A stretch of 64,000 nt of DNA from positions 1 to 64,000 of the forward strand of contig NZ_JAMXEX010000002.1 of assembly GCF_025370775.1 (NCBI RefSeq), written 5' to 3'. A model generated the notes under the pieces. It did no database searches. It was not told the DNA's origin and saw nothing but the letters and a program-made list of their open reading frames with translations. This document shows, piece after piece, positions 1 through 64,000 of the stretch (positions are counted from its first letter, which is position 1; every line of letters begins with the position of its first letter). This stretch comes from Ancylothrix sp. D3o. Lineage in GTDB: Bacteria; Cyanobacteriota; Cyanobacteriia; Cyanobacteriales; Oscillatoriaceae. A program made the position numbers and the translations under genes.

Positions 1-62
1 GCGGCCAAGATACTTGACGGGTAGCCGTCTGGAACAATAGCTCGGTGCCTGGGCTCTTTTAA
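1..62 (+). ncRNA. possible 3' end of a structured RNA (SRP RNA-like?), cut by window start
   Basis: No open reading frame covers this stretch. It contains a GACGG-GTAG-CCGTC hairpin at 16-29 and the string GGTGCCTGGGCTC before a strong terminator, which loosely recalls the 3' arm of bacterial SRP (4.5S/scRNA) RNA. The 5' half lies outside the window, so the pairing partner cannot be checked. The identity is a guess; that a non-coding transcript ends here is more likely than the name. Confidence 0.22.
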
Positions 63-70
63 CAAACACA

Positions 71-106
71 AACCCCTACACTTCGGTGTCGGGGTTTTGG
101 GTTTTT
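71..106 (+). terminator. Rho-independent terminator
   Basis: Stem AACCCC...GGGGTT encloses ACAC-TTCG-GTGT, a UUCG-type tetraloop, and is followed by TTGGGTTTTT. It terminates whatever is transcribed rightward from before the window start. Confidence 0.75.
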
Positions 107-255
107 CGGATTTGTTTGTGTGATTCTTTTTAGGGGAAGAATTTAAATAGCATCCGCGAGAGTTGTTAGGCAAAAATCGCGTGTGTAGCTTAGATAAAAC
201 TGAAGTGGCGGAGCTCGATTTATCAGAGCAACTCGTTGCTTTACGTCAGCTAGGG

Positions 256-648
256 TTAGTTCGACGAGGGGCGGACAATAATGTTTCCCTTACCGGGACC
301 TTCGTAAATTTCAACATGAGCTACTCGTCCAGTACCTTGATAAAATCTAACTTCTGCTCTGGAGCGTGATGGCATTGAGCGCCAATTACCATTTCCTGAA
401 TTATTCAGAGTGGTAATAAAACCATCATCCCAACGAATCACAATTTGACTTGAACTCTGCGAAATCGAACAGCCAATTGATTCTGCTTGAGGTTGGTTCT
501 GTCCGTAAAAGCTGCAACTTGAACGATAATTATTGCTCTGTCTCATTCTCTCCTCGGCTTGAGCATCGCTGCTGAAAGCAATCGCAGATGCCAGCAGCAA
601 ATTTCCCACCAAAACCCATTTCTGTAAAAAACTTGAACTTAGTCTCAT
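256..648 (-). CDS. small secreted hypothetical protein
   Basis: Encodes 130 residues from the ATG at 648. I preferred this start to an in-frame ATG 18 codons upstream because it places a signal peptide at the N-terminus: a short charged start (MRLSSSFLQK), a hydrophobic core (VLVGNLLLASAIAFSS) and an A-x-A-like site before AEERMRQ. The mature part is about 100 residues with two cysteines (CSFYG and GCSISQ) and a polar, Ser/Asn-rich body, compatible with a small periplasmic domain closed by one disulfide. I do not recognise the family. It is divergent from the HTH protein at 902. Confidence 0.6.
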   Translation of the reverse strand: MRLSSSFLQKWVLVGNLLLASAIAFSSDAQAEERMRQSNNYRSSCSFYGQNQPQAESIGCSISQSSSQIVIRWDDGFITTLNNSGNGNWRSMPSRSRAEVRFYQGTGRVAHVEIYEGPGKGNIIVRPSSN

Positions 649-901
649 AGGATTGTCTGCAAGAATTATCAGAGCTTTATTAGCCTTGAGCCACTCTAAC
701 ACCGCAGCCTTCGTTCCTACAGTGAGAAAAAGTTACAAAAAGTAGCATCTTTGGGGGTGTGGTAGAATCAGCGGAAATTCGATGGCTAGGATAGCGGACT
801 GACTCCTGCTGTCACGAGGTTGCAGCAGACCGGCTAAGGTATGCCACCTCCTCCTAACCCTGGCTGAGAGTACCATAACAACGTTGGAGTGGACTTGATA
901 G

Positions 902-1714
902 ATGAAGGTTGAGGAAGCACGGGCGCTTGTGGAAACCGTTCTTGAGGACGAGCGCCTCAACAACGTTCAAGAGTTGATATTTCGGCAATGTTGGGAAGGA
1001 AGGCATTCCTATCAAGAAATTGCTCAAGTCGCTGGATACGATTATGAATATATCAAGGCCACAGGCGCTAAACTCTGGAAGTTACTCACAGAAGCCTTTG
1101 GAGAAAAAGTCAAAAAAAGTAATCTCCAGTCTGTACTGAAGCGATATTTACGCCGGCATCACATAACTTTACAGCAAAATAAGGGAACAGGATTCAATCT
1201 CAGCGGCTCAAACTTAAGTGGAGCTAGGCTTTTCTTTGCTAACATCAAAGAATCCGACTCCTGTCAAGCAAATTTCTACAAGGATAAAAGACAGGATGAT
1301 AAAACTGAGTTGGAGCAAGAGAAGATAAAAGCTGAACCGGCGGTAAACCCGAACGCGAATTCTCCTGCTGAAAAACTCACTCATATTTGGAACGGTTGGC
1401 AGTTTCATTCAGCAGGAGAGGTGAGCATTGCCGAGGCACTCAATCGCGCCGGCGTGCTCTTTTTCCCCAAAGCTACGGCTCGTTTGACGACTCCCGACGG
1501 CAAGCAAAACCAAGACCTTCATTTTCTCATCTGTTACGAAGGCAAATTAGGCATTCTGGCGGTGGATCTGGCAGAGGAGGATCAGGAGACGGCAACCGAT
1601 GGAATTCTCCAATCTCAGGGTATCCGCATTATCCAGCATTACGACGTTAACGAATGTACCGTAGAACCCCAGCGAGTCGTGCTGGAGTTTTTACAGCTTT
1701 TGAGTCAGGCATAA
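902..1714 (+). CDS. HTH (vMAP-type) - pentapeptide - PD-(D/E)XK-like protein
   Basis: A 270-residue modular protein. Residues 1-85 match the N-terminal helix-turn-helix domain found on many cyanobacterial vWA-MoxR-associated proteins (pattern: short helix, SYQEIAQVAGY recognition region, GAKLWKLLTEAFGEKV). Residues 98-115 carry a short pentapeptide-like stretch (FNLSGSNLSGARLFFANI). A charged linker follows, then about 110 C-terminal residues that resemble the restriction-endonuclease-fold module common in these proteins (AEALNRAGVLFFPKATARL...GILAVDL). In that family the core strand usually reads ILEVDG; here it reads ILAVDL, so a catalytic acidic residue seems lost. A GGAG sequence lies about 13 bases before the ATG. 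Role unknown; a regulatory or effector-adaptor role is inference. Confidence 0.72.
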   Translation: MKVEEARALVETVLEDERLNNVQELIFRQCWEGRHSYQEIAQVAGYDYEYIKATGAKLWKLLTEAFGEKVKKSNLQSVLKRYLRRHHITLQQNKGTGFNLSGSNLSGARLFFANIKESDSCQANFYKDKRQDDKTELEQEKIKAEPAVNPNANSPAEKLTHIWNGWQFHSAGEVSIAEALNRAGVLFFPKATARLTTPDGKQNQDLHFLICYEGKLGILAVDLAEEDQETATDGILQSQGIRIIQHYDVNECTVEPQRVVLEFLQLLSQA

Positions 1715-2128
1715 AAATCAAGCGGGAAATTTCACTATCCAGTGCCTAAACTCTGAGCACATTCCCGCATTGGAAGGGCGTATGTCACACCGGCTGCGTC
1801 AACAGCTTACTTAGTTCCCGATGCGCGAATTACCCTCACAATTTTTAGGACTTGCACAGAACTCTACCAGCTTCTTGAGCGTTATTAACGCACCCTACTT
1901 TGCCGGCACCTTTTTAACCACAGAAAGTACACCCCTTTCAAAATAGTTGGAGTTTCTATTTTTTCCGCTTCTTTAAATCCTCAAATCTTCCTCTTTCATT
2001 CCACCGGCCCCAAAAAATCTCTACCCCAAAAAACGCTCAATTAAACCCTCTACACTTTGCCGATATCCCCTCTCCCACCTCTGGCAAAAAGCCACACTTG
2101 ATGATGGGAAAGGGGGCCAAAACATAAC
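1715..2128. other. intergenic region without a recognisable gene
   Basis: About 410 bases between two convergent genes. AT-rich with scattered C-runs; no convincing ORF, RNA or strong terminator hairpin was seen. Confidence 0.5.
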
Positions 2129-3247
2129 CTAAAAAAACCGTTTTCTCATTAACTCTTCCGCCAGCCGTTTTTCCCGATCAAAACTCAATAAACGCTTGCG
2201 AAAACCCACCAACATATCATTCACCGTCTCCAAATCCATCAAAAACGCATCGTGACCGTGAATAGAATGTAAAATTTTCAACGAAGCATTCGGAATTAAA
2301 TTCCCAAGTTCGTATTGTTCCTCCGGCAAATAAAGCACATCCGAATCAATCGCCACCATCAAAGTCGGCTGTTTTATACTTCCCAAAACCGCCTCAAATT
2401 CACCCCGCCCACGCCCCAAATCGTGCGTATCCATCGCCTTCGTTAAAGTAATATAGCAATTCGCATCAAAACGCTCAACCAACTTCTCCCCGTGATGATG
2501 CAAATAACTTTGCATTGCAAACAAGTTTTCTGATGGCTTATCAGATTGCAAATTACGCCCAAACCGCGCCTCAAAACTAGCTCTTGTGCGGTACATACAC
2601 ATCGCCATCATCCGCGCTGCACCCAATCCAGCCGCCGGCGGATTTTCTATTGTATAATATCCTCCTCGCCAATACGGATCTGCATATATCGCCTGACGCT
2701 GCGCCTCACTTAACCCTATACACCACGCGGAATGTCGCCCCGAAACTGCCATTGGGGCTATGGCTTCCACCACATCAGGATACATCACAGCCCACTCAAG
2801 CACCTGCATCCCGCCAAGAGAACCGCCAATAACCATTTTCAGCCGTTCTATCCCCAACCCCTTGACCAGCAACGCCTGTACGCGCACCATATCCCGAATA
2901 GTAATTGCCGGAAAATCAGGGCCATAAGGACATCCAGTTGCGGGATTCACCGAAATCGGGCTGGTTGTCCCATAACAACTTCCTAAAATATTGCTACAAA
3001 TCACAAAATCATTTTCTAAATCAAACGTCTTACCAGCGCCAAACAATGACCCCCACCAGTTATCAACATCCGCATTGCCGGTTAAAGCATGACAAACCAA
3101 AATTGCATTATCCCCGGTAAATCGGCCCCACGTTCGGTAAGCCACCCGCACCCCACTTAAAACCTCCCCCGACTCCAACAAAACCGGCTCAGGAACCTCA
3201 TAAAACTTCGTTTCCGGCGAAACAAACCCCTGATATCTCATCATCAA
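2129..3247 (-). CDS. metX: homoserine O-acetyltransferase
   Basis: A 372-residue alpha/beta-hydrolase-fold enzyme that transfers an acetyl group from acetyl-CoA to homoserine, the first committed step of direct-sulfhydrylation methionine synthesis. Visible signatures: oxyanion region LVCHALTGNADV, the nucleophile elbow GGSLGGMQ with the catalytic Ser, and the late Asp and His (AIDSDVLYLPEEQ and IHGHDAFL). Length is normal for MetX. It lies directly downstream of metY on the same strand, separated by about 175 bases holding a palindromic repeat. Two extra ATG codons at the very start (MMMRY) leave the exact first codon open by one or two residues. Confidence 0.95.
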   Translation of the reverse strand: MMMRYQGFVSPETKFYEVPEPVLLESGEVLSGVRVAYRTWGRFTGDNAILVCHALTGNADVDNWWGSLFGAGKTFDLENDFVICSNILGSCYGTTSPISVNPATGCPYGPDFPAITIRDMVRVQALLVKGLGIERLKMVIGGSLGGMQVLEWAVMYPDVVEAIAPMAVSGRHSAWCIGLSEAQRQAIYADPYWRGGYYTIENPPAAGLGAARMMAMCMYRTRASFEARFGRNLQSDKPSENLFAMQSYLHHHGEKLVERFDANCYITLTKAMDTHDLGRGRGEFEAVLGSIKQPTLMVAIDSDVLYLPEEQYELGNLIPNASLKILHSIHGHDAFLMDLETVNDMLVGFRKRLLSFDREKRLAEELMRKRFF

Positions 3248-3301
3248 CTTCTCCCCTTCTACTCAACAACCAAAAAACCAAACTTAAATAGAAAAAACAC
3301 A

Positions 3302-3362
3302 GTAGGGGCGGGTTAACCCTGCTCCATAGGATCAACTAAAATATTGATGAACCCGCTTCTAC
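3302..3362. repeat. imperfect palindromic repeat between metY and metX
   Basis: GTAGGGGCGGGTT at 3302-3314 is mirrored by AACCCGCTTCTAC at 3350-3362 (11 of 13 pairs), enclosing about 35 bases. Sequences starting with GTAGGGGC or GTAGGGTG recur near 24880, 42764 and 54200, which suggests a dispersed extragenic repeat family. Confidence 0.5.
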
Positions 3363-3423
3363 TGAGTGCCGCAGAGATACTACAAATACCTCCGCGTTTA
3401 AAACAATCAGCCCTCTTGAACCA

Positions 3424-4722
<1,299 letters not shown>

Positions 4723-4836
4723 TCAAGAATCCTCAATTACCCCCCAGGGGCCGGTTGTACTTTGACAAATTAATTAGGGCCGGCAAACTTTTTGCCTTTT
4801 TGGGCCACTCTACTCCGCCCTAACTGAAGTTTCGTT

Positions 4837-4842
4837 ATTATA
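4837..4842 (-). promoter_or_regulatory. -10 element of a probable metY promoter
   Basis: Perfect TATAAT on the minus strand about 115 bases before the metY start, preceded by GGGG. No clear -35 at the usual distance, so an activator or a weak -35 is likely. Confidence 0.4.
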
Positions 4843-4875
4843 CCCCATTCCCTCTCTTTAGAAAAGAGCTTTTTG

Positions 4876-4893
4876 TACAACATAAAAGTTGTA
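4876..4893. promoter_or_regulatory. inverted repeat, candidate operator in metY/TerB divergent region
   Basis: TACAAC-N6-GTTGTA is a perfect 6+6 dyad, with a weaker outer AGAG/CTCT extension. It lies upstream of the leftward metY -10 and 9 bases before the rightward TTGACA at 4903, so one bound regulator could affect both genes. Confidence 0.4.
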
Positions 4894-4902
4894 AAACTCT
4901 CT

Positions 4903-4930
4903 TTGACAGTTTTTTAAAAATTGTTACTAT
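4903..4930 (+). promoter_or_regulatory. sigma-70-type promoter for the TerB-like gene
   Basis: TTGACA (4903-4908), a 16-base spacer and TACTAT (4925-4930): near-consensus, about 80 bases upstream of the likely start codon at 5014. Confidence 0.55.
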
Positions 4931-5013
4931 TTCCTTAACACTTTTGAGCAATTTATCCTTTTTATCCTGTAGAATTTGTGCAACCCTAAATGAATGGAAA
5001 CAACGATATTGCC

Positions 5014-5469
5014 ATGAGTAAATACGATGCTATCTTCTACTCAGAAGAAACAATTGAAGAAGAACTCTCACCAGAAGAAGGCTTAATGCACATTGCCATG
5101 ATGGCAGTTAGTGCCGATGGGGAATTTCCCCAAGATGAAATCGAATCTATATATGGCGTTATTAGCAACACGCCTCCTTTTGAAGATTATACAGATGAAG
5201 AAGCCCTTGAGCGATGCCGCGAAATACTTCTTAACGTCTCCAACCTGACCAAAGAATATGGAAAAGGTGCGGTTTTTAATGCTGCCATTGATGCTTTTGG
5301 AGAAGATGAAACTTTGCTACAAGCCGCTTATGCTGTGGCTGTTGAGTTGTGTGTGGTTGATGAGGATATGCCTGAAAAAGAAGAAGAATTTTTAGCAGCA
5401 CTCCAAGAAGCTTTAGAAATTTCTGATGAAGTTGCGGAAGAAATTTTTGCAGAGTTGACAGATGTTTAA
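5014..5469 (+). CDS. TerB-like (tellurite resistance TerB family) protein
   Basis: A 151-residue acidic all-helical protein. The segment LMHIAMMAVSADGEFPQDEIESIYGVI matches the TerB helix-loop-helix with conserved Asp/Glu (SADGE), and a second such motif occurs near AVELCVVDEDMPEKEEEFL, giving the usual pseudo-twofold repeat of metal-binding acidic loops. It has no signal or membrane segment, so it is cytosolic. The family is linked to stress and metal-dependent signalling, but a specific function is not known. An in-frame ATG at 4990 adds eight residues; MSKYDAIFY from 5014 looks more natural. It is divergent from metY, with its own promoter. Confidence 0.75.
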   Translation: MSKYDAIFYSEETIEEELSPEEGLMHIAMMAVSADGEFPQDEIESIYGVISNTPPFEDYTDEEALERCREILLNVSNLTKEYGKGAVFNAAIDAFGEDETLLQAAYAVAVELCVVDEDMPEKEEEFLAALQEALEISDEVAEEIFAELTDV

Positions 5470-5566
5470 TAGGTTTTGAAAACCACAACAAGGTATAGCT
5501 AAAAATAGAGGAGCGCTGACTTTTTTATAGCCGCGATCCTCTTTGTTTATGAACTGTAAAAATAAG

Positions 5567-6619
5567 TTACTTTCTGACTCGTAAATATTCCGATCCTACC
5601 CATTCATCCCACCAATCAGGATAATCATCATAAGTGATTAAATGTAGCCCATACCAAGCTTTTTTTACGGTAGCCGAGAGCCAGCTTTCTTCTTCGGATA
5701 GTGCCTCTACTTCATCCCCGACTGCAAACATTTCAGGTTTATAAGGACGTATCCTTTCTGGTTCTACCCATTCTTCGCTTTTATCTTCAATGTACAAAAC
5801 TTTCACTTCCCCATCACTTGTTTCTAGGGTTTTTGCTTTATACCAATCTCCCTCATATTCAACTTCAACTCGTTTCCCTTCTATCGGTTCAATTTCATCA
5901 GAAACCTCAGCTAATACCATCTGTGAATCAAAATCGCCGGTGGTGAGAAACATTGACTTTTGTTCTTCAATAAAAGCCATTTCTAATTCCGCATATCGGG
6001 CAAAATCATACAGTGTAATTATCCCGTCTCCATCTAAATCTACAGTGGGGTCTCCACACAAACCTTTATATAATGATTCCGTAAATGTCCAGCCGCCGGT
6101 TGAGGTGTTGTGGGCATAAGATGAACTCACACAAGCATAAGAAATCTCGCTATCTTGCCTGTTTTTTACTTCAGCAATTAAGCCCCCCGAAAAACAACAA
6201 TCTGCCAATAATAAAACTCTCGACCCATTAAAATTATTCTCAATTTCATCAAAAATCGATGTCACTGACCAGTAATTATCTCGGTCTTCTGCATTGGCAT
6301 CATAATTGACAAAAAAATGCTCTCCAGTTTCTGAATCCCAATCACCATGACCGGCAAAATAGACAATTAATAAATCATCCTCACCGGCCTGGGCCAAAAA
6401 CTCAGGAAAACTCCCGGTTATTTCCTCAAAAGTCGCTTCGCTATCTTGCAAGTAAATAATTTGTTCTTCGGGTACTCCAGAATCTTTAAAAAAATTTACA
6501 AGCTTTTCATCGAACCGGCCCTCCACCGCATCAGGAAATGGTGGCCATACCTCTTCCTGCTCCCATTCCAAAATTCCTACTGCATAAAGCCAAGTTTTCT
6601 CCGGTTTCCAGTCTGGCAT
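5567..6619 (-). CDS. caspase-family (metacaspase-like) protease with EF-hand loop and Tudor-like repeats
   Basis: A 350-residue protein. Residues 1-190 form a C14 caspase/metacaspase-type catalytic domain: His91 in YFAGHGD and the Cys dyad in LLADCCFSGG (142 is the likely nucleophile). Residues 194-205 (DLDGDGIITLYD) form a textbook 12-residue EF-hand/dockerin-type calcium loop, suggesting calcium control as in many metacaspases. The C-terminal 100 residues hold two related small-barrel modules (about 249-293 and 299-349), each with a Trp-rich start and a W-x-EWV ending like Tudor/Agenet domains. There is no signal peptide. Orthocaspases are proposed to act in stress or cell-death proteolysis; substrate and partner here are unknown. 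The gene stands alone. Confidence 0.82.
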   Translation of the reverse strand: MPDWKPEKTWLYAVGILEWEQEEVWPPFPDAVEGRFDEKLVNFFKDSGVPEEQIIYLQDSEATFEEITGSFPEFLAQAGEDDLLIVYFAGHGDWDSETGEHFFVNYDANAEDRDNYWSVTSIFDEIENNFNGSRVLLLADCCFSGGLIAEVKNRQDSEISYACVSSSYAHNTSTGGWTFTESLYKGLCGDPTVDLDGDGIITLYDFARYAELEMAFIEEQKSMFLTTGDFDSQMVLAEVSDEIEPIEGKRVEVEYEGDWYKAKTLETSDGEVKVLYIEDKSEEWVEPERIRPYKPEMFAVGDEVEALSEEESWLSATVKKAWYGLHLITYDDYPDWWDEWVGSEYLRVRK

Positions 6620-7229
6620 CTTTCTATTACTAAGCCTTTAATCTAAAGTTTTCCTTATTGTAAGCCAAACCTTTAACCAATTGCAAATAAATAGTTTATT
6701 CTGGAGCTTTTGCTGGTTCCCCCCTATCGAACTTAACCTTTTAAAGATTGTAATTGCTGGATAATTGTAGAAAATAGGTTAGCCATTTCTGGACTACAAC
6801 AAAGCCTTAGCCAGCAGTAGAGAGCAAAACCGATAAAAATAGCTTTGAAACTCTTAACAAAATTGCTGCCTTGAAATATCCATTAAAATAATAGTTTTGC
6901 TAAATTAATCTGATAGGGATAAATCCCAAAAAACCTAGCAATAATTATTATTTAAAAAATTTTTTATAAGTAAACAACCCGTAATTACCTGCTCCACGAG
7001 CAATTAAAAAGAAGCGGATAATCGCTAATTAAACTTAGGAATCAACCGAGTCCGCGCCATCATCTCTACATTATCCAGGGTAATCAAGAAATCCCCATCA
7101 ATCTGTGTTCGTGGTGGCATATAGGCTATCTCTAGCAATTGGTTTTTTAACGCCTGATGGCGATAGTGACACCCTATCCGAGGCCGGTAGTAACTGTAAA
7201 AATGCCTTCAACGGATAAATGAGCTATAT
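6620..7229. other. gene-poor 600-base stretch
   Basis: A long AT-rich stretch between the caspase-like gene and the ankyrin gene. The only structure seen is a truncated minus-strand reading frame at 7025-7207, listed separately. No RNA gene or strong promoter was recognised. Confidence 0.45.
7025..7207 (-). pseudogene. remnant of a protein-coding gene (C-terminal fragment)
   Basis: On the minus strand a frame stays open for about 60 codons ending in TAG at 7027-7025. It contains protein-like text: YRHQALKNQLLEIAYMPP, then TQIDGDFLITLDN and MMARTRLIPKFN. An in-frame TGA stands directly upstream of it, and the first internal ATG (7120) would leave only 31 residues. It reads like the surviving tail of a longer gene. 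The parent family is not recognised. Confidence 0.3.
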
Positions 7230-8627
7230 TTATTGCACCGCACCGGCATCTTTCAAAAGCTTCGCCACATTTTTATACCCATTAAAATCCGCCATCATCC
7301 AAGCAGTATAACCACCCCGATTTTTAACATTTACATCCGCCCCAGCGTCTAACAACAACTTCACAATTTCCGTAAACCCACGATGTGCTGCCCACATTAA
7401 AGCAGTCGCCCCCACATCATCCACTAAATTAACATCCGCACCTTTTTCTAACAACGCTTGCACCACAAAAAAATGCCCTCTATCTGTAGCTCGAATTAAA
7501 GAAGTTTTGCTATCATCAGCGCGAGTATTGGGATGAGCACCACCCTCTAATAAAACCTTTACAGTATGCAAATTTCCAGCAGTTGCAGCCAGAGTTAAAG
7601 GCGTTTCCCCCGCATTTCTCGTTCTCAATAAAATTTGTACTTGTTCCGGGTTGCCGCCCAGCAAACAAGCAGCAACTTTACTATGATTATGCAACGCAGC
7701 AACCAATAAAGTTGTATCCCCTAGCCGGTTTTTTATCAACCTATCTGCACCACGATCAATCAGACATTTAACAACCTCCGCATGACCTTCTACAGCCGCC
7801 AAATATAAAGCCGTTTCTAAATCATTATTTTGAGCATTAATTTCCGCACCGGCATTTAATAAAAACCTTACACTTGCCATATCACCGCCGGCTGCTGCTG
7901 CCATTAATGCCGTCCAGCCATCCGGGTTTTTTCCATTCACATCAGCCCCAGCAGAAATTAACCTTTTCACCACATCACTTTGCAGGCGATCTGCGGCTAA
8001 AAACAAAGCCATTTCTCCCTCAGAATCTCGTGCATTAACATCCGCACCTCCCTTAATTAAAACCTCAACCAAAGGCAAATTTCCTTTCAAACAAGCCCCC
8101 ATCAAAGCTGTTTTGCCTCCCGCTAGTTTTGTGTTGACATCTGCGCCCCGTTCAAGCAAAACTTTGATAACATTCGCATGACCTTGATTGAGAGCAACTT
8201 TCATGGCTGTATCGCCATCTTTATCTTTAATATTAACTTCTGCACCGGCATCAATCAAAACCCGCACAATTTCTGCATCGCCTTTTAAACAAGCAGCCAT
8301 CAGAGCGGTACTGCCATCATCATTTTTGGCATTGACATCAGCGTTTAAATCAATTAAAACTTTCACCGTATCCAGTTTTTTATTAGCAGCAGCTAACATT
8401 AATGCCGTCACCGCATAGCGTTGTCTGGAGACGTTGACATTTGCACCGCCATTCACCAACAACCGCACAATTTCTGTGTAGCCATATTGGGCTGCAAACA
8501 TTAAGGCAGTGGTACCCTCTCGATCTGTAGCATTGACATCAATACCTTGAGAAATTAAGGCTTGTACGAGAGTAACTTTGCCGGTTTTCGCAGCCTGGAT
8601 CAACAAATTATCGTTTTTAGAGGCCAT
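7230..8627 (-). CDS. ankyrin-repeat protein (14 repeats)
   Basis: A 465-residue protein made almost entirely of ankyrin repeats. I count 14 units of about 33 residues with the pattern G-x-TALM-x-AA-x2-G-x4-V-x2-LL-x2-GADVN. Unit 10 is longer and divergent (LLGGNPEQVQILLRT). There is no signal peptide, catalytic domain or membrane segment, so the protein is a cytosolic protein-binding scaffold. Such free-standing ankyrin proteins are frequent in filamentous cyanobacteria; the partner is unknown. The gene is monocistronic and divergent from the DUF4079 gene. Confidence 0.92.
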   Translation of the reverse strand: MASKNDNLLIQAAKTGKVTLVQALISQGIDVNATDREGTTALMFAAQYGYTEIVRLLVNGGANVNVSRQRYAVTALMLAAANKKLDTVKVLIDLNADVNAKNDDGSTALMAACLKGDAEIVRVLIDAGAEVNIKDKDGDTAMKVALNQGHANVIKVLLERGADVNTKLAGGKTALMGACLKGNLPLVEVLIKGGADVNARDSEGEMALFLAADRLQSDVVKRLISAGADVNGKNPDGWTALMAAAAGGDMASVRFLLNAGAEINAQNNDLETALYLAAVEGHAEVVKCLIDRGADRLIKNRLGDTTLLVAALHNHSKVAACLLGGNPEQVQILLRTRNAGETPLTLAATAGNLHTVKVLLEGGAHPNTRADDSKTSLIRATDRGHFFVVQALLEKGADVNLVDDVGATALMWAAHRGFTEIVKLLLDAGADVNVKNRGGYTAWMMADFNGYKNVAKLLKDAGAVQ

Positions 8628-8838
8628 GATTGTAAAGAGATGCGATAACGAAGCTTATGCTTAGATGAGAGTTCACAGACAAAATAACCTTAAATCGTAC
8701 ATTTGAGAAGATGTTACTCCAACCTAGCCTTGCCGGTGTCAAAATTTCAGCCACCCAAACTAATTACACCGTTGCCGGTAGATCCGGCCAGAAGTATGAT
8801 AATTTTTATAAAGTTGCTTAAAATTTTGTTTCGCTCCT

Positions 8839-9312
8839 ATGAGTTTGGAAATCCCGGCGTCGGTTAAAGTGTACAGTCAATTTTTCCACCCCATCCTCAT
8901 GTGGGTGCTATTTGGGACATCCCTATACGCTCTATACTTGGGCGTGTTGGTTCGCCGTACCCGCACCACAAAAGATAGCGACAAACGCAAAGAACTTGTC
9001 AAAGGCAAGTTTAACGTCAAGCATTATCAAATTGGTTCGCTGTTAATGGCGTTGATGGTGGTGGGTAGCATCGGCGGTATGGCTGTTACCTATATCAACA
9101 ACGGTAAACTATTTGTTGGCCCTCACCTGTTGGCCGGTTTGGGGATGACTGGCTTGATCGCACTTTCTGCCGGTTTGTCTCCCTTTATGCAAAAAGGTTC
9201 TGACTGGGCACGTTACAGCCATATTGTTCTCAACGTAGCAATGCTTGGTTTGTTTGGCTGGCAAGCCGTCAGCGGTATGGATATCGTACAAAGAATTATT
9301 AGCAAAATGTAA
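8839..9312 (+). CDS. DUF4079 family integral membrane protein
   Basis: A 157-residue protein with four predicted membrane helices: FHPILMWVLFGTSLYALYLGVL, YQIGSLLMALMVVGSIGGMAV, HLLAGLGMTGLIALSAGL and HIVLNVAMLGLFGWQAVSG. Conserved His residues in or near the helices (FHP, KHYQ, PHLL and YSHI) give the layout of a four-helix b-type cytochrome-like bundle, and the set matches DUF4079, a family of cyanobacteria and plastids. Heme binding is inference. Normal length for the family. Followed by a bidirectional terminator. Confidence 0.85.
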   Translation: MSLEIPASVKVYSQFFHPILMWVLFGTSLYALYLGVLVRRTRTTKDSDKRKELVKGKFNVKHYQIGSLLMALMVVGSIGGMAVTYINNGKLFVGPHLLAGLGMTGLIALSAGLSPFMQKGSDWARYSHIVLNVAMLGLFGWQAVSGMDIVQRIISKM

Positions 9313-9405
9313 TTGGCAGTGGAGATAGGGGATTGGGTAATTAAATGAATGCAATGGTATTCTTACACTTTTTCACCACTTCCCCTTTACTTAGCTGCAT
9401 AACAG

Positions 9406-9455
9406 AAAAACTCGGTTTTTAGACAAAGTGAGAAATCAAAAAAGCCGAGTTTTTT
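9406..9455. terminator. bidirectional terminator between convergent genes
   Basis: AAAAACTCGG (9406-9415) pairs with CCGAGTTTTT (9445-9454), with T-runs on both strands. It closes the DUF4079 gene on the plus strand and the DUF1997 gene on the minus strand. Confidence 0.75.
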
Positions 9456-9482
9456 AGGATATTTTATTATTCTCCACATTTC

Positions 9483-10208
9483 CTATTTACATTGTTCGCA
9501 ATGGGCGACTTTCCGCTTTAGAGCAACATTTTTCTTAAACAGTTGTACCTTGTCTTCACCCAAAAAACTGTGAAAATCTTCTTGAACTTTAGCTGTTAAG
9601 CGGCGCGAAACTTGTTTAACAATTTCACACAGCAGCCTGTCACCGGCATTTTGAATTTTTTGGCTGGGCAACCCCAAAATAAACTTCGGGATACAAACCC
9701 CCACAGCCAAATTTAATTTCCACTCTACCCGCGTCATTTTGCCATTGAAAGCCTGTATATTTTCTGCAAAATCCGTCGCAACTTCCACCAGCGCTTGCTC
9801 TGCTTGAAAATCTACCTCATATCCAGGCGGAGTATAATCAGGAACCGGAATCGTTTGGATCAAATAAACACCATTATTAGCCGGCAATAAATCTAAACCC
9901 ACTTTTGGCTCAACTTGATAACCCAAAGCCCCAAAACGTCCGATAGTTAAAGCATAGCCGGTTGTTCCAATTGGTTCAGCCGTCATCGGATGAGCGCACC
10001 GGCGAAACCAACTTGAATGATCGTCAAAATACTTAGCCACCGTTTCGGCATCAGCATACATTTCCATATAGCCGGTGAAGTGAGTTGTAAACCAAATCGG
10101 CTCACTTCCCTCCTTTGGCTTCTCGGATGATGGCGTTTGGTTTGCCGGTTCATCTACAACAACCACATCTTCTTCAAACATTTGATTTTCAGTGATTGAC
10201 GACTGCAT
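9483..10208 (-). CDS. DUF1997 domain-containing protein
   Basis: A 241-residue soluble protein. After a low-complexity acidic, Pro-rich N-terminus (about 40 residues) comes the DUF1997 core: FTTHFTGYMEMYADAETVAKYFDDHSSWFRRCAHPM, then the GALGYQVEPKVGLDLLP block and the C-terminal helix VSRRLTAKVQEDFHSFL. The order resembles a START/polyketide-cyclase-like helix-grip fold, and members occur in cyanobacteria and plants. It ends with a Cys pair (CEQCK) of unknown meaning. Biochemical role unknown. Confidence 0.82.
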   Translation of the reverse strand: MQSSITENQMFEEDVVVVDEPANQTPSSEKPKEGSEPIWFTTHFTGYMEMYADAETVAKYFDDHSSWFRRCAHPMTAEPIGTTGYALTIGRFGALGYQVEPKVGLDLLPANNGVYLIQTIPVPDYTPPGYEVDFQAEQALVEVATDFAENIQAFNGKMTRVEWKLNLAVGVCIPKFILGLPSQKIQNAGDRLLCEIVKQVSRRLTAKVQEDFHSFLGEDKVQLFKKNVALKRKVAHCEQCK

Positions 10209-10668
10209 AACACCCTATGTTGTGAGGTTTGCTGTTTATAAGTTTGGCCCAACATTTATCAAAAGAGTTTTGATTTTTCTACTTTAGTGTTTTTATCTTG
10301 ACAACGCACTCCGTATTTTTGCGGGACTTTTTGACCAATTATGATGAGAAATTGACCGATCAGGTAAGCTCTAGGCTTGTGTGAACAGTATAAACACATT
10401 CATTCCATTATTCTGTACTTTAGTTCTCAGCATTTTAGTGATCTCTATCAATTCCTGCCTTTGTCAATCAAAGTATAGTCAGCCACAACAACCCCAGACC
10501 CTAATTTGCCTGCGTAAAAGTACGGTAATTACTAAACAAACTTCTTCAAATCCTATCGCTGGGGGGATGCCCGCCCCTAAAAAATCTCTCTTATGGCAGA
10601 AATGCCTGCATAATTTTTAAGATTTCTTTATCATTTTTAATAAAATAGCCAGCAGGAAATTATAGGCA
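10209..10668. other. intergenic region, at most one doubtful small ORF
   Basis: About 460 bases upstream of the divergent DUF1997 and SDR genes. Apart from the doubtful GTG-started ORF at 10381 nothing was recognised. A TTGACA at 10298 has no -10 at the right distance. Confidence 0.4.
10381..10620 (+). CDS. doubtful small secreted/lipoprotein ORF
   Basis: A 79-residue frame from GTG. Its N-terminus is hydrophobic (FIPLFCTLVLSILVISINSC) and the last residues resemble a lipobox (I-N-S-C), followed by a polar tail. There is no good ribosome-binding site and no family match, so it may be chance. Listed because a signal-like N-terminus in an otherwise empty region is suggestive. Confidence 0.2.
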   Translation: MNSINTFIPLFCTLVLSILVISINSCLCQSKYSQPQQPQTLICLRKSTVITKQTSSNPIAGGMPAPKKSLLWQKCLHNF

Positions 10669-11328
10669 ATGAAAGCATTTGTAGCAGGGGCCACCGGCGA
10701 AACAGGCCGGCGTATTGTACAAGAATTAGTAAAGCGCCAAATTCCCGTCCGCGCCCTCGTTCGCAACCTCGAAACCGCAAAGCAAATTTTACCACCGGAA
10801 GCCGAATTAGTCGTCGGCGATGTCTTAAACCCAGACAGTCTCAACAGCAGCCTAGGAGACAGCACAGTAATTTTATGTGCCACCGGCGCCCGACCGAGTT
10901 TTGATCCCACCGGCCCCTACAAAGTGGACTACCAAGGCACAAAAAACCTCATCGATGCTGGCAAAGCCAAAAACATCGAGCATTTTGTCTTCGTCACTTC
11001 CCTCTGCGCTTCCCAATTTTTTCACCCCCTTAATTTGTTTTGGCTGATTTTGGTGTGGAAAAAACAAGCTGAAGAATATTTACAAAAAAGTGGTCTCATT
11101 TATACCATTGTCCGCCCCGGAGGTCTGACCAATGAAGATAACGAGTTGGGAGTACAAATGTCTTCTGCCGATAGCTTATTTGAAGGCCGCATTCCCCGCA
11201 CCAAAGTAGCAAGCGTTTGTGTCGAAGCTCTTTTATCGCCGGCTGCCCGTAATAAAATAGTAGAAATTGTCTCTAGCCCAGAGAGCAAAACTCCTTCTTA
11301 CGAGCAATTGTTTGCCGATGTTTTTTAA
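10669..11328 (+). CDS. atypical SDR, NAD(P)H-binding protein (Ycf39-like group)
   Basis: A 219-residue single-domain Rossmann protein. The dinucleotide site GATGETGRRIV is at residues 7-17 with RALVRN following the second strand. The DVLNPDSL, VILCATGARPSF and YTIVRPGGLTNED blocks are typical of atypical SDRs (SDR_a5 group). The Tyr-x3-Lys catalytic pair of classical SDRs is not evident, so it may be a cofactor-binding chaperone or sensor rather than a dehydrogenase. It has its own downstream terminator at 11374. A related SDR lies at 62848. Confidence 0.85.
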   Translation: MKAFVAGATGETGRRIVQELVKRQIPVRALVRNLETAKQILPPEAELVVGDVLNPDSLNSSLGDSTVILCATGARPSFDPTGPYKVDYQGTKNLIDAGKAKNIEHFVFVTSLCASQFFHPLNLFWLILVWKKQAEEYLQKSGLIYTIVRPGGLTNEDNELGVQMSSADSLFEGRIPRTKVASVCVEALLSPAARNKIVEIVSSPESKTPSYEQLFADVF

Positions 11329-11373
11329 AAGCCATAGCGTTTCTGAGCTTAATAAACTATAGAAAACGCTTCT

Positions 11374-11406
11374 AAAAACCCGGTTTCTTTAAATTACCGG
11401 GTTTTT
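11374..11406 (+). terminator. Rho-independent terminator after the SDR gene
   Basis: AAAAACCCGGT and ACCGGGTTTTT form an 11-bp stem with an 11-base loop and a T-run at the 3' side. Confidence 0.78.
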
Positions 11407-11512
11407 CTGGATCGCCGGCCTCATAAAAACGCTATATCTCTATTATTATCCAGACTGATTAGACAAGCGATAAATAGCTTTAAACAAACTTTTCACCTTA
11501 ATTTTTAATCTT

Positions 11513-12262
11513 ATGTCTTTACCTTTTTTTGAGCGTCCAAAAAACAGCCTGCTGAATTATAAGCGCAAAACTCTGATCAAAATCCTTGCCGGCACCACTG
11601 CGGCGATTGCCGTTGCCTTCTTGATGTTTTACTGGAATCAAGAAAGATGGCCGCCTCTTATTTATGACACCACCGGCACTCCTGCACCGCTGATTATGCA
11701 GGGAGGCGATCCCTACATTCGAGCATTGATGCGAACCATCTCCGCGAGCGAATCAAACGTTGCATATCCTTATTCAGTTTTATATGGAGGTGAGTATGTA
11801 AAAGATTTAAGCCAGCATCCAGACCGCTGCGTAAAAATTGTCAACGGCCCCAATCAAGGTAATTGTACAACCGCAGCCGGTCGCTACCAAATGCTGAGTA
11901 CAACTTGGTATGAAACCGCAAAATATTATCACCCCAAACCCTCAAAAATTTTATTCTGGGAATCTTACAGCTTTGAACCAGAATTTCAAGATGCAGTCGT
12001 GTACGCTTGGTTAAACGATCCGACAGCCTGGGGAGTCAATATTCAGCAATTGTTACGAGAAGGAAAAATAGAAAAAGTCCTGCGAACCCTCTCCGGTACT
12101 TGGACAAGTTTAGGTTATGGCATTGAAGATAACTCAATGACCGAGTATTTACCGGCAATTTACAATGAAATGTTGCTCGAAGAACTCCAAGCCACTAAAA
12201 AAAATTCACAAATTTACCGCCCTTCGCAAGTCGCAATTTCTAAAGAAAGCAGCAAACCCTGA
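11513..12262 (+). CDS. membrane-anchored lambda-type endolysin (GH104-like muramidase/transglycosylase)
   Basis: A 249-residue protein. Residues 20-40 form one membrane-spanning or signal-anchor helix (IKILAGTTAAIAVAFLMFYW). The rest matches phage lambda R-type lytic enzymes: a catalytic Glu in TISASESN, the loop YSVLYGGEYVKDLSQHPDRC, the TAAGRYQMLSTTW block and a late GTWTSLGYG. These enzymes cleave the MurNAc-GlcNAc bond of peptidoglycan. An anchored chromosomal version suggests a cell-wall remodelling role in the periplasm. Its last 49 bases overlap the convergent gene that ends at 12214. Confidence 0.82.
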   Translation: MSLPFFERPKNSLLNYKRKTLIKILAGTTAAIAVAFLMFYWNQERWPPLIYDTTGTPAPLIMQGGDPYIRALMRTISASESNVAYPYSVLYGGEYVKDLSQHPDRCVKIVNGPNQGNCTTAAGRYQMLSTTWYETAKYYHPKPSKILFWESYSFEPEFQDAVVYAWLNDPTAWGVNIQQLLREGKIEKVLRTLSGTWTSLGYGIEDNSMTEYLPAIYNEMLLEELQATKKNSQIYRPSQVAISKESSKP

Positions 12263-12507
12263 CACTCATTTCTATCGAGTTTGCCTGCATCACACAATTC
12301 TAAAAGACTTGCTCCAATCACCCGTAAGGCAATGGCTCGGTCTATATATTCTTTCGCACCGGCCAGAGCAGTTTCTAAACTCAGGTAAGCTTGCCAGTTA
12401 GTGCAAATAGTATAACGAGCCGGTGGCACACACTTAATCGCCCATCCCCCCTCCAGCGCCATTGCTAAAATAGCCCACTCCTGATAATAGATACTCCAAG
12501 TTTTCAT
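12214..12507 (-). CDS. conserved small cyanobacterial hypothetical protein
   Basis: I take the ATG at 12507, giving 97 residues starting MKTWSIYYQEWAILAM; the longer frame adds 35 residues of poor quality. The protein is soluble with conserved-looking Trp and Cys residues (EGGWAIKCVPPARYTICTNW) followed by two helices (LETALAGAKEYIDRAI). It resembles a recurrent small hypothetical family of filamentous cyanobacteria that I cannot name. It is convergent with and overlaps the endolysin gene by 49 bases. Confidence 0.6.
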   Translation of the reverse strand: MKTWSIYYQEWAILAMALEGGWAIKCVPPARYTICTNWQAYLSLETALAGAKEYIDRAIALRVIGASLLELCDAGKLDRNECQGLLLSLEIATCEGR

Positions 12508-12858
12508 AAAAATTGCTCGCCTCACCGATCCAAATTTTGTTTGTATTGAACTATTGCTTTTAAGTATCCAGTTTTTTGCGAATAATGCAAGTGACGAGAG
12601 CAAAAAAGACAAGTGACAATTTTCTCAAACTTCTGTGATGAGTACCTGAGCTATAAAGCGATCATAATCACATTTTACCTGTGATACTTATCACAAAACC
12701 AGATATCCAGCCGCCGCAACTATTCCAAACCTAGAGACTGCATCCAATGCTAAAATACGCTCACTAGCCTAAACTCATCAAATCAAACATTCAATCAGGG
12801 CGCATTTCTGCTTGCCAAAAAAACAAGTTTTTAATTTTTCCTTTCTCCCAAATTTTAA
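12508..12858. other. intergenic region upstream of beta-barrel/CHAT cluster
   Basis: About 350 bases. No RNA gene or clear promoter pair was recognised; T- and A-rich tracts precede the next gene. Confidence 0.4.
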
Positions 12859-13974
12859 ATGTACACTCCTTCAAACTCACACTTAACCCTTTCCCCACAA
12901 GCTCGTCTCCCCAATAAAAAACACTTGTTGATTTTCCCCCTCCCTCAGAAACCAGGTAGAGGGAAGCGGGGGGGAATTTTTGTTATAAAAATCTTGCTGG
13001 GATTTTTAATAATAATCGGCTTACTTCCCCAAAAAACTTATGCTCAAATTCTCTCAAACCGGCCAAAAACCACCCAAATAAACAACAAAACTCTTAAAAA
13101 AATCCCATTTCCCCAGAGTGGTGTTGCTTCTTTACTTTCCTTTCCACCTCAAATTATCCAAAATACAGCCCAAACACCTCCCTCTGAAAATGGCGGTTCA
13201 GCACCAACTTTATCGCCTGTGCCGGTGACACCCGGAATTGAGCCATTTCAACCGGAAAAAATACCCCTGCGGCCCTCTGCTCGCCAACAAGACCGGCAAC
13301 GATATGTCAGCAGTCCGGGCACTACCATTGTTACACCATCCGGCTATGGCAAATCGTGGGGAAGCGCCGGCATTGGGATCGGTTTTCAAGGAAGAACCCG
13401 CTTCACAGAACAATCTGATGGAGCCATTGGTTTAAGTGCCGGTTTTGGCAATCCTCAAAAAACCGTTGGTTTTGATGTTGGTGTGAGTATTTTTAATCTT
13501 AACGACGGCTTTGCAGATCGCGGTTCAATTAGTCTTAAACTCCACCGCTCTTTTCCTGAAAATTGGGCAGTAGCAATTGGCTGGCAAAATGCCTTAGTCT
13601 GGGGAGAAAGCGATGCCGGTACAAGCTTATATGCAGTTACCAGTAAAATGTTTAAACTCAAAGAAAACACCAATCAAGCCTTTAGTCAACTTTATCTTTC
13701 TGCCGGCATTGGCACCGGCCAATATCGGACAGAAACTCAAATTCAAGACGATATAGAAACCATTGGCGTGTTTGGCAGCGCAGCCTTAAGAGTAGCAGAA
13801 CCGGTCAATTTAATTGCAGAATGGACAGGGCAAGATTTGAATTTAGGAGTTTCAATCGTACCTTTTCCAGAAATACCTTTAGTCATTACGCCTGCCTTAG
13901 CAGATGTCACAAATAATGCCGGTGATGGGGCAAGATTTGTCTTAGGAATTGGTTACGGATTTTCATTTAAATAG
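12859..13974 (+). CDS. exported beta-barrel-like hypothetical protein
   Basis: A 371-residue frame. A signal peptide is evident only at residues 43-62 (VIKILLGFLIIIGLLPQKTYAQ). The first 40 residues are Pro/Lys-rich and look like translated intergenic repeat, so the true start may be a later non-ATG codon. After a Pro-rich linker (residues 90-145), about 220 residues alternate polar and aromatic/hydrophobic strands with many Gly (for example GAIGLSAGFG, SISLKLHRSF and LYLSAGIGTG), ending GARFVLGIGYGFSFK. A terminal Phe-x-Phe-Lys is typical of outer-membrane barrels. It is 9 bases from the CHAT gene and so very likely in one operon. Confidence 0.7.
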   Translation: MYTPSNSHLTLSPQARLPNKKHLLIFPLPQKPGRGKRGGIFVIKILLGFLIIIGLLPQKTYAQILSNRPKTTQINNKTLKKIPFPQSGVASLLSFPPQIIQNTAQTPPSENGGSAPTLSPVPVTPGIEPFQPEKIPLRPSARQQDRQRYVSSPGTTIVTPSGYGKSWGSAGIGIGFQGRTRFTEQSDGAIGLSAGFGNPQKTVGFDVGVSIFNLNDGFADRGSISLKLHRSFPENWAVAIGWQNALVWGESDAGTSLYAVTSKMFKLKENTNQAFSQLYLSAGIGTGQYRTETQIQDDIETIGVFGSAALRVAEPVNLIAEWTGQDLNLGVSIVPFPEIPLVITPALADVTNNAGDGARFVLGIGYGFSFK

Positions 13975-13983
13975 GCAAAAATT

Positions 13984-15603
13984 ATGCAAAAATTTATCAG
14001 AAAATTTGGCAAACTGTTCTGGAGCTTTTCTTTAACACTTATTTTGGTGATTGCTATCGCCAATCCCGCACCAACCCAAACCGGCAATCAGTCCGATGCA
14101 ACAAATCCCAATCCGATAGAAATAGTTCCAGAAACCACAGAAGAAAGCGAACAATTTGGAGAAGAAAGCGTAGAAGTAACTCCTGATTCCAGCGAAGAAA
14201 GTGAGCAAAATGAACCATCTCAAGAAGCAGTTTCCGAAGAAAGTGAAGTAGATCGAGCCGGCTATGAGAGTCTGGTAGGTAGCGAAACAGAAAGCGGTGC
14301 AGTCCAAGCATTTGAAGAAGCACAAGCCTCAGATTTTAGCAGTCAATTGGGGATTGATTTTTATGGCAAAACTCCCAGCATTGATGAAATTGCCGCCGCC
14401 TTATATGACATTTATTTAGTGACCGGAAAAAAGGCAACAATTAATTATGTTTTTGCCTTGGAAAATGAACTACAAACTCTGACAATTTTTCCTAAATCGC
14501 GTACCTCTGCTAAATCATCAGGACAGTTGATCGCATCAAAAATCTTAGGAAACTTAGGGCCAATTGCTCAAGAAGATCAAATTAGTCCAGCAATTCGTAA
14601 ATCAACTTTAGTCAGCCGAGAAGAGTTAGAAAAGACCCTGAATAGTTTCCGCGATGAAATTACCAATCCCCGAAAAATCCGCCAAACAACTTATTTAAAA
14701 CCGGCTCAACAGCTTTACCAGTGGATTGTTGCACCAATTGAAAGCGAATTACAAGAAAATAAAATTGATGATTTAGTGTTTGCAATGGATACCGGTTTGC
14801 GCTCAACCCCAGTGGCAGCAATGCACGATGGCAAACAGTTTTTAATTGAGAAATATGGGGTTAGTTTAATTCCGAGTTTTGGCTTAACCGATAGCCGTTA
14901 TCGAGATGTTAGGAATTTAAAAATTTTGGCAATGGGAGCATCAACTTTTACCGATCAAAACGATTTGCCAGCCGTTCCTGTAGAGTTAGCTGAGATATTA
15001 AGAGGAGCTTGGCAAGGTGAAAAATTTATCAATGAACAGTTTACGGTTGAGAACTTTATTGAACAAAATAAGAAACAAAATTTTGCAATTATTCACTTAG
15101 CAACACATGGAGAATTTCAAAGCGGAGATATAAGCAATTCTTACATTCAGTTTTGGAATCGCAAACTTAACATGAATGAATTACGGAAACTCGCAGGAGA
15201 ATTAGGCTGGAATTCAGCTTCTTCGCAGCCGATAGAGTTAATGGTTTTGAGTGCTTGTCGCACAGCATTAGGAGATGAACAAGCCGAATTAGGATTTGCC
15301 GGTTTGGCAGTACAAGCCGGGGTAAAATCTGCTTTGGCGAGTCTTTGGTATGTATCAGATGCAGGAAGTTTAGCTTTAATGAATGAGTTTTATCAGCACT
15401 TAAATATTACAGCCAATAAGGCAGAAGCATTAAGACAAGCACAGTTAGCTATGATTCGCGGAAAAGTGCAAGTTGAACAAGGACAGTTACGCGGTTCAGA
15501 TCAAGAACCTTTGCCATTGCCGGATCAACTTGCTAGAAGTAATGTTAATTTCTCTCATCCTTATTTTTGGTCAGGTTTTATTTTAATTGGCAACTGGAAC
15601 TAA
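13984..15603 (+). CDS. exported CHAT-domain (caspase-like) protease
   Basis: A 539-residue protein. The N-terminal signal is FWSFSLTLILVIAIANPAPTQ. It is followed by about 80 very acidic, Ser/Glu-rich residues (residues 40-105), then a helical region and a C-terminal CHAT domain. The catalytic dyad is visible as His375 (IIHLATHGEF) and Cys425 (MVLSACRTALGD), followed by the GFAGLAVQAGVKSALASLW signature. CHAT proteins are clan CD cysteine proteases, relatives of separase and caspases. Predicted export to the periplasm or cell surface together with the upstream barrel protein is the notable aspect. The ADP-ribosylglycohydrolase gene begins 20 bases downstream. Confidence 0.88.
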   Translation: MQKFIRKFGKLFWSFSLTLILVIAIANPAPTQTGNQSDATNPNPIEIVPETTEESEQFGEESVEVTPDSSEESEQNEPSQEAVSEESEVDRAGYESLVGSETESGAVQAFEEAQASDFSSQLGIDFYGKTPSIDEIAAALYDIYLVTGKKATINYVFALENELQTLTIFPKSRTSAKSSGQLIASKILGNLGPIAQEDQISPAIRKSTLVSREELEKTLNSFRDEITNPRKIRQTTYLKPAQQLYQWIVAPIESELQENKIDDLVFAMDTGLRSTPVAAMHDGKQFLIEKYGVSLIPSFGLTDSRYRDVRNLKILAMGASTFTDQNDLPAVPVELAEILRGAWQGEKFINEQFTVENFIEQNKKQNFAIIHLATHGEFQSGDISNSYIQFWNRKLNMNELRKLAGELGWNSASSQPIELMVLSACRTALGDEQAELGFAGLAVQAGVKSALASLWYVSDAGSLALMNEFYQHLNITANKAEALRQAQLAMIRGKVQVEQGQLRGSDQEPLPLPDQLARSNVNFSHPYFWSGFILIGNWN

Positions 15604-15623
15604 ACTGAAAAGGAGAAAAATAA

Positions 15624-16562
15624 ATGAATGCGATTGTTTCTGGTTTAATGGGGGTTTGTGTGGGGGATGCTTTGGGAGTGCCGGTGGAATTTAAAAGCCG
15701 CAGTTACCTCCTAAAAAATCCGGTTAAAACAATGACCGGCTACGGAACTCACAACCAACCTGCCGGCACTTGGTCTGATGATAGTTCTCTGACTTTTTGT
15801 TTGGCTGATGCAATGTGTAGTGGTTTTTCTCTGCCAAGCATTGCTCACAATTTCTGCCGGTGGTTTAATGAGGGTTATTGGACGCCATATAACGAAGTTT
15901 TTGATATTGGTGGAGCCACCAGTCAAGCAATTTTTAATCTGCAAGAAGGCGTTAATCCTACAGAGGCGGGTGGTACTCAAGAAAGGGATAATGGTAATGG
16001 TTCTTTGATGCGAATTTTGCCGATGGCATTTTACCACAAAACGGTAGATTTTGAAGAATTAATTAATCGCACACATCAAGTTTCTCGGATTACACACGGC
16101 CACATCCGAAGTCAAATTGCCTGCGGAATTTATATTAGTGTTGCGGTTGGTTTGTTGCAAGGTTTAGAACCAAAGGCTGCGTATCTGCAAGGGTTAGAAA
16201 ATATCAGGCAGATGTACAACCAGCCGCCTTTTGAGAGGGAATTTAATCAGCATTTTTCAAAAGTTTTTTCTGGCAAAATCGATGAATTTTCAGAAAGTGA
16301 GATTCATAGCAGCGGGTATGTAATTCATACCCTAGAGGCATCTTTGTGGTGTTTGCTGACCACTTCATCTTATGCAGAAGCGGTTTTGAAGGCCGTTAAT
16401 TTGGGTGAGGATACGGATACCACCGCTGCTGTCACGGGGGGTTTAGCCGGCATTTATTATGGTTATGATGGCATCCCCTCAGAATGGGTAAGTCAAATTG
16501 CCAAAAAAGAGGCGATTCTCGATTTAGCCAAACGTTTAGAAGCCACTTTAGCAGATTGCTGA
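15624..16562 (+). CDS. ADP-ribosylglycohydrolase family protein (DraG-like)
   Basis: A 312-residue cytosolic enzyme. Metal-binding motifs of the ARH/DraG family are clear: GDALGVPVEF at the N-terminus, WSDDSSLTFCLAD (di-metal Asp pair) and the C-terminal GEDTDTTAAVTGGLAG. These enzymes hydrolyse ADP-ribose from proteins, DNA or small molecules. It has a good Shine-Dalgarno (AAAAGGAG) and lies 20 bases after the CHAT gene, implying co-transcription. Substrate unknown. Confidence 0.9.
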   Translation: MNAIVSGLMGVCVGDALGVPVEFKSRSYLLKNPVKTMTGYGTHNQPAGTWSDDSSLTFCLADAMCSGFSLPSIAHNFCRWFNEGYWTPYNEVFDIGGATSQAIFNLQEGVNPTEAGGTQERDNGNGSLMRILPMAFYHKTVDFEELINRTHQVSRITHGHIRSQIACGIYISVAVGLLQGLEPKAAYLQGLENIRQMYNQPPFEREFNQHFSKVFSGKIDEFSESEIHSSGYVIHTLEASLWCLLTTSSYAEAVLKAVNLGEDTDTTAAVTGGLAGIYYGYDGIPSEWVSQIAKKEAILDLAKRLEATLADC

Positions 16563-16672
16563 TCAGGGGCGCTTGGCTTCAGTGGCCCTAACTTGGAATG
16601 AGGCACAGCCCCTATGCTAGTCCCGATTGCCAGTGCCACACCACAAGATTTGCAAAATCACTTCAAGAAACT

Positions 16673-16700
16673 TTGCCGCGATCCCACACCGTGATAATCT
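16673..16700 (+). promoter_or_regulatory. candidate atpD promoter
   Basis: TTGCCG (16673-16678), 16-base spacer and TAATCT (16695-16700), about 100 bases upstream of atpD. The -10 is one step from consensus. Confidence 0.35.
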
Positions 16701-16728
16701 GAGTAGTGGCAATTGTAAAGCTAAGTAA

Positions 16729-18258
<1,530 letters not shown>

Positions 18259-18261
18259 TTA

Positions 18262-18337
18262 ATGCTCATTGGTCAAAAGTCTATGGACAATTGACCAATG
18301 ACTTGACTTTAGACAATTAACCACTGACAAGAAACTT
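18262..18337. repeat. short degenerate tandem repeat between atpD and atpC
   Basis: The spacer is built from variants of TGGACAATTGACCAATGACT-like units (ATTGACCAATGAC, TTAGACAATTAACCACTGAC). Similar text recurs at about 29222-29260 and 29320-29340, marking a non-coding short-repeat family. Confidence 0.4.
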
Positions 18338-18745
18338 ATGACTTTAACGGTTCGCGTCGTTGCTCCCGATAAGACTGTGTGGGATGCTCAAGCTCAAGAA
18401 GTGATTTTGCCCTCCACCACCGGCCAGTTAGGTATTTTGTCAGGTCACGCGCCTTTGTTAAGCGCTCTTGATACCGGTGTTATGCGGGTGCGTCCTGATA
18501 AAGAATGGGTTGCGATTGCTTTGATGGGTGGTTTTGCTGAAGTTGAAAATAACGAAGTAACTATCCTGGTCAATGCTGCTGAACGCGGCGATAAAATTGA
18601 CCTTGAAGAAGCTCGCAATACCTATAACGCTGCTCAAACTCGCGCCGAAGCTTCTCAAAATGCTTCCCGTCAAGAGCAAATTCAAGCTACCCAAGCTCTG
18701 AAACGGGCTCGCGCTCGCTTTCAGGCTGCCGGTGGGATGCTATAG
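18338..18745 (+). CDS. atpC: F1F0 ATP synthase epsilon subunit
   Basis: A 135-residue subunit. The N-terminal beta-sandwich contains the conserved [39 protein letters not shown] region. The C-terminal helical hairpin ([19 protein letters not shown]...[18 protein letters not shown]) inhibits ATP hydrolysis. It follows atpD by 79 bases on the same strand and is closed by a strong terminator. Normal length for cyanobacteria. Confidence 0.97.
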
Positions 18746-18762
18746 AAATTTCTGCTGTCTAA

Positions 18763-18794
18763 AAAACCCGGTTTTTCGTTGGAAACCGGGTTTT
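18763..18794 (+). terminator. Rho-independent terminator of atpD-atpC
   Basis: AAAACCCGGTTT pairs with AAACCGGGTTTT around a short loop. Confidence 0.8.
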
Positions 18795-18946
18795 AAATTT
18801 TTCTTATTTAGTAAATGATAGTTCTTCCTTATCAATTTCATCATACCATAATTTAGATGTGATTGTCAATATAATCTTGCCAAAAAATCGAGAAAAGTTT
18901 TATAGGCAATATCCGTTAAATCGATGCCCCTGATGTGAAGGCCGGC

Positions 18947-21616
18947 TCAAAAATTCAAATCCCACTGCCTCATAGAAGTAATCAACGCAAGAGCCCCCTC
19001 TGGACAAAGAGGTTTAGCAAAAAAATACCCCTGAGCATAACGGCACTTTAAGCGCAACAATTCCCGCAATTGCTCTGGAGTTTCAATACCCTCAGCCACC
19101 ACATCCACCCCCAAATTCTTCGCCAAAGTAATAATCGCTTGGACAATTTCTGAGTTTTCATCTTCCGTCCCAAGCCGGCAAACAAAAGAACGGTCGATTT
19201 TCAACGTACTCACCGGCAACTTATGCAAATAACTCAACGAAGAATAGCCGGTGCCAAAATCATCAATCGCAAACTTAATACTTCTGGCTTTAAACTCCTC
19301 CAAAACCTCCAACGCCATAACGGAATTTTCCATCAACATTGTCTCCGTAATTTCTAGCTTTAAACAAGCCGCATTCAAACTGGTTTCCTCTAAAAGTTCA
19401 TCAATGTACTCAACTAAATTGGGTGCAGACAGTTGTTTGCTAGATAAATTCACATTCACCGTCAGATCCGAAGCCTGTGGATATTCTTGTTGCCATAAAC
19501 GCAATTGCCGGCAAGCCTCCCGCAATACCCAAGCACCCAAAGGTACAATCAAACCAGTATCTTCTGCAACCGGGATAAACTCCGTCGGCGCAATAAACCC
19601 CCGCGTTGCGTGACACCAGCGCAACAAAGCCTCAAAACCCGTCAACCGGCCCGTTTCCAAACAAATAATAGGCTGATAATAAAGCAAAAAAGCGTTTTCT
19701 CTCTCATCAGCCGCCCCTATTTTTTCCACAGCCCGCCGCAGTTCCGTTTCCAGCGCCAAACGGCCCACAGCCGCCGCGTGCATTGCCCCATTAAACAATT
19801 CATGCCGTGCTCGACCCAAACTTTTCGCCCGATACATAGCCGTGTCTGCATCCCGCAACAAATCTTCTGGCCGGTCGTAAGGACACGCTGCACCAGAAAC
19901 ATCTAAGGGAAGGGAAGTTAATTCAGCAAGACGAATGATCGCTTTTTCCCCAGCTTGAAAAGAGAGCGATGTCGAGTCAACTCTGACACTGCTGGCGGCG
20001 ATGCCAATACTCACAGTAGTGTACACTTCATAACCATTAAGGTTGAAAGGCGACTTCAGGCAGCTGTGGATTTGTTCAGCCACAGAATTTGCATACTCTA
20101 TATCGGCAATATTGTCAAGTAAAATAGCAAATTCATCACCGCCCAGACGAGCCACACTATCGCTATCTCTCAAAAAAGTTTGCAATTGTTGGGCTAAAGC
20201 CACCAGCAGCCGGTCGCCGATGCTGTGTCCTAGACTATCGTTGATTAGTTTAAAGCGGTCTAAGTCTAAAAATAAAACGGCGTATTGATAATCGGGTTGT
20301 TGTTTCGCCCGCTCTACCGCTTCTCCCAAAAGGCGGGTAAACAAAGCACGATTTGGCAGGCCGGTCAGTTCATCGTGATAAGCCGCGTGCCACAGTTGTT
20401 CAGAGAAACGTTTACGTTCTGTAAAATCGCGGGTGACTACAGAAAAACCTTCTAAGTATCCATATTTATCTCGCAAGGCGGTAATCACTACATCAGCCCA
20501 AAACTGGGAACCGTCGCGGCGCACATACCAGCCTTCGAGTTCCAGCCGGCCATCGAGCGATGCTTTTCTTAGCGCTTTCCAGGGCGTTTCTTGTTGAATT
20601 TCCGCTGGGTTATAAAAGCAAGAATAATGCTGACCAATTATCTCGCTGCGTCCGTAGCCTGTTATGCTTTCCGCACCGGCATTCCAGCTTTCTACCATTC
20701 CCAAGGCATCTAGGGTAAAAATTGCATAGTCTTTGACGCTTTCTATCAACAAGCGGAACCGTTCTCTCTCTTGATAAAGCGCTTCTTCGGCTTTTCTGCG
20801 CTCGGTGATATCATGGCAGCAATAAAGCACTGTTCCTTCAAGGATGCTGACGCGCTTAACGTTAATTAAGACGAAACGCCGTTTACCGCTTTTGTCTCGA
20901 ATGGCGCGTTCGATATTTTTAATTTCGCCTACTTTTTCGAGTTCGCTTGGCTGGAATAAATTAACTCCTAACAATTTAGAAATTTTGCCTAAAGCTTTGA
21001 TTTCTTGGGGAGAATAACCAAAAAAGGCTTGCACGTTCGGGCAAATAAAGGTAAAGTTTCCCAAATCATCGGTGACAAATACGGCTTCTGTAATGTGGGC
21101 GAGTGTGATGCGGTGCAGTTCTTCTGAGGCTTTCAGGGCTAACAGTGCCGGTGTGGCGAAGTTGCTAGGCGCCGGTGCGGGAATAACTATGCTGATCAGC
21201 CTTGTGTCTTCATCGAGCAAGCGTGTCTCCTCAATTTGCAGGTCGATGATTTCTCCGGTTTTTTTCCGCAGTTTGATCGTCTGTTCTTCTTCAAAAGCTT
21301 CTGTTAGGCTGTTTGAAGTTAGAAAATCCAACTCGTTCTCGGTTGTTTCTAACAAAGTTAATGCCGTAGTCGCTAGGGCTAGAGTTCCGCTGTCGCAAAC
21401 GCTATCGGATTTTTTAGGGTTCACCGGCTTTTCTGTGGGCCACCAGTCAGCCGTTTTTTCTTCGATCACAAAACGTCCCAGGAGTTCTTCGGGCGTGTAA
21501 CCCAATATCTGGCACAGGGGACGGTTGATGTATTTTATGGTGCCGGTGTTATCGACAATCAGCAATCCTTGGTTCATCCGTTCTTTGGCCGGTGGCATTC
21601 CTTCTATGATTGTCAA
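18947..21616 (-). CDS. PAS-PAS-PAS-GGDEF-EAL cyclic-di-GMP enzyme
   Basis: An 889-residue cytosolic protein. Three PAS domains are visible, starting near residue 17 (LLIVDNTGTIKYINRPLCQILGY), 175 (AVFVTDDLGNFTFI) and 300 (YAIFTLDALGMVESWNAGAESITGY), each followed by a PAC segment ending ITERRKAEEAL or FTERKRF. The diguanylate cyclase domain has an intact RLGGDEFAILLDN (about residues 490-502), with an insertion of roughly 40 residues between SIGIA and the EDLLRDADTAMYRAK helix. The phosphodiesterase domain has an intact TGFEALLRW (about residue 660) and DDFGTGYSSL. Both catalytic motifs are complete, so it could make or degrade c-di-GMP under PAS control. Confidence 0.93.
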   Translation of the reverse strand: MTIIEGMPPAKERMNQGLLIVDNTGTIKYINRPLCQILGYTPEELLGRFVIEEKTADWWPTEKPVNPKKSDSVCDSGTLALATTALTLLETTENELDFLTSNSLTEAFEEEQTIKLRKKTGEIIDLQIEETRLLDEDTRLISIVIPAPAPSNFATPALLALKASEELHRITLAHITEAVFVTDDLGNFTFICPNVQAFFGYSPQEIKALGKISKLLGVNLFQPSELEKVGEIKNIERAIRDKSGKRRFVLINVKRVSILEGTVLYCCHDITERRKAEEALYQERERFRLLIESVKDYAIFTLDALGMVESWNAGAESITGYGRSEIIGQHYSCFYNPAEIQQETPWKALRKASLDGRLELEGWYVRRDGSQFWADVVITALRDKYGYLEGFSVVTRDFTERKRFSEQLWHAAYHDELTGLPNRALFTRLLGEAVERAKQQPDYQYAVLFLDLDRFKLINDSLGHSIGDRLLVALAQQLQTFLRDSDSVARLGGDEFAILLDNIADIEYANSVAEQIHSCLKSPFNLNGYEVYTTVSIGIAASSVRVDSTSLSFQAGEKAIIRLAELTSLPLDVSGAACPYDRPEDLLRDADTAMYRAKSLGRARHELFNGAMHAAAVGRLALETELRRAVEKIGAADERENAFLLYYQPIICLETGRLTGFEALLRWCHATRGFIAPTEFIPVAEDTGLIVPLGAWVLREACRQLRLWQQEYPQASDLTVNVNLSSKQLSAPNLVEYIDELLEETSLNAACLKLEITETMLMENSVMALEVLEEFKARSIKFAIDDFGTGYSSLSYLHKLPVSTLKIDRSFVCRLGTEDENSEIVQAIITLAKNLGVDVVAEGIETPEQLRELLRLKCRYAQGYFFAKPLCPEGALALITSMRQWDLNF

Positions 21617-22290
21617 GTCAGGTTTTTTGCAGCAGTTGTGCTGCTTCTACATCTAACTTCTGCCTAGTCTAGTTGGCAAGGGCAATGGATAAAGCGATGA
21701 TTTTTTTTAGTCACAGGTTTGCTGCTAAACTATCACCCCGCTCGCTTGCAATGCTTGGATCTTAAGGTTGGTATTTTATAAATTTTCTCCGTTTTTGGTG
21801 TCATTCAGTGATGGCAGTGTTTTCAAAGCAAAAGTTTTATGTAATTAAATCGTAATACCCATGAGCTACTATCAATCTTTATATTCTCTCTTTATTCTTT
21901 CCTTTTTACGAGGCAAGCGCGTTACAATATCCCCTTAACCCTCCTTGAAAAACTTTTTTTTCCTCTACCTCCCCCTTTAAAAAGGAAATCGCGGCTAAAA
22001 TCAAAAAAAGCGGGTAAAGATAATGAACAAAGCTTTTTAACCCTCTTATTGGATTTTCTCAAACGGCAATATTTAACTAGCAACTTGGCTTATCTATAAT
22101 CTTAAGGGGAAAATTAAGGCAAATTTCACCTTGTTTGGAAAATTTTTAATGTTATTTTAAAATCAAAGGAATATAAAATATTAATCCTAATCGAAATCCA
22201 ATACTTATAATAGAAAATTTCAAAGTTAATTTTTGCAATTATAATCTAAAATTACTGGCTAAAATCTAAAATCTAAAATCTAAAATCAAT
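21617..22290. other. AT-rich intergenic region upstream of moaA
   Basis: About 670 bases. No gene or RNA recognised. Its right end consists of the heptanucleotide repeat listed at 22260. Confidence 0.45.
22260..22289. repeat. heptanucleotide short tandem repeat (STRR)
   Basis: Four consecutive TAAAATC units run up to the moaA start codon. The same unit occurs at 23433-23465 and, degenerate, inside rnpB. Such STRR arrays are well known in filamentous cyanobacteria. Confidence 0.65.
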
Positions 22291-23280
22291 ATGGCTGAAG
22301 TAGATTATCTCCGTATCAGTTTAATTGACCGCTGTAATTTTAATTGTCTGTACTGTATGCCAGAGGGTGCAGAGCTTGATTACATCCTCAAGCAAAACTT
22401 GCTCTCGAACTCGGAACTGCTAACACTTATTCAAGAAGTCTTTATTCCTGTAGGCTTCCAGCGGTTTCGTCTCACCGGCGGCGAACCTTTGATGCGTCCA
22501 AACTTAGTACAACTTGTCCGCGAAATCTCTCTTTTGCCAGAAACCCGCGATTTATCCTTGACAACAAACGGGTTTTTGCTTGCTCCTTTGGCTCAAGACC
22601 TTTATGATGCCGGTTTGCGTCGAATTAATATTAGTTTGGATTCTCTTGATCCTGATACCTTCGATTTTATTATTGGCAAACGAGGCCGGTCACGCTGGCC
22701 CGATGTTTGGCAAGGCATTCAAACTGCCCACCGTGTCGGTTTTGACCCTTTAAAACTCAATGTGGTGGTTATTCCGGGTGTCAATGATGCGGAAGTTTTA
22801 GACTTGGCTGCTTTAACAATTGACCGGCGCTGGCACGTCCGCTTTATCGAATTTATGCCGGTCGGTAATGGTGAGTTATTTAGTGAACGCGGCTGGATAC
22901 CATCTGAAGAGTTACGCCAATCAATTCGCAACCGCTGGGGCTTAGAAGAATCGCAAATTTTAGGTGCCGGCCCTGCGGATGTGTTTAAAATTCCGGGGGC
23001 TTTAGGTACCTTGGGTTTTATTAGTCAAATGTCAGAATGCTTTTGCGACCGTTGTAACCGAATGCGACTTTCTGCTGATGGTTGGTTGCGGCCTTGTTTG
23101 CTTAACGAAATCGGCCAACTCGACTTAAAAACCGCATTGCGGGCCGGTGTTCCTTTAGCACATTTAAGAGAAAAAGTCAAGCAATTGTTAGAAATCAAAC
23201 CAGAAATTAACTTTAAACAACGGTCTACCGGCACAGGGGGAGGCAACTATACCCGTACGATGTCACAAATTGGGGGTTAA
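22291..23280 (+). CDS. moaA: GTP 3',8-cyclase (molybdenum cofactor biosynthesis)
   Basis: A 329-residue radical SAM enzyme that catalyses the first step of molybdopterin synthesis. N-terminal [4Fe-4S] motif CNFNCLYC binds SAM. The second, C-terminal cluster is held by [22 protein letters not shown]. The protein ends in Gly-Gly, which MoaA needs for the reductive reaction. [11 protein letters not shown] and SLTTNGFLL are also typical. The heptanucleotide array abuts the start with no recognisable Shine-Dalgarno. A hairpin terminator follows. Confidence 0.96.
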
Positions 23281-23314
23281 ATGAATTGAGATGAGGAAAA
23301 AAGAACAAAAGGCC

Positions 23315-23379
23315 AAAAACCCAGTTTCCGAGGGATTTTAAGCTATCAATTCTCGATTTAAGGAAGAAACGGGGTTTTT
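23315..23379 (+). terminator. terminator after moaA
   Basis: AAAAACCC-A-GTTTC pairs with GAAAC-G-GGGTTTTT with one mismatch and a long loop; T-run at the end. Confidence 0.55.
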
Positions 23380-23432
23380 GTGAGTTTGTCTGATAGATAA
23401 AGGATTTTAGATTTTTGATTTTTAGCCATGCC

Positions 23433-23465
23433 AAATCTAAAATCTAAAATCTAATATCTAAAATC
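23433..23465. repeat. heptanucleotide short tandem repeat downstream of rpsD
   Basis: Units of AAATCTA (one changed to ATATCTA) repeated about four times, immediately beyond the rpsD stop codon. Confidence 0.6.
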
Positions 23466-23467
23466 AA

Positions 23468-24076
23468 TTAGGCTTTGCGAGAGTAGTATTCAACCACCAG
23501 CAACTCGTTGACTTGCAGAGCCACCCATTCGCGCTCGATCAAGCTATTGACTTTTCCTTCCATTTTGTTTTTATCAAACTCTAAATGGCTAGGAGTGTGA
23601 GCTAAACCTGGGTTAGCCAGATTAGCTTCAACCAACTTACGAGAACCTTCCTTATCTTTAACGCGAATCACATCACCAGGTCTGCATTGATAACTAGCAA
23701 TATCGACCGAGCGACCGTTCACCAAGATATGACCGTGATTCACCAATTGACGAGCCCCTGGAATTGTCGGGGCCATCCCCATCCGAAAAACCGTATTATC
23801 CAGACGCATTTCCAGCATTTGCAGCAAAACCTGACCGGTGGAGCCGGTGACGCGGCGAGCCTTGCGGACGTAACGCAGCAATTGCCGTTCTGTCAAACCG
23901 TAATTGAAGCGGAGTTTTTGCTTTTCTTCTAAACGGATGGCATACTCAGACCGCTTTTTGCGGTTTTGACCGTGTTGGCCAGGTGGGTAGGCTCGTTTAG
24001 CCTGTTTGCGAGTAAGTCCGGGTAAGTCGCCTAGACGGCGCACAATTCTGAGGCGTGGGCCTCTATAGCGTGACAT
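23468..24076 (-). CDS. rpsD: 30S ribosomal protein S4
   Basis: A 202-residue primary 16S rRNA-binding protein. It starts [24 protein letters not shown] and has the S4 RNA-binding domain [33 protein letters not shown]. Length and sequence are typical of cyanobacterial and plastid S4, which start MSRYRGP. Monocistronic. Confidence 0.98.
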
Positions 24077-24198
24077 GGAGTTTCCTCTTCCTATCCTTTG
24101 CTAAAACTTTTAGGCAGAACTTCTATTATATAGCTTGAACCGGCATACTTCCAACAGTTAAGCTGAAATCATTTTAAGGCCGTTGTCACCGAACTGCA

Positions 24199-24870
24199 AT
24201 GAACCGCTTTATTTTTTCCAATTTTGTCTCAAAAAATCGCCCAACCGACCGCCCACCAGCATCAGTTAATCGCTGGCTAAGGTTGATGGTTGCTCTTTTG
24301 CCCGTCTCCGCCGGCTTGTTGGCATTCACGCACCCCATGCCAGCCAGTGCTGCTTCCAGAAATAGTTACCAAAGATGTGCGGGTAAACTAATAGATGTGG
24401 GGCTGGCTCCCGAACTGGTGGCCGTTGCTTGTGGCAGCGCTCTCCATCCTGATCAATTGGGCAGTTGTGTTATGAAAATTCACGACCGAACCGATATCAC
24501 CGCCATTGATGCGCTTTCTACTTGTGTCCGCGTCCGCCGTCCCGAAGATTTAGCAACCTGTGTAGTGGATATCAGCGAAGACTCAGATGCCGGTTTAGCA
24601 CCGGTTGTCTTAGATAATTGCCGCCGCAGTTTGTTGCCGGTTCGCTATTCTGAGTGTGTGGTGGGTTTGAGCCGCAAAATCGAGATATTGCCGGGGCAAG
24701 CAATGGCTACTTGTATTGATGCTGCTGATCGTCCTGGGCCTTTTGACCGCTCATTTATCCCTCAAAGTGAGTTAATGCCTCCCTACGGGACGCTACCCGA
24801 CGGCTTCCAACCGCCAGCGATACCCGTTCCCCCAGCACCAGACTTGCAACTGTTCCCCAAGTCCCCCTAA
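24199..24870 (+). CDS. secreted Cys-rich conserved hypothetical protein
   Basis: A 223-residue protein with a late signal peptide (LRLMVALLPVSAGLLAFTHPMPASAASR). The mature part contains about seven spaced Cys residues in helical repeats of the form C-x5-9-L-P-x2-V/L-x3-C (for example YQRCAGKLIDVGLAPELVAVAC and STCVRVRRPEDLATC), suggesting a disulfide-bonded helical solenoid. The C-terminus is Pro-rich. I recognise the style from cyanobacterial proteins but not a named function. Location: periplasm or surface. Confidence 0.72.
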   Translation: MNRFIFSNFVSKNRPTDRPPASVNRWLRLMVALLPVSAGLLAFTHPMPASAASRNSYQRCAGKLIDVGLAPELVAVACGSALHPDQLGSCVMKIHDRTDITAIDALSTCVRVRRPEDLATCVVDISEDSDAGLAPVVLDNCRRSLLPVRYSECVVGLSRKIEILPGQAMATCIDAADRPGPFDRSFIPQSELMPPYGTLPDGFQPPAIPVPPAPDLQLFPKSP

Positions 24871-24946
24871 AGATTGTAGGGGCGGTGCGCCCTTGCCCGC
24901 CCTCTCCCCTCAAATTCCATGATTCAAAATAGAGGAGAAAAAAATT

Positions 24947-25825
24947 GTGGATGCCGGCAAACAGCAGATTTTAGTTTATTTTCTCGAAGAAGCTAAAGAA
25001 CATCTTGATACTTTGGAAAAAGGTTTTTTGGAACTGCAAGCAACCGTCACTGACTCGGAAAGGGTAAATGAAATGTTTCGGGCTGCTCATTCTGTTAAAG
25101 GTGGTGCGGCCATGTTGGGATTTAATAGTATTCAGCAAATTTCCCACCGCCTAGAAGATTGTTTAAAAATCCTCAAAGAAAATCAACAGCAAATCCGAGT
25201 TGATAGCAAAATAGAGTCTTTATTTTTAAAGGGATTTGATGCTCTTAAAGAGTTACTAGAACGCTTACAAGGGCCGTTTGGTTTGCGTGATGACGACGCC
25301 ATGAAAGTAGTTAATGGCGTAGAACCGGCTTTTATTCAACTACAAGATTATCTGGAAAAACAAATTGGTGAAGAGGGCGGTGCATCTCCCCAAGAATTTG
25401 CCGAAAAAGCGATATCTACCCTCAAACAAATGCTGCAATTATTCAAACAAAAAGAAAGTGCAGCAAACCGCCAAGAGTTGCAGAATTTATGTAACGAGCT
25501 TAGCCAACTTTCACCAGAAATAGAACCTTGGCAAAAGCTTGTGAAAATTGCTCAAAAAGCCATTTCTTACCCACAGCATTCTTATTTGACTTTAGCACGG
25601 TTTGTCATCAAAGAGCTTAAGCAAGCAACAGATTTAATCGTGGCCGGTCAAAGCGATAAAGTTGCGGCATCTTACGGTTTACAACAGCTTGCAGCCGGTG
25701 CGCCGCCTTCAGGATTTAAAGAAATTGTGGTGGTGGTAGAACCTAAAGCAGCCGCCAAAGCTTTGTTAAAATCCTTTAACCGGGAGCAACTTTCTCAAAT
25801 TGTGAAATTAATTTCCCGCAGCTAA
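24947..25825 (+). CDS. Hpt (histidine phosphotransfer) domain protein
   Basis: A 292-residue protein starting at GTG with a clear AGAGGAG site ten bases upstream. Residues 1-110 form an Hpt four-helix bundle with phospho-acceptor His48 in FRAAHSVKGGAAMLG, as in CheA/PilL P1 domains. The remaining helical part (QKESAANRQELQNLCNELSQL onward) is unfamiliar; it lacks kinase ATP-binding boxes, so this is a phosphorelay intermediate rather than a CheA. It is likely to receive phosphate from one of the orphan PAS kinases. Closed by a strong terminator. Confidence 0.85.
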   Translation: MDAGKQQILVYFLEEAKEHLDTLEKGFLELQATVTDSERVNEMFRAAHSVKGGAAMLGFNSIQQISHRLEDCLKILKENQQQIRVDSKIESLFLKGFDALKELLERLQGPFGLRDDDAMKVVNGVEPAFIQLQDYLEKQIGEEGGASPQEFAEKAISTLKQMLQLFKQKESAANRQELQNLCNELSQLSPEIEPWQKLVKIAQKAISYPQHSYLTLARFVIKELKQATDLIVAGQSDKVAASYGLQQLAAGAPPSGFKEIVVVVEPKAAAKALLKSFNREQLSQIVKLISRS

Positions 25826-25874
25826 TCTAGGTAGTTGCGGTTTGCTTGTTGTTTAAAGTACAAAAACCTTTTCT

Positions 25875-25907
25875 AAAAACCCGGCCTGTTTAAGAAGCCG
25901 GGTTTTT
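25875..25907. terminator. terminator shared by convergent Hpt and RTX genes
   Basis: AAAAACCCGGC pairs perfectly with GCCGGGTTTTT. The T-run on each strand makes it work both ways. Confidence 0.8.
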
Positions 25908-25910
25908 CTG

Positions 25911-28900
25911 TTAAATCAAGGCGTTATTGATGATGATCATTTGCTGTCCTGTGCTGGGAGTTCCTAAACTGTAAGGGGCGGTAGCACCCGGATCAGTTAA
26001 GCCCATAACGATCACATCCACATCAGGTCGTGCCGGTCGGGCTGCATCAATAATCGGCGTGATAGGCAAGCGCACCTCGCCTTGACCACTACCAACCGTT
26101 ATTACACCCCCTGGGGTTCCGGCAACATAATCAGGGAACGAAAAATCTACACCCGGTCGAGCCGTTGTATTAGAGCCAAAGGTGTAAGGTACCGTTAAGC
26201 TGGGAACCAAATCACCAAAACGTTGCAACAAAAATTCACCCGGCACCGGCGGTGTTGTCGGGTCGGTAGGACTGGTTTGGAAGGCTGGCGATTTGCTTGG
26301 ATAAAGCAATAAAGTCGGTTTTTCGTTATCCAAAATAGAAACAGAGGCGTTTTTGAAATTCGGGTTGATCGAGTAAGTATTTGCCCCAGTCCCCGGATTT
26401 AAGGATACCCGGACTGTTTTTGTCGGTTCAGCCACCGTATCGTCAATGACGTTAACGTCTATCACTTTCTCAAACTGACCGTTCTCAAAGGTAACAGTAA
26501 CGGGTATTGCTCCGTAATCAGCATCGCTAGTGGCACTACCGCTAACAGTGTAACTAACGGTAAGACTTCCAATCGTAGCGGGGTTGCCGGCCAAATCTTT
26601 GCGGGAAACTTTAAATTGACCCGATTGGGCTGGTTGGCCTGTGATCACTTCTTTACCGGCAGGAACCGAGGCCGTAATTTCAACGATTTGTGAATCGGCA
26701 TCAACCACCTCTACAGTAGCCGTGTTTGTTGTCGGATCGACATTATAACCACCACCCTGAGCAACACTCACCTTTACATCTCGGTTGCCGGTAGCTGCCG
26801 TATTACGGATTGGCGTTACATCCACAGTCGCCGTTGCCGCACCGGCAGCAAACGTCACAGTGCCGGTCAAAGGTTGATAATCAGTTTGGGGTACTGCCTT
26901 GGCATTTTCGGTGGGGGTAGCAGGAGGCGCAGTATCAATGGTGTAACTGATCGTCAAAGCTTGGCTGATGTCGGGGGCCGTCCGGGTAAAGGTAAATTGG
27001 CCCAATTGGTCGGCAGCGGCAAGGTTGGGATTTTCATCAGCCCTGGGGTCGGTGGCTTCGACTTTAATTGTCGGAGTACCGATGTCTTGAATATTCAAAG
27101 TTGCCGTTGCTCCTGCGGTGGCCCCACCCTGAATGTTGGTAATGTTGAGGGTGGTGCTTACTACCCCAGAAGGAACAGCGTTGAGGTTAAGCAGTGATGT
27201 GATGGTTACAGTTTTATCTGCTGTATCCCCGTCGGCAAAAATCACCGGAACACTGGCAGTTGTATTAACGCTGGCCGCAGAATTGGGGTCAGCAGAAGGA
27301 GTCAAAGTAATATCTGCTGTAATTTCTCCTTGGCTGCCGCCGGTGCGCTTGACGACGATGGTTTGCACGCCGCTACCGTCTTCTGTGATCGTGTATTGCG
27401 TTGCCCCAAATTCGATAGTCCCCGGACTAAAGGGTTGAATGCTGACGGTGGCTGTAGGGTTCACACCCAGGGTTGTATTCGTGGGGTTGGCTAAAAGCAG
27501 GTTAAAGGTTTTTGGCGTGGTGATCGCGTTGTTGTTATCACTATTAATTGTGAAGGTAACTTGTTTCTCGCCAGTTTCACCGGCATTCCAGCCCACCAAT
27601 TGAGAGGTTTCGACGTAATCTATACCTTGCTGGGCTGTGTTGGGCGTAGCGGTCACTGTTACTGAAGCTGGGGCTATGCTGTTGCCGGTGCGGGAGACGG
27701 TAACTGTTACTGTGGTTGTGGTGCCGGCAGCCGTCGGTTCTGAGACAGTGTAGGTGGCAGTGCTAAAGCTGACGATGCTGGGTTGGGGTTGGGGTGCTAC
27801 TGAGACCGGTACTTCCGGCAGTTCGGGTAAGAAGTTCGTCCGCGTGATGGTTGTGCGGGTTGTGTTTTTCAACACAAGCAAAAACTGACCGGTGATGGTG
27901 TCTTGAATAACGGTGTCACCGGCATTTTCGGCACTTCCTTGGAAAATATTAAGGGTTTCGTAGGTTAAGCCGGGTTGTAAGTAAACGAAGTCTTTGTCTG
28001 TTTCAAAGTCTAAAACAACATCAACTTCAGCTAGTTGAGTTGTGCCTTGGTTGACGTTGATCGAAAATACATCGGCACCGCTATTGCCGGTCAGGAGGTC
28101 AAAACCGGCCCCACCTTCAACGGTATCGTTGCCTTGTCCTCCATAGATACTGTCGTTGCCTTCATCGCCCATCAGGGAGTCGTTGCCGGTGTTGCCGTAC
28201 ACCATATCGTTGCCAACGCCACCGCTGGCAATGTCGTTGCCGGTGTTACCAACAAGGGCATCATCGCCGCGATCACCAAATAATTGGTCGGTGTCTGCAC
28301 CACCATAAATACTGTCGTTGTCGCTGCCGCCGCTGATATTGTCTGTGCCGGTGTTGCCAAAAAGTAAGTCGCCGCCTTCATTGCCGAATATTTGGTCGTT
28401 GCCGGTGCAGCCCAAAGCCGTGTCGTCGCCAACACCTGCAATAATCACATCTTGGGCTACGGCGTTTCTTAATCGCTGTTCTAAGGGGGGGACTGGTTGG
28501 CCGGTGCCGGGGTCAAAGGCGGGTGGGCCATCTTGTGGATCGCCCAGCAGGGAATCATTGCCTTCTCCTCCGTCTAAGGTATCGCTGCCTACTCCACCGG
28601 CCAGGAAGTCGTTACCTTTATCTCCGCTTAGGTAGTCGCTGTTTTCTCCTCCCTCAGCGGTATCGTTACCTTCTCCGCCTAAGAGTGTGTCGTCTCCTGT
28701 GTCGTCATAAAGTTGGTCGTTTCCTTTGTTTCCATACAGGAGGTCGTTGTCTTGGCCGCCAAAAAGTGTATCGTTGCCGTTTTTTCCTAAAAGAATGTCA
28801 TTGCCGAGGTTGCCGCGCAGTTGGTCGTCGCCTTCGTCGCCTACAACGTAGTCGTTGCCGTCGTCTCCCCACAGGTTATCGTTGTCTTGGCCGCCAAAAA

Positions 28901-29177
28901 GTGAATCGTCGCCGATTTCACCATACAGGTTATCGTTGCCGCTGTTGCCAAAGATTATTTCGTTGCCGATGTTGCCTTGAAGGTTGTCGTTGCCGTCTCC
29001 TCCCAACAACGAGTCATTCGCCCCATTGCCGTTGATTATGTCATCACCACCAAGCCCTTCGATGGTGTCGTCTCCTGGGGAACCAATTACAAAGTCACTT
29101 TCAGGGGTTCCAATAACATAATCACCACCGGAAAGATCGACGAGTCCACTACCTGATGTAAGTCTAATTACTGCCAT
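25911..29177 (-). CDS. RTX / Calx-beta repeat protein
   Basis: A 1088-residue protein. Residues 30-370 consist of about 30 nonapeptide RTX repeats (GGxGxDxLx type) that bind calcium, interrupted near residue 215-240 by a Pro-rich spacer, and closed by a cap region (ADVFSINVNQGTTQ). Residues 450-1088 hold about five Calx-beta domains, recognisable by TYTVSEPTAAGTTTTVTVTVSRTG, ITEDGSGVQTIVVKRTGG, GIDYVETS and ADYGAIPVTVTFENGQ segments. There is no N-terminal signal, as expected for type I secretion, although such signals are normally C-terminal and the C-terminus here is a Calx-beta end. Probably a calcium-dependent surface or extracellular matrix protein. Confidence 0.9.
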   Translation of the reverse strand: MAVIRLTSGSGLVDLSGGDYVIGTPESDFVIGSPGDDTIEGLGGDDIINGNGANDSLLGGDGNDNLQGNIGNEIIFGNSGNDNLYGEIGDDSLFGGQDNDNLWGDDGNDYVVGDEGDDQLRGNLGNDILLGKNGNDTLFGGQDNDLLYGNKGNDQLYDDTGDDTLLGGEGNDTAEGGENSDYLSGDKGNDFLAGGVGSDTLDGGEGNDSLLGDPQDGPPAFDPGTGQPVPPLEQRLRNAVAQDVIIAGVGDDTALGCTGNDQIFGNEGGDLLFGNTGTDNISGGSDNDSIYGGADTDQLFGDRGDDALVGNTGNDIASGGVGNDMVYGNTGNDSLMGDEGNDSIYGGQGNDTVEGGAGFDLLTGNSGADVFSINVNQGTTQLAEVDVVLDFETDKDFVYLQPGLTYETLNIFQGSAENAGDTVIQDTITGQFLLVLKNTTRTTITRTNFLPELPEVPVSVAPQPQPSIVSFSTATYTVSEPTAAGTTTTVTVTVSRTGNSIAPASVTVTATPNTAQQGIDYVETSQLVGWNAGETGEKQVTFTINSDNNNAITTPKTFNLLLANPTNTTLGVNPTATVSIQPFSPGTIEFGATQYTITEDGSGVQTIVVKRTGGSQGEITADITLTPSADPNSAASVNTTASVPVIFADGDTADKTVTITSLLNLNAVPSGVVSTTLNITNIQGGATAGATATLNIQDIGTPTIKVEATDPRADENPNLAAADQLGQFTFTRTAPDISQALTISYTIDTAPPATPTENAKAVPQTDYQPLTGTVTFAAGAATATVDVTPIRNTAATGNRDVKVSVAQGGGYNVDPTTNTATVEVVDADSQIVEITASVPAGKEVITGQPAQSGQFKVSRKDLAGNPATIGSLTVSYTVSGSATSDADYGAIPVTVTFENGQFEKVIDVNVIDDTVAEPTKTVRVSLNPGTGANTYSINPNFKNASVSILDNEKPTLLLYPSKSPAFQTSPTDPTTPPVPGEFLLQRFGDLVPSLTVPYTFGSNTTARPGVDFSFPDYVAGTPGGVITVGSGQGEVRLPITPIIDAARPARPDVDVIVMGLTDPGATAPYSLGTPSTGQQMIIINNALI

Positions 29178-29798
29178 TTTTTTAATGCTCCTAAACGCAC
29201 TAAACCTGATTAAGTGGTGTGAATAGTCAATTGTCTAAAGACTTTTGACTACAGTCTTGTTAAACTAGCCCCTACGTTGAATCTTGAATTTTTTTCTATT
29301 AAGCAAAACCCTATTCGGGTTGTGAGTTGTCAGTTGTCAGATTTTTGTCTGAACGAATATATGTTTTGGTGAGAAAGTATTATAATGCTTAACCCCCTCC
29401 TTAAGTAATTGTTGTTTGCTCTAGGCTTTACTTTTTAGTTCCACTGACATTTGCAAAGAGTCCGCAGTTGTCTGTGGTCTGTGAAAGTTTCTATGATACC
29501 TGAAAGGATACCCTACCTTCCGTAAAAACCGATCATGTTTTGTAAAAAATTTTTTAAGTCTCTTGGGGATACCGATACGACGGTTTCTGGCCCTTGTAGG
29601 GCCGTTCAAGCGCCTTGGCGTGGGTTTTTCTTAAATTTTTTAAGTTTAATTACAGGACTTTTTACCCACGCCGCCTGCATTTTAGGATTGATAATTTTCT
29701 GGCTACTTAACCTCGTTGAAAGCGGGGTTTTTTTGAAAAAACAACGAGTCTTTTTTTGGGATAAGAATTCAACGACGAAGTTTAAAACCGCAAAGTTC
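29178..29798. other. intergenic region with several hairpins
   Basis: About 620 bases between the RTX gene and the acetyltransferase gene. Short ATTGACT-type repeats lie at 29222-29260 and 29320-29340. Hairpin-forming segments with T-runs lie at 29589-29736, described separately. I see no convincing gene. Confidence 0.5.
29709..29736 (+). terminator. plus-strand terminator-like hairpin without an upstream gene
   Basis: AACCTCG-TTGAAAG-CGGGGTT followed by a run of T. No plus-strand gene ends nearby, hinting at an unannotated transcript. Confidence 0.45.
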
Positions 29799-30992
29799 CT
29801 AAAGGGAAATTGTAGGCGGCGCTTCGCTAAAAGGCAGGTCTTGATTGATGGCTTCAATTTCCCGCTGTTCCATTTCGTTTACCTCGTTGATGTAAGAGCG
29901 CAAAATTTGGCTGAGACGGGGGTTATAAAAGCGGTGAACGCTATGGTTAGCCTTAGCGGGGAAACCTCGTCGTTTTTTGTGCCGGCCTCCTGCACCTGGA
30001 TCGAAAATTTGAATGCCGTTGTTTATTGCCCATTCAATGGGGGTGTAATAACAAGCATCAAAATGCAGGCAGTCTATTTCTTGAGAGCTACCCCAATAAC
30101 GTCCGTAAAGGCGGTCTCCTTTGGTAAGACAAAATGACATTCCCACCGGCATCCTTTCATCTAATTCGCTATAGGCACAAACAAAAAGTACCCTGTGTTT
30201 ATAATTGTGATGAAGTTGTTCAAAAAATCGTTTTGTTAAGTATTTGCTGCCCCACCAGCCAAATTTATCGCAAGTATTTTCATAAAAATGATACATTCGA
30301 GAAAACAAAGGATGGGGGATTTCATCGCCGGTGAGGGTGACGAGGCGCAGGGAAGCTTTTTCAACGGCTTTGCGTTCGCGTTTGATATTGCGGCGTTGGT
30401 TGGCGTTGAAATTTGCTAAATAATCATCAAAGGTTTGAAAACCGTTATTTTCCCAAATATAACTGTGGTGCAACCAAGTTGTAAAACCTTGACGTTCAAT
30501 GACTTTTCGCCATTGCGGATCGACATACAGAAAGTGTGCTCCAGAAATTTTATTGCGTTCGCAAAAATGATCAATAGCATTGACCATTAAGCCGGTAATT
30601 TCATCTTCATCTAAATGGGGAGCGATTAAAAATCGGTAGCCTTCGGCTGGGGTAAAGGGAGACATTCCCAGCAATTTTGGATAATATTGGATTCCGAGCC
30701 GGCCTGCTAGATCGGCCCACTGATGGTCAAAGACAAATTCACCATAGCTGTGAGATTTGAGATAAAGCGGAGCAGCGGCCACAAGTTGCTGATTATGCCA
30801 GACGGTTAAATGGTTTGGCAGCCAACCGGCCCGCGCAATGGCTGAGCCGGAGGTTTCCATATTGTTGAGCCACTCCCATTCTAAAAAGGGGGTAGCCAGG
30901 GGCAAGGCCAAGGAGTCCCACTCGGCTTGAGGAATTTCTGAGATTTTGCTTGTCCAGGCGACAGAATAGCCGGCTTTAAGCGGGTGCACCAT
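29799..30992 (-). CDS. GNAT-family / FemAB-like N-acyltransferase (COG3146 type)
   Basis: A 397-residue soluble protein of the peptidogalycan/FemAB-like group: PLATPFLEWEWLNNMETSGSA at the start, NQRRNIKRERKAVE and CAYSELDERMPVGMSFCLTKGDRLYGRYWGS in the centre, CYYTPIEWAINNGIQIFDPGAGGRHKKRRGF near the end. These define a tandem acetyltransferase fold that uses an aminoacyl or acyl donor. Substrate unknown; cell-envelope modification is the usual guess. It precedes the reductase at 31030 on the same strand by an intergenic gap of 37 bases, so it may be the second gene of an operon. Confidence 0.85.
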   Translation of the reverse strand: MVHPLKAGYSVAWTSKISEIPQAEWDSLALPLATPFLEWEWLNNMETSGSAIARAGWLPNHLTVWHNQQLVAAAPLYLKSHSYGEFVFDHQWADLAGRLGIQYYPKLLGMSPFTPAEGYRFLIAPHLDEDEITGLMVNAIDHFCERNKISGAHFLYVDPQWRKVIERQGFTTWLHHSYIWENNGFQTFDDYLANFNANQRRNIKRERKAVEKASLRLVTLTGDEIPHPLFSRMYHFYENTCDKFGWWGSKYLTKRFFEQLHHNYKHRVLFVCAYSELDERMPVGMSFCLTKGDRLYGRYWGSSQEIDCLHFDACYYTPIEWAINNGIQIFDPGAGGRHKKRRGFPAKANHSVHRFYNPRLSQILRSYINEVNEMEQREIEAINQDLPFSEAPPTISL

Positions 30993-31029
30993 TTTTTAAA
31001 GGGGGCTGAGTGTTCCACTATAGGGTAAA

Positions 31030-31716
31030 CTAATAGCCTTTGCTGTGCAGCCGGTAGTGTAAAAAAACCTCGTCGGCGATAGGTTTAACTTCGAGAAGTT
31101 CTAATCGTGGGGCCATTTCTGTGAAAAAGCCCTTTCCATCCACCGGCGTCGGGGAATTGGCCCCACCAATAATCAACGGGCAAACCGTTAACCAAAATTC
31201 ATCTATTAAATTTTGAGCCATAAGCGAGGCAATTAACTGTCCCCCGCCTAAAACAGCCAAACGAGAGATGCCATTGAGGTAGATTTGTTGCAAAGCTTTG
31301 GTTAAATCGATATCTTGCTCTGCGTTCTCAACAGCTATGATTTTTTCAAAACCGGGTTGATTTTTCCAGATACTTTCACCTTTTGCCGTTGACACTAACC
31401 AGCGAGGTATCGACTGACGGAAAAATTTTAAGTCGGGGTTGATATTGCCGGTGCGTGAGCAGATAATTTGCACAGGCTGAGGAGGCAAACCGGCGCTGTG
31501 CCGTTCTTGCAACAGTTGCGAGTCCGTCACTGTCATTGCCGAACCGCCGGCCATAAGCGTGCCAGAACCCACCAAAATCCCATCCACCGCAGCGATTTGC
31601 TTTTCTAAATGAGCCTTATCAACAGGAGAGCCAAATAAAACAGGAGACCGCCTAGAGTCAGAAATTTTTCCATCAGCACTGATGGCTAAAACCACAATTG
31701 TCGAAGGTCGCTTCAT
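31030..31716 (-). CDS. RibD C-terminal / dihydrofolate-reductase-like NADPH reductase
   Basis: A 228-residue protein of the RibD_C family (fold of DHFR). It starts MKRPSTIVVLAISADGKI, has VDGILVGSGTLMAGGSAMTV and AVLGGGQLIASLMAQNLIDEFWLTVCPLIIGGANSP, all typical of pyrimidine reductases that act in riboflavin synthesis. The deaminase half of bifunctional RibD is absent, so this is a stand-alone reductase; whether it serves riboflavin synthesis or another pyrimidine is open. Co-directional and upstream of the acetyltransferase gene. Confidence 0.88.
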   Translation of the reverse strand: MKRPSTIVVLAISADGKISDSRRSPVLFGSPVDKAHLEKQIAAVDGILVGSGTLMAGGSAMTVTDSQLLQERHSAGLPPQPVQIICSRTGNINPDLKFFRQSIPRWLVSTAKGESIWKNQPGFEKIIAVENAEQDIDLTKALQQIYLNGISRLAVLGGGQLIASLMAQNLIDEFWLTVCPLIIGGANSPTPVDGKGFFTEMAPRLELLEVKPIADEVFLHYRLHSKGY

Positions 31717-32127
31717 ATCAAATTATTGAGTTGAAATTGTAAAGTTTAAAGCCTCTTAAACAAAGTCTATGAAATGTATTAGGGTTTTAACTAATGCAAT
31801 TATAGAGCAAATTTGTCCACAAATTAACCGATCCCCGCAAAACAACTTGCTTTCTGGGGGCGGCTGTCCTCTGGATCTATAGTTCACCTGGGGGTTTTTT
31901 TTATATTGAAACCCGCAACAGTGCCCAACAAGCCAAACTCAAAAAATTTAGAGAACGTCATTGTCATAGCTCCATAGTGGAATGCTGCTCTCACTAGCCC
32001 CTATAATTGGGATGGGATGTTAGATATTGAGAAGCAACCAAAGCGTAAATGCCCTCTGGCTCACGCCTTGCTACTTTACCAGCAGCCCTTAGACTTTTTC
32101 CCTGAACCCTTGAATTATGGTGGATGG
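31717..32127. other. intergenic region upstream of sensor kinase
   Basis: About 410 bases if the kinase starts at 32128. A TATAAT at 32002-32007 probably serves the kinase. A 63-codon plus-strand open stretch without a start codon was rejected as a gene. Confidence 0.4.
32002..32007 (+). promoter_or_regulatory. -10 element of probable sensor-kinase promoter
   Basis: Perfect TATAAT. It stands only nine bases before the first in-frame ATG (32017), which is one reason to prefer the ATG at 32128 as the start. No clear -35. Confidence 0.4.
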
Positions 32128-34116
32128 ATGCCTAATCTATCCGGTTTATTGAAAAAAATATTTTGGCCCCAGCTTGGTCAAACGTCTTTTCGCCGCATTT
32201 TGCTGTCGCGCATTCTGTTATTGAGTGTGCCGGTGTTGCTGTTGGGAGAGTATGTGACCTACCGCAAGGCCCGTTCGGGTCTATTGGAAACAGCCCGTCA
32301 AAACCTCTCAGAAAGCGCTCAGCGAAAGGCAGAGAGAATTCAAGACTCGATTAAAGGTTTGCAAACAGGATTGCTGACGGCTACCCAAACCACTGCTTTG
32401 CAGTCGGGTTCGCCTGAAATGTCAAAAAAATTTTTAGAGCAGTTAGCCCAACAGTTACCCACGCCGATCCAGTGCATTCAATTGGCCAATCCGGTGACTG
32501 GCAAGGCGGTAGTCAGCACTTGTGGGGAGAAGTCGATAGGGGTTTTTGGCGCTTCTGTGTGGCCGACCAAATTCAGCAATTTTGATACGCCAGCCTCTCA
32601 TGTGAAAGTGACAGCGGTTTTGCCAGAGAAGTCCTCGCTTAACGATTCGCAAACTAATGTTAGCGGCGAAAGTAAACTGAGTTTGGTGTTGAGTGCGCCG
32701 GTTTATGATGCCCAAACCGGTGAGTTACGCTATGCGCTGAAAATTCAGTCGGCTTTGTTAGCCCCAGAAAGTGATAAGCCCCGCTCTCTTTATGGTTATA
32801 CGGTGGTGATTCGGGAAGATGGTACTATTCTTAATCACCCAACTGCTTATCGTGTCGGACGCAATATTACCGAAGAAGAAGATGCTGATCGCTTGCGTAG
32901 CATTATGACTACGGCGCTGTCTGGGAAAACCGATTTTGGGCATTTATTTGGGTTTGAGCGCAAAGGTGTGGAATTGCTGGCCGGTTATACCTCGCTTTCT
33001 ATTCCTCTTAGCAATACCCAAAGCCAGCGCTGGGTGATTTTGGCGGTGACTCGTTTAGATAATGCTCTGGCCGGTCTTGAGGAAATTCAGCACGTTTTGG
33101 TAACGTTAATTTTGGGCTTGCTAGGCGCGAATTTGTTGGCAACGCTTTATCTGTCAAGGGATTTGGCCCGTCCTTTGGAAAAGTTGGGCTTTTATGCGAT
33201 GGCGGTACAAGCGCGGGGAACGTTTGAACGCATACCCCATAATTTCAAAATCAGAGAGTTTAATCAGCTTGCTGAGGCGCTTGATAGTATGGTGGAGCGC
33301 TTGCTGGCTTGGGCTGACGAGTTGGAGACGGCTTGGAAGGAAGCTAAAGTGGCTTCGGAGTTGAAAAATGAGTTTTTGGCTAATACTTCTCACGAGTTGA
33401 GAACGCCTCTAAATGCCATTATTGGTTGTATTCGTTTGGTGCGCGATGGCTGCTGTGATGATGAGGAGGAGGAAACCGAGTTTTTACAACGGGCTGATGA
33501 TGCGGCAATTCATTTGCTCGATATTATTAATGATGTTCTCGATATTGCCAAAATTGAGGCCGGTACTTTGACGGTTGTTATGGAGCCGGTTGATTTAAAT
33601 AAGGTTTTGCAAGAGGCGATTTATTTACAACAAAGTCAAATTCAACAAAAAAATTTAGAGTTGGTTTGGCAGCTTTGTTCGGAAGCCGTGACGGTGGAGG
33701 CTGATCCGGCAAAGCTAAAGCAGGTATTTTTAAATGTCGTCGGAAATGCTATTAAGTTTACCGATGCTGGGAGTATTAAGGTTTCCACGCAAATTGAACC
33801 GGCCCAGCAACCCAGTCAAATCCACGAGTCCAATGTAGTCGTTAAAATTCAGGATACTGGTATTGGTGTAGACCAAACTCAGCAACACCGACTTTTTCAG
33901 CCGTTTGTGATGGTGGATGGTACCCGCACTCGTCGTTATGGCGGTACAGGTTTGGGTTTAGCTATTTCTCGCAATTTAATTGAGTTGATGAAGGGTAAAA
34001 TTTCTCTATATAGTGATGGGCCTGGTCATGGCACGACGGTTGAAATTAAGTTGCCTTTGGTTGATCTTAAGCCCTTGAATTCTTTGTCAAATGAGGAATT
34101 AGGAATCAGAAAATAG
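32128..34116 (+). CDS. membrane sensor histidine kinase
   Basis: A 662-residue kinase from the ATG at 32128 (GGTGG six bases upstream); an in-frame ATG at 32017 would add 37 unusual residues. Two membrane helices (ILLSRILLLSVPVLLLGEYV and HVLVTLILGLLGANLLATLYL) bracket a periplasmic sensor of about 270 residues of the Cache type (the segment YGYTVVIREDGTILNHP is diagnostic). A HAMP linker follows, then HisKA with FLANTSHELRTPLNAIIG and HATPase_c with NVVGNAIKFT, IQDTGIGVD and GGTGLGLAISRNLIELMKG. All catalytic boxes are intact. No response regulator is adjacent. Confidence 0.9.
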   Translation: MPNLSGLLKKIFWPQLGQTSFRRILLSRILLLSVPVLLLGEYVTYRKARSGLLETARQNLSESAQRKAERIQDSIKGLQTGLLTATQTTALQSGSPEMSKKFLEQLAQQLPTPIQCIQLANPVTGKAVVSTCGEKSIGVFGASVWPTKFSNFDTPASHVKVTAVLPEKSSLNDSQTNVSGESKLSLVLSAPVYDAQTGELRYALKIQSALLAPESDKPRSLYGYTVVIREDGTILNHPTAYRVGRNITEEEDADRLRSIMTTALSGKTDFGHLFGFERKGVELLAGYTSLSIPLSNTQSQRWVILAVTRLDNALAGLEEIQHVLVTLILGLLGANLLATLYLSRDLARPLEKLGFYAMAVQARGTFERIPHNFKIREFNQLAEALDSMVERLLAWADELETAWKEAKVASELKNEFLANTSHELRTPLNAIIGCIRLVRDGCCDDEEEETEFLQRADDAAIHLLDIINDVLDIAKIEAGTLTVVMEPVDLNKVLQEAIYLQQSQIQQKNLELVWQLCSEAVTVEADPAKLKQVFLNVVGNAIKFTDAGSIKVSTQIEPAQQPSQIHESNVVVKIQDTGIGVDQTQQHRLFQPFVMVDGTRTRRYGGTGLGLAISRNLIELMKGKISLYSDGPGHGTTVEIKLPLVDLKPLNSLSNEELGIRK

Positions 34117-34150
34117 GGGAAAAACGTATTAGCAATTACCGGCCTCCTGA

Positions 34151-35200
34151 TTAGCTTTTTTCCCAGGGTTCTAGGCAAATTGTTTTTCCTTTTTGGTGCA
34201 GCGATTGAGTTAGGGCGGTGAGAATTTGGACGATTTTAAGACCTATCCAGCCAGAGGATATTTGGCTTGGGTTGTTGTTTTGGATGCAGTCTATAAAGTG
34301 GTTGCAAACTTCTGCTAAGGGTTCTTTATTTTCGGGTTTAATGTTTTGGATATTTAGACCAGATGTTGCTAAATTGGCGCTGTCTATTGGCTGAGTTGTT
34401 GTGGATAAAGTTAGGGGTGTTTCTGTTAACATTTCGTCAAAAATTAAGCTGCCTTGGCTTCCGATAATGCTCAGTCGTCTCTGTTTATCGGGGTTGCACC
34501 AACAGAGGTGTATTGTGGCGATAAAGCCGCTGGGATAGATTAGTTTTGCCCAGACTAAATCGGCGGTTTTTGGGGAAGTTTTGTTTTTTAAAAAAAGGCT
34601 GCCGGTGGCTTCTACAAAGTGGGGATTTTCTCCTAGCCAATGGTTAAATATGCAAATATCATGGGGGGCTAAATCCCACAATACATCTACGTCTTGGCGC
34701 ACCGGCCCTAAATGCGTTCTGGCTGCACTACCATAGCGAAGTTGTCCTAAATTTTGATTTTGGATGATTTGCTTGCCAACATTAACAGCGGGATGAAATA
34801 AATAAGTATGATCTACTATTAAGCAGCGGTTTTGTTTGTCTGCAAGTTCGCAGAGTTTTTGTGCTTCTTCGGGATATAAAGTCAGCGGTTTTTCGGCTAA
34901 CACATGATATCCCTGTAGTAAGGCATCGCTGATCAAGGGATAATGGGTGGAGGCGGGGGTGGCTATGACAACGGCTTCTAGGTTGGGTAAGTTGCGGATC
35001 TCTTCCCAATCAGTTGCTAAAATGATGTTTTCTTTGAGTTGAAATTTCTCTTTGGCGGCGCGTAAGAGTTCGGGGTGCCGGTCTACTAAGGCAAGGATTT
35101 TTGCTTGGGGATGGTGAAGAAAGTTCCGCACTAAATGAATTCCCCAGCGTCCTATCCCGACAATGGCAATGTTGATGGCCGGTTCTTTAGAATTAGTCAT
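34151..35200 (-). CDS. Gfo/Idh/MocA family oxidoreductase
   Basis: A 349-residue NAD(P)-dependent sugar-type oxidoreductase. The ATG at 35200 puts the Rossmann motif IAIVGIGRWGIHLVRNF near the N-terminus; 24 more in-frame residues upstream look spurious. The HVLAEKPLTLYPEEA segment holds the conserved EKP lysine, and DLAPHDICIFNHWLG the substrate-binding His. Such proteins often act in nucleotide-sugar synthesis, but no glycan genes surround it. Convergent with the sensor kinase gene. Confidence 0.9.
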   Translation of the reverse strand: MTNSKEPAINIAIVGIGRWGIHLVRNFLHHPQAKILALVDRHPELLRAAKEKFQLKENIILATDWEEIRNLPNLEAVVIATPASTHYPLISDALLQGYHVLAEKPLTLYPEEAQKLCELADKQNRCLIVDHTYLFHPAVNVGKQIIQNQNLGQLRYGSAARTHLGPVRQDVDVLWDLAPHDICIFNHWLGENPHFVEATGSLFLKNKTSPKTADLVWAKLIYPSGFIATIHLCWCNPDKQRRLSIIGSQGSLIFDEMLTETPLTLSTTTQPIDSANLATSGLNIQNIKPENKEPLAEVCNHFIDCIQNNNPSQISSGWIGLKIVQILTALTQSLHQKGKTICLEPWEKS

Positions 35201-35289
35201 AAAAATTGAAGAGAAAAAATTACAATCTGCTTTGTCCCTAGATGCCATCAAAAATATCAAAATATCCCGCATTAAAGAGAGAGTTTAGC

Positions 35290-35316
35290 TTGACAAATGC
35301 CAATTTGTTGTGATAA
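35290..35316 (+). promoter_or_regulatory. possible promoter with overlapping dyad, antisense to rnc 3' side
   Basis: TTGACA at 35290 and TGATAA at 35311 (15-base spacer), with a dyad ACAAAT-N4-ATTTGT at 35293-35308 lying across the spacer. Orientation is toward the 3' end of rnc, which is on the other strand, so it would make an antisense RNA. Weak evidence. Confidence 0.25.
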
Positions 35317-35365
35317 GCTAAAATTGATAAGGAAGAACTATCTTTTAATAAAAAGATATCAGACA

Positions 35366-36079
35366 TTACTCGGCTTCTTGCACCGAGAAAAAAGCCTCAC
35401 GAGCAGCAGCTTGTTCAGCAGCCTTAATAGATCGGCCCTTACCCTGACCAAGTAAGCGACCTTGAAGGAAAACCTCAGCGGAAAAACGTTCTGCATCATC
35501 GTGAAATTGACGCACTTCGCGGACGTGATAAACAGGCAAAGCCTTATGACGGCCTTGAGTCCATTCTTGCAAAGCCGCCTTATAATTTTGACGAGCCGGA
35601 TCATTTTTAATTTGATCGGCAAACAGCTTAAAGTGAGAGTCGAGCCAAGGGCGAACCAATTGTAAATTATTGGTACTCAAAAAAAGCGCCGCCAGCAAAG
35701 CCTCCAAAGCATCAGCCAGACGAGTTTCTTCACCGGCCTTATCATTAGCCGCACTGGGAGAGACGAGCAAATAGCGGCCCAAACCGTAACTATCAGCAAT
35801 TTGCGCCAAAACGCGGTCACTAACCAACATCGAACGAATCGCTGCAAACTCACCCACCCGCGAGTCGGGGTAAATTTCATATAACAACTGAGCCGCAGCT
35901 AAACGAACAACCGCATCACCAACAAACTCTAACTGATCGTAATTTTCCGTTGGAGAGGCTGTGGGGTGAGTCAGAGCTAAATCTAAAAGATCCCATTTGA
36001 CAGGCTCCTTTGAGGAAAGACCGAGCTTTTCTACCAAAGACTGAAGCTGCTTTTGGCGGGGAGGGTAACTTAGAGTCAT
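35366..36079 (-). CDS. rnc: ribonuclease III
   Basis: A 237-residue double-strand-specific endoribonuclease. The start MTLSYPPRQKQLQSL at 36079 is preferred to an upstream ATG at 36106. The catalytic motif NYDQLEFVGDAVVRL contains the signature acidic residues, with a second acidic site in DALEALLAALFLS. A C-terminal dsRNA-binding domain (QNYKAALQEWTQG...GQGKGRSIKAAEQAAAREAF) completes the family pattern. It lies about 110 bases downstream of rnpB on the same strand. Confidence 0.95.
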   Translation of the reverse strand: MTLSYPPRQKQLQSLVEKLGLSSKEPVKWDLLDLALTHPTASPTENYDQLEFVGDAVVRLAAAQLLYEIYPDSRVGEFAAIRSMLVSDRVLAQIADSYGLGRYLLVSPSAANDKAGEETRLADALEALLAALFLSTNNLQLVRPWLDSHFKLFADQIKNDPARQNYKAALQEWTQGRHKALPVYHVREVRQFHDDAERFSAEVFLQGRLLGQGKGRSIKAAEQAAAREAFFSVQEAE

Positions 36080-36188
36080 TAACTGAGAAACAAGTTTTGG
36101 TGTCACAATGTTTGCTTTTTCAGCATAACTCTTTCCATCGTGCCAAAAAACAAAATATCGCAGGCCAAGACGTTATCAAAAAAAATAA

Positions 36189-36625
36189 AAAGAGAGTCAG
36201 ACATAAGCCGGGTTCTGTTCTCATAACTGTATTACAGCCATGAGGGCGGTTATCTATCTAGGGCGGCTGTTACCAGACGCCTCAAGCGGTACATTAAAAC
36301 GGAGCCGGAAAAAGACCAACCATTGCCCCTCCGACCTTGCTTCCAACCGGGGTTTACCGAGCCAACGCCTCTCGACGTTGCTGGTGCGCTCTTACCGCAC
36401 CTTTGCACCCTTACCAATCAATCTTAAATTTTAAAGTTTAAATTTTAGATTCAATCACCATCGAAAATTTAAAATCTAAAATTGATTGGCGGTATCTTTC
36501 TGTGGCACTATCCTCACGGTCGCCCGCACTGGGAGTTACCCAGCAAGTTTGGTCTTTCGGAAGCCCGGACTTTCCTCAAACAGGTGAAATTCACCCATCT
36601 GCAACCACCTCGCTCACTCTCTCTT
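36189..36625 (-). ncRNA. rnpB: RNase P RNA (M1-type, cyanobacterial)
   Basis: Read on the minus strand it contains the universally conserved GAGGAAAGTCCGGGCT, GGGTAACTCCCAGTGCGGG, AGTGCCACAGAAA, TAAACCCCGG and, near the 3' end, AGAACCCGGCTTATG cores. The ends were set by pairing AAGAGAGAGT (36625-36616) with ACTCTCTT (36196-36189) as helix P1. It forms the catalytic part of the tRNA 5'-processing enzyme. Between 36414 and 36489 helix P12 is enlarged by an A/T-rich repeat insertion. A T-rich tract (TTTTTATTTTTTTT) follows the 3' end. Confidence 0.95.
36414..36489 (-). repeat. STRR-type insertion forming an extended P12 hairpin in rnpB
   Basis: Outer pairs CCAATCAAT/ATTGATTGG enclose degenerate TAAATTT/AAATCTA units. 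Similar heptanucleotide units are seen beside moaA and rpsD. Repeats inside rnpB have been described for filamentous cyanobacteria. Confidence 0.7.
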
Positions 36626-36703
36626 GTGTTAGTTTATCATTGCTTTGCCCTTAAATGGCAAATAACCAATAACTGTTTGAGTGTTGGACTGTTTGACTAA
36701 TAA

Positions 36704-37360
36704 TTATTTTTTTGACATCCAAGGTAATGCAGCCATCCAGTCAAGCCGTGTCACATTTAAAGGGCAAGATAAAACATAAAACTGCTTAACACCGGCCCCT
36801 TTTAAGGGAGCAGATACTTGTAAGGCTAAGCGTAATACAAGCGTTGCGGCGGCTGCGGGCCGGTTGACCGGCTGTGATTTAAGTCGCGCTGAAGGAACCA
36901 ACGGCAAAGTCGCCTCAAAGCTATCAGTTGTAGTATCTCGTTTCAAAGCTTTTTCGGCAGTAAATTTTTCCGCAATTATTCTCCCAGGCGCAATTAAACT
37001 TTTGACTTGCGGCACAAAAATATCAACTTTCATACCAGGAGAAAGCCGCACCAATCGCTGAGAACGCCTATCCACATCGATTAAACAACTGCTTTCCCAA
37101 TCTATATAAACATCTTGATCAGGAAAGTTATTTTTGATTTCAATTTCAATTTCCCGAAATTGGTTGATTTCATAGCGGGGTTTGAGATTAAACTTAATTT
37201 CTATTAAATTTTGTAAGTTTTGCTCTTGCAGTTGTTGGTTATAACTATCGCGGTCAAATTTTACATAAATTTGTTCACCCAAAGAGTTAATAGACTGGTA
37301 TAATATCCAAGTCACAACAATGACATATATCGTTAAAATAAGTTTATCAGGATCAGACAT
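36704..37360 (-). CDS. membrane-anchored hypothetical protein
   Basis: A 218-residue protein. One N-terminal membrane helix (LILTIYVIVVTWILYQSINSL) anchors a soluble domain rich in beta strands: EIKFNLKPRYEINQFREIEIEIKNNFPDQDVYIDWESSCLID resembles an Ig-like or arrestin-like strand pattern, followed by RLVRLSPGMKVDIFVPQVKSLIAPGR. No catalytic motif is apparent and the family is not recognised. It ends about 80 bases before the 5' end of rnpB. Confidence 0.68.
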   Translation of the reverse strand: MSDPDKLILTIYVIVVTWILYQSINSLGEQIYVKFDRDSYNQQLQEQNLQNLIEIKFNLKPRYEINQFREIEIEIKNNFPDQDVYIDWESSCLIDVDRRSQRLVRLSPGMKVDIFVPQVKSLIAPGRIIAEKFTAEKALKRDTTTDSFEATLPLVPSARLKSQPVNRPAAAATLVLRLALQVSAPLKGAGVKQFYVLSCPLNVTRLDWMAALPWMSKK

Positions 37361-37646
37361 TTCGAGAACCCCTCAGACTTTTTTCGACAATACATAAACA
37401 ACCCAAGCCCAACCCAAATCTACGCTAATACTAAATATTTTATGGCTAGCCGGCCCCCAAATGAATTTAGCCCCAGCCTCAAAACCCTTACCTAAAAGCT
37501 TCTTCCAAACTCAAATCAATCAAAAATTATAAGTTTAACTCCAGCCTTAAATCATTTAAATAAAAGACTTTTTCAAATCTCAAAAATCGTAGGAGTTGTA
37601 TTGTAGAAAAACAGAACACAACCCCCACAAACAAAAACGTAAAAAT

Positions 37647-38819
37647 CTATTTTGATTCTTCTTTAATGGTAGAAAAATTTTCAAACCATCCCCGCCGCCA
37701 GAAAAAGAAAACCAAACCGCAAGCAATCATCACCATTGAGGCTAAGCAAAGCGGATAACCCCAATACCAATTTAGCTCAGGCATATTCACCGGTGATTTG
37801 TCGGTATTAAAATTCATCCCATAAACGCCGGCAATAAAAGTCAGAGGGATAAAAATAGAAGACATCACCGTGAGAAACTTCATAATTTCATTCATGCGAT
37901 TGCTAACGCTAGAAAGATAAACATCCATTAAACCCGAAGTCAATTCTCGATAAGTTTCTACCATATCCATAACTTGTACAGTGTGATCATAACAGTCACG
38001 CATATAAATCCTTACAGAAGGACTAATCAACTGACTGCCATCTCGAATTAAAGAATTTATAGCATCACGTTGAGGCCAAATAGCCCGACGCAAAGCTAAT
38101 AACTCCCGGCGAATTTGATAGATTTTTTCAAGGGTTTTGCGAGTGGGATTCATCACCACTTCGGTTTCTAGTTCATCGATGCGCTCACCATATTCTTCGA
38201 GAACGGGAAAATAGCCATCGATAATCGCATCCAGAAGCGTATAAGCTAAATAATCAGCGCCTTGTTTGCGGATAATACCTTTATTGGTGCGGATACGCTC
38301 TCTCACCGGCCCAAAACAATCACTTTCGGGTTCTTCTTGAACCGAGAGCAAATAATTTTTACCTAAAACAAACCCAACTTGCTCAATCCAAAACCCTGAT
38401 GTTTTTTCTCTCGGCATAACCATCAGAGCAATTAGTACAAGTTGGTCTTCATAATCTTCGACTTTTGGCCTTTGAGGAACGTTAACAACATCTTCTAAAG
38501 CCAGAGGATGTAACCCAAACACATCACTTAGCTGCCGCCATGTTTCTTCGTTGCCCAAACCTAAAACATCAACCCAAGAAACAGAATCGGTATTGAGGTA
38601 CTTCGCGCATAATTGCGGTTCATTAATTTGTAAACGTACAGCTTTATTGTCGTTATAGTCAATCAATACAATATTCGGCGGTGGGGCATTTTCTTCGAGA
38701 TCGAGGGTACCGGGGAGTGCGCCCGGTTCATCGTAATAATACTCAAAGTAATCATCCTCTTCTTCTTTCTCTGGGGCTTCTATCTCAACCGGGGTGGGGG
38801 ATAAACGGTGTTCTGTCAT
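37647..38819 (-). CDS. corA: CorA family magnesium/cobalt transporter
   Basis: A 390-residue protein. It has the large cytosolic alpha/beta domain (HPLALEDVVNVPQRPKVEDYEDQLVLIALM), the long stalk helix (ETYRELTSGLMDVYLSSVSNRMNEIMKFLTVMSSIFIPLTFIAG), the signature YGMNF at the pore mouth and the second membrane helix (WYWGYPLCLASMVMIACGLVFFFW). The N-terminal 50 residues are acidic and unusual. It forms a homopentameric inner-membrane Mg2+ channel. Monocistronic; no M-box riboswitch was seen upstream. Confidence 0.95.
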   Translation of the reverse strand: MTEHRLSPTPVEIEAPEKEEEDDYFEYYYDEPGALPGTLDLEENAPPPNIVLIDYNDNKAVRLQINEPQLCAKYLNTDSVSWVDVLGLGNEETWRQLSDVFGLHPLALEDVVNVPQRPKVEDYEDQLVLIALMVMPREKTSGFWIEQVGFVLGKNYLLSVQEEPESDCFGPVRERIRTNKGIIRKQGADYLAYTLLDAIIDGYFPVLEEYGERIDELETEVVMNPTRKTLEKIYQIRRELLALRRAIWPQRDAINSLIRDGSQLISPSVRIYMRDCYDHTVQVMDMVETYRELTSGLMDVYLSSVSNRMNEIMKFLTVMSSIFIPLTFIAGVYGMNFNTDKSPVNMPELNWYWGYPLCLASMVMIACGLVFFFWRRGWFENFSTIKEESK

Positions 38820-38938
38820 GCGGGGATACCTGCGTCAGCATTCTTTGCCAATCTTAAGCAATTTTCGCTCGACCTCTCGGTATTCGGCAATCTCTTTTAA
38901 GTTAAGTGCCGGTTAAGCAGTAGGCAGATGCTTTCCCC

Positions 38939-38984
38939 ACCGGCATTTGTTATAACACCGGCATTTGTTATAACACCGGTGTTA
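38939..38984. repeat. 18-bp tandem repeat ending in a palindrome, 3' of groL
   Basis: CACCGGCATTTGTTATAA occurs twice in tandem and is followed by TAACACCGGTGTTA (38971-38984), a perfect 14-base palindrome. On the minus strand this is the 3' untranslated region of groL and may stabilise or terminate its mRNA. Confidence 0.6.
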
Positions 38985-39007
38985 TTGACTTAGTGGGCAG
39001 AGTTAGA

Positions 39008-40714
<1,707 letters not shown>

Positions 40715-40719
40715 TCAAT

Positions 40720-40746
40720 TTAGCACTCTAAGGCGCCGAGTGCTAA
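40720..40746. promoter_or_regulatory. CIRCE element (HrcA operator)
   Basis: TTAGCACTC-N9-GAGTGCTAA, a perfect match to the consensus, immediately upstream of groL. Confidence 0.97.
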
Positions 40747-41297
40747 ATCATATAGTCGTGAACTCCGAACCAAGGCTTGGGGGTTGGGGAACTGGTAAAA
40801 AGCGTGGGGCTAAAAAAAAGCTGGAAATTATCAAAAAATTTTCTTCCCCCACCGGCTCAAAGTTTTGGGTGGGTTCTTGTTTTAATTCAAACTTATTTGG
40901 CATAGCCTGAGCATAAAAAATAAAGCAAAAGATTAAATATTTACCCGACTTGCTGAAAGGGGGCGGTTGGTAAAAATTAAGCAAATAGACCTCCTTAAAA
41001 AAGTTCCCGTTTTGGCCAAGCTTTCTGGGCATTCAAATTAATAATTTTTATAAATATTTAGAAACTCGGTTTTTTAATAAACCGCCTTTTTTTCGCCCGC
41101 CAGCCCACCCTCACCCCCTGCCACCATCGCCAATAAATTTTGTTAACTCCACCCCTGGAGAAATCTTTTCCGGATCTGGGAAGTAGGAATCTGTATCTGG
41201 GTTCAGCGATTTTAATTGCTCAGCGCAAAGACTGGTGATTAAATCTGAGCGCTTTCGACATTCCTGAAATTCCTTGCTCCTCCACCACTGTCAAATT
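40747..41297. other. intergenic region between groL and the amidase gene
   Basis: About 550 bases. It holds a CGGTTT/AAACCG hairpin with a following T-run (41067-41093) and otherwise nothing recognised. Confidence 0.4.
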
Positions 41298-42752
41298 ATG
41301 AAAAAAAATGACATCGCTCATTTACCCCTCTCGACAGTTCGCAAACCTTTATGGGCAAAAAGTTTGCAACTAGGATTATTACTCCCCAGTTTATTAGGGG
41401 TTTTTTTACTAACAGCACCGGCAGATGCAGCCAAACTTCAATCATGGCGCTTTGATGCCAATCAAAACCGGCTTTTCTTTACAACAAATGGGCGTGTTCA
41501 ACCCAAAGCACAAATGGTTTATAATCCTGCTCGTCTTGTGATTGATTTACCGGGTGTAACATTGGGGCGTCCGAAAATGGAGCAGATGGTGGGAAGAGGG
41601 ATAAAATCTGTACGAGTCGGGCAATTTAACTCAACAACAACGCGGATGGTTCTGGAATTAGAAAATGGTTATACCCTCGATCCCCAAGAAGTAAGATTTC
41701 AAGGTATTACCCCTCAACAATGGGTAGTAGAAATTCCCACACCACAACGAACTAATCAAGCTTCCCGTCCTCCGGTTCCCCTACCACTTCCAACAGAAAA
41801 TACTAGAGCCGTGACTTCCTTAGAAAATATCGAAGTTACCCCGGAAGAAATTATTTTTCGCACTTCTGGAAGAAACCCCATACTTGATATTAAACGCGCT
41901 GCGGATGGTTCTTCAACAACTATTGATCTACGCGCTACTACCTTATCCCCGGATATGGAAAATGATTTTCCCAGCAATGTGAATGGCGTTAAAAATATCA
42001 GCGTTAGACAATTAGAAAGCTCGCCGCCAATGGTGCGAGTTACATTAGAGACAGAAACAGATACACCCAATTGGAGAGCGCAAATAGTGGCCGGTGGTGC
42101 GATTTTAAAACCCGATTTCGGCAGGGGGCCGGTGGGTGTAGTTCCTCCTGTAAATCCCCCTGTAAGGCCGCCAGAAATTAGTAATCCTCCGGCACCTTTA
42201 CCACGTCCAAATAATCGCATTGTCATTGTAGTTGATCCGGGTCATGGTGGAAGAGATCCAGGTGCAGTTGGGTGGGGTGGAATTCAAGAAAAAGAGATTG
42301 TTTTAGATATTTCTCGGCAGGTAGCAAGCTCTCTGGAACAACAAGGAATTCAAGCAATTTTAACCAGAAATGATGACCGCGAAATTGACCTTGCACCGCG
42401 AGTACAATTAGCAGAACGGCTAGATGCGACTTTGTTTGTGAGTATTCATGCCAATGCTATTAATATGAACCGGCCTGATGTTAATGGTTTAGAAACTTAT
42501 TATTACAGCAGTGGTTTAGGTTTGGCTCGCAGTATTCACAATAGCATTTTGCAAAGTGTGGATATTAAAAATCGCGGAGTCAGACAAGCAGGATTTTATG
42601 TTATTAAAAGAACCTCAATGCCGGCAGTTTTGGTGGAAGTTGGATTTGTTACAGGTAGAGAAGATAGTCAAAATTTAGCAAATCCAACCCACCGCGCACA
42701 ACTTGCTCAGGCAATTTCACGGGGAATTGTGCAGTATTTGCAGCAAAGGTAA
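41298..42752 (+). CDS. AMIN-domain N-acetylmuramoyl-L-alanine amidase
   Basis: A 484-residue periplasmic enzyme. A signal peptide (LGLLLPSLLGVFLLTAPADA) is followed by one or two AMIN domains (LQSWRFDANQNRLFFTT...VIDLPGV, then ENIEVTPEEIIFRTSG), a Pro-rich linker, and a C-terminal Amidase_3 domain with zinc ligands in IVVDPGHGGRDPGA, GIQEKEIVLDIS, FVSIHANAI and the final VEVGFVTGRED Glu. It cleaves the peptide stem from the glycan during cell separation; in filamentous cyanobacteria AmiC-type relatives also drill septal nanopores. Start: ATG at 41298 rather than the upstream TTG. Confidence 0.93.
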   Translation: MKKNDIAHLPLSTVRKPLWAKSLQLGLLLPSLLGVFLLTAPADAAKLQSWRFDANQNRLFFTTNGRVQPKAQMVYNPARLVIDLPGVTLGRPKMEQMVGRGIKSVRVGQFNSTTTRMVLELENGYTLDPQEVRFQGITPQQWVVEIPTPQRTNQASRPPVPLPLPTENTRAVTSLENIEVTPEEIIFRTSGRNPILDIKRAADGSSTTIDLRATTLSPDMENDFPSNVNGVKNISVRQLESSPPMVRVTLETETDTPNWRAQIVAGGAILKPDFGRGPVGVVPPVNPPVRPPEISNPPAPLPRPNNRIVIVVDPGHGGRDPGAVGWGGIQEKEIVLDISRQVASSLEQQGIQAILTRNDDREIDLAPRVQLAERLDATLFVSIHANAINMNRPDVNGLETYYYSSGLGLARSIHNSILQSVDIKNRGVRQAGFYVIKRTSMPAVLVEVGFVTGREDSQNLANPTHRAQLAQAISRGIVQYLQQR

Positions 42753-42821
42753 AAACACCCCCATGTAGGGGCCGTGCCCCCGTGCCGGCCCCAGTCTCTT
42801 TGTGATCTCCCTAGTTGTCAA

Positions 42822-43113
42822 TAGACCTATGAGCGAAAGTGTGTGTTAAAATAAAATGTTTAAACAATAAAATCAAAAAAGTATGGGCTACGAAACTATC
42901 AAAAACTTGAAGCCAGAAGAGTTTAAACGCTTTTGTGGAGTAAGAGCAGAAACTTTTGAGCAAAGGGTGAAAGTATTAGAAGAACACGAAAAATCTAAAA
43001 AGAATAGAAGAAAAAGATTTTTATTGCGTTTAAATTTGATAGCAGGTATTTATAATTATGAACTTTGTTTGCTTGAAATTTCTTAATAAAGAGGACTTTC
43101 GCTCATAGGTCTA
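42822..43113 (+). mobile_element. 292-bp MITE derived from an IS5-like element (left bracket)
   Basis: The ends TAGACCTATGAGCGAAAGT (42822-42840) and ACTTTCGCTCATAGGTCTA (43095-43113) are perfect 19-base inverted repeats. If the outer TA is the target duplication, each repeat is 17 bases. The interior is an internally deleted transposase gene. Its right end is eight bases from the mCpol-like gene's stop codon. The same terminal sequence occurs in inverted orientation at 45257-45275. Confidence 0.9.
42883..43086 (+). pseudogene. in-frame deletion remnant of the IS transposase (67 aa)
   Basis: The first 36 residues are identical to the N-terminus encoded at 45214 (MGYETIKNLKPEEFKRFCGV and onward), the helix-turn-helix start of a DDE transposase of the IS5-like HTH_Tnp_4 type. 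After KSKKN the text jumps to RRKRFLLRLNLIAGIYNYEL, which looks like the normal C-terminus of this family. The deletion kept the frame, so a 67-residue protein with both ends but no catalytic core remains encoded. It cannot be an active transposase. Confidence 0.85.
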
Positions 43114-43121
43114 CTTTAGAT

Positions 43122-43517
43122 TTAAGGAATATGCCTAAACTCAAATTCCCCATTTATAACCTCAAGTAAAATGATTAATCCACGGCCTGCTGATTTAGCA
43201 AATTTAAGAGCTAAGTAAGCTTCAATAACATTTTTACCAATGCCTACGGAAAACGTAACAGCCAACCCTGAATGAATTGCCATAAATTTTTCAATAAAAG
43301 ATTGGTAACTTTTTACTTCAACTAGAAGACTATCCCCGCCTTGCAAATAAGTTTTTCCTCCAATGCTATCAGCGATCAAACCGATATTCTCGACTGAATT
43401 ATTGATAGAATGACTATATTCAACTAACTCATCCAGTTTATTAGATATGATCAGCTTTTCTATCTTTCGACCTACTAAATCTCCATCAATTGCCACAAAA
43501 AATGATTCTAAAGTCAT
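43122..43517 (-). CDS. mCpol-like minimal CRISPR polymerase (stand-alone nucleotide cyclase palm)
   Basis: A 131-residue single-domain protein. Residues 6-22 (FFVAIDGDLVGRKIEKL) match the first strand and metal-binding Asp motif (DGDxxG) of Cas10/GGDEF-type palm domains. Residues 58-68 (LQGGDSLLVEV) match the catalytic GGDD/GGDEF hairpin, here GGDS. Residues 87-112 (VTFSVGIGKNVIEAYLALKFAKSAGR) match the following strand and helix with the S-x-GIG...A-x-ALK-x-AK-x-GR pattern. The small size and lack of Zn or HD domains fit mCpol, proposed to make cyclic (oligo)nucleotides. Its ATG overlaps the stop of the CARF-HEPN gene by four bases (ATGA), implying translational coupling. It is not a diguanylate cyclase by length or motif spacing. 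Confidence 0.82.
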   Translation of the reverse strand: MTLESFFVAIDGDLVGRKIEKLIISNKLDELVEYSHSINNSVENIGLIADSIGGKTYLQGGDSLLVEVKSYQSFIEKFMAIHSGLAVTFSVGIGKNVIEAYLALKFAKSAGRGLIILLEVINGEFEFRHIP

Positions 43518-44530
43518 CGTCTTAAAAGCTTACTCCAAAATTCTTGACTAGCTCTTGCACACCTAAAGCTTTCTAAAGCTAGGTTAATACAAAGTCGAAC
43601 CTCATTAACTTCAAATTTATGAGGCGAAATACCTGCATGAGCCGAAATATTTCTATATGTTCTCAAAGGTGTCAATAAACCAGGAACTGTCAATATGGAC
43701 TCTAAATTTTTATCAACATAATCTCGGTTTTTACTACTTATTTGAGAATACTTTATGAAGAAGAAAGTAATTGCGCCTAGAGGGTCTCTTTGTCTCTCCA
43801 GATCAATACCAAAGTCACTAGAGAATCTTTGTGCTGGCCGATAGCTTATTAAAAAATCCAAAAGATCATTTATAAAAACTTCACTTGAGGTTGTTGCATC
43901 CACTACTGCACTACGAAAATTGTCGCCTTGGAAAAAAGAGAATATACTTTTTTTTAAATCATTGCTTATTCTCTTAAGGAAGGAGTCTTCAGGAACCCCA
44001 GCAAATATTTTTTCAATCTCTTCAAGATAAAATATTAAGTCGAAATAACTTAACCGAGAAATATCAGCAATGCCTGTAAACGGAGGCAATTGAACATATT
44101 CATAATGTTGTCCCCAAACTGGTTCATCGGGTATTTCTTTTGGGGGACATAGTAGGGAGATGTAGTAAATATTTTTTAGCCTCAACAAACTTGCCGTAAG
44201 ATAAAGTTGAGCAGTTACAGACTTTTGTCCATTAGTTAAATCTACATATTTAATAGAATCTTCTTTGAAAACAGCAGTAAAGTGTTCCGCCCTCCCAATG
44301 CCATCGTTGCTTAAGGGTACTTGTTCTATTCTTATTTGATTGCCTAAAAATGCTTTATACAGATTAACTTGTTCAGTAAAAAGGTTATCTATAAGAGTCT
44401 CAGGCGAAGAAAAAAGAACAACCTTTGATATTGGATTACTTTGATTTTGTTCAGCCAAAGTTTTTATAGCAAGTGCTACAAGCTTAACTGTATTAAGGTT
44501 TGGGTTTCCGCAAGTGTATAAAACAGACAT
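43514..44530 (-). CDS. CARF-like + HEPN-like effector RNase (Csm6/Csx1-like architecture)
   Basis: A 338-residue protein. Residues 1-155 read as a Rossmann-like CARF domain: the first strand and ligand loop SVLYTCGNPN-x2-TVKLVALAI, then the diagnostic YVDLTNGQKSVTAQLYLTASLL (residues 95-116; CARF consensus D-x-T-x-G-x-K). Residues 165-338 are helical, and near the end carry RTYRNISAHAGI, where Arg293-Asn-x3-His298 is a HEPN RNase motif (R-x4-H). There is no membrane helix. Predicted role: cyclic-nucleotide-activated ribonuclease, sensing the product of the coupled mCpol-like protein. A HEPN domain with a purely toxic or regulatory role is the alternative. An AAAGAG sequence is about eight bases before the start. 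Confidence 0.78.
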   Translation of the reverse strand: MSVLYTCGNPNLNTVKLVALAIKTLAEQNQSNPISKVVLFSSPETLIDNLFTEQVNLYKAFLGNQIRIEQVPLSNDGIGRAEHFTAVFKEDSIKYVDLTNGQKSVTAQLYLTASLLRLKNIYYISLLCPPKEIPDEPVWGQHYEYVQLPPFTGIADISRLSYFDLIFYLEEIEKIFAGVPEDSFLKRISNDLKKSIFSFFQGDNFRSAVVDATTSSEVFINDLLDFLISYRPAQRFSSDFGIDLERQRDPLGAITFFFIKYSQISSKNRDYVDKNLESILTVPGLLTPLRTYRNISAHAGISPHKFEVNEVRLCINLALESFRCARASQEFWSKLLRR

Positions 44531-44659
44531 ACTGTGCGCTCTTTGCTCAATTTATGTTGGCTCTGCTAATCATCTCTCAACTGTACCACAACAGGCAACG
44601 TAAAGGTGGCTAACTGTGTATTTAACGTCAAATGTGCTGGATACCACCCCCTATATTGG

Positions 44660-45275
44660 TCTCATTATATTTTATTTATCCTGATTTTTGTTTTTTTGAA
44701 GATTTTAAAATCATGTTTTTTCCCTTTATCTACAGCAGTGCAGACAACTAATTTATTTCTTTGGTCGCCTACTATTTGAGATTTTAATGTATGCTTCTTT
44801 TTCTTACCGCTGTAAAACTTTTTTTGTTTTTTTTGGACGTTCAATGGATGTTTCTGTGACATCAACTACTACTTCCCAGTCTAACTCTTGATTTAATAAA
44901 GCTTTTTTTCCAGGCAATCTAAATAATTCAGATTAAATTAAATTTTTTTCTAGTTTGGTGATTATTCGATAAACATTGGATTCATTTAATCCCCAGCTTT
45001 GCCCTATATGAAACGGAGTACGGTATTCTCTCAAATATTCTAGGGTCATTAAAACCTGGTTTTCTAAATTAAATTTAGAAGGTCGCCCACTTTTTTTTTT
45101 AGATCTTTCGTGTTCTTCTAATACTTTCACCCTTTGCTCAAAAGTTTCTGCTCTTACTCCACAAAAGCGTTTAAACTCTTCTGGCTTCAAGTTTTTGATA
45201 GTTTCGTAGCCCATACTTTTTTGATTTTATTGTTTAAACATTTTATTTTAACACACACTTTCGCTCATAGGTCTA
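44660..45275 (-). mobile_element. truncated IS5-like element (right bracket, inverted relative to the MITE)
   Basis: The right end ACTTTCGCTCATAGGTCTA (45257-45275) is identical to the MITE end. Inside is a decayed transposase. The other end, toward the CARF-HEPN gene, lacks any recognisable terminal repeat, so this copy is truncated and cannot move alone. The outer end is seven bases from the stop codon of the 2OG-oxygenase gene. Confidence 0.82.
44665..45214 (-). pseudogene. degenerate IS5-like DDE transposase
   Basis: From ATG 45214 the frame gives 93 residues of an HTH domain (KSGRPSKFNLENQVLMTLEY, IGQSWGLNESNVYRI) and stops at 44933. Related sequence continues in other frames: LPGKKALLNQELDWEVVVDVTETSIERP, with the first catalytic Asp, then after a frameshift in an A-run YSGKKKKHTLKSQIVGDQRNK. 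Coding similarity ends near 44665, so the central and C-terminal catalytic residues are lost. Inactive. Confidence 0.85.
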
Positions 45276-45281
45276 ATCTAA

Positions 45282-46175
45282 CTACCGGCGCACCCAACCA
45301 TTAATCGTAAACCGGCTATCTAAAAATTCCTGCGACGGACAACGCACCGGCAAAACTTCGTGCATATACCGGCTCAAGAAAAACACCACACTATTATTGC
45401 GGGGATCTACCGTTTTATAAGAGTCGGCTTTGACATAATAATTATTCTGAATTTTACTGTCATAAATCACCAATTCTCCCCCACTAAAAGCTTTGGGTTG
45501 CCGATAAAAATAATACACATAAGTCAGAGTTCGAGTGGCCGTTTCAGCGCTGCCATTGTCATTGTGAACTTTGTAATAATTTCCATCATTGTGAGCGGTA
45601 AGTTGCGCTTCAACTTGAGAAATTTCAAAATTTGGAATCGAAAATTTACTCAAAACATCTGGCACTACTTGTCGCACCCCTTCAATCATCAATTCCGCAA
45701 ATTCTGGAAACTGATGCAGCACCCAAGATTTTCGATAATCTGCGGCGCCGGTTGAGGTTGTTGTTGTTGTAAAATCCGCTTGTTTTTCGCCGACAAATTT
45801 TAACAACCGTCCCAATTCTTCCTCTTTTAAAAAGTTATCAAATTGCAGAAAATAAGAGGGTAAAACTTCTGAAACGGGACGAGAATGTGGCACCGGCTCA
45901 ATTTTTGGAGTTAGCGGTGCTTTTTGCTGAACAAAAATGGCCGGTTCTGTAATCACTCCTACCAAATGCTCACTAGGGAAACACAAAGCAGACCGGCTTT
46001 CTTCAAGGGGAATTTGAAATAAAGTAGTCGTTTGTTGATTTTGTGAACGCGCCACCAAAACTTTTAACAAACTTTCCAGCAATACCGCATCTGATTTCAG
46101 CCAAATTGTGTATTCATGGCCTCCCAGCAGCAACAGTTTAACTTTGACTTCTTTTGATTCCAGTTCAGTTTGCAT
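45282..46175 (-). CDS. 2OG-Fe(II) oxygenase (prolyl 4-hydroxylase type)
   Basis: A 297-residue protein. The N-terminal 110 residues are unrelated to the catalytic core and form a small beta-rich domain. The C-terminal half is a P4Hc-type double-stranded beta-helix: LPSYFLQFDNFLKEEELGRLLKFV, the iron ligands His and Asp in YYKVHNDNG, the third ligand in FFLSRYMHEVLPV, and the 2-oxoglutarate-binding Arg in DSRFTINGWVR. It hydroxylates a protein or amino-acid substrate that cannot be named. Its stop codon is seven bases from the IS end, so the element inserted precisely into its 3' flank. Confidence 0.88.
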   Translation of the reverse strand: MQTELESKEVKVKLLLLGGHEYTIWLKSDAVLLESLLKVLVARSQNQQTTTLFQIPLEESRSALCFPSEHLVGVITEPAIFVQQKAPLTPKIEPVPHSRPVSEVLPSYFLQFDNFLKEEELGRLLKFVGEKQADFTTTTTSTGAADYRKSWVLHQFPEFAELMIEGVRQVVPDVLSKFSIPNFEISQVEAQLTAHNDGNYYKVHNDNGSAETATRTLTYVYYFYRQPKAFSGGELVIYDSKIQNNYYVKADSYKTVDPRNNSVVFFLSRYMHEVLPVRCPSQEFLDSRFTINGWVRR

Positions 46176-46253
46176 AACTTACAAATAAATGGTTTGTTAT
46201 GGGTAAGTATCGCCGCCGCAACGAGGTAAATATAACTTAGGTACAAGAGTCGA

Positions 46254-46301
46254 GAAACCGGGTTTTTCATCAGCTAGTTTTTTTGTAAAAAACCCGGTTT
46301 C
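46254..46301. repeat. perfect 14-base inverted repeat 3' of purH
   Basis: GAAACCGGGTTTTT (46254-46267) is the reverse complement of AAAAACCCGGTTTC (46288-46301). T-runs are inside rather than after the stem, so it is not a standard terminator though it may end transcription. Confidence 0.6.
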
Positions 46302-46324
46302 TAAAGGGGCGGCAAAATCAGCAA

Positions 46325-47905
46325 TTAATGCAAGAAATGACGCACGCCTGTCAAAACCATGACAATACCTAATTCATTGGCAGCTTTAATTGAGTCGTTA
46401 TCTCGCAAACTTCCCCCTGGCTGAACGATAGCAACAATACCGGCAGCAGCCGCCGTTTTTACCGTATCATCAAAGGGAAAAAAGCCATCACTAGCTAAAA
46501 CAGCACCGGCAGCCTCTTCTGAGGCTTGTTCTAAAGCAATTTTTGCAGATCCGACGCGATTCATTTGACCGGCACCCACTCCTAAAGTCGTGCGGTTGTT
46601 TGTTATGACAATTGCATTTGATTTAACGTGCTTACACACTTTCCATGCAAATAATAACTCTTCAAGTTGATCCGCAGTTGGTTGTTTTTCTGTAACTACT
46701 TGCCACGCTTCGGGATTTTCTACCGCATCATCAGAACCTTGCACCAAAAAACCCCCGGCAATTGATTTTATGGTTTGTGCAGGGCCGGTTTCTAAGTCGG
46801 GCAATAATAACACCCGAACTTTTGATTTACTCTTGAGAATTTTCTCTGCTTCTTCATCACAGTCTGGCGCTACTACACATTCTAAAAATGTTTGCGTCAG
46901 TGCCGTTGCCGTTGCGCTATCAATGGGCCGGTTGAGGGCAACAATCCCCCCAAAAGCTGATACAGAATCGGCATTAAAAGCTTTTGTATAAGCTTCTTCT
47001 AAACTCTCTCCCAAAGCCACGCCACAAGGATTTGTGTGTTTCAAAATTGCGGCAGCCGCTTGATTTTCTTCGCCCACAAATTCGGCAATAATTCTTCGGG
47101 CTGCTTCTAAATCAACTAAGTTGTTATAACTTAATTCTTTGCCTTGCATTTTTGTTGCTGCTGCCCAGCCGGTTGCTGTGTGGCCGGTGTGATACCAGCC
47201 TGCCGGTTGGTGCGGGTTTTCGCCATAGCGTAAGGGCTGAATTTGCAGCCCTGAAATTGTTAAACTATGCGGCAATTCTGAGGCTTCTTCGCTGGCTGTC
47301 GGAGTTGCTGAAGGTGTTTGTTGTGATGCTAAATAGGTAGAGATGGCTCGGTCGTAATCTGCGGTATGGCGGAAGGCAGATATAGCACATTTTTGGCGAA
47401 ATGTCAAGGATGCGTCGCCATCATTTTGACGCAATTCGTGTAAATACTGCTCATATTGGGCCGGTTCGCACAAAACGGTCAGGTGATGGTGATTTTTGGC
47501 CGAAGCGCGCAGCATAGCAGGGCCACCGATATCAATTTGCTCAATGGCATCGAGGAGGGTAACATTGGGTTGAGCAATGGTTTCCTCAAAGGGGTATAGA
47601 TTGACCACCACTAAATCTATCAGGCGGATATGGTGGTTTTGCAAATCTGCCTCATCTTGGGGCAAGTCGCGGCGCGCTAGAATGCCTCCATGTATGCGGG
47701 GGTGGAGGGTTTTGACTCGTCCGCCTAGGATTTCGGGGAAGCCGGTGTAATCAGAAACTTTGGTAACAGGCAAGCCGGCCTCTTTGAGTGCGTGTGCCGT
47801 ACCGCCACTGCTGATAAGATCGAATTGAAATTCCTCTACCAAACTGCGGGCTAGGTCGATGAGGCCGGTTTTGTTAGATGTACTCAGCAGTGCTAGACGT
47901 GCCAT
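46325..47905 (-). CDS. purH: bifunctional AICAR transformylase / IMP cyclohydrolase
   Basis: A 526-residue enzyme for the last two steps of purine synthesis. The N-terminal MGS-like IMP cyclohydrolase domain has ALLSTSNKTGLIDLARSLVEE, SSGGTAHALKEAGL and GGRVKTLHPRIHGGILAR. The C-terminal transformylase has LRYGENPHQPAGW, the catalytic Lys-His in AILKHTNPCGVALG, GGSLRDNDSIKAANE and the end GVRHFLH. Full length, all key residues present. Monocistronic. Confidence 0.97.
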   Translation of the reverse strand: MARLALLSTSNKTGLIDLARSLVEEFQFDLISSGGTAHALKEAGLPVTKVSDYTGFPEILGGRVKTLHPRIHGGILARRDLPQDEADLQNHHIRLIDLVVVNLYPFEETIAQPNVTLLDAIEQIDIGGPAMLRASAKNHHHLTVLCEPAQYEQYLHELRQNDGDASLTFRQKCAISAFRHTADYDRAISTYLASQQTPSATPTASEEASELPHSLTISGLQIQPLRYGENPHQPAGWYHTGHTATGWAAATKMQGKELSYNNLVDLEAARRIIAEFVGEENQAAAAILKHTNPCGVALGESLEEAYTKAFNADSVSAFGGIVALNRPIDSATATALTQTFLECVVAPDCDEEAEKILKSKSKVRVLLLPDLETGPAQTIKSIAGGFLVQGSDDAVENPEAWQVVTEKQPTADQLEELLFAWKVCKHVKSNAIVITNNRTTLGVGAGQMNRVGSAKIALEQASEEAAGAVLASDGFFPFDDTVKTAAAAGIVAIVQPGGSLRDNDSIKAANELGIVMVLTGVRHFLH

Positions 47906-48058
47906 CGTTTAGAGATCCTTTTTACAATTCAGTTATTTTTGCTTGCTTTATAAGAATAAAACAAGCTTGCGTTGGTTTGTGTAAAATGTAATATTTACTT
48001 TGCTTTTTTGTGTCCTATTGGGGATGCGCTCGCCCGTGAGTGAGGAGAAATTAAAGAG

Positions 48059-48751
48059 ATGAGTGATTTGAACAAACAGGATAAAATTCGCCCCAGTGAT
48101 GAATTAATGGCCAATGACACTTTAACAAATAATTTAGATTTTGGCGGCCAGCTTATTCTGGGGAGTCCTGATAATGAGAACTTCAACGGTACCCTAGGCA
48201 ATGATTCGATTTATGCCTATGAGGGAAATGATATTATTAATGGTTTAGATGGTAATGATTGGCTGTTTGGTAACAGTGATTTTGATACTTTGATTGGCGA
48301 GGCGGGCGATGATGTATTGGCCGGTGGTAGAAATAATGATACGCTTTTGGGAGGGGCCGGTATTGATTTATTGTTTGGCAATTTAGGCAATGATAGTCTT
48401 TATGGTGGCGACGGCAATGATACCTTGGCAGGGGGAAAAGACAATGATGATTTGTTTGGCGATGAGGGGAATGATTGGCTGTCTGGAGACTTGGGAAATG
48501 ATTTTTTAACCGGCGGTAAAGGCAATGATTCTTTTGTAGTGGGCGTAGGGAAAGGCGGTGATTTTATTACTGATTTTCGCGATGGCGACGATATCATTGT
48601 TATCAGCGGTGGTCTGAGTTTTGGTCAGCTTTTTATCAATCAATTTGGGACAAGTGTTCGCATTTCTTTTAATGATCCTCGTGAAGTTTTGGCAACGCTG
48701 AATTCGGCAATTGCTAATCAAATGGGGATTGAGGATTTTGTGTTTATTTAG
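48059..48751 (+). CDS. small RTX (hemolysin-type calcium-binding repeat) protein
   Basis: A 230-residue acidic protein with about ten GGxGNDxLx-type nonapeptides between residues 40 and 160, such as GGAGIDLLFGNLGNDSLYGG, which form a calcium-dependent beta-roll. A cap (FVVGVGKGGDFITDFRDGDDIIVISGG) follows. There is no N-terminal signal; a C-terminal type I secretion signal is plausible. GAGGAG lies about 14 bases before the ATG. It has the same repeat type as the large RTX protein at 25911 but no Calx-beta domains. Confidence 0.85.
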   Translation: MSDLNKQDKIRPSDELMANDTLTNNLDFGGQLILGSPDNENFNGTLGNDSIYAYEGNDIINGLDGNDWLFGNSDFDTLIGEAGDDVLAGGRNNDTLLGGAGIDLLFGNLGNDSLYGGDGNDTLAGGKDNDDLFGDEGNDWLSGDLGNDFLTGGKGNDSFVVGVGKGGDFITDFRDGDDIIVISGGLSFGQLFINQFGTSVRISFNDPREVLATLNSAIANQMGIEDFVFI

Positions 48752-49411
48752 GGAGGATTATGTTGTTAAAACCCTGTTTATTTTAAAAACTCGGCATTTT
48801 TAGTAAAACAGCATAATTAGCAGCAGGAGTAAACTAGGCGACAGCTAATTATCCAAATACCACAAAGACACGGAAACACAGTTATTGATATTGCTAAATC
48901 CCATGATGTCGCCAATATTGCCAAAATCAATACTGACGGCATCATAGGATTTAGTAATTGTCCATTTTTCTAATAGCTGGATAGAGGAGTTTTTGAGAGA
49001 ATTGAAAAACTTGCCAAATGTCCATATTCCCTTGATTCCCACCGGCATCATAGCACTGCAACCCCCACTTCAAAAGCCTCACAGCAAGTTAAAGACATCC
49101 AACTACTCAGCCCCCTAGAAATATTTCTCTTTGGTTTGCAAATCATAAGTTGTAAAACCCCAGATTGCTTAAACAAATTTATGACTAAGGAGAGATTTTA
49201 GCGACTCTACCTGAGCCCTCCTTAATAAATATTCCTGAATTGGCAACGGCTATGAAAACAGAGATAATAAGCGAACATTTGTTAAATTAACCAACGTTCT
49301 AAAGTTTTAAGTTTGGCTGACATCTTCCCTTAAATCCGCTGTTTGGCAGAGTTTGCTCTTGCCCTTTAAGCTTTAAGATTGACAGAGAATTATTTTTAAG
49401 GAGACAAAGTT
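48752..49411. other. intergenic region with a possible gene remnant
   Basis: About 660 bases. Only the short protein-like fragments at 48878-49040 are noteworthy. Confidence 0.4.
48878..49040 (+). pseudogene. possible remnant of a protein-coding gene
   Basis: On the plus strand a frame reads TVIDIAKSHDVANIAKIN then TDGIIGFSNCPFF and a stop. It is followed at once by LDRGVFERIEKLAKCP. The text looks protein-like but lacks a start and is split by a stop. Parent not identified; may be chance. Confidence 0.2.
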
Positions 49412-50035
49412 TTGTCTTTGCAATTCATTGATATTCCCCCGCAAACTGGTAACTCACCTACCGGCTTAATGGTTGTTTTGCATGGTTGGGGTGCAAATGC
49501 GAACGATTTGGCGTCGTTAGTACCCTATGTTAAGATGCCAGAATTCCGGTTTCTTTGTGTGGATGCGCCGTTTCCTCATTACAGCGTCCAAGGAGGGAAA
49601 GCTTGGTATAGTTTGGAACGATCCGATTATCAGGGTTTGTCAGAAAGCCGGCAAATGTTAACTCAATGGTTACAAACTTTGCCCGATAGCACCGCTATTC
49701 CCCTCTCAAAAACTTTTTTGTGTGGCTTTTCTCAAGGTGGCGCGATGACGCTGGATGTGGGGCTGGGTTTGCCGCTTGCCGGTTTAATTTGTTTGAGTGG
49801 GTATTTACACGCAGAACCGGAAGCAACAGCGAAACCATTACCGCCTACTTTAATTATTCATGGCAGACAAGATACGGTGGTGCCGGTTAGAGCAGCCCAC
49901 CAAGCACGAAATATTTTATCGGTGTTGGGAGTTAAGGTAGAGTATGAGGAGTTTGATATGGGACACGAAATTCCGATGCCGGTTTTACCTGTGCTCCGAA
50001 ATTTTGTGATGCAAGTCATGGCTGAGTTAAGCTAA
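49412..50035 (+). CDS. alpha/beta hydrolase, carboxylesterase/phospholipase type
   Basis: A 207-residue serine hydrolase starting at TTG, chosen because AAGGAGA is seven bases upstream. Catalytic triad: Ser in LCGFSQGGAMTLDV, Asp in IIHGRQDTVVPV and His in DMGHEIPM. The oxyanion HGWGANANDL loop is at the N-terminus. It resembles the abhydrolase_2/YpfH group of small esterases. Cytosolic. A DUF2555 gene follows on the same strand after 64 bases. Confidence 0.9.
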   Translation: MSLQFIDIPPQTGNSPTGLMVVLHGWGANANDLASLVPYVKMPEFRFLCVDAPFPHYSVQGGKAWYSLERSDYQGLSESRQMLTQWLQTLPDSTAIPLSKTFLCGFSQGGAMTLDVGLGLPLAGLICLSGYLHAEPEATAKPLPPTLIIHGRQDTVVPVRAAHQARNILSVLGVKVEYEEFDMGHEIPMPVLPVLRNFVMQVMAELS

Positions 50036-50099
50036 AAAGCTTACGATATAAAACGGAGTGGAAACTCCTACAAGGGGCGACAAAAACGAGGGTTGAGCG

Positions 50100-50312
50100 A
50101 TGGTAACTTCAAGCATTTCTTTACGGGATATCTCAAAGCTGACGCCGGCAGATGTGGAGCAACTGGCGGTACGTTTAGAGCAGGATGAGTATAAGGATGC
50201 CTTTGAGGGATTAAATGATTGGCACTTGCTTCGTGCTATTGCTTTTCAGCGTCCCGAACTTGTGGAAACTTATCTGCACCTGCTGGATATGGAAGCCTAC
50301 GATGAGGCTTAG
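50100..50312 (+). CDS. DUF2555 family small protein
   Basis: A 70-residue helical soluble protein (LTPADVEQLAVRLEQDEY and LNDWHLLRAIAFQRPELVETYLHLLDMEAYDEA) matching a small cyanobacteria-specific family. Function unknown to me. GAGGG stands about seven bases before the ATG. Confidence 0.85.
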   Translation: MVTSSISLRDISKLTPADVEQLAVRLEQDEYKDAFEGLNDWHLLRAIAFQRPELVETYLHLLDMEAYDEA

Positions 50313-50389
50313 CGTTTGCCGATTTTTGCTCAGACATCTGAACAACCTAACCCGCTAACTGCCTTCCGTTTTAAGGAAAGGTGAAAAAC

Positions 50390-50409
50390 CCTCCCCCACT
50401 GTGGGGAGG
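50390..50409 (+). terminator. hairpin downstream of DUF2555 gene
   Basis: CCTCCCC pairs with GGGGAGG around a six-base loop. No clear T-run follows; possible terminator or mRNA stabiliser. Confidence 0.35.
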
Positions 50410-50753
50410 ATCTCAGCGGGAGAAAGCTTTCTCAGCAATATTTCTCTCAAAAAAATATTTTAGATTCTTGGCCTTAGACAGCAAACTATCTATCTGAAGC
50501 ATGAATTTTCTTTACATTAGTTTACATTAATCAAGCGTCGAAATAAGAGAGGTTTCAAAGATGAGCCGGTAGCTTGTGAAGTAAAATCCCCAAAAAAAGT
50601 AAAGTTTTTTATCAAAAATGGTTGCTAAGAAAAACCGGTGATATATTAATAGATGAAGCGAGGAAAGCTTCCCTGGCAGATAAAACAGCCAAGTTAAAGT
50701 TAAGTTGAGAGGTACAAAGCGCTGTTAAAGCTACATCTGTCTCGTAGATCGAA

Positions 50754-50920
50754 CGACAACACCCAAGCAAAACCCTAATATTTCCTCAAGTGGTTAAAAG
50801 GGAGTTCTGCAACTGACATTATTGTGTGCGAGTTGAGTGAAAAAGCAAGTCAGTGCAACTCTAAGTAGAATAACAAAAGGGAGGAAATCACTTAGCCGGT
50901 AAAGTCTTGGGTGTTGTTGT
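50754..50920 (+). ncRNA. candidate structured ncRNA with 6S-like long interrupted hairpin
   Basis: Three nested helices: 50754-50767 with 50906-50919 (CGACAACACCCAAG and CTTGGGTGTTGTTG; 13 Watson-Crick pairs and one G-U), TTTCCTC (50781) with GAGGAAA (50881), and GAGTT-GCA-CTGAC (50802-50817) with GTCAGTGCAACTC (50849-50861). The loops between are of moderate size, so the overall form is a rod with internal bubbles about 167 long, as in 6S RNA. Strand is uncertain since the helices are symmetric; no terminator was found. Confidence 0.45.
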
Positions 50921-51063
50921 GTTTAGAATTTTTAGAGTATTTGTCTCGACATGATGATATTTGATCATACAGAGTCTACAGAGGGTACTGTAGTTTTTCT
51001 GGCTTTGTTTGAGGGTCTTGTTCTGTTTCTTGTCGAGTGTGGTTGCTTTTAAAGGTGCTGTCT

Positions 51064-51366
51064 TTAAGTTTCATTAATATAATTAACTGGATTTTGGCTA
51101 CTCCATTTTAAGGGAGGAGTGCATTTAATAATTTTTGCATCTGCATCAGACAAACCTACAATTAGTCTGCTATTTTCAATTCTCGTGGTTTTAGAGGCAT
51201 CAATTGATGCTTCTAGCATCAATGAACCATCCCAGTTAAAAATTTGTACCTTTTTGATTTCGTTTTCTTTCCCCTGCTCAATTTTCCATTCACCACTCAC
51301 TCCTGCTGTTAATAATTCGAGTAAGTTGTCTCTGGTTCTGAGGCGAAGAATTAGGCTGCGGGTCAT
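51064..51366 (-). CDS. small hypothetical protein
   Basis: A 100-residue soluble protein with alternating beta-strand text (KIEQGKENEIKKVQIFNWDGSLMLEASI, RLIVGLSDADAKIIKC). AGAGGA lies eight bases before the ATG, which favours a real gene. No family recognised. Divergent from the Uma2 gene. Confidence 0.5.
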   Translation of the reverse strand: MTRSLILRLRTRDNLLELLTAGVSGEWKIEQGKENEIKKVQIFNWDGSLMLEASIDASKTTRIENSRLIVGLSDADAKIIKCTPPLKWSSQNPVNYINET

Positions 51367-51578
51367 GCTTTTATCCTCTAAGACATTAAGGCAGTTTTTA
51401 AGTCGTTGTTCATTTTTTATGATAATTCATAATTTTACCTTTACAAATAAAGTTTAATATTTTATTTATCTCAGCCCAGAGCAAACACCCCCGCCAAAAA
51501 TTACCATTTAAAACGTATGCTACATTCAAAAAAAATATGATAAAATAATCCAGTGAAAATTCACCGGCACCCTTCATC

Positions 51579-52328
51579 ATGTTAACAACCTCCCCTACAT
51601 ACACAATCACTTGGGAAAAGTTACCCGATGATTTTGTGCTTCCTGATGATCCTGTGGATAATATAAATCAACCCGCTCTCGCGGCTGCATTAACCGAAAG
51701 CTTGCAGTTGGCTGGAAAACTTTCCGAAACTGCCCTCACTCCCACTAACTACGGCATTTGTGCGACATTCAATGGCAAAATTGTCGTCAAAGCTCCCGAC
51801 TGGGCATATATTTCTCAGATTAGCGTTGCCCGATCTGAAGTAGTCCGCAGTTATACACCGCGACTGCAAGGAGAAATACCGGCCCTGGTACTAGAATTTT
51901 TGTCTGATACCGAAGGCGGAGAATATTCGATCAAAGAAACCTATCCGCCCGGAAAATTCTTTTTTTACGAACAGATTTTGCAAATACCGAATTACGGTAT
52001 TTTTGAACTAGAAACCGGCACTTTAGAACTCTATAATTTAGGAGAAAACAAACGCTATCAACTACAGCCAGCCAATGACGAAGGGCGCTTTTGGATACCC
52101 GAAATGCAGCTTTTTTTAGGCGTATGGCAGGGAATCCGAGAAAACCGCCAAGGTTATTGGTTACGTTGGTGGGATGAACAAGGAAATTTACTCTTGTGGG
52201 GTTCAGAATTAGTTGAAGCCGAACGCCAACGCGCCGAAGCTGAACGCCAACGCGCCGAAGCCCAAAGCCAACGCGCAGAAAGATTAGCAGCCCAACTGCG
52301 TGCGGCTGGAATTGAACCCGAAGAGTAG
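51579..52328 (+). CDS. Uma2 family putative endonuclease
   Basis: A 249-residue protein of the Uma2/DUF820 family, very abundant in cyanobacteria, with a PD-(D/E)XK-like core: VVKAPDWAYISQI (Asp), ALVLEFLSDTEGGEYSIKETYPPGKFFFYEQ (Glu and Lys). The last 50 residues form a charged coiled coil of AERQRAE heptads encoded by a 21-base tandem repeat. Function as a nuclease is predicted but unproven for the family. Confidence 0.87.
   Translation: MLTTSPTYTITWEKLPDDFVLPDDPVDNINQPALAAALTESLQLAGKLSETALTPTNYGICATFNGKIVVKAPDWAYISQISVARSEVVRSYTPRLQGEIPALVLEFLSDTEGGEYSIKETYPPGKFFFYEQILQIPNYGIFELETGTLELYNLGENKRYQLQPANDEGRFWIPEMQLFLGVWQGIRENRQGYWLRWWDEQGNLLLWGSELVEAERQRAEAERQRAEAQSQRAERLAAQLRAAGIEPEE
52215..52278 (+). 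repeat. 21-bp tandem repeat in the Uma2 C-terminus
   Basis: GCCGAACGCCAACGCGCCGA-type units occur about three times, the last diverged (GCCCAAAGCCAACGCGCAGA), encoding AERQRAE coiled-coil heptads. Confidence 0.7.
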
Positions 52329-52742
52329 TAAAAGCCAAACTTAAATAAGATATCTCCAAAAAAATGTGAAGCCGGCATCCAGCCAACCGTTACCACGCTT
52401 TTTTGGAGATATTTATTCTATCAAAAACCCCAACTAATTAAACATTTTCTCAACTGCCTAAACTACAAACCAAACATTCTAAAAACCCACAGCCCTTAAA
52501 CCCAAAAACCTCTGTGTGCCTTTGCGTACACCTCTGTGTCCTCGCCTTGATCAAAAATCCCCTTCTCAGATCGCAGTTCTGGTATCCTAGATTGTACGGG
52601 CGGGTTGACCAAAAATTAAGTCAGCAAAAGAAAACCTTGATAAACCGGCCCTTCGGGTGCTGTTTTCAAGACAAAAGAGCCAAACACCCAACAATAACCC
52701 CGCTCAAAAAAGAGACCGATGTCGTGAGAATAGCGAGACGAT
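52329..52742. other. intergenic region with a long inverted repeat
   Basis: About 410 bases. Besides the inverted repeat at 52350 it has no recognised feature. Confidence 0.45.
52350..52412. repeat. 14-base perfect inverted repeat after the Uma2 gene
   Basis: ATATCTCCAAAAAA (52350-52363) is mirrored by TTTTTTGGAGATAT (52399-52412) with a 35-base loop. It may end transcription of the Uma2 gene. Confidence 0.55.
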
Positions 52743-53012
52743 ATGCCTAGAGCACCCAAAGTCCCAAATTATTTTTCCGTTCACCTGATGATGCAGGGAG
52801 GACACCGCGAAGAAGTGCAGTTTCCAACGATCCAAGACTTCCAGAAGTGGTATAGCAGCGAAATAGTACCAAAGTCGGCATCGAATGATTTTATCAACGT
52901 ACCGATTAAACATATTCAAAATGAATATATGGTCGTGCGCCCGTCCAGCATTTTAGCGATTCGGGTGCAAGCTGTGTACACTTCCAGCGTAGACAGAAGC
53001 TACGACGAATAA
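52743..53012 (+). CDS. small conserved hypothetical protein
   Basis: An 89-residue soluble protein (YFSVHLMMQGGHREEVQFPTIQDFQKWYSS, VPIKHIQNEYMVVRPSSILAIRVQAVY). Its stop codon overlaps the start of mltA by one base (TAATG), implying co-translation with the murein transglycosylase. I do not recognise a named family; a link to cell-wall metabolism is only inferred from the overlap. Confidence 0.72.
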   Translation: MPRAPKVPNYFSVHLMMQGGHREEVQFPTIQDFQKWYSSEIVPKSASNDFINVPIKHIQNEYMVVRPSSILAIRVQAVYTSSVDRSYDE

Positions 53013-54202
53013 TGCTCAAGCTGGCTTTGGCAATAGGGGGGATGGCGTTGGTGATACCGCCTTCTGGTTGGGTAGCTTTATCTGCTATTCCCACACAGCC
53101 AGTGATTGCCCAAAATTTTTTAGCCCAAAATTTTTTAGCCCAAAATTTTTTAGCCCAAAATTTAGAACCAGCCGAAACTTTAGGCTTTGATGACCAACTG
53201 TGGGGAAATGATACCACACCGGCAGACCGACAAGCTTTACTAGAAGCCATTGATTACAGTTTGCAGTATTTACAAACTCCCGCCGCCGCTAAAGCTTACC
53301 AGCAGTATCCAAGCGGAATTACCCGCCAAAAAATCCAGCAAAGTTTGCTACGATTTCGTGAATTGTTGCAGGAGTTAAATTCGCCCCAAGAACTGCAAGC
53401 CGCTGTCCAAAGAGAATTTACCTTATATCAACCGGCAGGAAATAACACAGTTTTCGTTACCGGCTATTACACTCCGTTTTTTGCTGCCAGCCGGACTCCG
53501 AATGATTTATACCGCTATCCGCTTTACCGCCGGCCTCCCGACTTCGGCAACTGGCCAAAACCTCACCCCACACGCGCTGCCCTCGAAGGAACAGACGGGA
53601 CAGGAGGCCGGTTAAGCGGTTTAGAATTGGTATGGCTGCGGGATCGTTTGGAGGCGTTTTTTGTCCACATTCAAGGGTCTGCTTATTTGCAATTAACTGA
53701 TGGCACCAGAATGGCGGTGGGGTTTGCCGGTGCAACAGATTACCCGTTTACGAGTATTAGCCGGGAATTGGCAAAAGATGGAAAATTACGCCTTGATGGC
53801 TTAAATATTCCGGTTTTAACAAATTATTTTCGCTCCAATCCAGGGGAATTAAGTAATTATTTACCGCGTAATAATCGGTTTATTTTTTTTAGCGAAAAGG
53901 CAAGCCCAAGACCGACTGGCGCGTTACAATTGCCGGTGACAAGCGAACGAAGCATCGCCACCGATAAAGCTTTAATGCCGGCGGGGGGGTTGGCATTAAT
54001 TCATACAAAATTGCCAATTATCAACGAATATGGACAAGTTGAGCAACGTTTAGTGACACGCTATGTACTCGATCAGGATGCTGGAAGTGCGATTAAAGGG
54101 CCAGATCGAGTAGATTACTATCAAGGAATTGGCCCACAGGCATCTGCTAGAGCAGGTGTGACCGGTTCAAGGGGCCGGTTATACTACCTCCTATTAAAGT
54201 AG
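53012..54202 (+). CDS. mltA: membrane-bound lytic murein transglycosylase A
   Basis: A 396-residue periplasmic enzyme with an N-terminal hydrophobic export signal (LALAIGGMALVIPPSGWVAL). It has an MltA domain (FVTGYYTPFFAASRTPNDLYRYPLYRRP, FVHIQGSAYLQLTDGTRMAVGFAG) and a C-terminal 3D domain whose conserved Asp residues are visible in RYVLDQDAGSAIKGPDRVDYYQG. It cleaves peptidoglycan glycan strands to 1,6-anhydro ends. The N-terminal linker repeats the pentapeptide NFLAQ three times in tandem, encoded by a perfect 15-bp repeat, which may vary in copy number. Confidence 0.93.
   Translation: MLKLALAIGGMALVIPPSGWVALSAIPTQPVIAQNFLAQNFLAQNFLAQNLEPAETLGFDDQLWGNDTTPADRQALLEAIDYSLQYLQTPAAAKAYQQYPSGITRQKIQQSLLRFRELLQELNSPQELQAAVQREFTLYQPAGNNTVFVTGYYTPFFAASRTPNDLYRYPLYRRPPDFGNWPKPHPTRAALEGTDGTGGRLSGLELVWLRDRLEAFFVHIQGSAYLQLTDGTRMAVGFAGATDYPFTSISRELAKDGKLRLDGLNIPVLTNYFRSNPGELSNYLPRNNRFIFFSEKASPRPTGALQLPVTSERSIATDKALMPAGGLALIHTKLPIINEYGQVEQRLVTRYVLDQDAGSAIKGPDRVDYYQGIGPQASARAGVTGSRGRLYYLLLK
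53111..53164 (+). repeat. 15-bp tandem repeat within mltA
   Basis: CAAAATTTTTTAGCC is repeated three times perfectly (53111-53155) plus a partial fourth copy. A multiple of three preserves the frame; T6 and A4 runs make slippage likely. Confidence 0.92.
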
Positions 54203-54260
54203 GGTGGGTTTTGGCCCCCCAAAAGATGCCGGTGGGCATTGCCCACTCTACTCAAGGCTT

Positions 54261-56162
54261 ATGGATACAACGTTTGATATCACGCTGTTAATGGTGCTGA
54301 CTGTTTTGGCAGGAATTGCAGCGCAAGTAATCGCCAGTTATCTCAAAGTTCCCAGCATTGTTTTTTTGCTGCTGTTTGGGATAGTTTTTGGTTCAGATGG
54401 CTTAGGAATTCTTCACCCGCAATTGTTGGGTAATGGTTTAGAAGTCATGGTTTCCCTTTCTGTAGCTTTAATTTTATTTGAAGGGGGGCTGAATTTAGAA
54501 TGGCGAGACTTGGGGGAAGTTTCCAGTAGCTTACGCAATTTAGTTACCATTGGCACGTTAATTACGCTGATTGGTGGGGGAATGGCTGCCCATTGGCTGA
54601 GTGAATTTCCCTGGCCAATTGCTTTTTTATATGCCTCACTTGTTGTAGTCACCGGCCCAACTGTGATCGGCCCTTTATTAAAGCAAGTTCAGGTTGAAAA
54701 ACAAGTTGCAACTTTACTCGAAGGGGAAGGCGTTTTAATTGATCCGGTGGGGGCAATTTTAGCGGTTTTGGTGTTGGATATTATTTTAAATGGTGATGCC
54801 GATCCGCTGAAATTAATTACGGGTTTGACGCTGCGATTAGGCGTAGGGGGATTGATTGGGGCTGCCGGTGGTTGGGGATTGGGTTTCTTCCTCAAAAAAG
54901 CGCAGTTTCTTTCGGAAGAATTAAAAAATTTAGTGGTTTTAGCCGGGTTGTGGGGTTTGTTTGGTTTGGCGCAAGAAATCCGCAGTGAGGCCGGTTTAAT
55001 GGCAACGGTGGTGGCGGGTTTAGTGTTGCGTTCTGCATCGCTGCCACAAGAAAGATTATTGCTCAGGTTTAAGGGGCAATTGACGATTTTAGCGGTGTCG
55101 GTTTTATTTATTTTGTTGGCGGCTGATTTATCGCTGGCAAGTTTGGTGGCGTTGGGTTGGGGAAGTGTCCTAACGGTTTTGGCTTTGATGTTTGTAGTGC
55201 GTCCGATTAATGTTTGGAGTTGCACGATTAATAGTGAGTTAAATTGGCGACAAAAGTTGTTTGTTTGTTGGATTGCACCGAGGGGTATTGTTTCGGCTTC
55301 GGTGGCTTCTTTGTTTGCAATTTTGTTAACGCAAAAAGGAATTAATGGTGGAGATTCGATTAAGGCTTTGGTGTTTTTGACGATTATTATTACGGTGTTT
55401 GTGCAAGGTTTAACGGCGGGTTTGGTGGCAAAGTTGCTGGGAGTTACTTCTACAAAGGCAACTGGGGCGGTGATTGTGGGGTCAAATCCGCTTTCGCGGT
55501 TGATTGCGCGAGTGTTTAAAGAACGGGATGAACGAGTGGTTTTAATTGATACGAATCCAGAGGCTTGTAAGGAGGCTGAGGCGGAAGATTTGCCGGTTTT
55601 TTTAAGTAGTGCTTTGGATACGAAAGTTTTGGAAGAGGCGGGGATTGCTTCGATGGGAACTTTTTTAGCGATGACGAGTAATGGCGAAGTAAATTTTGTG
55701 TTGGCGCAGCGGGTTTTGGAGGAGTTTCAGCCGCCGCGAGTGTTGGCGGTTTTTCCGGGGGAGTGTGGGGGAAATTCTGGAGGAAATTCGCGTCAAATTC
55801 AACAGGCTTTTATGCCTGATGTGTCTTGTAAGGTTTGGAATGAATTTATTAATGATGGGGAGGTGAAGTTAGGAGAAACGCTTTTAAAACAAGCAGGATT
55901 TGAGTTTCAGGAGGCGCATTTACAGGCGTTGATTCGTTCGGGTGAGTTGGTGCCTTTGCTGCGAGAACGTGAGGGAATGTTGCAGGTGATGCCGGCTTGT
56001 GAGGGATGGCTGGCGGGGGATAAGATTATTTATTTGCTGCATGATCCTAAGCCGAAGTTATTGAAGCGTTTGTCGGGGTCAAATTATTTGCGGCTGACGT
56101 TAGAAAAGTTGCCGGCAGTTGAGGAAATTCCTATGCCGGCGGGGGTTGGTGAAGGTGATTAA
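54261..56162 (+). CDS. CPA1-type cation:proton antiporter with TrkA-N (RCK) domain
   Basis: A 633-residue membrane protein. Start ATG at 54261; the longer frame begins inside a GTAGGGTGGG-type repeat. About twelve membrane helices cover residues 5-400 (for example SVALILFEGGLNLEW and LVVVTGPTVIGPLL, the latter with the antiporter's core TGP segment; EGEGVLIDPVGAILAVLVLD). A cytosolic nucleotide-binding domain follows (AVIVGSNPLSRLIARVFKERDERVVLIDTNPEAC) and then a C-terminal extension. It probably exchanges Na+ or K+ for H+ and is gated by a nucleotide. Confidence 0.9.
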   Translation: MDTTFDITLLMVLTVLAGIAAQVIASYLKVPSIVFLLLFGIVFGSDGLGILHPQLLGNGLEVMVSLSVALILFEGGLNLEWRDLGEVSSSLRNLVTIGTLITLIGGGMAAHWLSEFPWPIAFLYASLVVVTGPTVIGPLLKQVQVEKQVATLLEGEGVLIDPVGAILAVLVLDIILNGDADPLKLITGLTLRLGVGGLIGAAGGWGLGFFLKKAQFLSEELKNLVVLAGLWGLFGLAQEIRSEAGLMATVVAGLVLRSASLPQERLLLRFKGQLTILAVSVLFILLAADLSLASLVALGWGSVLTVLALMFVVRPINVWSCTINSELNWRQKLFVCWIAPRGIVSASVASLFAILLTQKGINGGDSIKALVFLTIIITVFVQGLTAGLVAKLLGVTSTKATGAVIVGSNPLSRLIARVFKERDERVVLIDTNPEACKEAEAEDLPVFLSSALDTKVLEEAGIASMGTFLAMTSNGEVNFVLAQRVLEEFQPPRVLAVFPGECGGNSGGNSRQIQQAFMPDVSCKVWNEFINDGEVKLGETLLKQAGFEFQEAHLQALIRSGELVPLLREREGMLQVMPACEGWLAGDKIIYLLHDPKPKLLKRLSGSNYLRLTLEKLPAVEEIPMPAGVGEGD

Positions 56163-56177
56163 AACAATGATTTTTTT

Positions 56178-56777
56178 TTAGACTACTGCCATTTGGGCGT
56201 GTTGAATTTTTGTCCCTAAAATGTTAAGAAATTCTGCTAACCAGCGGGGATGGGCCGGCCATGCGGGGGCTGTGACTAAGTTACCGTCTACGATGGCTTG
56301 ATCGGGGGGAATTTCACAATATTTTCCCCCTGCCATCAATACGTCTGGGCTGCAAGCGGGATAAGCTGTACAGCGTTTTCCTTCTAATACGCCGGCTGCG
56401 GATAATACTAATAGTCCGTGACAAATGGCGGCAATTGGTTTATTTGTCTGGGCAAAATGTCGGGTTATTTCTAATACTTGATTGTTGAGTCGGATATATT
56501 CGGGGGCACGTCCTCCGGGGATGATTAAGGCGTCATAGTTGTTGGGGTTGATGTCTTCAAAGGTGGCGTTAAGGGTGAAGTTGTGACCAGGTTTTTCGCT
56601 GTAGGTTTGGTCGCCTTCAAAGTCGTGGACGGCGGTGCGGATTTTTTCACCGGCTTTTTTATTTGGGCAAACAACATCTACTTGATGTCCTACCATTAGT
56701 AATGCTTGGAAGGGTACCATGATTTCGTAGTCTTCTACGAAGTCGCCGGCGAGCATTAAGATTTTTTTGCCTGTCAT
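56178..56777 (-). CDS. DJ-1/PfpI family protein (class I glutamine-amidotransferase-like)
   Basis: A 199-residue protein. The nucleophile elbow is [17 protein letters not shown] with Cys and His, and the Glu/oxyanion strand is [23 protein letters not shown] near the N-terminus. [18 protein letters not shown] is the conserved glycine loop. Members include proteases, glyoxalases III and deglycases. Which activity this one has is unclear. Convergent with the antiporter gene. Confidence 0.88.
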
Positions 56778-56955
56778 GTTTTTTGCGGGAGAGTTAAGTT
56801 GTTTATTGGCTACGGCTTTTGGCCGGTGTTTTCTATTTTAAGGGCATCTCTCTACAGGCTGTTTTTTTTAGGAAAAATTTTAGGTTTTGTCTGAGGGTAT
56901 GGGACATTAAAAACCCGTTTTCTTAAAGAAAGTTGGTTTGTTGGGTTTGCCTTAG

Positions 56956-57993
56956 TTATGCTTCGCCTTTCATTTCGTCTATGTCAAACCAATCTACAAA
57001 TACACCGGCCAGGGGAATTGCGATAAAAATTCCTAAAACTCCGGCGGCTTTTGCCCCAATTAATAATGCTAAAAAGACAATAACAGGATGCAAATTAAGG
57101 GAATTTTGCATAATTCGGGGATAGATAATATTGTCTTGTATTTGCTGTAAGACGATACAGGCTACTAAAACTTTTAAGGCCAGCCAGACATTTTGTGCCA
57201 AGACAATAAATGCCACTAAAAAAATGCCTAAAGTGGCTCCAATGCCGGGAATTAAGTCAAATACTCCCACAATTGCTGCTAAGGCTAAGGGAAATTTTAC
57301 ATCGAGTAATAGAAAGACGATGAAAGTTGAACAAATTAGAAATAGCATTAGGATTAATTGGCCTTGGAAAAAGCCTAAAAAGTTTTGTTCAACAATTCGA
57401 TTAAGCCGGAGGTGAAGGTGGCGAGGAATGATTTTTAAAAGCAGTTTCCAAAGTCTTTTTCCATCCATTAACATGAAAAAAGACACGACCATAATTAAGA
57501 TAAAGTTGAGAACGTTGGCGAAGAAAATTTGCAAAACTCCCAGGCTGGCAACGACGCCGTTTAAAGTTTGGTTGCGGAGTTGCCCTTCAAGTGCTCGTAA
57601 GTTTACATTCAGGTTTCTTGCTTTCAAAAATGTTTCTACTCGTTCGGAAAGGGGCGTAAGGGCGTTGATAAATTCGGTTACGCTATCTATGAGTTGCTGT
57701 CCTTGAGAAAGCAAGGAAACTCCTACTGTTAAAGTTAGTCCTCCTATGAAAACTAAACTCACTAAGAAAACTGCAACAGCGGCTACATTTCGCGGCATAA
57801 ATCGCTTCAACCAGCGAACCGGATAATTTAACAAAAAGGCAATTATAGCGGCTATTGTAAAAACAACGATAACTGTTTCAAAATAGGATAATAGCTGGAG
57901 TAGTGCCCACCCTGATGCAAACAAAAGCAAAAAGCGCACTAAGCTAGAGTTGGTCAGCATTTCCCACAAGTTTTTAGTGGCTGGACTGGTCAT
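56956..57993 (-). CDS. AI-2E family transporter (PerM/YdiK-like)
   Basis: A 345-residue membrane protein with about eight helices. It starts with the paired helices FLLLFASGWALLQLLSYFETVIVVFTIAAIIAFLLNYPV, has a central soluble stretch of helices (LIDSVTEFINALTPLSERVETFL), and ends with the signature GVFDLIPGIGATLGIF and KAAGVLGIFIAIPLAGVFVDWF. The family was named for AI-2 export but includes Na+/H+ antiporters, so the substrate is open. Monocistronic. Confidence 0.9.
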   Translation of the reverse strand: MTSPATKNLWEMLTNSSLVRFLLLFASGWALLQLLSYFETVIVVFTIAAIIAFLLNYPVRWLKRFMPRNVAAVAVFLVSLVFIGGLTLTVGVSLLSQGQQLIDSVTEFINALTPLSERVETFLKARNLNVNLRALEGQLRNQTLNGVVASLGVLQIFFANVLNFILIMVVSFFMLMDGKRLWKLLLKIIPRHLHLRLNRIVEQNFLGFFQGQLILMLFLICSTFIVFLLLDVKFPLALAAIVGVFDLIPGIGATLGIFLVAFIVLAQNVWLALKVLVACIVLQQIQDNIIYPRIMQNSLNLHPVIVFLALLIGAKAAGVLGIFIAIPLAGVFVDWFDIDEMKGEA

Positions 57994-58351
57994 TTTTTTG
58001 TAAGGGTCAAGTATATTAAGGGTTGCTTTAAAACAATTGGTTTTGGCTTTGTGGCGGCAGTTCGATGATAGGATATAGAGATATATTCCTCAACTTAGCC
58101 TGAGTTTAAATTAACACTCTGGGGCGGAAAGTAAATCTATCGCTCGGTACATCATCGGGAATTTTTAAGCCCTGCCAAATCGGCTTGAAGGAAGAGAGAA
58201 AGCTGCGAAGTAATTAAAGGAAGCGTGATTTATTTATTTAGGTTTTATGCAAAGGCCGGCTTTTTGGAAAAATGTTAAAATTTTGACAGCAGAAATGAGC
58301 GTTTTTTGATATTGTAAATAATCTGAGTTTTGAGGCTCTGCGGGTACAGGG
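57994..58351. other. intergenic region upstream of petN terminator
   Basis: About 360 bases with no recognised gene or RNA. Confidence 0.4.
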
Positions 58352-58387
58352 AAAATAAAAAGGGGGCCGGCGCAATTCGCCAACCCC
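58352..58387 (-). terminator. Rho-independent terminator of petN
   Basis: On the minus strand GGGG-TT-GGCG pairs with CGCC-GG-CCCC around AATTG and is followed by TTTTTATTTT. Confidence 0.75.
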
Positions 58388-58412
58388 ACCCAGACAAAAG
58401 GCGATATTTTGT

Positions 58413-58502
58413 CTACAGCCCGTTACGGCCCCAAACTACCATCGCAATTGAAAAAGTGAACACGGCTAATAATCCAGTCCAACCCAATGTGAGAATATCC
58501 AT
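58413..58502 (-). CDS. petN: cytochrome b6f complex subunit 8 (PetN)
   Basis: A 29-residue single-helix protein, starting at ATG 58502: [20 protein letters not shown] followed by MVVWGRNGL and a stop. It matches the canonical PetN of cyanobacteria and chloroplasts almost along its full length, including the invariant MVVWGRNG end. PetN is required for assembly and stability of the b6f complex in the thylakoid membrane. The gene is monocistronic with its own terminator, as is common, and is divergent from the gene at 58628. Confidence 0.97.
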
Positions 58503-58627
58503 AGCTTTGCCTTAAGAAAAACCAAACAAAATAACTCCAATGCTTATTTTAAGCCAATGGGAGCCTTTTAGGGCATCCTCATATTAAATGGGGCGTTATT
58601 CTTGAAACTTGATACTTGAAGATCGAA

Positions 58628-59095
58628 ATGACTGTACAAAATTCTCCCGAACTGGATCTCAACGCCGAAAGAATTGAATCTCTCAAAGCCGGTATGATTG
58701 CTGCTTTGGCGTTATTTGCTGCGTTTGTCGCCACCACCGGCCTCAACCAGTTTTTTTTAGCAAGGCAATTTCAACCTCTGGCAAGCTTATTGATAATTGA
58801 TATCAATTTTAGTTTAGTAATCAGCGTTGCTGTTGTTATCGTGAGCGGGTTTGTGTTTGGGATTACCTACCGCTATGTTATTCGTGATGATAAAAATTCT
58901 CATCTCCAAGAAGGTGCGGTATTAGCTTTTGGTTTGGTGCGAGGTTTGGCCCAACTCGACACCGGCCTGCTATTTAAAACCGATTTTTGGCCTTTGGTGG
59001 TGTTGGGGGGAGAAAGTTTGCTGTTGTTTGCGGTGGGCCGGTTGGTTCTTGATATTGCTTTGCATTGGGGGTGGGTTAAATTTTATCGCGGCTAA
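58628..59095 (+). CDS. small conserved integral membrane protein
   Basis: A 155-residue protein from ATG 58628; an in-frame TTG four codons earlier is possible. It has four predicted helices: LKAGMIAALALFAAFVATTGL, FSLVISVAVVIVSGFVFGITY, AVLAFGLVRGLAQLDTGLL and FWPLVVLGGESLLLFAVGRLVLDIAL. No charged catalytic motif is seen. It looks like a conserved cyanobacterial membrane protein whose function I do not know. Adjacent and divergent to petN. Confidence 0.75.
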   Translation: MTVQNSPELDLNAERIESLKAGMIAALALFAAFVATTGLNQFFLARQFQPLASLLIIDINFSLVISVAVVIVSGFVFGITYRYVIRDDKNSHLQEGAVLAFGLVRGLAQLDTGLLFKTDFWPLVVLGGESLLLFAVGRLVLDIALHWGWVKFYRG

Positions 59096-59153
59096 AAAAG
59101 CAGAGATAAATAATCGGAACTGAGTTAAATAGCTGTAGACAAATCACGATTAA

Positions 59154-62100
59154 CTAACGCTTGAAAGGTATTTCAATGATAAATTCAGTACCGACACCCC
59201 GCTGAGAAGAACAGGATAAACTACCGCCATGTTTTTCGACGACAATTTGATAACTAATAGATAAGCCTAAGCCGGTGCCTTTCCCCACCGGCTTTGTAGT
59301 AAAAAAGGGATCAAAAAGCTTATTTTTAACAGCTTCATTCATGCCGATGCCGTTATCAATAATTTTGATAGCCAGCCGTTGGGGTGAAATTTGTTCGGTT
59401 TTAATTGAAATAGTCGGAACCCAGGGAGAGGTATTTTCCTCTTCCTTGACTTCCCTGTAATAATCTTCAAAAGCATCAATTGCATTGGATAAAATATTCA
59501 TAAAAACCTGATTCATTGCCCCTGGAAAACAATCCACCAAGGGTAAATCGGCATAGTCTTTAATCACTTTAATTCGGGGGCGTTTTTGTGTAAGGCTGTC
59601 GGCAGAACGTTGGGCGACCAAACGATGTTGCAAAATCATTAAAGCGCTATCAATGCCAGAGTGAATATCAGCTAACTTTCTGTCTGATTGGTCAAGGCGT
59701 GAAAAATTTCGCAAAGATAAAACAATTTCTCGAATTCGTTCCGCGCCGATTTTCATTGATTCCATAATCTTCGGTAAATCTTCAACTAAAAAGTCAATTT
59801 CTGCCAGTTCGAGAGCGGCAAGAATTGGCACTGGTGGTTCTGGATAATGGCGCTTATATAAGTGTAGCAAATAAAGCAATTGTTCGACATACTGGCTGGC
59901 ATAAACCAAATTGCCATAAATAAAATTGACAGGATTATTAATTTCATGGGCAACTCCAGCCACAAGTTGACCCAGAGATGACATTTTTTCGCTTTGAATT
60001 AATTGGGCTTGGGTGCGTTTTAACTCTTGCACAGTTAGTTGAAGCTGTTGGGCTTTTTCGCGTTCTTTTGCCTCACTTTCACGAATAGCAATTTCCGCTT
60101 GTTTGCGTTCTGTTAAATCTTGAACAACGGCTTGAAAAAACAATTCCCCTTCTTGTAATTCCAGAGCCGTTAACCAAACTTCGGCAGGAAATTCGCTGCC
60201 ATCAAAACGGCGATGAATCCACTCAAAACGGTGGTTTCCTTTTTCAAAAGCTTGGGCAATAAATTGATTAACTGTACTGAAAGAATCTTGACCATTGGGT
60301 TGATAAGGCGGGGAAAGATGGGCGGGATGAAGCCCTGAGAATTGTTGCCTGTTCTGACAACCATATAATTCAACAGCCGCACTATTTCCATCAAAAAAGC
60401 CGTTTTCATTGCCAATCAAAACTGCAAGGCTAGTGGCTTCATAAAGCGCTCGAAATTGATGTTCAGAACGCTGCAATGCGAGTTCGGCTCCTTTGCGTTC
60501 TGTCACATCCATGACGGTGCCGGCCATCCCGACAAACGCGCCGTTTTCATTTCGCAATATACCCGCTTGACAACTAATCCAGTGAATACTGCTATCAGGC
60601 CAAACAATTCGATAATCTACGCTATATTCTACTTGTTGAGCAATGGCAATTTCCATGACATCGATCACAAGCTGCCGGTCTTCGGGGTGAACACAAGAAA
60701 TAAAATTTTCTAGGTTATTTAACTGGTCAGCATCAACGCCAAACAACGATTCAATGCCATGAAAATAATGGGTTGTATTGGTCTTTTTATCCCACTTCCA
60801 AAGCCCCATTCGCGCTGCATTAATGGCTAAACGTAACTGCTCTTCACTGTCTTTTAAAGCTTGTTCTGCTTGGACTCGCTCGACAATTTCTTGGCAGAGT
60901 TGCTGATTGGCGGCTTCGAGTGCTGCTGTACGAGTTTGCACCAATTCTTCGAGGTGTTCTTGATATTGTCGTAAGGCGGCTTCGATGTTTTTGCGCTCGG
61001 TGATATCGAGACAAGTGGCAAAGACTTTAATCACTTGATTTTGTTGGTTAAAAGCTGTTTGACCAATGACATATAAATGGCGTACAGAATTATCGGGGCG
61101 GATAATTCGGTGTTCAAATTCGGCGCATTTCCCGGCATTCATAGCCTCTGTAACGGTGGTTTGCCACATTGGCAAATCATCAGGATGAACGCGCCGCAAA
61201 ACTTCTTCAAAAGATGGGTTAATTTCACCAAGTGAAAATCCATAAATGCGATAAAGTTCATCACTCCAGGTAAGTTGTTGAGTGATAGCATCAAATTCCC
61301 AACTGCCAACATGAGCAAGTTTTTGTGCTTCGGCAAGGTTGGCTTCACTTTTGCGAAGGGCAAATTCTGCAAGTTTTTGGTCACTAATTTCTGTGAGTAA
61401 ACCATCCCAAACGATATCACCATTTGGATAAAGTTCGGGGCGAGAAGCGGCTCGCACCCATTTAATTTTGCCGGTGGCGGTAAAAAGTCGTCCTTCCCAT
61501 TTCCAGTCTTGTAAGTTTTGTGCAGATTCGCTGATCGATTCCATTAAACCGGTTAAATCGTCTGGATGGGTAAGTTCTTGAGGAGTAATTTTTAAGAAAA
61601 CTTCGGGTTCCATTTCAAATAGTTCGCGGCAACCGGCACTTACATAAGTGAATGAATTAGTGCCATTTTTTTGCAGGCGATATTGATAAAGCATCCCCGG
61701 AATGTTGGCGCTTAATCTTTGATAGCGTTGTTCGCTTGCGTGTAATTCTCTTTCTCGGCGGTCTCGATCTATGGCAATACCGGCTAGGTGGGCAGCAGTT
61801 TCTAATACTCGAATTTGTTGCTCTGTGGGAGTATGGGGTTTCGTGTCATAAATGCCAAATGTTCCTAATACTTTGCCGGTGATGGAAAATATGGGAAATG
61901 ACCAACAAGATCGCAGTCCAAAACTGAGGGCAAAATCCCGATAGTTTGCCCACAAGGGGTCAGTGGCGATGTCGGAAACGATGACGCTTTTGCCAAAATA
62001 GGCTGCGGTGCCGCAAGAACCTACGCTTGGGCCTATTGGCATTCCTTCTATGGCTTGATTATAAGCTTCTGGGAGGTTTGGGGCGGCTCCCCGATGTAGG

Positions 62101-62693
62101 TTTTTTCCACCGGCATCCAGCAGCAATATAGAACAGCGCATTGGCTGAAATTGCGCTTCGATCATGTTGCTGATAGCGTGGAGAATGTCAGGGACTGCTG
62201 TGCCGGTGGCTATCATTTCTAAGACTTTGGTTTCGCCTAAACTTTTCGCGGAGGATGCGTTTGGTATGCTTTCAATTCTTGGCCGTCTTTTGGGTTGGTT
62301 GTTATATCTTTTATTTAAAAATCGGCTAGGCTTATGCTGGTATTTTGGCGTATTTAAGACTGTTTTTGACTGATTGTTATTAAGGTCTGTGCTTAACAGC
62401 ATGATGCCGCCAATTTGACCATCTAATTGTTGCCAAGGCTGCATTTGCCAGTTTTCACAAGTTTGGGGAATGCCGGTTAATGCTTTTGTGAATTTTTCTT
62501 TCCAATTCAGAGGAAGTTGGGGGAAAATTTCGCTGTGAAAACAACCCAGCAGGTTTTGTTCTTCGAGGTGGTGGGCACTCAACCAGCGGCGAGATACTGC
62601 CAAGTAGCGCATTTGACAATCTAACATCGCTACAGGGGCCGGCAAATTTCCTAAAAAATTTTGGAACAATTCTTGATGATCAAGGGCGTACAT
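59154..62693 (-). CDS. multi-PAS/GAF sensor histidine kinase
   Basis: A 1179-residue soluble kinase. Domain order from text: PAS (residues about 8-110, LPAPVAMLDCQMRYLAVSRRWL), GAF (about 150-315, IEAQFQPMRCSILLLDAGG...SVGSCGTAAYFGKSVIVSDIATDPLW), then PAS at about 325, 455, 610 and 735, each followed by ITERK-type PAC ends, with coiled coils between. The catalytic part has HisKA with QLVAGVAHEINNPVNFIYG (phospho-His in VAHEINNP) and HATPase_c with NILSNAIDAF, IKIIDNGIGMN and GKGTGLGLSISYQIV. All boxes are intact. No membrane helices and no receiver domain, so it must act through an unlinked response regulator. Confidence 0.93.
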   Translation of the reverse strand: MYALDHQELFQNFLGNLPAPVAMLDCQMRYLAVSRRWLSAHHLEEQNLLGCFHSEIFPQLPLNWKEKFTKALTGIPQTCENWQMQPWQQLDGQIGGIMLLSTDLNNNQSKTVLNTPKYQHKPSRFLNKRYNNQPKRRPRIESIPNASSAKSLGETKVLEMIATGTAVPDILHAISNMIEAQFQPMRCSILLLDAGGKNLHRGAAPNLPEAYNQAIEGMPIGPSVGSCGTAAYFGKSVIVSDIATDPLWANYRDFALSFGLRSCWSFPIFSITGKVLGTFGIYDTKPHTPTEQQIRVLETAAHLAGIAIDRDRRERELHASEQRYQRLSANIPGMLYQYRLQKNGTNSFTYVSAGCRELFEMEPEVFLKITPQELTHPDDLTGLMESISESAQNLQDWKWEGRLFTATGKIKWVRAASRPELYPNGDIVWDGLLTEISDQKLAEFALRKSEANLAEAQKLAHVGSWEFDAITQQLTWSDELYRIYGFSLGEINPSFEEVLRRVHPDDLPMWQTTVTEAMNAGKCAEFEHRIIRPDNSVRHLYVIGQTAFNQQNQVIKVFATCLDITERKNIEAALRQYQEHLEELVQTRTAALEAANQQLCQEIVERVQAEQALKDSEEQLRLAINAARMGLWKWDKKTNTTHYFHGIESLFGVDADQLNNLENFISCVHPEDRQLVIDVMEIAIAQQVEYSVDYRIVWPDSSIHWISCQAGILRNENGAFVGMAGTVMDVTERKGAELALQRSEHQFRALYEATSLAVLIGNENGFFDGNSAAVELYGCQNRQQFSGLHPAHLSPPYQPNGQDSFSTVNQFIAQAFEKGNHRFEWIHRRFDGSEFPAEVWLTALELQEGELFFQAVVQDLTERKQAEIAIRESEAKEREKAQQLQLTVQELKRTQAQLIQSEKMSSLGQLVAGVAHEINNPVNFIYGNLVYASQYVEQLLYLLHLYKRHYPEPPVPILAALELAEIDFLVEDLPKIMESMKIGAERIREIVLSLRNFSRLDQSDRKLADIHSGIDSALMILQHRLVAQRSADSLTQKRPRIKVIKDYADLPLVDCFPGAMNQVFMNILSNAIDAFEDYYREVKEEENTSPWVPTISIKTEQISPQRLAIKIIDNGIGMNEAVKNKLFDPFFTTKPVGKGTGLGLSISYQIVVEKHGGSLSCSSQRGVGTEFIIEIPFKR

Positions 62694-62847
62694 AGGCTTT
62701 TATAATTTTTGACGTTTAACTGGTTATTCGCCATTAGAGTTTTTGCAGTAATTTGGGGGTTTAATGTTATTTTAAAAACCGCAACTGACTAGGTTATTTT
62801 TTTGAACAAACCCCCAATTTGCTTGAGAAAGTCGGCGGGGTTTCGTC

Positions 62848-63522
62848 TTAAAATGTAAATTCTTTGATTTCTAATTGTCCGTAAGCCATGTTGCGGTCAA
62901 TAGCGGAGAAAATTTTGTTATGGGATTGTTCGGAACATAAACATTTCCACACCAAATGAGCGACATCAGGCCGATGAATGGTGCCGGCAATTCGCTCATC
63001 TTCTGTGAGAATTCCGTTGCCGGTGGCCGGTTCAGATTTTAAGCCGCCTGGTCGAATAATGGTATAAGTTAACCCGCTATTAATGAGATGTTGTTCGGCT
63101 TTTTCTTTTTCAATTAATACAGCGCCCAAAGTTTCTAACACTTGCGGAGATAGGGCAATTTTGCTATTACCAGCCCCAATTGAAGAAACTAAAATAAATT
63201 TTTTGACTCCAGCTTTCACCGCCGCGTCAACCAAGTTTTTATTGCCTAAATAATCTGCCCGTTGTCCCTCTTTGGGTAAGCCGCCAATGGTGCTAATAAC
63301 GACATCAATAGGCTGGCATTCTTGCATAATGTTTTCCATCGCTTTAGCATCTAAAGCATCCCCCAAAACAGTATTTAGCCCCATTGATTCTAATTGGGCT
63401 TTGGTGGTTTCGCTTCGGAGGAGGGCGGTGATTTTTTGGTTGTGTTGGCTGAGGGTGTAGGCGAGTTGCGCCCCAACACCGCGACTGGCGCCGGCTAAAA
63501 AAATATGAGTTGTGGTGGTCAT
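62848..63522 (-). CDS. atypical SDR, NAD(P)H-binding protein
   Basis: A 224-residue Rossmann protein with FLAGASRGVGAQLAYTL as dinucleotide motif, VVISTIGGLPKEGQRADYLGNKNLVDAAVKAGVKKFILVSSIGAG and LTYTIIRPGGLKSEP. These are the same blocks as in the SDR at 10669, to which it is paralogous at the family level. A classical YxxxK is not obvious. The role is unknown; the Ycf39/HSCARG-like group includes assembly factors for photosystem II. Confidence 0.85.
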   Translation of the reverse strand: MTTTTHIFLAGASRGVGAQLAYTLSQHNQKITALLRSETTKAQLESMGLNTVLGDALDAKAMENIMQECQPIDVVISTIGGLPKEGQRADYLGNKNLVDAAVKAGVKKFILVSSIGAGNSKIALSPQVLETLGAVLIEKEKAEQHLINSGLTYTIIRPGGLKSEPATGNGILTEDERIAGTIHRPDVAHLVWKCLCSEQSHNKIFSAIDRNMAYGQLEIKEFTF

Positions 63523-63628
63523 TTGTGGTTTTTAGAAGATAATCTCTTTTTTATTAACACAACCTTAACTGATTTGAAAAGTGTTTTGGCCGAAAGTTAT
63601 AACTTAAGACTTAGAAACGACCTAAGCG

Positions 63629-63652
63629 AAAAGCCCGGTTTTTTCGGCTTTT
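63629..63652. terminator. hairpin terminator, bidirectional
   Basis: AAAAGCC pairs with GGCTTTT, T-run on both strands. It may end the methyltransferase gene that reads leftward from the window edge. Confidence 0.5.
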
Positions 63653-63705
63653 TTTTCTCCAGCCAAAATTTAAGACGGATTAGGTATTTTTTAGGGCAAT
63701 TTTAT

Positions 63706-64000
63706 TTATGAAACTTTACAAGCCACCATGACTAGCCAATTTTGTGATTCACGGGGCAGGCCGGAAGGCCGGTAATAATGTTCTAATATTTTAAGCCCTG
63801 CTTGTTCGACACAAGAGGCGAGGGTTTCGTATTCCCAACCGGCGACGTAACGGTAGCCGGTGGGGCGGACGCTGTAACCTTCTCCATTTCCCCGACACAT
63901 TGACATTACAATGATGCCTTTATCTACTAATGAGGCGCGTAAATCTTGCAAGACTTTTATCATAGAAAAACGGGGAACGTGAATTAAGGAAGCATTGGCA
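63706..64000 (-). CDS. class I SAM-dependent methyltransferase, partial (5' end beyond window)
   Basis: The frame stays open to the window's last base, so only the C-terminal 97 residues are visible. The text ANASLIHVPRFSMIKVLQDLRASLVDKGIIVMSM matches the late motif of class I methyltransferases (W-A-x-S-L-x-H-V-P followed by the L-x-P/D-G-G strand). It ends YYRPSGLPRESQNWLVMVACKV, as in DUF-type or tellurite-like methyltransferases. Substrate unknown. The ATG at 63963 is internal. Confidence 0.78.
   Translation of the reverse strand, partial: ANASLIHVPRFSMIKVLQDLRASLVDKGIIVMSMCRGNGEGYSVRPTGYRYVAGWEYETLASCVEQAGLKILEHYYRPSGLPRESQNWLVMVACKVS

Follow-up and report, generated by a model that had tools for sequence, protein, structure and literature searches.

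The window, a stretch of 64,000 nt from the cyanobacterium Ancylothrix sp. D3o (contig NZ_JAMXEX010000002.1), carries one copy of a widespread family of structured cyanobacterial RNAs, conserved and covarying in related genomes, of defined strand, built of two domains, preceded by a conserved promoter, present in multiple copies, and distinct from 6S RNA and from the families of Rfam. The family is unnamed: Rfam 15 holds no entry for it, and no name for it was found in the accessible parts of the cyanobacterial sRNA literature, the outline in PMC6202907 included. An earlier note on this DNA had described a rod of nested helices at 50754-50920 as a candidate 6S-like RNA; a larger RNA is predicted, with the rod as its 3' domain only (Table 1), since conservation starts well upstream of the rod when 36 copies are aligned together with more of their flanks. 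As regards its role, we hold with middling confidence that the product is a stand-alone structured RNA of ~270 nt that would be driven by an activator and would bind a protein in trans, in stoichiometric amounts.

Table 1. Features of the RNA locus and its surroundings, in window coordinates.
Feature	Position	Strand	Basis or support
Whole predicted RNA, ~272 nt	50654-50925	+	Inferred: 5' end from the -10 box, 3' end from where the closing helix stops
P1, 5'-terminal hairpin GAAGC/GCUUC	50655-50671	+	4 of its 5 pairs invariant across 22 sequences; 100% of cells paired
P2, hairpin GGCAGAU...ACAGC / GCUGU...AUCUGUC	50675-50741	+	Helices 2 and 3, both with 100% of cells paired, nearly invariant
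P2 apical motif AGAGGUAnAAA	50708-50718	+	Kept in 104 distinct copies
P3, helix closing the rod, with a U-rich stretch after it	50753-50920	+	Helix 5, with 92% of cells paired; of its 16 pairs, 9 changed on both sides
P4, AUUUCCUC (50780-50787) with GAGGAAAU (50881-50888)	50780-50888	+	Helix 7, with 96.1% of cells paired
P5, apical part of the rod, GAGUUCUGCAACUGAC (50802-50817) with GUCAGUGCAACUC (50849-50861)	50802-50861	+	Helices 9 and 10, with 100% and 87.9% of cells paired
Upstream promoter element GTAAAGTTTnnTnnCA, 16 bp, about -55 to -40	50599-50614	+	Promoter alignment
-10 box TATATT	50642-50647	+	Conserved TGcTAnnnT in the 106-copy alignment
Upstream neighbour, DUF2555 protein	50100-50312	+	Pfam PF10742, E 3e-30
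Downstream neighbours, 89-aa ORF and MltA-domain protein	52743-54202	+	Pfam MltA, E 3e-46

All three nested helices claimed for the rod are present in the minimum free energy fold of 50754-50920 (+), namely the closing helix, ATTTCCTC/GAGGAAAT, and GAGTTCTGCAACTGAC/GTCAGTGCAACTC, and an inverted-repeat search placed the arms of the closing helix at 50753-50767 and 50906-50920, 15 nt each and 93% complementary. The fold energy of -52.7 kcal/mol compares with -35.1 +/- 4.0 for shuffled sequences (z -4.47, none of 200 as good). The extent given to the rod was nevertheless too narrow, conservation beginning ~100 nt upstream of 50754. The whole 272-nt RNA folds at -75.0 kcal/mol (z -2.76, matched by 2 of 200 shuffles), which is weaker than the rod alone. 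Because the minus strand of the rod also folds nearly as well (z -4.09), the strand cannot be read from folding alone; for the opposite strand of the 272-nt RNA the z value is -3.08. The strand was therefore taken from G-U pairs, the promoter, and the covariance-model scores, which are 37-154 bits on the true strand, except for 28.5 (locus L069) and 34.3 (L017), and at most 33.8 bits on the opposite one.

Covariation in related genomes, the check that the earlier note had proposed, came out in favor of the structure. Alignment A1, of 22 rows aligned by sequence only, omits 13 of the 36 copies (truncated, near-duplicate, or strongly diverged) and one near-identical copy from the tandem locus L012; alignment A2 is A1 minus one more row (L006). 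RNAalifold assigned 51 pairs to A1, in which 95.5% of the cells are paired (91.2% in shuffles). Seventeen pairs are changed on both sides, compared with 7.9 +/- 1.6 in shuffles, and none of 500 shuffles reaches 17; nine of these pairs belong to the closing helix of the rod. The covariation score is 0.232, against 0.149 for shuffles and 0.051-0.080 for slid structures, a slide control that favors the structure since the latter came from the same alignment. Kinship among the sequences inflates the shuffle controls, and the counts of pairs and of their types are the robust measures. P1 and P2 show almost no variation, so that their support comes from conservation and pairing, not from covariation.

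Two covariance models were built, R1 for the 5' domain and R2 for the rod, matching 50652-50746 and 50748-50923 of the window, respectively. The 5' domain of ~95 nt, which the earlier note had missed, consists of the two hairpins P1 and P2 and is almost invariant in sequence; the motif in the P2 loop is constant while its flanks differ in both length and sequence. The closing helix P3, together with the U-rich stretch behind it, possibly serves also as the terminator. The internal loops of the rod lie between helices 5/6 and 7/9. Two subtypes of the RNA can be distinguished in A1 (columns 29 and ~124), one combining GGCAG with CUCGUC, the other GACAG and CUCAUC; two of the 22 sequences depart from this rule. 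Several genomes of the window's family contain one copy of each subtype, which suggests that the subtypes stem from an old duplication.

The RNA locus sits between the DUF2555 and the Uma2/MltA genes, in what had been called a gene desert, and indeed no convincing gene was found between the DUF2555 gene, which ends at 50312, and an ORF on the minus strand at 51064. The claim that no ORF competes with the RNA held as well: no conserved ORF runs through it, the median longest ORF being 11-20 aa per frame in 101 copies (for the ORF and motif statistics the antisense R2 matches were removed from alignment A5, reducing it from 126 to 108 rows). A protein-coding reading was rejected, the ORFs being short and unconserved and length differences of 1 nt occurring inside conserved blocks. 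A C/G-rich inverted repeat, CCTCCCCCACTGTGGGGAGG, follows the DUF2555 gene at 50391-50410 and is likely a terminator separating this gene from the RNA gene. Further upstream, at 48059-48751 (+), the window encodes an RTX protein with calcium-binding repeats (five stretches match Pfam PF00353).

The RNA is predicted to have a strongly conserved promoter of its own, made up of the 16-bp upstream element and the -10 box, the latter being the reason for placing the putative transcription start near 50654; no canonical -35 sequence is present at the standard spacing. The promoter statistics cover only the 106 copies (105 distinct promoters) that match a relaxed motif; the upstream element was found in 98 of the 105, and in 91 it starts 56 or 57 bases before GAAGC. 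Its half-sites GTAAA/GTTnCA, spaced by 10 bp, resemble the sites of OmpR-type regulators such as RpaB. By our own count, the opposite strand of the element agrees with the HLR1 consensus KTTACAWW-N2-KTTACAWW at 12 of 16 defined positions, with a weak second half-site, and its position, about -58 to -41, overlaps only in part the range of -45 to -66 given for activating sites in the accessible part of the source (PMC13421787). This motif resemblance is what points to a possible control of the RNA by an activator. Having its own promoter, recognized by conservation, an intergenic location, and no ORF, the RNA shows some of the features expected of a trans-acting base-pairing sRNA.

Relatives of the RNA are numerous. 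Of 60 related genomes, 23 yielded them in a BLASTN search with 50700-51000, and multiple or tandem copies occur in some of these. Within the order, R2 matches 233 of 291 genomes and 104 of 121 genera. In the phylum as a whole, R1 matches 85 of 386 genomes; 80 of these belong to the order, the remaining 5 to different orders of the same class. R1 also matches 176 of the 196 genomes of at least 98% completeness from the family that holds Nodularia. Absences of R1 and R2 are not firm, since R1 is weaker beyond its training sequences and the strict filters of large searches lose hits. The two domains belong together: in 98 loci selected for holding the RNA, 104 of 110 R1 matches have a same-strand R2 match within -3 to +6 nt, and the remaining six include copies cut by locus ends. 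A pattern scan gave at least 120 stretches; among the 80 loci listed from it, R1 (E up to 0.1) was found in all 37 with a cyanobacterial title, the weakest being Prochloron (27.1 bits, E 0.012), and in none of the 43 others; the scan combined with R1 placed the RNA in Nostoc carneum, Fischerella muscicola PCC 7414, Chlorogloeopsis fritschii PCC 6912, and Xenococcus PCC 7305. R1 had no match in 26 viral contigs that fit the pattern, and the best R2 match in 19 non-cyanobacterial genomes had an E value of only 0.19.

The copy number ranges from 1 to 8 per positive genome among the R2 matches listed. The host genome (G000) contains a second, diverged copy at G000:C13:152692-152948 (-), represented by loci L215 and L248, which retains the upstream promoter element and is flanked by ORFs that we take to encode an M28-peptidase-like protein and a ComF-like phosphoribosyltransferase. 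Genome G004 has eight R2 matches, mostly ~340 nt apart, and its locus L012 (G004:C3, about 1407316-1410608) is a tandem array of five copies within 3 kb, the last one degraded in its 3' half. L011, L021, L023, L062, L100, L145, L156, L219, and L222 carry shorter tandem sets. Copies were also found on two Nostoc plasmids, one of which was typed as conjugative (NZ_CP151101.1:333455-333653 and NZ_AP025733.1:245713-245935); these are the only two among 72,556 plasmid records to hold the RNA, and no annotated feature lies beneath either copy.

In the reading favored here, an activator would bind the element at -55 to -40 and transcription would start at about 50654, giving an RNA that would be held together by the hairpin at its 5' end and by the long closing helix. 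It would act in trans by binding a presumed protein partner in stoichiometric amounts, the nearly invariant P1 and P2 forming the recognition surface and the covarying rod a scaffold or a second contact, and extra and tandem copies would raise its dose. It may work like protein-titrating or polymerase-binding RNAs, outside the 6S family. Recognition by a protein fits better than a short base-pairing seed because P1 and P2 are paired yet invariant and the helices of the rod vary but covary; conservation over the whole length, the invariance of P1 and P2, and the amplification of copies likewise favor an RNP or titrating RNA over a short-seed antisense sRNA. Since GAAGC-N7-GCTTC at +1 forms a palindrome in the DNA, the invariant P1 and P2 could also reflect a function at the DNA level.

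The conserved P2 loop motif also suits a base-pairing RNA, and a trans-acting sRNA in which AGAGGUAnAAA pairs with mRNAs and the rod acts as stabilizer and terminator is possible, if rather doubtful. It would account for a motif kept constant in a loop with flanks of varying length and sequence, and the accessible part of the Yfr1 description reports a conserved unpaired motif as well (PMC2190773). Against it, conservation spans all 270 nt, the paired parts included, and exact complements of the motif in nine genomes are not clearly above the reversed pattern (in the host genome 13 compared with 12, where the 13 include the RNA gene itself). Orthologous recurrence among 70 fetched sites amounted to only two pairs, both between the sister species G001 and G004. 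No targets of the loop motif were thus found in a search limited to exact complements of this one motif in nine genomes.

The description of the rod as 6S-like stood as far as a structured RNA in a gene desert is concerned, whereas the 6S identity did not. The RNA resembles 6S RNA (RF00013; ssrS/ssaA) in being a widespread rod of nested helices with internal loops encoded by a stand-alone gene. Unlike 6S RNA, it is ~270 nt long (6S ~185), has two extra 5' hairpins, occurs in multiple copies and at another locus, and gives no sequence or model match. A local scan with Rfam 15 at E up to 10 returned no 6S match at the candidate, and R2, run unfiltered over eight loci bearing 6S, scored at most 10.5 bits. 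RF00013 matches 29 of 30 genomes, the host included, where the 6S gene is on another contig (G000:C1:895061-895250, 91.7 bits). Membership in the 6S family was therefore rejected; the 6S-like outline of the rod is at most a resemblance. The rod has internal loops, but no bubble homologous to that of 6S could be aligned, and a separate 5' domain is present. In Nodularia, the transcription start of 6S lies within purK, according to the accessible part of the report (PMC3610870).

A second, diverged 6S-type RNA, whose rod would mimic an open promoter to bind RNA polymerase and whose 5' hairpins would be an added module, is in our view quite unlikely. The shape and length of the rod, the large internal loops inside a long closing helix, and the stoichiometric, multi-copy character would suit it, but it conflicts with the mutual blindness of RF00013 and R2, the true 6S kept alongside in nearly all the genomes scanned, the different locus, and the two extra hairpins.

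Nor did the RNA match any other Rfam 15 family above its gathering score. In the whole window only the bacterial class A RNase P RNA at 36189-36620 (-) passed it (255.5 bits), and 14 other loci holding the RNA gave no Rfam match whatever. Cyano-2 (RF01702) matched 50300-50461 (-), outside the RNA, with 14.4 bits instead of the 40 needed, which is a chance match. Among RNAs known from the literature, a possible relative is the sRNA 2462444f of Nostoc sp. PCC 7120, of 258 nt, with homologues in 24 of 27 heterocystous genomes; according to the accessible part of its description, it is abundant and verified by Northern hybridization, and nitrogen limitation induces it without the involvement of NtcA or HetR (PMC4734099). 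The number 2462444f was met in no other paper of the literature searched. Judged from that description alone, 2462444f may belong here by its length (258 nt compared with ~271 nt in L258, the one relative measured) and by its phylogenetic spread, similar to that of R1 in the Nodularia-holding family. In the genome most similar to that of PCC 7120 among those examined, the RNA is at G588:C1:2199618, a coordinate unlike 2462444.

Like Yfr1 and Yfr2, the RNA can be considered a widely conserved cyanobacterial sRNA, and Yfr2, too, exists as a family of several copies. Yfr1, of 54-69 nt with the conserved unpaired motif ACUCCUCACAC in the accessible part of its description (PMC2190773), is a different RNA, as this motif is absent from the sequence studied here. 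NsiR1 of heterocystous cyanobacteria also forms tandem arrays in some genomes; known here by description, it differs in consisting of short repeats upstream of hetF (PMC3610870). The same report, in its accessible part, predicts 764 ncRNAs in Nodularia and places none of its named sRNAs at 3931814; the 764 may include the copy of the RNA. A template RNA of the diversity-generating (DGR) type was considered for Nodularia on account of its gene numbering and rejected: no recognizable reverse transcriptase was found among the ORFs of at least 90 aa near the copy, and R1 has a single match there, compared with 70 copies reported for the element (PMC3610870, accessible part). The accessible parts of PMC2864571, PMC2662882, and PMC5386190 contained nothing that could be matched to the RNA.

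The neighborhoods of 60 loci were compared: the window, the second host copy, and 58 loci taken from the pattern scan. A cluster of ORFs of 82-127 aa and the MltA cluster each accompany 13 of the 60, the window included, and the gene order shared around the RNA argues for an old, vertically inherited locus. The third recurrent neighbor is a cyanobacterial protein of 255-256 aa encoded 3' of the RNA (L253:5154-5924 and others); its only Pfam match, Nuc_deoxyrib_tr, is at chance level (E 0.19), PADLOC gave no match, and a 148-aa piece had none in Pfam.

That the RNA is a 5' leader or cis-element of this gene, present in many Nostoc-type genomes, would agree with the gene's occurrence at 19 of the 60 loci, where it always lies downstream of the RNA and on the RNA's strand. 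We consider this very unlikely, and it was rejected as a general rule: the gene is missing at most loci, the gap between RNA and gene varies (266 nt in L258), the tandem arrays of L012 are too tight for a gene between the copies, the second host copy sits between other genes, and the window retains the small ORF and MltA in the shared order without the 256-aa gene. A functionless, MITE-like mobile or repeat element, whose inverted ends would only resemble a helix, is barely credible: several copies per genome, tandem copies, and copies on plasmids would be expected of it, but it is opposed by the covariation, the conserved promoter upstream of the inverted repeat, the neighbors common to distant genera, the old and divergent copies, and the lack of a match in 50,697 phage records. 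The same negative search and the viral contigs devoid of R1 led to the rejection of a phage origin.

The RNA is likely important to the cell because it is kept in ~80% of the sampled genomes of the order, with two adjoining domains and its own promoter. The covariance models make the RNA testable in culturable strains, and existing maps of transcription start sites can be re-read, since unlabelled orphan transcripts in Nostoc, Nodularia, and other mapped strains may be this RNA. The question is raised of a second large regulatory RNA beside 6S in cyanobacteria. A bolder proposal, which we regard as unlikely, is that of a general RNP RNA of Cyanobacteriales, missed so far because only its structure, and not its sequence, is stable, that would act under an RpaB-like redox or light control as a dose-tunable global regulator, possibly as a second polymerase-binding RNA. 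If true, cyanobacteria would possess, beside 6S, a tandem-amplified regulator wired to photosynthetic redox or light control.
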